This document shows positions 1 through 21,304 of a DNA stretch of 21,304 bases, in pieces. The notes beneath the pieces were generated by a model. The model saw nothing but the letters and a program-made list of their open reading frames with translations, did no database searches and had not been told where the DNA came from. The DNA is from a virus. The DNA is taken from the IMG/VR virus record IMGVR_UViG_3300027582_000020, positions 1-21,304 of that record; one strand, 5' to 3'. Position numbers and translations under genes: made by a program. Within the stretch, counting starts at the first letter, position 1, and each line of letters opens with the position of its first letter.

Positions 1-92
1 ATATCCTGTGCATTGATAAGATCGTTGTCTTGCGTCATCATCTGGATGCGCTCTGCCCAATCAACTACGGCAGTGAAGGTTCTCTCATTCAT
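1..92 (-). CDS. Partial small phage protein, N-terminus only
   Basis: An open frame begins at ATG (92-90) and runs off the left edge after 30 codons (MNERTFTAVVDWAERIQ...). It starts 13 nt after the stop of the 107-aa gene at 106-429 on the same strand, so it is probably the last visible member of that transcription unit. No AAATCTCAAT leader precedes it, which fits translation from an upstream mRNA end. The visible part looks helical and charged. No family is recognised and the function is unknown. Confidence 0.55.
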   Translation of the reverse strand, partial: MNERTFTAVVDWAERIQMMTQDNDLINAQD

Positions 93-105
93 AATAGTGT
101 TGGTT

Positions 106-429
106 TTACAAATTGTCTTTTACTCCGTTTTCAACTAACTTATTTACTATGTAGTCAGGCAACTCAAAACAGCCATCGTACCCATCTAGAGATGCTTGAC
201 CTTGTGCATCCCATGTCACCTCAAGTACACCCTCTGCGTGATAATCCCCGCCTGTCTCCTCATCATACGTCTCGTACCAACCTCCGTAGGTGTGATTTGG
301 GTCAATGCATATTTCCACGCTCATCACCACGTCTTTGTCCTCCCTGAGTACTGTGTCGTAAGCTGTTTGCATTCGAACTACTGGAAGTGTTTCCTTCCAC
401 TTGATCGCAAGTGTTTTTTCTTTTATCAT
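106..429 (-). CDS. Conserved-looking phage hypothetical protein, 107 aa
   Basis: A 107-residue acidic protein. The ATG at 429-427 overlaps the TAA stop of the preceding 52-aa gene by one base (TAATG), a typical translationally coupled junction. The middle is rich in acidic and aromatic residues (DPNHTYGGWYETYDEETGGDY, about residues 43-63), then a strand-rich stretch (VLEVTWDAQGQASLDGYDG), and the C-terminus is a short predicted helix (DYIVNKLVENGV). It has no signal peptide or membrane segment. It belongs to the early-looking minus-strand module. No known domain is recognised and no function is assigned. Confidence 0.75.
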   Translation of the reverse strand: MIKEKTLAIKWKETLPVVRMQTAYDTVLREDKDVVMSVEICIDPNHTYGGWYETYDEETGGDYHAEGVLEVTWDAQGQASLDGYDGCFELPDYIVNKLVENGVKDNL

Positions 430-587
430 TATTTCTCTGCTTTTAATAATTCCTTGAATGCGCTTTCAAGTCGTGTTTTGTTTGTGCCATCAGCCTTCAT
501 CCATGCTTCGATGAGTGCTGTTTCGAACCCACCTGCAAAGGGTAGCCTTGCATTGAGTCTGTCGTATTGTTCTTGTGGTCTGTTCAT
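429..587 (-). CDS. Small phage protein, 52 aa
   Basis: A 52-codon frame starts at ATG 587-585, three bases after a perfect copy of the AAATCTCAAT leader element (591-600), which is the main reason to call it real despite its size. Its stop overlaps the start of the following 107-aa gene (TAATG). The product has a central helical stretch (FETALIEAWMKADG) and a charged, probably helical C-terminus (RLESAFKELLKAEK). It is the first gene after the structured RNA at 612-969, so its mRNA may begin at or near the 3' end of that RNA. Function unknown. Confidence 0.7.
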   Translation of the reverse strand: MNRPQEQYDRLNARLPFAGGFETALIEAWMKADGTNKTRLESAFKELLKAEK

Positions 588-590
588 GTA

Positions 591-600
591 ATTGAGATTT
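591..600 (-). promoter_or_regulatory. AAATCTCAAT leader element, copy 1
   Basis: On the minus strand AAATCTCAAT is followed by TAC and then the ATG of the 52-aa gene. The wider context TCAAAATCTCAATTACATG is shared with the 130-aa gene. It is not a Shine-Dalgarno sequence. By its fixed distance of 3 nt from ATG it probably acts in translation initiation or as an RNA or protein binding site in the leader (inference). Confidence 0.7.
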
Positions 601-638
601 TGAAAGAAAAGTACCCCCTACTTATAGGTGAGGGGGTA
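600..638 (-). terminator. Strong GC hairpin with T-rich tail before the 52-aa gene
   Basis: On the minus strand TACCCCC and GGGGGTA (plus 632-638 and 612-618) form a perfect 7-bp stem around a 13-nt loop, followed by CTTTTCTTTC. The shape fits an intrinsic terminator closing the structured RNA. The T run is interrupted, however, and a gene with a leader element starts only 24 nt beyond the hairpin. It may therefore be leaky, or it may be a 3'-end or processing hairpin and not a full stop. Confidence 0.5.
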
Positions 639-969
639 AAACCCTGAGATGTATTTGCCAGTCCGCCACGATTTATGCGGAAGCCCATCTCTCGGCTCGG
701 TTCGTAAGGACGATGTTTAGGTTTCTCTCCCATCGGTGCAAGCCTCGTACTCCACAGCTTACACCACACGCAGTGGTCTTCATGGTGATTTGTAACACCG
801 CCCAATGTAGCGATAGTGGGGATTGAACCCACCTTCAACCGTGTCCGCCCCTCCGCCGAGGTTATCGAAGGCTGTCCCTGAATTTTAAAGGTAAGCTAAG
901 CCCACCAAGACCTTCGAAGCGAATCGTTGCCGATGCCGTCCCCTGTATTCATGCAGGGTCATTATCGCT
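612..969 (-). ncRNA. Candidate structured RNA with tRNA-like T-arm and acceptor stem
   Basis: This 360-nt gap between the 130-aa and 52-aa genes holds no convincing protein gene but many consecutive perfect stems. At the 5' end AGCGATA (969-963, minus) pairs with TATCGCT (815-809). Directly before the latter is a canonical T-arm, GTGGG-TTCAATC-CCCAC (832-816), and an A in the discriminator position (808); CCA is not encoded. About 164 nt separate the two acceptor strands, against about 73 nt in a normal tRNA, and no D-arm or anticodon arm is evident. Other stems (plus coordinates): 941-945/954-958, 865-871/911-917, 763-767/773-777, 737-743/757-763, 711-715/731-735, 646-651/686-691, 662-666/677-681, and the 612-638 hairpin. 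It could be a tmRNA-like molecule, a tRNA relic fused to another structured RNA, or a new phage RNA class. I recognise no known family. Confidence 0.5.
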
Positions 970-977
970 ATGTATGT

Positions 978-1370
978 TTATGACAGGAAGTCAGTGATGC
1001 TGTCCTGTGCATTCTCGATGCGTTGCTCTTGCAAGTCGTTTGCATCACGCAACTTTTTTGCAAACCACAACTTGAACTCCATCATATCCTCACCATGACA
1101 ACCCCATGAGCCATTCTTGATGACGCTTCTGCGGCGTCCGTTCTGATCGTACATGACGAGGAAGGCATATATATATGGAGCGCATCTTGCACCGCCCTCT
1201 TCGATTCGATACTCGATAGCTATCTTGACTTGCCTCTTTCCGAACTCATTGCGGTGAGGTAGTAAGGTGTTTGTGAGTATGGACTTGTAATTGTCAGGGT
1301 TAGTTCCGATTACTTCTAGTCTGTCCCATGCACCTAGCAAGTGGGTCAATGTGTTGTGTGTACATTTCAT
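978..1370 (-). CDS. Phage hypothetical protein, 130 aa
   Basis: The chosen start (ATG 1370-1368, MKCTHNTLTHLL...) lies 3 nt after a perfect AAATCTCAAT element and downstream of a good promoter at 1406-1437. A longer in-frame start 66 nt upstream would lie inside that promoter and translate the leader, so it is rejected. The 130-aa product has a basic centre (FGKRQVKIAIEYRIEEGG), a strand-turn region with three cysteines over the protein, and a charged helical C-terminus (FKLWFAKKLRDANDLQEQRIENAQ). It is followed by the structured RNA at 612-969 in the same transcription unit. No domain is recognised and the function is unknown. Confidence 0.75.
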   Translation of the reverse strand: MKCTHNTLTHLLGAWDRLEVIGTNPDNYKSILTNTLLPHRNEFGKRQVKIAIEYRIEEGGARCAPYIYAFLVMYDQNGRRRSVIKNGSWGCHGEDMMEFKLWFAKKLRDANDLQEQRIENAQDSITDFLS

Positions 1371-1373
1371 GTA

Positions 1374-1383
1374 ATTGAGATTT
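1374..1383 (-). promoter_or_regulatory. AAATCTCAAT leader element, copy 2
   Basis: A perfect copy ends 3 nt before the ATG of the 130-aa gene, inside the leader expected from the promoter at 1406-1437. The flanks AATCAAAATCTCAATTACATG resemble copies 1 and 4. Confidence 0.7.
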
Positions 1384-1405
1384 TGATTAGTGCCGATTGG
1401 CTTTG

Positions 1406-1437
1406 CAAAGATACAACATTTAAACCCTGTTGTCAAG
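1406..1437 (-). promoter_or_regulatory. Bacteroidota-type promoter for the 130-aa gene and downstream RNA
   Basis: On the minus strand CTTG (1437-1434) is separated by exactly 20 nt from TATCTTTG (1413-1406), matching the Bacteroidota sigma-factor consensus TTTG-N19-21-TAnnTTTG with one mismatch in the upstream box. The interval also shares TTGACA and AATGTTGTAT with the promoter at 2642-2673, which suggests duplication of the same early promoter. Confidence 0.75.
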
Positions 1438-1468
1438 TTTTTTTTCTAAGTCGCTGATTTACAATGTT

Positions 1469-1651
1469 TTAGAAGGGCAACTCTTCTATGGATGTTATGA
1501 ACTCGTATCGTGCTTTGTCCAGGTATGCATAAGCATCCACGTCTCTGCCTTGCGTTAACGCCTTCATACCTGCCTTTGCGTAGTGTACGCATCGCTCGTT
1601 ACCTGCTACTTTGCCTTTGTGAGCCATAGCTTCAAGTGCTTCCTTTGTCAT
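1469..1651 (-). CDS. Small helical phage protein, 60 aa
   Basis: A 60-residue protein starts at ATG 1651-1649, six bases after the stop of the 37-aa gene. It is mainly helix-forming, with two probable helices (EALEAMAHKGKVAGNERCVHYAKAGMKAL cut here into its N- and C-halves, then DVDAYAYLDKARYEFI) resembling a short alpha-hairpin of the TPR kind. It is the last gene of unit B, ending just before the promoter of the next unit. No leader element precedes it, so it is probably translated by coupling. Function unknown. Confidence 0.65.
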   Translation of the reverse strand: MTKEALEAMAHKGKVAGNERCVHYAKAGMKALTQGRDVDAYAYLDKARYEFITSIEELPF

Positions 1652-1657
1652 GGTTAT

Positions 1658-1771
1658 TCATAATTTCTCGTCTTGGTATTTGTCATGCTGCTCGTCTGCC
1701 TGATCGTAGTAATCGCGCTCCTCGCATTCGTCATCTGACGGGTAGTCGTACCCTTCGTTCCATGTACTCAT
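1658..1771 (-). CDS. Very acidic small phage protein, 37 aa
   Basis: ATG 1771-1769 overlaps the TGA stop of the 103-aa gene in an ATGA junction, and the frame closes with TGA at 1658-1660. The product has 14 Asp/Glu among 37 residues plus five Tyr and one Trp, so it is strongly acidic. Such small acidic phage proteins sometimes mimic nucleic acid or bind host enzymes, but nothing in this one proves that. The call rests on the coupled start and its position in a gap between two coupled genes. Confidence 0.5.
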   Translation of the reverse strand: MSTWNEGYDYPSDDECEERDYYDQADEQHDKYQDEKL

Positions 1772-2079
1772 TTGATTGAAGTTTCGAAGTTTGGGACTCC
1801 CAAGGTGTACCCTCGGCGAGTGTCATGTGATATGAGCATGGGTCGGATTTCGACAGGGTCATTGATGCCCCATATATCCTTGTCATCTGTGATGACTCCT
1901 TGCTCTTTCAGGTAAGTGTATGATTGTCCTACGATATCGCCTATCGCATAGTCGTATGATAGCCACTTGGTGGTGTTGTTGCGTTCGTCCTTGATTCGGA
2001 CTCTTGCACCCTTGGTGTTGGTTGGACCGAAAAACTCGATGTGCAAGGCACGGAGTCGGGGAATGTTATGTGTGTTCAT
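1768..2079 (-). CDS. Phage hypothetical protein, 103 aa
   Basis: The start chosen is ATG 2079-2077 (MNTHNIPRLRALHIEFFG...), 3 nt after a perfect AAATCTCAAT element. A longer frame back to 2139 would translate the leader and hammerhead ribozyme B, so it is rejected. The N-terminal segment HIEFFGPTNTKGARVRI, followed by a Trp-Leu-Ser-Tyr-Asp-Tyr stretch, matches a pattern I know from small uncharacterised phage proteins; no function is established. Its mRNA would begin with a 25-nt leader if the upstream ribozyme cleaves. Its stop overlaps the start of the 37-aa gene (ATGA). Confidence 0.75.
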   Translation of the reverse strand: MNTHNIPRLRALHIEFFGPTNTKGARVRIKDERNNTTKWLSYDYAIGDIVGQSYTYLKEQGVITDDKDIWGINDPVEIRPMLISHDTRRGYTLGVPNFETSIK

Positions 2080-2082
2080 GTG

Positions 2083-2092
2083 ATTGAGATTT
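2083..2092 (-). promoter_or_regulatory. AAATCTCAAT leader element, copy 3
   Basis: A perfect copy ends 3 nt before the ATG of the 103-aa gene and 12 nt after the predicted hammerhead cleavage site at 2105/2104, so it would lie in the ribozyme-generated leader. Confidence 0.7.
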
Positions 2093-2098
2093 AGATTT

Positions 2099-2148
2099 GA
2101 CACAGACGCTTCGCAGCGTTTCGACCACTTAGGTCTCATCAGTGTGCC
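2099..2148 (-). ncRNA. Type I hammerhead ribozyme B
   Basis: All core elements are present on the minus strand in order. Stem I 5' strand GGCACA (2148-2143), CUGAUGA (2142-2136), stem II GACC-UAAGU-GGUC (2135-2123), GAAA (2122-2119), stem III A-CGCU-GCGA-AGCG-U with a GNRA loop (ends 2106), C17 at 2105, then the stem I 3' strand UGUGUC (2104-2099). Predicted cleavage is between 2105 and 2104 after GUC. Stem I is the open helix, hence type I. The UGA inside CUGAUGA is the stop codon of the 58-aa gene. Compared with copy A, stem II has two compensatory pair changes and stem I one (C-G for U-A), which supports selection on the fold. No internal loop for tertiary contacts is obvious in the short stem I, so the rate cannot be predicted. 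Confidence 0.9.
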
Positions 2149-2315
2149 TGAGTATGAAGCCTGTGGATTTCATCCACTAGCCACCACCTCTGTTCGTCTG
2201 TGAACGCCCCGTATGTCTGAAGCTGACGCCCTTCGAAGTACTTCACTTTGTCCACGTTCTGCTTGAACATGTGGTAGGCAATCTTGGGTAAGTACCCGTT
2301 TTCGTATTTGCTCAT
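2139..2315 (-). CDS. Small phage protein between two hammerheads, 58 aa
   Basis: The start chosen is ATG 2315-2313 (MSKYENGYLPKIAYHMF...), 3 nt after a perfect AAATCTCAAT element. A longer frame to 2420 would translate the upstream ribozyme and overlap the preceding gene, so it is rejected. The 58-aa product is amphipathic, with a Trp-Trp pair in a helix-like stretch (DEQRWWLVDEIHRL). Its last two sense codons GCA CAC form the 5' strand of stem I of hammerhead B, and its stop UGA is part of that ribozyme core. If both ribozymes cut, the gene is released as a monocistronic RNA of roughly 235 nt. Function unknown. Confidence 0.7.
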   Translation of the reverse strand: MSKYENGYLPKIAYHMFKQNVDKVKYFEGRQLQTYGAFTDEQRWWLVDEIHRLHTQAH

Positions 2316-2318
2316 GTG

Positions 2319-2328
2319 ATTGAGATTT
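2319..2328 (-). promoter_or_regulatory. AAATCTCAAT leader element, copy 4
   Basis: A perfect copy ends 3 nt before the ATG of the 58-aa gene and 11 nt after the predicted cleavage site 2340/2339 of hammerhead A. Confidence 0.7.
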
Positions 2329-2333
2329 TGATT

Positions 2334-2383
2334 GATACAGACGCTTCGCAGCGTTTCGTCCATGCAGGACTCATCAGTGTACC
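2334..2383 (-). ncRNA. Type I hammerhead ribozyme A
   Basis: On the minus strand: stem I 5' strand GGUACA (2383-2378), CUGAUGA (2377-2371), stem II GUCC-UGCAU-GGAC (2370-2358), GAAA (2357-2354), stem III with GCGA tetraloop (A15.1-U16.1 plus four pairs, to 2341), C17 at 2340, then stem I 3' strand UGUAUC (2339-2334). All invariant core bases are intact. Cleavage is predicted between 2340 and 2339, leaving a 24-nt leader before the ATG of the 58-aa gene. The UGA in the core is the stop codon of the 76-aa gene. The fold has stem I open (type I). Covariation against copy B in stems I and II supports the structure. Confidence 0.9.
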
Positions 2384-2604
2384 TTGGGTGCTTCGTCCCA
2401 CTCGTCCTTGGGTATGTCATTCCAGTCTGTCCAGTACATCATCTCATCCTCGTACGCTTCGTCCAGTGTAGCGTAGTCGTAGTTCTGACAGATGCGGAGT
2501 GCATCCTTTTCATACTTTACGTAGTAGAATCCAAGACCTTCGAAGTACCAACCCTCGAACATAGGTTCGTTGGTGATTGTGCAGTAGCGTGGTGCTTTTT
2601 CCAT
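2374..2604 (-). CDS. Acidic aromatic-rich phage protein, 76 aa
   Basis: The start chosen is ATG 2604-2602 (MEKAPRYCTITNEPMFEGW...), downstream of an AAATCTCAAT element (gap 10 nt here) and of the promoter at 2642-2673. The 17-codon upstream extension would translate the leader and is rejected. The product is acidic and unusually rich in Tyr and Trp, with short segments such as CTITNEPMFEGWYFEGLGFYY and EDEMMYWTDWNDIPKDEWDE. Two Cys occur, but no zinc-finger spacing is seen. Its last codons GTA CAC and stop TGA are built into hammerhead A. First gene of the ribozyme-punctuated operon; function unknown. Confidence 0.75.
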   Translation of the reverse strand: MEKAPRYCTITNEPMFEGWYFEGLGFYYVKYEKDALRICQNYDYATLDEAYEDEMMYWTDWNDIPKDEWDEAPKVH

Positions 2605-2614
2605 GTGTGAGATA

Positions 2615-2624
2615 ATTGAGATTT
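2615..2624 (-). promoter_or_regulatory. AAATCTCAAT leader element, copy 5
   Basis: A perfect copy in the leader of the 76-aa gene. This is the only copy with a 10-nt gap to ATG; the other five have 3 nt. The inserted bases are TATCTCACAC. Confidence 0.65.
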
Positions 2625-2641
2625 TGATTTGGAAGACGATG

Positions 2642-2673
2642 CAAATATACAACATTCAAACACCGATGTCAAA
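2642..2673 (-). promoter_or_regulatory. Bacteroidota-type promoter for the ribozyme operon
   Basis: On the minus strand TTTG (2673-2670), 20 nt, then TATATTTG (2649-2642): a full match to the Bacteroidota consensus. It lies 38 nt upstream of the ATG of the 76-aa gene and just beyond the stop of the DUF7178-like gene. No other promoter is seen before 1437, so one transcript would cover the genes at 2604 to 1469. Confidence 0.85.
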
Positions 2674-2706
2674 TTTATTTTCATTTCCTCAGTGTTTACA
2701 GGGGTT

Positions 2707-3306
2707 TCAGAGCCATCGGTTTCGGATGGTCACCCAGATGACAGCCTGCAACTCGTAAGGCTTGTACCCCATGCTCCGTGCCAGCTTGCAGAAGTGTGCG
2801 CTCAGTCGGTCGTATTGCAGGGGCGTTACGCTTGTCTGTACGTCCTTGGGTGTCTGCGATGTAGTCACGAAGGCACGAAGCATCCACTTGTCAATCGTAA
2901 CAACAGACTCATCCATCATACCCACATTGAGAGCGAAAGCGTGAGTTTTTCTAGCCTTTCGGAGCATTTCGATATCTCCACTCAAGATCGCCCACGCTCT
3001 GCGCTTGTTGTTTGTGTATGTGCATACCTTGACAGACTCCATGGATTCACCATTCACGAAGGCTTGGATGAGATTGAATGCATCAATCTTGTTGCGCTCC
3101 CACTTGTTGTTGGGTGAGAGTGCGCTGATGACTGCAGCAGCCACGACCTTGGATATGTTGAACGTTACCGATAGGTACTCAGCAAACTCCATGGCTGAAG
3201 CATACCACGCTTTGCCTTCGCGGATTTCTTCCTCCGTCGCACGCCCCGTCCACGATTTAACGTGAGCGGTGACGCGCTTCAGTGGGTATGTGCTTAGGCT
3301 AATCAT
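2707..3306 (-). CDS. DUF7178-like phage protein, 199 aa
   Basis: ATG 3306-3304 overlaps the stop of the preceding basic protein (ATGA), so the two are translationally coupled. The 199-aa product matches the pattern I know for an uncharacterised phage and actinobacterial family annotated as DUF7178. It has WYASA near residue 34, AAVISALSPNNKWERN (about 57-72), KTHAFALNV (about 120), VTIDKWMLRAF (about 135-145), a helical LTP-type segment, and a C-terminal YELQAVIWVTIRNRW. The layout of helices around a conserved SP-x-x-x-W and an invariant D-K/V-W/H recalls helix-hairpin-helix base-excision proteins, but I do not claim an activity. Role in DNA metabolism is inference. Confidence 0.75.
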   Translation of the reverse strand: MISLSTYPLKRVTAHVKSWTGRATEEEIREGKAWYASAMEFAEYLSVTFNISKVVAAAVISALSPNNKWERNKIDAFNLIQAFVNGESMESVKVCTYTNNKRRAWAILSGDIEMLRKARKTHAFALNVGMMDESVVTIDKWMLRAFVTTSQTPKDVQTSVTPLQYDRLSAHFCKLARSMGYKPYELQAVIWVTIRNRWL

Positions 3307-3947
3307 GCTTCAGCGTTTAGGAGTGATTCAGCCTCCAATCGTGAGGCTTCTGCTGAAGATTGCTCAGCTTGGATTTTCGAGCGTCGCACACCCTCCTCAG
3401 GTGTCTCTCCTGGCAGGAGCTTGAGTGCAAGTTGCTCACGCTTGGATGCCTTACGCTCCACCACAGGCACCTCCATTCGAGGCTCGAAAGGCTGAGCATC
3501 TTTGCCTGTCAGAGCGTGAACAACCTTCGTTTTCTTGACCTTGCCAACCTTGTCGGCAGTCGCTGTCCGTGCTTGTGCTTGCTCAAGCCCATCTTCGCTT
3601 GAACGCTTGGGACGCTTGACAGCCTTCGTCACCCTAGCAGGCTTGGAAGCCTTAGCAGGCTTTTTCTTACGCTTGGGCTTGGTTGTGGGCTCAGGGTCAG
3701 GAATATCATGGAACATGATAAGAGAAACCAACTGCGCTTTGGTCATTTTCAGCAGTCGCTGCTCATCGGTCATCGTAGGCTTGGCTGCCTTGGGTGCCTT
3801 GGCTGCCTTGGGTGCCTTGGGTGCCTTGGGCTTGGGTGTCTGTGCCGCACGCTCTGCAGCGTATCGAGCCTTGTTAGCAGCCTTTCTTTCAGCCTTAGTG
3901 AACTTACGCCCCGTCTCAGGGCAGTGTGTTGGTGTGTATGTTGACAT
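3303..3947 (-). CDS. Lys/Ala/Pro-rich basic protein, histone H1-like low complexity, 214 aa
   Basis: The start chosen is ATG 3947-3945 (MSTYTPTHCPETGRKFT...), 3 nt after a leader element; the longer frame to 4058 would translate the promoter. Residues 1-30 carry CPETG and a Lys/Arg-rich helix. Residues about 37-57 are a PKAPKAAKAPKAAK repeat, 60-78 a short folded-looking helix (DEQRLLKMTKAQLVSLIMF), 86-115 again Lys/Ala/Pro-rich with KRKKKP, and the C-terminus is a charged helix. Composition is like histone H1 tails or bacterial AlgP/HctB-type DNA-binding tails. It probably binds nucleic acid as an early phage protein (inference). It heads unit A and is coupled to the DUF7178-like gene. Confidence 0.75.
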   Translation of the reverse strand: MSTYTPTHCPETGRKFTKAERKAANKARYAAERAAQTPKPKAPKAPKAAKAPKAAKPTMTDEQRLLKMTKAQLVSLIMFHDIPDPEPTTKPKRKKKPAKASKPARVTKAVKRPKRSSEDGLEQAQARTATADKVGKVKKTKVVHALTGKDAQPFEPRMEVPVVERKASKREQLALKLLPGETPEEGVRRSKIQAEQSSAEASRLEAESLLNAEA

Positions 3948-3950
3948 ACG

Positions 3951-3960
3951 ATTGAGATTT
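3951..3960 (-). promoter_or_regulatory. AAATCTCAAT leader element, copy 6
   Basis: A perfect copy ends 3 nt before the ATG of the 214-aa basic protein, within the leader of the promoter at 3991-4022. Confidence 0.7.
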
Positions 3961-3990
3961 AGATGAACCAACTTCGGTGTCGATTCGGGG

Positions 3991-4022
3991 CAAAGGTAGG
4001 TGATTGGTTCAGTGAAGTCAAA
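3991..4022 (-). promoter_or_regulatory. Leftward Bacteroidota-type promoter of unit A
   Basis: On the minus strand TTTG (4022-4019), 20 nt, TACCTTTG (3998-3991). Both boxes match the consensus. It is the leftward promoter of the divergent control region and would give a leader of about 35-40 nt. Confidence 0.85.
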
Positions 4023-4268
4023 TTTTTCGGTGACTGATTTCGCGGCGTGATTTCTCACGCAGGAAGGATACTACGTATCCCGTACGGAAACAGGCGAAAT
4101 CCGCGCTATGTAGGCATTATGTGTCCCTACGTGAGAGTCGGCTGGATTTTTGTGTTTGTAATTAGGGGGTGATTGTTCGTGTTTCCTCACTGACTAACGT
4201 AGTTAGAAATGCTAATACAAAGCTGTATTACCAACAACAAAAGCTGAAAACGTAGGCGAAAACTGCAC

Positions 4269-4280
4269 GGGGTATACCCC
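4269..4280. repeat. 12-bp perfect palindrome GGGGTATACCCC
   Basis: A perfect two-fold symmetric site in the control region, with ACGGGG repeated at 4267-4272 and 4281-4286. No loop is available, so a dimeric protein operator is more likely than an RNA hairpin (inference). Confidence 0.6.
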
Positions 4281-4460
4281 ACGGGGTTTACGCAGGTCGT
4301 TTCTGATGTGTATGCGCTACGTGTATGTATATATATAATCCCCAAGATCTGTGTTACGCACCTTTTTTTCAAGCGTGCTCTACTAACACTGTTTTAACAA
4401 TCCGCACTTAAAATGCTGTTTATCAACGCCTTGATGGGTTCACTTAAACTGCTTTATAGG

Positions 4461-4492
4461 CTTGACTTTGTAAGAAAAAAGTTGTAACTTAG
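4461..4492 (+). promoter_or_regulatory. Rightward Bacteroidota-type promoter upstream of the virion module
   Basis: CTTG (4461-4464), 20 nt, TAACTTAG (4485-4492). It resembles the 1406-1437 promoter (TTGAC near the upstream box and GTTGTA at the junction) but has one mismatch in TAnnTTTG. It would give a leader of about 150 nt containing the 4513/4532 direct repeats and the 4553-4570 palindrome before the 449-aa gene. Confidence 0.5.
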
Positions 4493-4512
4493 CCAAACCT
4501 TGTTAGCGATAA

Positions 4513-4550
4513 ACCTTCGAAGCTGTTTTATACCTGCGAAGCTGTCTTTA
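4513..4550 (+). repeat. Two tandem near-identical units around CGAAGCTGT
   Basis: Units starting at 4513 (ACCTTCGAAGCTGTTTTA) and 4532 (ACCTGCGAAGCTGTCTTTA) differ at two positions and are offset by 19 nt. A third partial copy CGAAGC lies at 4584. They sit in the predicted leader of the rightward transcript. Possible iterons or RNA/protein binding sites. Confidence 0.5.
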
Positions 4551-4636
4551 GGATTACTTATGTAAGTAATAAATCAGTAGCTCCGAAGCGTCATTCAAAC
4601 TAATTAAGTTGTGCTGGGCACAAAAACTGCCTTCAT

Positions 4637-4644
4637 TATATTTG
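4637..4644 (+). promoter_or_regulatory. -7 promoter box TATATTTG giving a leaderless mRNA
   Basis: TATATTTG is followed by only four bases (CAGT) and then the ATG of the 449-aa gene. The expected start of transcription falls at or next to the A of ATG, so the mRNA would be leaderless. No good TTTG box lies 20 nt upstream, so phage-specific activation is possible. Confidence 0.6.
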
Positions 4645-4648
4645 CAGT

Positions 4649-5998
4649 ATGAATGTAACTAAAGACCCTAAGAAGTCAAAGCAACAGATTAAAAGGGATC
4701 AGATGCTTGCCACTGGCAACTGGAAAGAAGGGTCCAGGGGTGAGCTATTAAGAGTCAAGAAGTCTGTTGGTCTACCAACCAAGGATAGGTTAAGGGAGTT
4801 AGAGGGGATGAACAGGCCATTGACTGAGTCTGAGGCGAGAGAGTATGCATCAGCATCATTTGATCCATCTTCAAACCCAAACATGCTATTCGGTTTAGTC
4901 GCTGGTGCTGGATTTGATCCAGTGGGTGATGCAGCCATGAAGTTAATTGGGGGTGCTGGTAAGTCAATTGGTAAAGGTGTAAGAGCCATGAAGTCTCCTT
5001 TGAAGAACTCTTCATCACCCAACACCCCTCGCAATTTCACCAAAGATATGTATGCCGATGCAGCGGGTAGTGGTGGTGGTGGTGGTGACCCATCCAAAGC
5101 AACAGCTAAAGGAGTTAGATTCGTTAAAGACTTCTACGACGATCCTCTTATAGAGAATCACTTCAGTGCCATGTACTCCAAGAATGATAGAGGTATAGGT
5201 GCTTTGCCTAAGACATTCGATCGTGGTAAGAACCCTATAATTCCAGAGCCTGCTAATTTAGATGAGTTAGGTAATAACGGAGCGCTAGGGGCTTATTACC
5301 CAGGAAGAGATAAAACTTATTTGAGTGAGGATTTCTTCGTATCACCTAAGTATGAAAACATGCCCAAGGACGAGCTGGAGAGGATAGTGTCTGATGTTGC
5401 AGCTCACGAGACAGCTCACTATGCCGATTCAAAACTATTCGATGGGCTTTCAGAAACCTGGGGTGCAGGATCAGCGATCAAGGAAAACCTGTCCAGTATA
5501 TCACATTCAGCTCCCCCCAAACAGCTTATAGATTATCACGGAGAGGAACTAGGAGATCAATATTTTAGGTATATAAGTCACCCCATTGAAATGACAGCCA
5601 ATGCTATGAGCCTTAGGCAGTCTATGGAGGATGTTATATTCAATGACAAGCATGGTGTCTTTAAAAACATAGGTGATGATGAGTCATTCAGTAAGCTCAT
5701 GATTGGGGATTTCTCAGACTTGAGTCCCGTCCAGTTAAAACACTTACTTTCTTTAACTTATAGTAAGTCAGACACCCACGTAGCGAATACGATGAGGTTT
5801 GTACTTAAAGGACCCGAAGAAGCATCATCAAGAAAATGGACTTACGGGATGGTATTTAGCGATCCTAAATTACAGAAGTCCATATCAGACTGGTTGAAGT
5901 ATGCACTAGTGGTACCCGTAGCTGGATCAGCTGCAGTATCAGCTCAAAAGCCAGACATGGCATATGGTGGTAAGGTAAGACTGCTTAAAAACAAATAA
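4649..5998 (+). CDS. Putative metalloprotease-motif virion or polyvalent protein, 449 aa
   Basis: This 449-aa protein begins 4 nt after a TATATTTG box. Residues 1-60 are charged and helical. About 75-115 is a Gly/Ala-rich part (LVAGAGFDPVGDAAMKLIGG...) related to the start of the next gene, and about 145 is a Gly5 linker. The folded part contains VAAHETAHYAD with H253-E254-x-x-H257, the HExxH zinc signature of gluzincin-type metalloproteases; SHPIEMTANAM downstream could give the third Glu ligand. Such MPTase-like domains occur in large polyvalent phage proteins. The C-terminus is hydrophobic (WLKYALVVPVAGSAAV) and ends with MAYGGKVRLLKNK. A protease acting on virion or host proteins is plausible. 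A degenerate, non-catalytic copy is the alternative. Confidence 0.7.
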   Translation: MNVTKDPKKSKQQIKRDQMLATGNWKEGSRGELLRVKKSVGLPTKDRLRELEGMNRPLTESEAREYASASFDPSSNPNMLFGLVAGAGFDPVGDAAMKLIGGAGKSIGKGVRAMKSPLKNSSSPNTPRNFTKDMYADAAGSGGGGGDPSKATAKGVRFVKDFYDDPLIENHFSAMYSKNDRGIGALPKTFDRGKNPIIPEPANLDELGNNGALGAYYPGRDKTYLSEDFFVSPKYENMPKDELERIVSDVAAHETAHYADSKLFDGLSETWGAGSAIKENLSSISHSAPPKQLIDYHGEELGDQYFRYISHPIEMTANAMSLRQSMEDVIFNDKHGVFKNIGDDESFSKLMIGDFSDLSPVQLKHLLSLTYSKSDTHVANTMRFVLKGPEEASSRKWTYGMVFSDPKLQKSISDWLKYALVVPVAGSAAVSAQKPDMAYGGKVRLLKNK

Positions 5999-6000
5999 GT

Positions 6001-6008
6001 TATATTTG
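6001..6008 (+). promoter_or_regulatory. -7 promoter box TATATTTG, second leaderless arrangement
   Basis: TATATTTG, four bases (CGTC), then ATG of the 190-aa gene. The geometry is identical to that at 4637-4649, so transcription would again begin at about the start codon. The box follows the stop of the 449-aa gene within 3 nt. Confidence 0.55.
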
Positions 6009-6012
6009 CGTC

Positions 6013-6585
6013 ATGAGATCATTAAGACGAAATGGAGACCCTATAAAGGAATCATCAGCGGATCCACGAAGAGCCCCTGAAACAGCCTATGGTGGTGGTT
6101 CAATCAATCCTGGTTCTAACAGAATGATCATGGATCTTATAGCTAGAACTAAGGATGGTGAGTTTGATGGACAGCTCCCAAGCGGGAGGGTTGAAACTAC
6201 AGATCCTTTGTTTGATTTACTTAGCCTGGGGTCTGGTCAGCTTGGCGTAAGAGCTATAAAGAAAGGTGTTGGTGAGGCAGGTGAGGCTGTTGCAAAGCAA
6301 GCGGCGAAAGGCGCTAGACCTTTTACTAAGATGAAGGGTGATCTCGATCTTAATAGAAGGGAATTAAACAGCCTTCTTAAAAAGTACGAAGAAGCTTATG
6401 ATGAGTACGAGGATGTTCAAAAAATAGCTCGCGGAACTGGTTTCTCACCTGACATGGTAGGAAATAGATTCCTTAGAGAAAGAAAAGAAGCTCTAGACAT
6501 GGCGGAGAAAGAAATGGAAAGCTACGGGTTTAACATTTTAGACCTTAAAAAGAAGATATCTGAATTAACAAAGGAATCTTATTAA
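6013..6585 (+). CDS. Putative virion-associated protein with coiled-coil C-terminus, 190 aa
   Basis: A 190-aa protein. The N-terminus has a RRAPETAYGGG motif, sharing AYGG with the C-terminus of the 449-aa protein. Residues about 55-95 (TTDPLFDLLSLGSGQLGVRAIKKGV...) mirror the FDPVGDAAMKLIGGAGKSIGKGV stretch of the neighbour, so the two probably share an origin. From about residue 105 to the end it is highly charged with heptad-like Leu/Ile spacing (LNRRELNSLLKKYEEAYDEYED, then MAEKEMESYGFNILDLKKKISEL), so a coiled coil is likely. Its place before virion-type genes suggests a structural or ejected protein (inference). No named family is recognised. Confidence 0.7.
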   Translation: MRSLRRNGDPIKESSADPRRAPETAYGGGSINPGSNRMIMDLIARTKDGEFDGQLPSGRVETTDPLFDLLSLGSGQLGVRAIKKGVGEAGEAVAKQAAKGARPFTKMKGDLDLNRRELNSLLKKYEEAYDEYEDVQKIARGTGFSPDMVGNRFLRERKEALDMAEKEMESYGFNILDLKKKISELTKESY

Positions 6586-6587
6586 TT

Positions 6588-7058
6588 ATGGCAACTCTAA
6601 AGGTTACAATTAAAGAAGAACTAGTCCTGAACGGTAAGGACATAGGGAACAGCAATTACATCGCTATACCAGGGGTGAATAATGCAGAGCACAGGGTTGT
6701 TACCCTGCCTCAGGATGCCGAGAAGAGCTTACTCCTCTTGGACTCTGCTGTTGCGGCTGGGACTATAATCACTGGATCACTTAAGTTCCTTAGGTTTACT
6801 AACCTAGACCTGTCGAATAACATACAGCTTAGATTCGTTACAGACACGGATGGGGATCAATACTCTGTTAGGGTAGAGCCAGGCGAGAGCTACATACTTG
6901 GGAATGACTCCATGTTTGCTGAGTCAACTACATCAACAGAAAACCCAGCACTGGACAGTGCGTCTACCATTAACTCAGGCATGTTGAACATAGAAGCTAT
7001 ATATGCCATGGGTGTTGGATCTGATTGTGAATTAGAAATGTTCTTAGCTACAACGTAA
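6588..7058 (+). CDS. Beta-rich probable virion structural protein, 156 aa
   Basis: ATG 6588 follows the previous stop after two bases, in the AT-rich junction TTAATTATG typical of this strand. The protein starts MATLKVTIKEELVLNGKDIG and continues as alternating strands (HRVVTLPQ, SLLLLDS, GTIITGSLKFLRFTNLDLSNNIQLRF, YSVRVEPGESYIL). The phrase KFLRFTNLDLSNNIQLRF followed by VEPGESYIL is a pattern I associate with uncharacterised structural proteins of marine phages, possibly head decoration or fibre-associated. It is neutral to acidic with no signal peptide. It precedes the M15 peptidase. Exact role unknown. Confidence 0.7.
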   Translation: MATLKVTIKEELVLNGKDIGNSNYIAIPGVNNAEHRVVTLPQDAEKSLLLLDSAVAAGTIITGSLKFLRFTNLDLSNNIQLRFVTDTDGDQYSVRVEPGESYILGNDSMFAESTTSTENPALDSASTINSGMLNIEAIYAMGVGSDCELEMFLATT

Positions 7059-7240
7059 TGAACGTCAAAAAAAAATACAAGAAGGGTGGTGTTAACGGTG
7101 ACCCTAAATCTGATAAGCTTAAGGCTTTAAAGAATCAACTACGAATAGCTAACGATCCCAGGACTAATTACAGCACGGTTAAAGACCGAAACGAGGATAT
7201 CGCTATGATACAGCGTCAGATCCGAGATATTGGGAAGTAA
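7058..7240 (+). CDS. Small basic phage protein with KKGG motif, 60 aa
   Basis: ATG 7058 overlaps the last base of the previous stop (TAATG). The 60-aa product begins MNVKKKYKKGGVNGDPKSDK and continues as a charged helix (LKALKNQLRIANDP, MIQRQIRDIGK). The Gly-Gly after a basic or aromatic stretch recalls the AYGG motifs of the two upstream proteins. It is coupled to the structural protein and probably co-expressed with it. Function unknown. Confidence 0.65.
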   Translation: MNVKKKYKKGGVNGDPKSDKLKALKNQLRIANDPRTNYSTVKDRNEDIAMIQRQIRDIGK

Positions 7241-7305
7241 AAACTACTTCAATCCGAGGCTTAAGCGGATCAACCCTGCGTATATTGCAGAGAAGAATAA
7301 ATTCA

Positions 7306-7767
7306 ATGAAGTTAAGCAAAAATCTAACGCTCAAAGAGGCGCTGATGTCCCACACAGCAATCAGAAGAGGGATAGACAATACCCCAGACCAATGGGCGAT
7401 ACACAACCTACAGGCAGTAGCTGATAATATATTTCAGCCAGTTCGGGATCATTTCGGTTTACCTATTGGGATTACCTCTGGATTCAGGTGTAAAGAATTA
7501 AACAGAGCTGTTGGGGGGAGTAAATACTCTCAGCATATGATCGGGGAGGCTCTTGATATAGACGCGGACATCCATGGAGGGATAACCAATGCTGATATAT
7601 TTAATTACATAAAGTGCAACCTGGAATGGGATCAACTCATCTGGGAGTTCGGGGATGACGATAGCCCTGACTGGGTTCATGTGTCATACAAAGAATCAGG
7701 AGGTAATAGGTGCCAAATAAAGAGAGCTTTTAGAGACTCCAAGGGAGTTTACTACAGCAATTTCTGA
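7306..7767 (+). CDS. M15-family zinc peptidase, endolysin candidate, 153 aa
   Basis: Start ATG 7306 gives MKLSKNLTLKEALMS, the usual N-terminus of the Peptidase_M15_3 (VanY/D-Ala-D-Ala carboxypeptidase-like) family in phages; an upstream in-frame ATG at 7285 is less likely. Visible motifs: GITSGFRCKELNRAVGG (about 55-71), SQHMIGEALDID with Zn ligands H77 and D84, and DWVHVSY with H125. Length fits the single-domain family. The enzyme would cut peptide cross-links of peptidoglycan for lysis or during entry. There is no signal peptide, so a holin or other export would be needed; none is obvious nearby. It follows virion genes and precedes a new promoter. Confidence 0.9.
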   Translation: MKLSKNLTLKEALMSHTAIRRGIDNTPDQWAIHNLQAVADNIFQPVRDHFGLPIGITSGFRCKELNRAVGGSKYSQHMIGEALDIDADIHGGITNADIFNYIKCNLEWDQLIWEFGDDDSPDWVHVSYKESGGNRCQIKRAFRDSKGVYYSNF

Positions 7768-7791
7768 CCAAACAGATAGTATTGTTTTTCG

Positions 7792-7799
7792 TATATTTG
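7792..7799 (+). promoter_or_regulatory. -7 promoter box TATATTTG
   Basis: TATATTTG lies 22 nt upstream of the ATG of the 45-aa Cys-rich gene, in the only gap after the M15 gene. A TTTC near 7761 is too far for a proper upstream box, so the call rests on the -7 box and the position. Confidence 0.5.
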
Positions 7800-7821
7800 C
7801 CAACCTTAAAAACTAACAGAT

Positions 7822-7959
7822 ATGCGAGAAAAAGAAGAAGACTTTAACGTGGATTTCCTGGATCAAGATAGAGTCAAGGAAACAGAGAATAAAGTAAAGA
7901 GCGGTAAGATCACTTGCAACATACACGCACCAGAAGGTTGTGAGAATTGCAGCGGTTAA
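7822..7959 (+). CDS. Small Cys-rich protein, 45 aa
   Basis: A 45-codon frame begins at ATG 7822 downstream of a promoter box. The N-terminal half is very acidic (MREKEEDFNVDFLDQD), and the C-terminus is CNIHAPEGCENCSG with a C-x2-H ... C-x2-C arrangement that could bind one zinc ion. Its stop overlaps the stop of the convergent regulator gene (minus, 7956-8375) by 3 nt, so read-through transcripts would be antisense to each other. Function unknown; a zinc-binding adaptor is possible. Confidence 0.6.
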   Translation: MREKEEDFNVDFLDQDRVKETENKVKSGKITCNIHAPEGCENCSG

Positions 7960-8375
7960 AAGCTGTTGTAGAACCTCTGAACCGCCATCCTGCCTTTCTG
8001 AGACAGCGCATACCTAACTCGATAGTTATACTTAGTCTCGTCTCGGAATAGATGATCATCAGCCGTTTGCGATGGGGTCAGCTTATCAAAGTGCTTATAT
8101 ATATATCCATCCCTTGAGAGAGGGTATATAAGCCTGTCAGATAGGGAATCCCTATTGTATCCGTATTCTTCTGCTGCCCAGCTTATAGTAAAGAACTCCA
8201 GGTCGTATATGAACAGCATAAAAAAGAACTGAGCTCTAGTGAGATCTTCGTTCCTCTCTAAAAAGCCTCTCATTACGTTCCTGAGGTTCTTTAGGTAGTT
8301 CTTACCTAAATACTTCTCTGGCATTTTAGAGTGCTCCCTGAACAATCTTGATTTCTTTACTGTCGATTTAGGCAT
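7956..8375 (-). CDS. Winged-helix-like putative transcriptional regulator, 139 aa
   Basis: This is the only minus-strand gene inside the rightward module. The 139-aa protein is basic at the N-terminus (MPKSTVKKSRLFREHSK). The middle reads LTRAQFFFMLFIYDLEFFTISWAAEEYGYNRDSLSDRLIYPLSRDGYIYKHF and is laid out like a helix-turn-helix plus recognition helix. It ends with YALSQKGRMAVQRFY, the usual wing and last helix of MarR/PadR-like winged helices. It shares a 40-nt intergenic region with the divergent 100-aa gene, and overlapping promoter boxes there suggest it controls itself and that operon. A late-gene switch is a reasonable inference. Fold not verified. Confidence 0.65.
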   Translation of the reverse strand: MPKSTVKKSRLFREHSKMPEKYLGKNYLKNLRNVMRGFLERNEDLTRAQFFFMLFIYDLEFFTISWAAEEYGYNRDSLSDRLIYPLSRDGYIYKHFDKLTPSQTADDHLFRDETKYNYRVRYALSQKGRMAVQRFYNSF

Positions 8376-8388
8376 CTGTATTCTGTCG

Positions 8389-8396
8389 TATATTTG
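8389..8396 (+). promoter_or_regulatory. Rightward -7 box TATATTTG of a divergent promoter pair
   Basis: TATATTTG with TTTA 18 nt upstream, 20 nt before the ATG of the 100-aa gene. It faces the leftward box at 8404-8411 across ATTTAAA, so the two polymerases would compete. Confidence 0.65.
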
Positions 8397-8403
8397 ATTT
8401 AAA

Positions 8404-8411
8404 CAAATTTA
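8404..8411 (-). promoter_or_regulatory. Leftward -7 box TAAATTTG of the regulator gene
   Basis: On the minus strand TAAATTTG lies 28 nt before the ATG of the winged-helix-like gene. Together with the rightward box it forms the inverted repeat ATTTG-ATTTAAA-CAAAT (8392-8408), a natural target for autoregulation. No convincing upstream TTTG box is seen. Confidence 0.5.
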
Positions 8412-8416
8412 CAACT

Positions 8417-8719
8417 ATGAGCTCAGACGACACTCTTTTCTTCGCCGAGATGTACTCCCTAGTAAAAAAAATGGAGGACACTATACGTGAATTTAAGATG
8501 GAGGATAGAACTATGTCATCAATTGTAGTCGGTGTTATTGACCTGGACGCTATCGAGTTTGGTGACGAAGCCGCAGAGATGAAGACCATGTACAGCTTTA
8601 ACCTGGAAAGCAGGGAGGAGCTAGAGACAATTAAGCAGGTAATGGACTCCGCCTACAGAGAAGACGATCAGGATTCCTTGGATGACCTCCTTGGCGATCT
8701 GGGCATATCATTAAATTAA
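8417..8719 (+). CDS. Acidic phage hypothetical protein, 100 aa
   Basis: First gene of the operon running right from the divergent promoter. The 100-aa product is strongly acidic: a helical N-terminus (FAEMYSLVKKMEDTIREFKMED), a strand-like core (SIVVGVIDLDAIEFGDE), and an Asp-rich helical C-terminus (DDQDSLDDLLGDLGISLN). No signal peptide or membrane segment. No family recognised. Gap of 2 nt to the next gene. Confidence 0.7.
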   Translation: MSSDDTLFFAEMYSLVKKMEDTIREFKMEDRTMSSIVVGVIDLDAIEFGDEAAEMKTMYSFNLESREELETIKQVMDSAYREDDQDSLDDLLGDLGISLN

Positions 8720-8721
8720 TT

Positions 8722-8958
8722 ATGGAGGGACTTATTAGAAAGATCGTTATAGGGGAGGACCCTAAGAACGGTATGGCATACTATGTAGGTATGAGAGCAG
8801 GATTGGGGAATGTCAGCTCCATTATATTGGATGAAAGACACCTATATAATTACTCAACCACAAGGTACTTAGTTTACATTAAGACGGAAAATGATGTACT
8901 TTTGTGGAAGGCAGTGGACAGCATGCCCTGCATAGTTGAGTACGATTTAAATTTTTAA
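8722..8958 (+). CDS. Phage hypothetical protein, 78 aa
   Basis: ATG 8722 follows TTAAATTAATT, the AT-rich junction common on this strand. The 78-aa product appears to be a compact mixed fold with beta strands (LIRKIVIGEDPKNGMAYYVG, SSIILDERHLY, RYLVYIKTENDVLLWKAVD, CIVEYDL). It contains one Cys. It sits between the acidic 100-aa gene and the GroES-like gene with spacings of 2 and 3 nt, so all are co-transcribed. Function unknown. Confidence 0.7.
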   Translation: MEGLIRKIVIGEDPKNGMAYYVGMRAGLGNVSSIILDERHLYNYSTTRYLVYIKTENDVLLWKAVDSMPCIVEYDLNF

Positions 8959-8961
8959 TTA

Positions 8962-9546
8962 ATGCGAACATTTGATTTGTTTGTGGTTGAGCTCGATAAG
9001 ACACTCAACGACACAATCACGACCGATAGTGGTCTAGAACTTTATGTAGATACCAGATTCAATGAATTCGAAAGAAGAATTACAGAAGGCCCCGTTGTGG
9101 CTGCGCCTTTTAAACACGATACAGGAGTCAAAGTTGGTGATACTCTTTACTTCCATCATCTCGTTGTTGTTAATGATGGTCAGCCTCTTACTGGTGAGGA
9201 TAATCACTACCTTGTACGTTTCGATCCTGATAACGTCGTTAGCAATCAAGCTATCGCTTACAAGTCTAAAGAGACTAATGAGATACATCCGCTGGCGGGG
9301 TGGGCACTTCTCAAGGGAGTGGAAGAAGAAGAAGAGCCAGAGTCAACTATTATCGAAGTTATTAAACTCAAGGATAAGCCTGTCACGAAGGGCATGGTTG
9401 CATTTAAAGCGCCTTGGGTGGATGAACTAGGATTAGAGGTGGGTGATGTAGTAGGTTTTAAAAAGAACCTGGACTACCGCATAAAAATAGACGGGGAGGA
9501 GTACTACAGAACTCCAGCAGATCGCTTACTTTACAAGGAAATTTAA
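8962..9546 (+). CDS. GroES-like co-chaperonin protein with two Cpn10-type halves, 194 aa
   Basis: The 194-aa protein looks like two Cpn10/GroES folds in tandem, where a bacterial GroES has about 95 residues. N-half: DSGLELYVDTRFNEFERRITEG, then GVKVGDTLYFHHLVV, an acidic loop and a strand pair ending WALLKGV. An acidic linker follows (EEEEEPES). C-half: IIEVIKLKDKPVTKGMVAF, GLEVGDVVGFKKNLDYRIKIDGEEYYRTPADRLLY, which mirrors the typical GroES ending KVGD-V-F--Y-G-EVK-DGEEY---E-DILA. Phage GroES-like proteins (T4 gp31 is the classic case) help the host GroEL fold capsid protein. Here the role is inferred from motif order, not from a complete match. It lies in the run of small genes before the packaging genes. 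Confidence 0.6.
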   Translation: MRTFDLFVVELDKTLNDTITTDSGLELYVDTRFNEFERRITEGPVVAAPFKHDTGVKVGDTLYFHHLVVVNDGQPLTGEDNHYLVRFDPDNVVSNQAIAYKSKETNEIHPLAGWALLKGVEEEEEPESTIIEVIKLKDKPVTKGMVAFKAPWVDELGLEVGDVVGFKKNLDYRIKIDGEEYYRTPADRLLYKEI

Positions 9547-9551
9547 TTGAT

Positions 9552-9821
9552 ATGTTTGAAATGGATAGAGACCACCTATGGCATTTGCTAGAGGAGGAGG
9601 AGTGTTTGCTTGCTGATGGGTTTGATGATGCTGTTATAGGTATTAGCCACCAGGCTCACGATGTCTCAAGGGCTGTATATGATATAGGCAAGATCATTGC
9701 CATCCTTTGCGAGGATGATGAGATGACTGACGAGGATGCTATGGAGCACTTTGAGTACAATATAGCTGGGGGGTACTTAGGACCTAAGACTCCGATATTT
9801 GTTCTTGGTTATGGCAAGTAA
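9552..9821 (+). CDS. Conserved phage hypothetical protein, 89 aa
   Basis: ATG 9552 follows AATTTAATTGAT, an AT-rich leader repeated before the glycosyltransferase at 10345. The sequence has DGFDDAVIGI (about 23-32), AVYDIGKIIAILCEDDEMTDEDAMEHFEYNIAGGYLG and TPIFVLGYGK. This matches a very widespread uncharacterised family of small phage proteins with a DGFxxAxIGI start and EDAxEYFEFNVxGAYVGxxTPIF ending. The family has no established activity. It overlaps the next gene by 11 nt. Confidence 0.8.
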   Translation: MFEMDRDHLWHLLEEEECLLADGFDDAVIGISHQAHDVSRAVYDIGKIIAILCEDDEMTDEDAMEHFEYNIAGGYLGPKTPIFVLGYGK

Positions 9822-10098
9822 GTTCACTACTGTAAGTGCCGCTAAGAGGCTCATGCATAGCATGGAGGAGGCTATAAACAATATGATCGAGGAGATAAAG
9901 AAGCCAGTCGATCCAGAGGCGGGAGGGTCTGCGCGTAAGGCCGAGCTCCAATCCATAAAGCAAACTGCTATCGACTGCAAAGAGCTTTTGGTGGAGCGAC
10001 AGAGGTTAGAACAAATGGTTAAAGAACTAAACAATAATGGGGAAATCGAACAAGCCAAAGACTACTCAGGAGGATTCGCAGAAAGATTCTCAAAATGA
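9811..10098 (+). CDS. Small coiled-coil protein, possible small terminase subunit, 95 aa
   Basis: Start ATG 9811 (MASKFTTVSAAKRLMHSM...) overlaps the previous gene by 11 nt; a start at 9799 adds four residues and is less likely. The 95-aa product is almost wholly helical with charged heptads: KRLMHSMEEAINNMIEEIKK, a short Pro/Gly break (PVDPEAGGSARK), then ELQSIKQTAIDCKELLVERQRLEQMVKEL. Size, helical hairpin and position upstream of the large terminase are compatible with a phage TerS-like subunit, but tRNAs and two glycosyltransferases lie between and no DNA-binding motif is certain. Offered as a hypothesis only. Confidence 0.6.
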   Translation: MASKFTTVSAAKRLMHSMEEAINNMIEEIKKPVDPEAGGSARKAELQSIKQTAIDCKELLVERQRLEQMVKELNNNGEIEQAKDYSGGFAERFSK

Positions 10099-10189
10099 AG
10101 CCAGCGGACTTATCTATTGGGATGACTATAACTTTGATAATCAGCACAATACGGTGTGTGACTTAAAGGTAAACTTTAAGCTCTCTTAG
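10037..10189 (+). CDS. Possible overlapping small protein, 50 aa
   Basis: A 50-codon frame runs from ATG 10037, overlaps the coiled-coil gene by 62 nt, and ends at a TAG that is itself bases 8-10 of the tRNA at 10180. The N-terminal part (MGKSNKPKTTQEDSQKDSQN) is low complexity and lies mostly in the overlap. The C-terminal part (GLIYWDDYNFDNQHNTVCDL) occupies the otherwise empty stretch and looks protein-like. A weak call: it could be a real overlapping gene or a chance frame. Confidence 0.35.
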   Translation: MGKSNKPKTTQEDSQKDSQNEASGLIYWDDYNFDNQHNTVCDLKVNFKLS

Positions 10190-10253
10190 CTCAGTTGGTT
10201 AGAGCATCCGACTCATAATCGGCAGGCCCCAGGTTCAAGTCCTGGAGGGAGCA
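10180..10253 (+). tRNA. tRNA with CAT anticodon (elongator Met or Ile2)
   Basis: 74 nt. Acceptor GCTCTCT pairs with AGGGAGC, discriminator A, CCA not encoded. D-arm TAGCTCAGTTGGTTAGAGC. Anticodon loop CTCATAA with anticodon CAT; the anticodon stem has four good pairs and a terminal mismatch. T-arm CCAGG-TTCAAGT-CCTGG. The D-loop and non-initiator first pair exclude initiator tRNA. CAT could be elongator Met, or Ile if C34 is modified to lysidine by the host enzyme. Confidence 0.92.
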
Positions 10254-10256
10254 CTC

Positions 10257-10330
10257 GCACCAGTAGCTCAGTTGGATAGAGCATCTGCCTTCTAAGCAGA
10301 CGGTCACAGGTTCGAGCCCTGTCTGGTGTA
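10257..10330 (+). tRNA. tRNA-Arg (TCT anticodon)
   Basis: 74 nt, starting 3 nt after the previous tRNA. Acceptor GCACCAG pairs with CTGGTGT (one G-U), discriminator A, no encoded CCA. Anticodon stem TCTGC/GCAGA with loop CTTCTAA, anticodon TCT, reading AGA/AGG. T-arm ACAGG-TTCGAGC-CCTGT. The phage genes here use AGA and AGG often (for instance in the terminase and portal), which fits a codon-supply role. Confidence 0.95.
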
Positions 10331-10344
10331 CTAATTTAATTGAA

Positions 10345-11457
10345 ATGAAAAAACCAACAGTCTGTCTTAGTATGATCGTTAAGGACGAAGAGAAGGATAT
10401 CGAGAGATGTCTGAAGAGCGTCTATAAGTATATCGACTATTGGGTCATCATAGATACAGGGTCTACGGATAAAACCGTCAAGAAGATCAAATCTCTGATG
10501 AAGAACAGATTCAAAGTACCTGGGGAAATACATGAGCGTCCCTGGGTGGATTTCTCTCACAACAGGAATGAGTCTCTAGAGATCGCAGAGACCAAGGGGG
10601 ATTACGTTATGTTTATGGATGCGGATGATATATTCACTCCAGAGAAGTCCTTCTCAATGGATTTCTTAAGCGATAAGTATCAAGCATACTACTCTTACTT
10701 TAGGATTAATTCAAGTAAATTTAAAAGATGCCTAATAGTCGATTCCTCTACGGGCTGGAGATATAAAGGAGTCATGCATGAACATATTATCATCCCTAAG
10801 GACTCTAATCAGGCGATGATCCCAAATCTATTTATTGAGGCCAATGCTTCCCCCCTTAAGCGATTCGCTACAGAAGAGGAGAAGTACTTAAATGACGCTA
10901 AGATTATAGAGGAGGATTTATTGAAAGACCCTGAAAATACTAGAGGTTGGTTTTACTTAGGGCAGTGCTATGGAGATGCTAATGAGTATGAGAAATCCAT
11001 GGAGGCTTACGTTAAAAGGTCATCAATGGGAGGATTCAGGGAGGAAGTATATCTCTCCTTGTACAGGATAGCTTCGATTATGATTGAGTTAAAAAAACCA
11101 AAGATCGAGGTTATTGAAGCCTTATCTAAGGCTTGGGAGTATATGCCTTACAGGAAAGAGGCTCCATCTGCCCTCATGAGCGCGTTAATTAAGGATGGGA
11201 GGAACTTCTTGGCTTTTACTTATGGGGACATGACAGTAAAATCTATACAGGTATTTGGAGAGAGTAAAGAGCTATTTGAGATGGAAGAAGCCATCAATGA
11301 TATGTTCCCAAGGTATTATGGTCTGGCAGCTGAGAAGTGCGGGTTCTACCCCATCGCTATAGCTTCATATAAGATCCTGCTCAAGAATAATCCAGACACC
11401 ATAAAGTCAAAGGAGCTTCAGAAGAAAATTAAAGAATTAGAACTTAAGGTAAAATGA
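10345..11457 (+). CDS. GT2-type glycosyltransferase with TPR-like C-terminus, 370 aa
   Basis: The N-terminal GT-A fold is clear: VCLSMIVKDEEKDIERCLKSV (about 6-26), YWVIIDTGSTDKT (32-44), then the nucleotide-sugar and metal-binding DxD as VMFMDADDIF (D92, D94). Residues about 195-360 form repeated helical pairs, such as DPENTRGWFYLGQCYGDANEYEKSMEAY, of the TPR kind. This layout is known from SunS-like and other family 2 enzymes in which TPRs bind the acceptor. It presumably glycosylates a protein or cell-surface target in the cytoplasm. It starts 14 nt after tRNA-Arg and overlaps the next glycosyltransferase (ATGA). Likely an accessory gene; modification of virion or host surface is inference. 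Confidence 0.85.
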   Translation: MKKPTVCLSMIVKDEEKDIERCLKSVYKYIDYWVIIDTGSTDKTVKKIKSLMKNRFKVPGEIHERPWVDFSHNRNESLEIAETKGDYVMFMDADDIFTPEKSFSMDFLSDKYQAYYSYFRINSSKFKRCLIVDSSTGWRYKGVMHEHIIIPKDSNQAMIPNLFIEANASPLKRFATEEEKYLNDAKIIEEDLLKDPENTRGWFYLGQCYGDANEYEKSMEAYVKRSSMGGFREEVYLSLYRIASIMIELKKPKIEVIEALSKAWEYMPYRKEAPSALMSALIKDGRNFLAFTYGDMTVKSIQVFGESKELFEMEEAINDMFPRYYGLAAEKCGFYPIAIASYKILLKNNPDTIKSKELQKKIKELELKVK

Positions 11458-12218
11458 TAGTGGTTTCTTTTACTACCTCCCCGAAAAGAATTAACTTATG
11501 TGAAAGAATGGTTGACTCCATACTTAATCAATCTGTTCCCCCTGATGTTTTTCTTTTAAACATACCTAAAAAATACAGGGGTGAAGAGAGTTATGATGTC
11601 CCGTCTTTCATAAAGGAAAAGGTCTCCTTAAACGTTATAGAAAAGGACCTTGGGCCTGGAACCAAGATTGTACCAACTCCATCATACTGTAAGAAAGAGG
11701 GTATTAAAGCCTCTAAATACATATACATTGACGATGACATTGAGTATCCAGAAAGGATGATAGAATCAATGATGTTTTGCTCTGACTTGAATTTAGCAGT
11801 TTCCGCTTCTTGTTTTTCAATTATTAAATCAATAAATGACAAACAGATCATCGGATACCATAACGAAAGGATTATTAATAATTATCAAATCATTGAAGGC
11901 TTTGCTGGCGTTTGTGTTAGCGCTGAGGACATTGATGGTCTTGGTGACTTTTATAAAACGCTCCCAGACCACAAGTGCGTTGTTTTGTCTGACGATTTTT
12001 ATCTCTCTGTTTTTTTTCATTCAAAAGGAATTAAGCTTGCAGAGATTTCAATCCCTGGCGTTTACTGCTTCCTTGATTTGCAACGTAGATACCTTGATTA
12101 CGGGCTTCAAGAGGATGCCCTTCACAGTGAAGGTAATATATCAAGGTATATTGAAGCTTTTAGAATGATGCAAAACACCGTTGGGATTAAATTTCCTATT
12201 TATAATGAATTTAATTGA
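11454..12218 (+). CDS. Second putative glycosyltransferase with IDDD motif, 254 aa
   Basis: ATG 11454 overlaps the first glycosyltransferase in an ATGA junction. It starts MIVVSFTTSPKRINLCERMVDSILNQS, continues LNVIEKDLGPGTKIVPT (about 60-74), and has YIYIDDDIEYP (90-99), an acidic triad at the end of a strand typical of GT-A metal binding. A later LSDDFYLSVFF segment could supply the catalytic base. The TTSPKR start with DxGPxTK is a pattern I associate with a family of viral and bacterial glycosyltransferases. It probably works with the preceding enzyme on the same glycan. The overlap with the terminase start is 14 nt. The gene is noticeably more AT-rich than the terminase, which hints at separate acquisition. 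Confidence 0.7.
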   Translation: MIVVSFTTSPKRINLCERMVDSILNQSVPPDVFLLNIPKKYRGEESYDVPSFIKEKVSLNVIEKDLGPGTKIVPTPSYCKKEGIKASKYIYIDDDIEYPERMIESMMFCSDLNLAVSASCFSIIKSINDKQIIGYHNERIINNYQIIEGFAGVCVSAEDIDGLGDFYKTLPDHKCVVLSDDFYLSVFFHSKGIKLAEISIPGVYCFLDLQRRYLDYGLQEDALHSEGNISRYIEAFRMMQNTVGIKFPIYNEFN

Positions 12219-14319
12219 TATAGAAGGATATGAAGATAAAGGGATTAAGATCGACCCTAACGGTGCAGAGGGAGAGCATGTCGAGCTCCACGGGTTACTC
12301 GTTATACTACCAAAGAAACCGAAGCGATCTGAAATCCTCTTCCATGACAAAGCAAAAAAGCTGCAGATGTGGGAGCGCATTCCTATGCCCCAAGAACTGC
12401 AAAGGATACGCAGCATGGATGAGTGGCTCGAAAAGCCTGCCGAGTTTCGGAACAAGTTTCGTTCTTACATCGAACAGGAGTTTCAGCGTAGGCGTGACGG
12501 TGTTTGGTTTTACAATAATGGGGAGCCTACGTATATTACAGGGAGACACTATATGTTTCTACAATGGTCTAAAATTGATATCGGATACCCATCATACCTT
12601 AATTTCCAAAGAGAAATCTTTACGCACATGGCTGCTTGTGAAGCTGATCCTCGTTGTTTCGGTCAGCTTTATACTAAGTGCCGTCGTTCTGGCTACACTA
12701 ATATATGCTCTGCTGTACTCGTTGATGAAGCTACGCAAGTTAAAGAGAAGCTTCTTGGGATACAGTCGAAGACTGGTAAGGACTCGCAGGAGAACATATT
12801 CATGAAGAAGGTAGTTGCGATATTTCGTAGCTACCCATTCTTCTTCAAGCCAATCCAGGACGGTACCACAAACCCCCGTATGGAGCTGGCGTTTCGTGAG
12901 CCATCTAAGCGTATCACAAAGAACAATAAGACCTCTCAGCGTGGGGATGCACTGAATTCTGTTATAAACTGGAAGAACACCACTAATAATGCATATGACG
13001 GTGAGAAGCTGCACATGCTTTACCTCGATGAGGCTGGCAAGTGGGAGAAACCTACTGACATTAGGGAAGCATGGAGGATCGAAAGAACCTGTCTCATTGT
13101 AGGTAAGAAGATCATAGGTAAGGCGCTCGTTGGTAGTACAGTTAATCCAATGAGCAAGGGAGGGGATGAGTACAAGGGCCTTTGGGCCGATTCTGACGCC
13201 TCAGAAAGGAATAATAACGGAAGGACCAGGTCTGGGCTTTACAGAATTTTTATACCAGCTTACGAGGCTTTAGAGGGGTTCTTTGACGCTTACGGTAATG
13301 CTGTTGTTGAGGATCCTTCTCAAAGCGTAGACATATATGGTATAGATGGAGACCTAATAGACCAAGGGAGTAAGACATACTTGAAAAATGAGCGCAAGTC
13401 ATTCAAGGATGATCCATCTGAACTCAACGAGATAATTAGGCAGTTTCCATTCACAGAGGATGAGGCTTTTAGAGATAGCATCGAAGGAAGCCTATTTAAT
13501 ATAGGTAAGATATATCAGCAAATAGAAAGCAACGATGATCTATACCCTAACCCAGTAATACAGGGTAACTTCATATGGAGAAAAAAAGACGAGGAGGTAG
13601 CCTTCTCTCCAGACCCTAATGGCAGATTCAGGGTTGCCTGGCTTCCACCAGATCATTTGAAGAATAAAAGGTCTGACAATAGGGGTAAGCCTATTCCGCC
13701 TAACGCTCACATAGGTTGTGGAGGTGTTGACTCTTACGACTTAGACTCTACGGTTGATGGTAGGGGATCGAAAGGCGCTCTTCATATGTACAATAAGTTT
13801 AGCATGGATGCACCTCCCAATATGTTCGTAGCTGAGTATGCATCACGTCCAGACCTTGCCAGTATATTCTACGAGGATGTCTTGATGTGTGCTTTCTTTT
13901 ACGGGTATCCTTTACTTATAGAGAACAATAAGTACGGTATTGCAAGGTACTTTGAATCAAGGGGTTACGATGGTTACCTCATGGATAGACCCGATCACCT
14001 GAAGACAGGGAACTCATCAGTAAGTGTAAGGACAAAAGGTATACCGTCTAACTCACAGGATGTCATACAGTCGCATGCTCACGCTATAGAAACTTATATT
14101 CATGATCATGTTGGTGTAAACATAGAGACTGGAGAAATCGGAAAGATGTATTTTAACCGAACCCTAGAAGATTGGATTGGCTACAAGATAGACAAGCGAA
14201 CTAAGTTTGACTTAACCATCAGCTCTGGGTTGGCTTTACTGGCTGCTCAAAAAGTGAAAAAGGAGAAACTTAAATCCAGCTTCTCTGACAAGCGCTTTTT
14301 CAGGAGATATAAGGTCTAA
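12205..14319 (+). CDS. terL: Terminase large subunit
   Basis: The start chosen is ATG 12205 (MNLIDIEGYEDK...); a TTG-initiated extension to 12181 lies inside the previous gene. The 704-aa protein has an N-terminal ATPase with a non-standard Walker A region YTKCRRSGYT (156-165) in place of GxxGxGKS/T. Walker B is LYLDEA (D275-E276). A C-terminal RNase H-like nuclease follows, with its first acidic residue in GGVDSYDLD (D509) and later acidic residues toward the end. It cuts and translocates concatemeric DNA into the prohead through the portal, which is encoded next. Length and motif style resemble the long terminases of crAss-like and related Bacteroidota phages. Confidence in function is high; exact subgroup is not settled. 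Confidence 0.92.
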   Translation: MNLIDIEGYEDKGIKIDPNGAEGEHVELHGLLVILPKKPKRSEILFHDKAKKLQMWERIPMPQELQRIRSMDEWLEKPAEFRNKFRSYIEQEFQRRRDGVWFYNNGEPTYITGRHYMFLQWSKIDIGYPSYLNFQREIFTHMAACEADPRCFGQLYTKCRRSGYTNICSAVLVDEATQVKEKLLGIQSKTGKDSQENIFMKKVVAIFRSYPFFFKPIQDGTTNPRMELAFREPSKRITKNNKTSQRGDALNSVINWKNTTNNAYDGEKLHMLYLDEAGKWEKPTDIREAWRIERTCLIVGKKIIGKALVGSTVNPMSKGGDEYKGLWADSDASERNNNGRTRSGLYRIFIPAYEALEGFFDAYGNAVVEDPSQSVDIYGIDGDLIDQGSKTYLKNERKSFKDDPSELNEIIRQFPFTEDEAFRDSIEGSLFNIGKIYQQIESNDDLYPNPVIQGNFIWRKKDEEVAFSPDPNGRFRVAWLPPDHLKNKRSDNRGKPIPPNAHIGCGGVDSYDLDSTVDGRGSKGALHMYNKFSMDAPPNMFVAEYASRPDLASIFYEDVLMCAFFYGYPLLIENNKYGIARYFESRGYDGYLMDRPDHLKTGNSSVSVRTKGIPSNSQDVIQSHAHAIETYIHDHVGVNIETGEIGKMYFNRTLEDWIGYKIDKRTKFDLTISSGLALLAAQKVKKEKLKSSFSDKRFFRRYKV

Positions 14320-14330
14320 TACGGATTTAT

Positions 14331-14338
14331 TATATTTG
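14331..14338 (+). promoter_or_regulatory. -7 promoter box TATATTTG upstream of the portal gene
   Basis: TATATTTG sits in the 47-nt gap between terminase and portal, 28 nt before ATG. No TTTG box is seen at the expected distance, as at the other rightward boxes, so late promoters may need a phage factor. Confidence 0.55.
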
Positions 14339-14366
14339 CAAAATACGCATACATTGCAATAGAAAC

Positions 14367-16829
14367 ATGAATAATCAATACAGCAAGAAGAAGGGAACTT
14401 CTTTTCCAGATCCGTTGGCGGAAACTTCGAAGAAGGAAAGCAATGAATATGGTTTGCAGTATGCTAAGGCGATAGAATCTCAATGGGGGAAAAGCGACGA
14501 AGCAAACTCCATACACGGGAAACGAACGGCAACTTTTGAGAGAAGCAGGGATTACGCCAATGGCGTACAAGACACTAACATATACAAGAAGCTTCTCAGG
14601 TCATTGGACCCAAATGATGGTGACGGTGGTCTACTTAACTTGGATTACACCCCAGTACCTATACTCCCTAAGTTTGTTCGAGTGGTTGTCAATAAGATAC
14701 TTTCGAAAAACCCATACCCTAACTTAGAGGCAGTTGATCCGCTTTCTTCATCTGAGAAAAACAGAAATAAGAAGAGGATTGAGATGCAAGTAGCTGCTAA
14801 GAAGCAGCTCATGGAGCTTAAGCAGAAGACGGGTTTGGTCATGGATGTTGACCCAGAAAAGCTTCCAGACTCAGAGGAGGAGACAGAGATATTCTTAGGG
14901 GCTAACATAAAGACTGATGCAGAGGTGGCCGCTCAGATAGCCACTAACATGACGCTCTCTTGGAATGACTTTAACGATAGTATATTTAGGAGATGCGTTA
15001 ACGACCTCGTGGCTTTAGGCATGGCCATCACTAAGAGAAGCAATGATCCTAATGAAGGTATTAAGACCGAGTATGTTGATCCCGTAAGCTTCATACACAG
15101 CTACACTGAGGACCCTAACTTCAACGACCTAATTTATGCAGGTCACATAAAGAGAATATCCATACAGGAGCTAAAGAGAATTTCTGCTGGAGAGTTTGAG
15201 GAGAGTGAATTCAAGGATATAGCTACTAACGTAAGAAATAAGAATGGCAATAATTCCGCTTACTTAAACTCATCTAGCTACAACAATAAACTTCAGCGAA
15301 ATGAGTACGGGTACGATGAGTACATGGTTGACGTACTTGACTTTGAGTTTGTCTCGGTAGATTGCATATACTTCGAGGAAAAAGAGAACAGGTTTGGTAA
15401 CACCAATATGTTCATGAAGGGATTCGAGTACACACCTAAGCAGGGGAGTGTGTACGAGAGAAACCCTCACAAAATGGAGGTGTCCACTATCTACGGGGGT
15501 AGCTTTGTTCTAGGTTGTAATAAGATATTCAATTACGGAAGAACCAAAAACACGCCTAAGAATCTCCAGGACATATCGAAGTCTAGGATGTCCTACTCTG
15601 TTGTATCCACTAATATTCGGAATATGATGCCGAAGTCGATGGTGGATAGCTGTACTGGATTTGCAGACATGCTCCAGTTGACTCATCTGAAGATTCAGCA
15701 GGCTATAGCTAAGGCTAAGCCAGATGGTCTAATCATTGATATAGAGGGTTTAGAGAACGTGCAGCTAGGGAAGGGTGGTGAGCTTGAGCCATTAGACCTG
15801 CATGACATCTACGAACAGACTGGTGTGTTCTACTACAGGAGCAAGAATCCAGAGGGCGGTTTCCAGAACCCTCCAGTAAGAGAGATAGGCAACACTATCA
15901 GAAACATAAACGAGCTCATCGGTCTTTATAATCACTACTTGCGCATGATTCGTGATGCGACTGGGGTGAATGAAATGATGGACTCTTCCACTCCGAAGGG
16001 CGATACATTAGTTGGTGTCCAGCAGAATGCAATCGCTGCAGGCAACAATGCTATATATGACATTACAAACGCCTCGATGGTTCTTTACAAGAAGGTCTGT
16101 GAGGATGTGGTAAAGTGCCTTCAGATATTACCTCCAGATTCTGTTATATTTAATGCTTACAGCAATGCTGTAGGTCAGGAGAATATGTCAGTCATATCGT
16201 CTTTTAGCGATCTCCCTATGTACAACTTTGGGGTTCAGGTCGTGAAAGAAATGGAGGATAAGGATAGGTCTTACCTAGAGCAAAACATTCAAATATCTCT
16301 TCAGCAGAAAGAGATAGACATAGAGGATGCAATTGCCATTCGAAACATGAAGGATGTGAATCAAGCCGAGAGGCTTCTCATAGTTCGTAGAAAGAAGCGT
16401 ATCGCTGCTAATCAACAGATCGCTATGCAGAACTCTCAGCAACAAGCTCAGATTCAGCAGCAATCAGCTATGGCAACTTCACAAGCAAGACAGCAAGAGA
16501 TGCAGATGCAGGCTCAGATTGATTCTCAGAAGATGCAGCTCGAATCTCAATTAGAGGCTCAGTTGGAGCAAGTAAAGCACGGGTTCAGGAAAGAGATCGA
16601 AATGATTAAAGCTCAGGCCTTGCTTGGTATTCGATCTGATGATCAGGAATTCAAAGAGAAGCTTGAGGTTTTAAAAGAAGACAGAAAAGACAAGCGAGTT
16701 AAAAAGCAATCTGCAGAGCAAAGTAAGTTAATCTCTCAGAGGGACGGAAATCGAGGAGAGATACAAGAACCAGTCACCCCTATGATGCCAATGACGTCAC
16801 AGCAACCACCTCAACAACCACTCATTTAA
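14367..16829 (+). CDS. Portal protein, 820 aa
   Basis: The portal forms the dodecameric ring at one capsid vertex. N-terminal linker (1-85) is charged; then LLNLDYTPVPILPKFVRVVVNKILSKNPYP (about 93-122), a stretch recalling portals of crAss-like and related Bacteroidota podoviruses. A strand-rich core (about 200-420) follows, with FVSVDCIYFEEKENRFGN. The stem/crown region (about 430-640) contains NELIGLYNHYLRMIRDATGVNEMMDSS, a conserved portal helix. Residues about 690-740 are Gln-rich (IAMQNSQQQAQIQQQSAM...) and 740-790 a long Lys/Glu coiled coil, making a barrel-like C-terminal extension. It follows the terminase directly, as usual for phages. The next gene begins 2 nt downstream. Confidence 0.85.
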   Translation: MNNQYSKKKGTSFPDPLAETSKKESNEYGLQYAKAIESQWGKSDEANSIHGKRTATFERSRDYANGVQDTNIYKKLLRSLDPNDGDGGLLNLDYTPVPILPKFVRVVVNKILSKNPYPNLEAVDPLSSSEKNRNKKRIEMQVAAKKQLMELKQKTGLVMDVDPEKLPDSEEETEIFLGANIKTDAEVAAQIATNMTLSWNDFNDSIFRRCVNDLVALGMAITKRSNDPNEGIKTEYVDPVSFIHSYTEDPNFNDLIYAGHIKRISIQELKRISAGEFEESEFKDIATNVRNKNGNNSAYLNSSSYNNKLQRNEYGYDEYMVDVLDFEFVSVDCIYFEEKENRFGNTNMFMKGFEYTPKQGSVYERNPHKMEVSTIYGGSFVLGCNKIFNYGRTKNTPKNLQDISKSRMSYSVVSTNIRNMMPKSMVDSCTGFADMLQLTHLKIQQAIAKAKPDGLIIDIEGLENVQLGKGGELEPLDLHDIYEQTGVFYYRSKNPEGGFQNPPVREIGNTIRNINELIGLYNHYLRMIRDATGVNEMMDSSTPKGDTLVGVQQNAIAAGNNAIYDITNASMVLYKKVCEDVVKCLQILPPDSVIFNAYSNAVGQENMSVISSFSDLPMYNFGVQVVKEMEDKDRSYLEQNIQISLQQKEIDIEDAIAIRNMKDVNQAERLLIVRRKKRIAANQQIAMQNSQQQAQIQQQSAMATSQARQQEMQMQAQIDSQKMQLESQLEAQLEQVKHGFRKEIEMIKAQALLGIRSDDQEFKEKLEVLKEDRKDKRVKKQSAEQSKLISQRDGNRGEIQEPVTPMMPMTSQQPPQQPLI

Positions 16830-16830
16830 T

Positions 16831-17301
16831 ATGGCTAAGAAAGCAAATTTAGACGTTTCAGAGAAGTTAGATATTTCCTGCAAGAGAGGTGACTCTTTTG
16901 AGTTGTTTCTAAACCTTAAAGACAGCGAAGGGGTTGACCTTCTTTTATTATCTGGTGGTTATGAATTTATTATTCAAGTAAAAACACCTAACGCTAAAAG
17001 TAGTAATCCTTCATTGAATCAACAAAAACGAACCATGATTGCAGCCTCTGCTTTAAAGGAGTCTGAAACCAAAGGCGTATCTGAAAGAAAGGAGGCTGAA
17101 TCTCCAATCTTTATTTTTGAAGAGATGGATGATCTGGGTAATGTGGTTTTAAAGTCTACCGCTGACTCTACATCCAGACTTCCTGTGGGGAGGTTTGTTT
17201 ATGACCTCCAGTATAAGGTTGATGTTAATGGCTTCTCTAAGGTGACAACTATACTAAGAGGAAACTTTACGGTTAAAGAAGATATCTCAACGGCTGTATA
17301 A
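16831..17301 (+). CDS. Tail-fibre-associated protein, BppU N-domain-like, 156 aa
   Basis: A beta-rich 156-aa protein starting MAKKANLDVSEKLDISCKRGDSFELFLNLKDSEG. The pattern RGD-F-L-L-LKD--G then a Gly-Tyr strand (LSGGYEFIIQVKT) and a closing LPVGRFVYDLQYKV...VTTILRGNFTVKEDIS resembles the small Ig-like or BppU-like domains often encoded just before collagen-like fibres. These probably attach or connect the fibre to the baseplate or head. Its stop overlaps the ATG of the fibre gene (TAATG), so production is coupled. The RGD tripeptide is probably incidental. Confidence 0.6.
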   Translation: MAKKANLDVSEKLDISCKRGDSFELFLNLKDSEGVDLLLLSGGYEFIIQVKTPNAKSSNPSLNQQKRTMIAASALKESETKGVSERKEAESPIFIFEEMDDLGNVVLKSTADSTSRLPVGRFVYDLQYKVDVNGFSKVTTILRGNFTVKEDISTAV

Positions 17302-20300
17302 TGGCGAAAATTACTGTCAACCTGGAGAGAAAGGGACCTCAAGGTGAAAAAGGAAATACTGGGATTGGAGTCCTATCAACTATAGATAATGGTGATGGTA
17401 CATTCACGATAAACTATACTGACGGAACATCATTTGTTACTTCTGACCTTACAGGACCCACAGGTGCTGCATCCACGGTTGCTGGCCCTCAGGGACCACA
17501 AGGCCCACAGGGTGAACAGGGTGCTAGTGGTTCACAGGGACCTGCAGGGCAAGTCGGTTCAACAGGTTCTCAGGGTGTTCAAGGGCTGAAAGGAGATAAA
17601 GGTGATAAAGGTGATACTGGCGCTGACTCTACTGTGGCTGGACCTCAAGGAGTTGTAGGCCCTCAGGGCCCACAAGGACCGCAAGGTGCTGATTCCACTG
17701 TTGCTGGACCAACAGGTCCTCAGGGCCCTCAAGGGGCTACTGGCCCTCAAGGACCGCAAGGTGCTGATTCTATTGTGGCTGGGCCTACTGGCCCTCAAGG
17801 TGACATTGGACCCCAGGGTCCTCAAGGCCTTCAGGGTGAAGCTGGACCTTTAGGCATCGGCATCCAAGGTCCCGTAGGTGCTACAGGATCTCAGGGCCCT
17901 TCAGGGGATGTAGGAAATTCTGGCATCACAGACTTGTCTGACGTAGACACGACTACCGTAGCCCCAGCAGACGGCCAGGCGTTGGTATGGGATAACACCG
18001 CTAGTCAGTGGGAGCCAGGCGATGTAGGGATTGATGGATTAGTTACAACTCTTGACTCTGACGACATTAGGTCATGGAGGCCAGGGTACAGAGAGTTTGG
18101 AGTAGACACTTCCGCTGCGGATGACAGCTCTTTAAATCTTTCTTTAGGCGAAGGCCACCCAAGAGATTTGTATTTTAAACCTGACGGAACTAAATGCTAC
18201 GTCGTCGGAAACGGGGTAGACGATATCCATGAGATTCCTCTTGCTACGGCTTGGGATCTTCAAAGCGCTACAGTTGCTAATATTGTTGATGTGAACCTGG
18301 CTGGTTCATCTTCTATTGGGGGCGGGGGTTTTGAGGGAATCCTATATGGAATTCACATAGCTGATGATGCAAACGACTCATCGACTTACGGAAAAAAATT
18401 CTTTATTGTTGGAGCCCAGCGCGATGAAATTCAGGAGTACACAGCTACCACAGCCTGGGATGCATCCACTATATCAACAGCGGCAACCGATAGGTTATAC
18501 ATTGGGTCCCAAGACGGGAACCCCTCCGCTTTAAGGTTTACTCCAGACGGACAAACCCTTTACGTTCTCGACGGAGACAACGATGCATCACCAAGATGTA
18601 GGGTATGGGATCTAACGACTGCGTGGGATTTGAGCACCGCTACTTACAATTCTTCTAAAGACATAACATTTTCGACCGTCGATCGAAACGCAAGAGGATT
18701 AGATTTTAACTCTGATGGGTCTGTAGTTTATGTAACTACAACATACAACAATATTCATCAGTATAATCTTTCTACAGCTTATGACATCAGCACACTCTCA
18801 TACGTCAGGTCTTTAAACACCTCTAGTTTCAGAAGTTTTATTCACGGGCAAACTAACAATTCATTAAACGAAACATACTCATCGCTGGAGGGTATTTATT
18901 TTGTTAAAAGCGCTTCTGATCAATACGCTTTTCTTTTGTACAACTACGGCGATGAGATAATCAGGTTAAAAAGAACTGGATTAATTCAGTCTAACGACAC
19001 CATTTTTGAAGGCGTCATAGATGCTAAGGCCCTTAATGTCAGCGGATCAGTTCTTCTTGGAGACACAAAATTTCTAGGGGGCGTTGTCATGGGGTCACCA
19101 TATATCCAGAACGCTATGAACTGGAATGGTTTTAACTCTGGTCCAGCGGTAACGAAGAATAATTCTTTTGTCCTTGGTACAAGCATGCGTTCGATTGGGT
19201 TTGTTAATAACAGCAACCCTGCTGCACATGGGGGTCCCACTTCCAACGATATAAACAATACTAATTCGGGGACGTGGATATTCACGAGCGATATGCTCGG
19301 TACAAACAATATTGTTTTGCCAGCGCTTTCTGGAAAAGTATTGCTGGACACAACTCCTAACCTTTATTTCAACGCTTTTGATACTGAAGCTACCGCTAAA
19401 ATAACTAGCGCTACAGAGGATATAGAATACTACTACACAGCAAGAACGGACGGCCAAGGAAATCATAAAAGGATTTTAGGAGCTTTCCCTGTTCCTGGTC
19501 AGACATTAACTAGAACCAGCTACTATTCTGACAAAGCCTTTGCCGATCCAGACACAGCCGCTGATTGGACGCAAGGAACCGTGTATTCGTCCACATCTTT
19601 AGACTCTGCTATTTCGCAGTCTACTGACGCTTTTTTAAACGCTCAGGCTTCAGGAACCCCACCGCTATCAACTAAGATAGTTATCTCTGGGCAGCGCGGC
19701 TCATCAGGCCTTCTTGTAGGCGATTCAAACGGCTTTGGAGGAACCTCTGTGGCTTATAGCTTAAGGCTTGTAAACCATATCTACGGAGGCGCCGCTATTC
19801 GCGTGGTAAATGACAGCGGTGTTGAGGCTGATATAGGCTTCGCATCTAACCTTGAATTAGACACTACAGCTCTTTTGACTCACTGCGGAAGCGGCGATGG
19901 TTATCTTGTGAAGTGGTATGATCAGGCACAAGGTGGCTCTACTGGCGATGGTAATGACGCTTCTTGGGACAGCAGCACAACGTACTCAAGCAGAAAGCCG
20001 CAGATCGTTTCTGCTGGATCGGTAATACTTGATAACGGAAAACCCTGCGTAGAAACAATTGACGCTGGTATGTTGATGGAATCTGAGTTTAGCGCTTCTG
20101 GTGAGTATGACGCTTTTATAGTGTGTCAAAAAACCATAAACAACGGAAACCATGGAATGCTTTTTGGAACTCAAACAGGCCTGGACAACCGAATTTGGAT
20201 GAGGGACAATACCTTGAATCTACAAGTTAATAACAGCTCCAAAGACATCGGCGGCCTTAACGACGACGGGTCAGGCACTCTTCGTTTTTATCAATTAGGT

Positions 20301-20546
20301 CAAATGGTATTAAACGTCAGAAGGGACGCTTCAGGTATTAACTCAGTCCAAAGGAACGCTGTAGTTAGCAGTACTACACACAATAAAATCGGAGCCTTTA
20401 GAGGGGATAGGATTCTGAACAATTGGAATAATCAACAGTACTCCTTTGGCGGTAACGTACAGGAGATTATTATTCTTGACGGTGACAAGTCTTCTGAGCG
20501 GGCTGCTATTCAGTCTAACATCAACACATACTACAGCATCTACTAA
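17301..20546 (+). CDS. Large collagen-like tail fibre with propeller-like and LamG-type domains, 1081 aa
   Basis: N-terminal strand segment [19 protein letters not shown] and a short domain (1-50). Residues about 50-210 are collagen-like Gly-X-Y triplets with a repeated [14 protein letters not shown] unit, expected to form a trimeric shaft. About 280-575 is a repeated propeller-like module: [24 protein letters not shown] and [12 protein letters not shown], each followed by a [10 protein letters not shown]-type phrase, four copies. About 740-1081 resembles a concanavalin/LamG or arabinofuranosidase-like glycan-binding domain ([54 protein letters not shown]). A receptor-binding fibre for a surface glycan is the best reading. 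Hydrolase activity is not shown. Confidence 0.85.
17867..17893 (+). repeat. 27-nt repeat shared by both fibre genes, copy 1
   Basis: A 27-nt stretch coding PVGATGS in the last part of the collagen shaft is identical to 20860-20886 in the next fibre gene, in the same frame. It is a possible crossover site for exchange between the fibres. Confidence 0.7.
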
Positions 20547-21304
20547 TGGCTATAAACTTCGACAGCGACACCAATAAGGTGAGCATAACGGTGCCAGCAC
20601 CGACTACGGTAACGGTAACAGAGAAAGGGATAAAGGGGGATGCAGCTACGATAACAGCTGGTACAGTAACTACTGTTGCTGAGGGAGAAGCTGCCGTTGT
20701 TGTGAATAGCGGAACCACTAAGGATGCTGTATTTGATTTCTCTATTCCTACGGGCCCTAAAGGGGCAACTGGAGATACAGGGCCTCAGGGCATCCAAGGG
20801 GTCATTGGTCCTGATGGCCCCCAAGGAATACAAGGTGTTATAGGTGAGACAGGGGCTACAGGTCCCGTAGGTGCTACAGGATCTCAAGGGGCTACTGGGG
20901 CTACTGGGTCTCAAGGACCACAAGGAGAGCCTGGAAGTGATGGAACAAACGGAACCAATGGTGTCGATGGAGCTAACGGAGCTGACGGAGCTGACGGAGC
21001 TGATGGCGTCGGAATTCCTTCTGGGGGTACCACTGGTCAGGCTCTAGTTAAGATCGACGCAACAGACTATAACACTGAATGGTCTGTAATAGATTCCTCC
21101 CCTTGGACTACTACAGGTAACGATCTCTACTACAACACAGGCAACGTAGGTATCGGAACTACGACACCGAATCATCCGTTGCATGTTTCTGGAACTGCAA
21201 GAGCGACCATTTTTACTGCTGATAGTGGTCTCAGCTTCCAGGGTGCTTCTAACAACGGCTTAAATATAAGCAATCAAGCGAATGCAAAAGCCAACGCTGG
21301 TGTT
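20546..21304 (+). CDS. Second collagen-like tail fibre, 3' end cut off by the window
   Basis: ATG 20546 overlaps the stop of the first fibre (TAATG) and the frame stays open to the window end (253 codons). N-terminal domain (1-67): [19 protein letters not shown], then a Thr/Val strand region ending DFSIPTG. Residues about 68-155 are Gly-X-Y triplets ([16 protein letters not shown]...[10 protein letters not shown]). After that, [21 protein letters not shown] is a common post-collagen joint, and [21 protein letters not shown] is typical of the trimerising region of phage fibres that ends in a chaperone domain, so an intramolecular chaperone may follow outside the window. A second receptor-binding fibre or a fibre-tip protein. 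Confidence 0.85.
20860..20886 (+). repeat. 27-nt repeat shared by both fibre genes, copy 2
   Basis: Identical to 17867-17893, coding PVGATGS in frame in the second fibre's collagen region. Sequence identity here exceeds what the shared peptide requires, since synonymous choices also match. Confidence 0.7.

What the first reader, a model, noticed from the sequence alone, without database searches (positions are those of the whole stretch)
612..969. Large structured RNA with a canonical T-arm and a 7-bp acceptor stem but no tRNA body
A T-arm matching the GTTCRANNC rule and a perfect acceptor helix enclose about 164 nt with no D-arm or anticodon arm. A further 200 nt of consecutive stems follows, ending in a strong hairpin with a T-rich tail. 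The locus lies between two genes of one transcription unit, and the next gene carries the leader element linked elsewhere to new 5' ends, so the RNA is probably processed. It could recruit RNase P/RNase Z, act like a tmRNA, or be a new phage RNA family.
Basis: partly seen in the sequence, partly recalled or inferred. Interest (0 to 1): 0.7.

Follow-up and report, generated by a model that had tools for sequence, protein, structure and literature searches.

The report
Phage RNA with tRNA-shaped ends
A marine phage carries an unannotated gene for a roughly 160-base RNA that has the two ends of a transfer RNA but a different body, much like the still unexplained "RNA C" of phage T4, so the same trick seems to have arisen in unrelated phages.

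Summary
Real, on the minus strand, 969-808 (162 nt, unit A): a 7-bp Watson-Crick acceptor, discriminator A73 and a canonical T-arm enclose about 130 nt without D-arm or anticodon arm. ARAGORN and Rfam miss it. In 574,551 bases of related contigs, 32 T-arm/acceptor pairs are 21 tRNAs, 8 copies of A and 3 of another tRNA-like RNA (T2); shuffles give 0.5. A occurs in 10 of 16 contigs of one crAss-like phage lineage and is more conserved than 4-fold sites of the neighbouring gene; seven distinct copies keep all pairs, but covariation is weak. The other 196 nt are separate modules (E, H) of a shuffling RNA cassette.

It is not a tmRNA. Closest known: phage T4 RNA C (species 1 RNA), function unknown, with the same tRNA-like ends (covariation shown here) around an unrelated body. 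Best reading: a stable phage RNA whose ends are made by host tRNA-maturation enzymes; processing, stability and function are inferred. T2 has a different 6-nt palindrome in the same loop in each of three variants, suggesting homodimers.

The parts
808..969 (-). Unit A: predicted mature tRNA-capped RNA, 162 nt to discriminator A73
   Evidence: coordinates; homologues in 10 of 16 contigs, window included; pair counts
963..969 (-). Acceptor stem, 5' strand AGCGATA
   Evidence: sequence; pairs with 809-815; kept in all 7 distinct copies
808..815 (-). Acceptor stem, 3' strand TATCGCT plus discriminator A73
   Evidence: sequence; followed by C74, as after A73 in the phages' own tRNAs
816..832 (-). 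T-arm GTGGG-TTCAATC-CCCAC; among homologues the T-loop varies only at positions 57, 59 and 60
941..958 (-). Hairpin P2 CCCTG-CATGAATA-CAGGG in the D-arm position, no D-loop GG
   Evidence: consensus fold
918..937 (-). Hairpin P3, ATCG-GCAA-CGAT core with GNRA-type loop, invariant
865..917 (-). Stem P4 (TTCGAAGG with CCTTCGA) enclosing P5
890..906 (-). Hairpin P5 GGTGGGC-TTA-GCTTACC; C-G replaced by U-A in G003 and G009
850..861 (-). Hairpin P6 CCTC-GGCG-GAGG
708..803 (-). Module E: separate structured RNA closed by 10 bp (GGGCGGTGTT with AACATCGTCC)
   Evidence: also in G007 and, in part and without A, in G012; fold z -2.8
612..707 (-). Module H: multi-stem segment ending in hairpin TACCCCC...GGGGGTA (638-612)
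   Evidence: fold z -3.3; in no other contig searched
603..611 (-). T-rich tail CTTTTCTTT after the terminal hairpin
   Evidence: sequence
585..601 (-). Leader motif AAAATCTCAATTACATG at the start of the next gene
978..1436 (-). Upstream gene (ORF 152 aa; likely ATG at 1370 after the leader motif); stop codon 8 nt before unit A
   Evidence: 35% identical homologue beside a tRNA-like element in L099
429..587 (-). Downstream gene, 52 aa
   Evidence: weak PHROG match of unknown function

Best explanation
Unit A is a discrete, roughly 162-nt non-coding RNA of a crAss-like marine phage that uses a natural tRNA 'cap'. The acceptor stem plus T-arm form the minihelix that host tRNA-maturation enzymes recognise. 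RNase P would cut before A1 (base 969), and RNase Z or exonucleases plus the CCA-adding enzyme would finish the 3' end at A73 (base 808), excising the RNA from the operon transcript and protecting its ends. The roughly 130-nt multi-hairpin body, not an adaptor function, is the working part, most likely binding a host or phage factor in trans. It works like T4 RNA C and like engineered tRNA scaffolds. Shown: the ends, the consensus fold, conservation, lack of a coding frame, recurrence, modular setting. Inferred: transcription, processing, stability, trans action.
For: T-arm plus perfect acceptor far beyond chance. Eight complete and two contig-truncated copies in 16 contigs, window included. 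T-loop variation only at R57, N59, Y60, and stem changes keep pairing in 300 of 300 cells; slid controls 35-51%. A is more identical than 4-fold sites of the adjacent gene in 28 of 28 (non-independent) pairs. Stops and 1-2-nt indels speak against a protein frame. The sequence after A73 (C, then variable) matches that after the same phages' tRNAs. Parallel: T4 rnaC has T-arm CCGGG-TTCGAAT-CCCGG and acceptor CGATTCG/CGTTTCG, its annotated ends lie within 1-2 nt of the acceptor ends, and both helices covary across five phages. T4 RNAC is a late RNA of unknown function, validated by northern blot (PMC9697503, passages). RNAs built on a tRNA acceptor with T- and D-arms are processed and stable in E. 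coli (PMC3753655, passages).
Against: No transcript, end-mapping or phenotype data. Covariation inside A is thin (one double change). Folding energy is barely unusual, and the window copy's minimum-energy fold does not form the T-arm. U(-1) could pair with A73, which may shift RNase P cleavage. A is absent in relatives whose slot between the genes is fully sequenced (G012, G013), so it is dispensable. The high identity may partly reflect exchange of the cassette by recombination.
Confidence: 0.62

Rival explanations
1. Cis-acting processing signal: the tRNA-like fold exists mainly to make RNase P / RNase Z cut the polycistronic mRNA between two genes, so the upstream and downstream messages get new ends; the released RNA is a by-product.
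For: It starts 8 nt after the stop of the upstream gene and lies before a gene with its own leader motif. The cassette keeps its place between genes although modules change.
Against: A bare minihelix or normal tRNA would do; the body holds the most conserved helices of A (P2, P3, P4 and P6 never vary), which a mere cut site does not need.
Confidence: 0.17
2. Decoy or mimic of tRNA: the RNA titrates a host enzyme that binds acceptor/T-arm, for example a defence tRNA nuclease, a synthetase or EF-Tu.
For: In all five tRNA-like classes found (A, F, F', G, T2) the 3' acceptor strand ends in GCT, which none of the 21 tRNAs of these contigs does; T2's acceptor and T-arm hardly change while its body does (1 of 32 end columns variable against 18 of 50 body columns, Fisher p 4e-4).
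Against: No defence-related family among ten window proteins. The conserved body of A is unexplained by an acceptor-only decoy. No synthetase identity set and no host tRNA was tested.
Confidence: 0.15
3. Degenerate tmRNA or decayed tRNA gene, kept by neutrality or exchange.
For: tRNA ends present; a related phage (phi38:1) has a true tmRNA; elements F and G have imperfect acceptors.
Against: Acceptor and T-stem are intact in all full copies; A is more conserved than 4-fold sites; no tmRNA-model match at E up to 10; no tag frame.
Confidence: 0.04
4. Chance resemblance in an untranscribed or unprocessed spacer.
For: Weak folding-energy z-scores.
Against: Shuffle controls and recurrence.
Confidence: 0.02

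Closest known systems
Phage T4 RNA C (species 1 RNA, rnaC; NC_000866 70908-71046)
   Same: Phage-encoded RNA of 139 nt; canonical T-arm and 7-position acceptor enclosing a non-tRNA body; missed by ARAGORN and Rfam; ends conserved by covariation while the body diverges; function unknown (PMC9697503, PMC3014915, passages).
   Different: No sequence similarity found; T4 acceptor has two central U-U mismatches; lies in a tRNA cluster of a T4-type phage of enterobacteria; RNA C is a proven transcript, unit A is not.
tmRNA (RF00023)
   Same: T-arm and acceptor closing a larger RNA; a real one occurs in the related phage phi38:1.
   Different: Unit A lacks G3-U70, the D-loop-like consensus, a tag frame and any model match.
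Engineered tRNA scaffold RNAs (PMC3753655, passages read)
   Same: Foreign RNA held within a tRNA acceptor and T-arm, stable in the cell.
   Different: Artificial; retains the D-arm.
mascRNA/menRNA (RF01684)
   Same: tRNA-like RNA cut from a longer transcript; T2's T-arm and acceptor give a sub-threshold match, 16.6 bits against a cut-off of 42.5.
   Different: Eukaryotic; unit A itself gives no match.
GOLLD and ROOL phage RNAs (PMC12286853, passages read)
   Same: Structured phage RNAs of unknown function, often near tRNAs, that form homo-oligomers with kissing loops (compare T2's palindromic loop).
   Different: Far larger; no tRNA ends known to me; no Rfam match here.

Membership tests
Canonical tRNA | 7-bp acceptor stem and 5-bp T-stem with TTCRANY loop | tested here: met
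Canonical tRNA | D-arm with GG loop and anticodon arm with 7-nt loop | tested here: not met
   consensus fold; no ARAGORN or Rfam tRNA match
tmRNA | tRNA-like 3' end (T-arm, acceptor) | tested here: met
tmRNA | G3-U70 alanine identity pair | tested here: not met
   pair 3-70 is C-G (U-G in G008)
tmRNA | conserved tag reading frame | tested here: not met
   no frame kept among homologues; stops and 1-2-nt indels
tmRNA | match to Rfam RF00023 or ARAGORN tmRNA | tested here: not met
   positive control in phi38:1 found
T4 RNA C (species 1 RNA) | phage RNA of about 140-160 nt with T-arm and acceptor around a non-tRNA body | tested here: met
T4 RNA C (species 1 RNA) | homologous sequence | tested here: not met
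   no phage record matches 580-1000 even in distant mode at E up to 1, although T4-type records are in that collection; bodies differ
T4 RNA C (species 1 RNA) | discrete stable transcript | not testable with these tools
   needs RNA from infected cells
Bacterial Y RNA (YrlA-type) | Ro/Rsr-binding stem and tRNA-like module | tested here: inconclusive
   no Rfam match up to E 10; the Ro-binding stem was not examined; family features recalled
GOLLD/ROOL | match to the Rfam models | tested here: not met

The most novel reading that the evidence does not exclude
Unrelated phages (T4-like and crAss-like) independently keep a class of tRNA-capped trans-acting RNAs: interchangeable RNA bodies plugged into a tRNA acceptor/T-arm handle, collected in a shuffling cassette, some (T2) forming homodimers through a palindromic kissing loop, and together serving counter-defence or host takeover. 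This would give T4's long-unexplained RNA C a general role.
Probability: 0.25. Interest if true: 0.82.

Novelty: new variant of a known kind. Interest (0 to 1): 0.6.

Why it matters
T4 RNA C is matched in 718 of the 50,697 phage records searched and its function is still called unknown in a 2022 paper (PMC9697503, passages). Finding the same architecture, with unrelated bodies, in crAss-like marine phages suggests a recurring strategy: phage RNAs that borrow tRNA maturation for stable ends. ARAGORN and Rfam do not see them, and the search used here (T-arm plus acceptor at any distance up to 260 nt) finds them with almost no background, so the class can be surveyed and tested.

Tried and rejected
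Plus-strand reading: no better than shuffles. Known RNA families: none for these RNAs at gathering or at relaxed thresholds. tmRNA and plain tRNA: rejected (membership test). Protein-coding reading: rejected. One 358-nt RNA: rejected, modules A, E and H occur separately. Wider homologues of A: three pattern scans of viral contigs and two scans with the neighbouring protein stayed within one lineage; the phage collection gave nothing. The single genome-contig scan used a T2 pattern, not A; its five hits lack tRNA ends. Function through the neighbouring upstream protein: no Pfam, PADLOC or PHROG family at the thresholds used (a relaxed Pfam search gave one sub-threshold match, E 0.086, for its L099 homologue); the AlphaFold model is of low confidence (pLDDT 67.5); no fold match at E 0.001 or better. 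Folding energy as evidence for T2: not unusual (z -0.1 to -0.3). Covariation shuffles for T2 are not significant (122 of 500). Host tRNA comparison (does any host tRNA share the AGC/GCU acceptor?): not done. Literature: all ten searches used; I saw nothing in those listings that names tRNA-like RNAs of crAss-like phages or the tRNA-like ends of T4 RNA C; subscription papers, including the original T4 RNA C sequencing papers (recalled), were not available, so the tRNA-like ends of RNA C may already be in print.

Full report
What is there. The finding lies on the minus strand between two small genes (978-1436 and 429-587, both minus). Eight bases after the stop of the upstream gene starts AGCGATA (969-963), which pairs perfectly with TATCGCT (815-809) behind a canonical T-arm (832-816); A73 is base 808. 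Between acceptor and T-arm there are hairpins P2, P3, P4 with P5 inside, and P6, and no anticodon arm. I unit A. ARAGORN and Rfam see only the window's two ordinary tRNAs, and a relaxed Rfam search of the region gives no tRNA or tmRNA match.

Is it chance? A strict T-arm is expected 0.085 times per shuffled window and none of 200 shuffles had one with a perfect acceptor. I fetched 15 related contigs. With the window these make 574,551 bases; the scan found 37 T-arms, 32 with a good acceptor, against 2.9 and 0.5 in shuffles. The 32 are the 21 tRNAs that ARAGORN calls, 8 copies of unit A and 3 copies of another element, T2. The five other T-arms are element F in G002, element G in G008, a copy of A cut by a contig end (G015) and two probably spurious matches in G015.

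Whose genome. The window is an IMG/VR virus record. In the rows listed, its terminase is 41-48% identical to a Manatee Spring phage and to Flavobacterium elemo phages, with Cellulophaga phages among the further matches, and its portal protein matches the same groups. I call the lineage crAss-like; that label for these relatives is recalled, not taken from a call.

Conservation. Unit A is complete in 8 of 16 contigs, window included, and cut by a contig end in 2 more. Across the 8 complete copies it is more identical than the 4-fold sites of the adjacent gene in 28 of 28 pairs, which are not independent; recombination could contribute. In 7 distinct sequences 43 consensus pairs give 300 of 300 paired cells; one pair changes on both sides (C-G to U-A in P5) and five on one side; slid controls pair 35-51%; 23 of 500 shuffles reach the covariation score. 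The support is consistent but modest. The T-loop varies only at 57, 59 and 60, as in tRNA. All three forward frames carry stops in 7 of 8 copies (one frame of G009 is open) and lengths differ by up to 2 nt, so it is not a gene for a protein. Folding energy is only mildly low (z -1.8 to -2.2) and the window copy's minimum-energy fold lacks the T-arm.

The setting is a modular RNA cassette. The same slot holds different modules in different relatives: B (at least 74 nt identical in 7 contigs, with a partial match in an eighth, G002), C (6 contigs), D (7 contigs plus L086 and L099), E (window, G007, part in G012) and H (window only). In all 9 loci with D, D begins within a few bases after a T-arm element (A, F, F' or G). 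D looks like an H-type pseudoknot: CCCACC/GGTGGG, CTGACC/GGTCAG, CTGACT/AGTCAG and CTCACC/GGTGGG in one stem, and CTGGTA/TACCAG against CAGGTA/TACCTG in the other; I read this by eye, where RNAalifold, which cannot draw pseudoknots, gave a different fold. Five of 15 fetched contigs (G002, G004, G010, G011, G015) end inside the cassette, as expected of a variable or repeated site.

Other tRNA-capped RNAs. T2 (82 nt; AGCGGCT/AGCCGCT, T-arm CAGGG-TTCGANT-CCCTG) occurs in 7 contigs in three body variants. RNAalifold places an 8-nt loop at columns 24-31 whose inner six bases are TCGCGA, GTGCAC and CTGCAG: all different, all palindromes, and the only hexamer position palindromic in all three. Eight unrelated matches to the same sequence pattern have none (0 of 8, six distinct hexamers). 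This suggests homodimers by loop kissing. It rests on three variants that share the central GC, the shuffle test of T2's helices is not significant, and its folding energy is ordinary. Elements F (L006), F' (L086, L099) and G (L012) have good T-arms but imperfect acceptors. In all five classes the 3' acceptor strand ends in GCT, which none of the 21 tRNAs of these contigs does.

Closest known. T4 RNA C (rnaC, species 1 RNA) has the same design. In five phages its acceptor and T-stem keep 50 of 50 counted cells paired, with two pairs changing on both sides (A-U to G-C; G-C, U-A, A-U), 3 of 500 shuffles reaching the score, while the body diverges. Two central U-U mismatches, left out of that count, persist; the T-loop is lost in one of the five, ZX14. 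ARAGORN and Rfam also miss it. rnaC is matched in 718 phage records. Its function is called unknown in PMC3014915 (2010) and PMC9697503 (2022; late expression, northern blot); PMC12685909 (2025) reports a convergent mutation in neighbouring rnaD. I read passages of these. Unit A shares no detectable sequence with RNA C, so it works like it without being a member of its family. It is not a tmRNA: pair 3-70 is C-G, there is no tag frame and no model match, whereas phi38:1's tmRNA is found by ARAGORN and by Rfam at 87.6 bits.

Mechanism. Acceptor plus T-arm is the minihelix that RNase P, RNase Z and the CCA-adding enzyme recognise (established knowledge, recalled). The review PMC11143913 lists pre-tmRNA and other tRNA-like RNAs among RNase P substrates (passages), and engineered tRNA scaffolds give stable RNAs in E. 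coli (PMC3753655, passages). I therefore read unit A as a stable trans-acting RNA with tRNA-made ends and a functional body. Its cellular role is open; the leading guesses are a factor-binding RNA, a processing signal, or a decoy for a tRNA-binding enzyme.

Limits. There is no expression evidence; one lineage; few independent sequences; no host genome was examined; metagenome contigs could not be scanned.

Noticed in passing
L007:3994-4075, L085:7451-7532, L089:9331-9250: T2 tRNA-like RNA with three different palindromic hexamers (TCGCGA, GTGCAC, CTGCAG) in the same loop; possible kissing homodimer.
   Followed up: partly
L005:5820-5908, L009:5790-5876, L012:5683-5769, L086:4400-4313: Module D follows tRNA-like elements within a few bases; apparent H-type pseudoknot with both stems changing in compensation.
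   Followed up: partly
L005:5444-5519: Module B: at least 74 nt identical in 7 contigs; structured, unknown.
   Followed up: no
G002, G004, G010, G011, G015 contig ends: Five of 15 contigs end inside the RNA cassette, suggesting a hypervariable or repeated site.
   Followed up: partly
L084 (KC821614.1) 26803-27164, minus: Cellulophaga phage phi38:1 has a tmRNA (Rfam 87.6 bits, ARAGORN) that the record does not annotate.
   Followed up: no
L084 (KC821614.1) about 20818-20677, minus: Odd tRNA-like element with perfect TCCTTAG/CTAAGGA acceptor, T-arm and a long extra hairpin, not called by ARAGORN or Rfam.
   Followed up: no
L082 (MW202828.1) 523-697: Two non-standard tRNA genes (Rfam 47.3 and 37.2 bits) missed by ARAGORN and not annotated.
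   Followed up: no
L101:2047-1909 (T4 rnaC) and L102-L105: T4 RNA C: complementary TTGACG and CGTCAA segments are invariant in all five phages aligned, a possible internal kissing interaction; ZX14 has lost the T-loop consensus.
   Followed up: partly
window 585-601, 1368-1384, 2077-2093, 2313-2329, 2609-2625, minus: Recurring leader motif AAAATCTCAATTACATG, four of five matches ending in the ATG of a small gene; 5 matches against 0.15 expected; perhaps a phage promoter or translation leader.
   Followed up: partly
window 2707-3306, minus: Gene with a DUF7178 domain (Pfam E 4.8e-36), function unknown.
   Followed up: no

Follow-up and report, generated by a model that had tools for sequence, protein, structure and literature searches.

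What do two hammerhead ribozyme motifs do at successive gene junctions of a phage genome? The window, by which we mean the whole 21,304-base virus record analysed here, holds two type I hammerhead motifs on its minus strand, HHR1 at 2383-2334 (cut predicted at 2340/2339) and HHR2 at 2148-2099 (cut predicted at 2105/2104). They lie 235 nt apart in the same orientation, each at the end of a gene. We consider it likely that these co-oriented hammerheads punctuate a short operon, A-HHR1-B-HHR2-C, transcribed from a single predicted promoter near 2672-2642. An initial annotation had proposed that a polycistronic RNA is cut here into single-gene mRNAs, and placement and recurrence still make this the best reading, in which the RNA would cleave itself.

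HHR1 reads GGUACA-CUGAUGA-GUCC-UGCAU-GGAC-GAA-ACGCU-GCGA-AGCGU-C/UGUAUC and HHR2 reads GGCACA-CUGAUGA-GACC-UAAGU-GGUC-GAA-ACGCU-GCGA-AGCGU-C/UGUGUC, with the slash at the predicted cut. Both contain all invariant core bases (CUGANGA ... GAAA ... UH). Stem I, which carries the open end, has 6 bp, stem II has 4 and stem III, capped by a GNRA loop (GCGA), has 5; the cleavage triplet GUC fits the NUH requirement. The two differ by compensatory changes in stem I (U-A versus C-G) and stem II (GUCC/GGAC versus GACC/GGUC), and their MFE folds are exactly the three-stem hammerhead structure. The core, cap, triplet and both compensatory differences had been listed by the initial annotation, and all are correct. 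First-order Markov resampling of the window (300 rounds, both strands) never produced a motif whose stems were all 4 bp or longer. A covariance model (R1), built from 21 distinct phage hammerheads with the lineage of the window phage left out, scored HHR1 at 64.3 bits (E 6e-20) and HHR2 at 67.8 bits (E 3.5e-21) and matched the window only at these sites, the same two that had been annotated.

A check against the Rfam type I model had also been proposed earlier, with a score under threshold as a refuting outcome, and the scores did come out under threshold. RF00163 (Hammerhead_1) is the best Rfam match, and the window copies share its core and three-way topology; unlike the family as curated, they score 22.2 and 21.4 bits against a gathering cut-off of 34, a value that is a curation convention and not a property of hammerheads. 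The sub-threshold score reflects the model rather than the motif, because the hammerheads of seven other phage loci (L106, L107, L013, L016, L123, L126 and L162) also fall below the cut-off, without exception. We therefore rejected Rfam as the deciding test, since the whole phage hammerhead class lies under its cut-off, and phage type I hammerheads are thus overlooked by routine annotation. A description of this class-wide failure was not found in the papers searched, most subscription papers lying outside the search. RAGATH-1 (RF03152), a hammerhead variant family, has no match in the window and matches some phage relatives weakly, at 25-30 bits against a cut-off of 56.3.

The placement of the motifs ties them closely to the genes. 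The UGA stop of gene A (76 aa; 2604-2374, minus strand), at 2376-2374, doubles as the first UGA of CUGAUGA in HHR1, and the UGA stop of gene B (58 aa; 2315-2139, minus strand; weak match to phrog_7868), at 2141-2139, does the same in HHR2. Gene C (103 aa; 2079-1768, minus strand; weak match to phrog_3199) lies downstream of HHR2; the functions of all three genes are unknown. The annotated position at successive gene junctions is borne out by these stops, and what had been overlooked is that the stop codon sits inside the core and that the layout is widespread. After the predicted HHR1 cut, gene B would be left with a 24-nt leader (2339-2316, minus strand) that begins with a predicted 5'-OH UGUAUCAAUCAAAAUCUCAAUCAC and is followed by AUG; after the predicted HHR2 cut, the leader of gene C (2104-2080, minus strand) would be 25 nt long, beginning with a predicted 5'-OH UGUGUCAAAUCUAAAUCUCAAUCAC and again followed by AUG. 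The leader AATCAAAATCTCAAT..ATG precedes genes with and without a ribozyme, and the ribozyme would therefore give a 5' end to a standard leader. The genes and ribozymes share one orientation and have a single promoter-like site upstream (TTG ... TATATTTG; 2672-2642, minus strand), a match to the Bacteroidota-type consensus only. No terminator-like site was found on the minus strand between gene A and gene C. Upstream of the promoter-like site is a DUF7178/phrog_3842 gene (3306-2707, minus strand), which served as the query for finding relatives. The operon had also been called early; what was found is only that its genes diverge from the packaging and tail genes.

Which phage is this, and what does it infect? 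The plus strand carries genes for the terminase large subunit, portal protein and tail fibre, and the terminase matches in named records are mostly to Flavobacterium and Cellulophaga phages, at less than 50% identity. The minus strand has promoter-like sites of Bacteroidota type (TTG ... TANNTTTG) at 4021, 2672 and 1436, and downstream of each, within ~80 nt, come the leader AA(A)TCTCAAT and a start codon. Judging by such sequence signals, the host is probably a member of the Bacteroidota. IMG/VR relatives of the DUF7178 protein reach 97%, no DNA like window positions 1700-3310 was found in named phage records, and this lineage with Bacteroidota signals was seen here only in metagenomic contigs. 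Elsewhere in the window, tRNA genes for Met (CAT) and Arg (TCT) stand in tandem on the plus strand (10180-10331), directly followed by a glycosyltransferase-like gene (10345-11457). A structured, conserved RNA of ~165 nt with tRNA-like ends lies on the minus strand at 803-970, with copies at L170:5777-5952, L167:5503-5675 and L168:3161-3334. It has a closing stem of 7-8 bp (TAGCGATA/TATCGCTA), a D-arm-like hairpin, a long central arm and a T-arm-like hairpin (GTGGGTTCRANTCCCAC), an overall layout that recalls tmRNA; the RNA at 803-970 has no ARAGORN or Rfam match and no match in named phage records.

Relatives of the operon show how ribozymes and genes travel. Gene A is 80-97% identical in L123, L126 and L129, and the promoter-like site matching 2672-2642 is found in these three and in L124. 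Both ribozymes are kept in L123 and L126, whose full records (68 and 78 kb, respectively) have no hammerhead hits beyond these two. In L124, gene A and HHR1 are absent together, and gene B comes directly after promoter and leader; in L129, A-HHR1 is followed by an unrelated gene, and in L162 and L165, B-HHR2 is followed by other genes. Homologues without a ribozyme also occur (gene A in L168, gene B in L125, gene C in L130 and L168), and the ribozyme is therefore not essential for these genes. The idea that a ribozyme belongs to the gene upstream of it holds locally, with B-HHR2 standing before three different genes, but fails as a rule because both directions are equally linked across all loci: mean stem II-III identity is 0.733 where only the upstream gene is shared and 0.729 where only the downstream gene is shared. 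That hammerheads persist while the genes on either side change argues for gene-independent punctuation over gene-specific control. As far as searched, such exchange of flanking genes around a persisting ribozyme is less well described.

The patchy presence among relatives would also fit motifs that are relics or selfish repeats without present function. We give this reading very little credence: all eight lineage copies have intact core bases, their stems I, II and III differ by compensatory substitutions, and L126 keeps hammerheads at two successive junctions although its gene B is only 70% identical. Within the lineage CUGAYGA and GUC/GUA are both permitted, GUA being seen once, in the L126 orthologue of HHR2. 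Both-side changes were counted at 4 stem pairs in the lineage copies, which come from related phages found by protein homology, and at 11 of 15 stem pairs in 21 other phage copies, covariation counts that lean towards structure because the aligned rows were picked for full pairing. The unbiased figure in support of the fold comes from a core-only pattern, which had 122 distinct matches in viral contigs; all three stems were present in 85 of the 122, versus 2.3% with shuffled flanks. The earlier suggestion of selection on the fold is supported, and the search of related phages that it had proposed showed both ribozymes kept in L123 and L126 and stems that stay paired.

The same layout extends well beyond this lineage, and many phages have several hammerheads in a row. 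A motif scan found hammerheads in series in L106 (8), L023 (7) and L107 (5), and the full record of L016 has 9 by model R1. For 141 of the 205 hammerheads that have an upstream gene, the stop of that gene falls between -14 and +1 relative to the core, and for 48 of these 141 it coincides with the core UGA; the next ATG follows the cut at a median of 26 nt (quartiles 24-30; similar in a smaller set). The order of stop, ribozyme, short leader and ATG recurs in about 200 phage hammerheads, and no description of the stop-in-core layout in numbers was found in the papers searched (most subscription papers were outside the search). Hammerhead pairs share the upstream gene alone in 50 cases, the downstream gene alone in 95 and both in 71. 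Could cleavage instead serve chiefly to eliminate or destabilise the RNA, as a negative regulator that lowers expression as in glmS, perhaps switched by a ligand, a protein or passing ribosomes? A stop inside the core would couple cleavage to translation of the upstream gene, which suits this idea, but one and the same arrangement accompanies unrelated upstream and downstream genes, and the flanks in a class of 82 copies show no additional conserved sensor domain; we regard negative regulation as unlikely. It was also considered that cleavage serves genes lacking Shine-Dalgarno sites. The leaders of genes B and C in the window have no such site, and the idea was rejected as a general rule; SD-like sites precede ribozyme-led genes at 0.40 versus 0.26 for other ORFs, and at 0.69 versus 0.36 in a second comparison.

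In the 82-copy class, stem I is 6 bp or longer and stem-loop II spans 13 nt. An A precedes stem I in 80 of the 82 copies, AA follows stem I, and loop II has the form U-N-A-N-U, while further out than A(-1) and this AA the flanks are nearly uninformative. A(-1) might have been a by-product of the stop codon, an explanation that we rejected, since 17 of the 19 members with a stop in the core keep it. These conserved features suggest a tertiary contact in which loop II may touch the outer end of stem I. Both HHR1 and HHR2 belong to the class. HHR1 has C at a loop II position that is A in 73 of the 82 copies, and its tertiary contact may therefore be weaker. The class pattern also matches 29 genome contigs (L178-L206), including Flavobacteriales, Saprospiraceae, Legionella and several archaeal MAGs.

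A further feature is that copies within one phage share stem I. Identity of its 3' strand is 76% within a phage and 36% between phages, compared with 58% versus 44% for stem II and 66% versus 59% for stem III. Stem I arms cross-pair at 5/5 positions in 52-56% of ordered within-phage pairs versus 6.6% between phages, and 12 of 45 genomes have arms that all fit one another (0/500 permutations). We did not find this within-phage sharing described in the papers searched, a set that left most subscription papers outside. Such interchangeable arms could mean that tandem cleavage and ligation yield circular or spliced RNAs, as in retrozymes or viroid-like RNAs, here a 235-nt gene B circle or an A-C product. 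By direct reading, the HHR1 5' arm pairs at 6/6 positions with the HHR2 3' arm, the A-to-C joining, but the arms for a gene B circle pair at only 5/6, with a C-A mismatch. Moreover, Perreault et al. (2011; PMC3088659) detected neither spliced nor circular products when they searched for them in their clusters, and a shared standard leader could also account for the common stem I. Such RNAs are, in our judgment, quite improbable in this operon, and just as improbable is the broader proposal that stem I arms are selected for rejoining, so that arrays would form circular or re-ordered phage mRNAs. The simplest reading of the common stem I is the standardised leader, and cassette exchange is another. 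A wobble asymmetry in stem I, in which the 3' arm is kept constant, counts 37 to 3 by pairs and is weak evidence because it is only 9 to 2 per genome and position. If rejoining were nevertheless true, the hammerhead arrays would form a reversible system for cutting and joining RNA.

How would punctuation work, on the reading we prefer? Genes A, B and C would be transcribed as one RNA from the predicted promoter at ~2672-2642, and each hammerhead would cut 3' of its GUC triplet. On the upstream side of the cut this would leave an mRNA that finishes with the stem III hairpin and one further nucleotide bearing a 2',3'-cyclic phosphate; on the downstream side, an mRNA with a 5'-OH and 24-25 nt ahead of its AUG. 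In this way each gene would obtain an mRNA of its own, with a short leader of the standard kind and a 3' end capped by a hairpin. Since 5'-OH ends and hairpin or cyclic-phosphate ends should resist common bacterial decay routes, the ends made by cleavage may stabilise these mRNAs. A ribosome that terminates at the upstream stop would cover the ribozyme core in which this stop lies, and cutting may be delayed or occur only between ribosomes.

Phage hammerhead clusters have been known since 2011, and the claim of the initial annotation to know of no described phage operon with ribozymes at successive junctions is contradicted by that work; the window pair adds another case. Perreault et al. (PMC3088659) reported multiple hammerheads flanking individual genes in prophages, with clusters in the Agrobacterium tumefaciens ardA region, Clostridium scindens and Azorhizobium caulinodans, and suggested processing into single-gene mRNAs. 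In their hands three arrangements cleaved in vitro and one (A. tumefaciens) in cells; their main text does not mention stop codons. Like those clusters, the window has serial hammerheads in phage DNA, on either side of single genes or of short blocks of genes. Unlike them, both window copies are type I, with a 6-bp stem I, a 13-nt stem-loop II and a stop in the core, and they belong to a lineage with Bacteroidota signals known here from metagenomic contigs. The HHphage ribozyme of haloviruses HF1/HF2 (PMC3088659) likewise precedes a start codon by a short distance; the phage transcript is polycistronic, and its mapped 5' end is no more than 3 nt from the cleavage site. HHphage differs in its variant core, is a single described copy and comes from an archaeal virus. 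In retrozymes and viroid-like RNAs, as here, two co-oriented hammerheads can release a defined RNA, whereas the RNAs released from the window would be protein-coding phage mRNAs. Later papers (PMC6155905, PMC10085705) still call the role of phage hammerheads an open question. For that question this lineage offers a clean natural series, with relatives that carry both ribozymes, relatives that carry one, and a relative in which gene and ribozyme were lost together. The general layout, a stop in or next to the core and then a leader of ~25 nt, makes the ideas of punctuation and ribosome gating directly testable.
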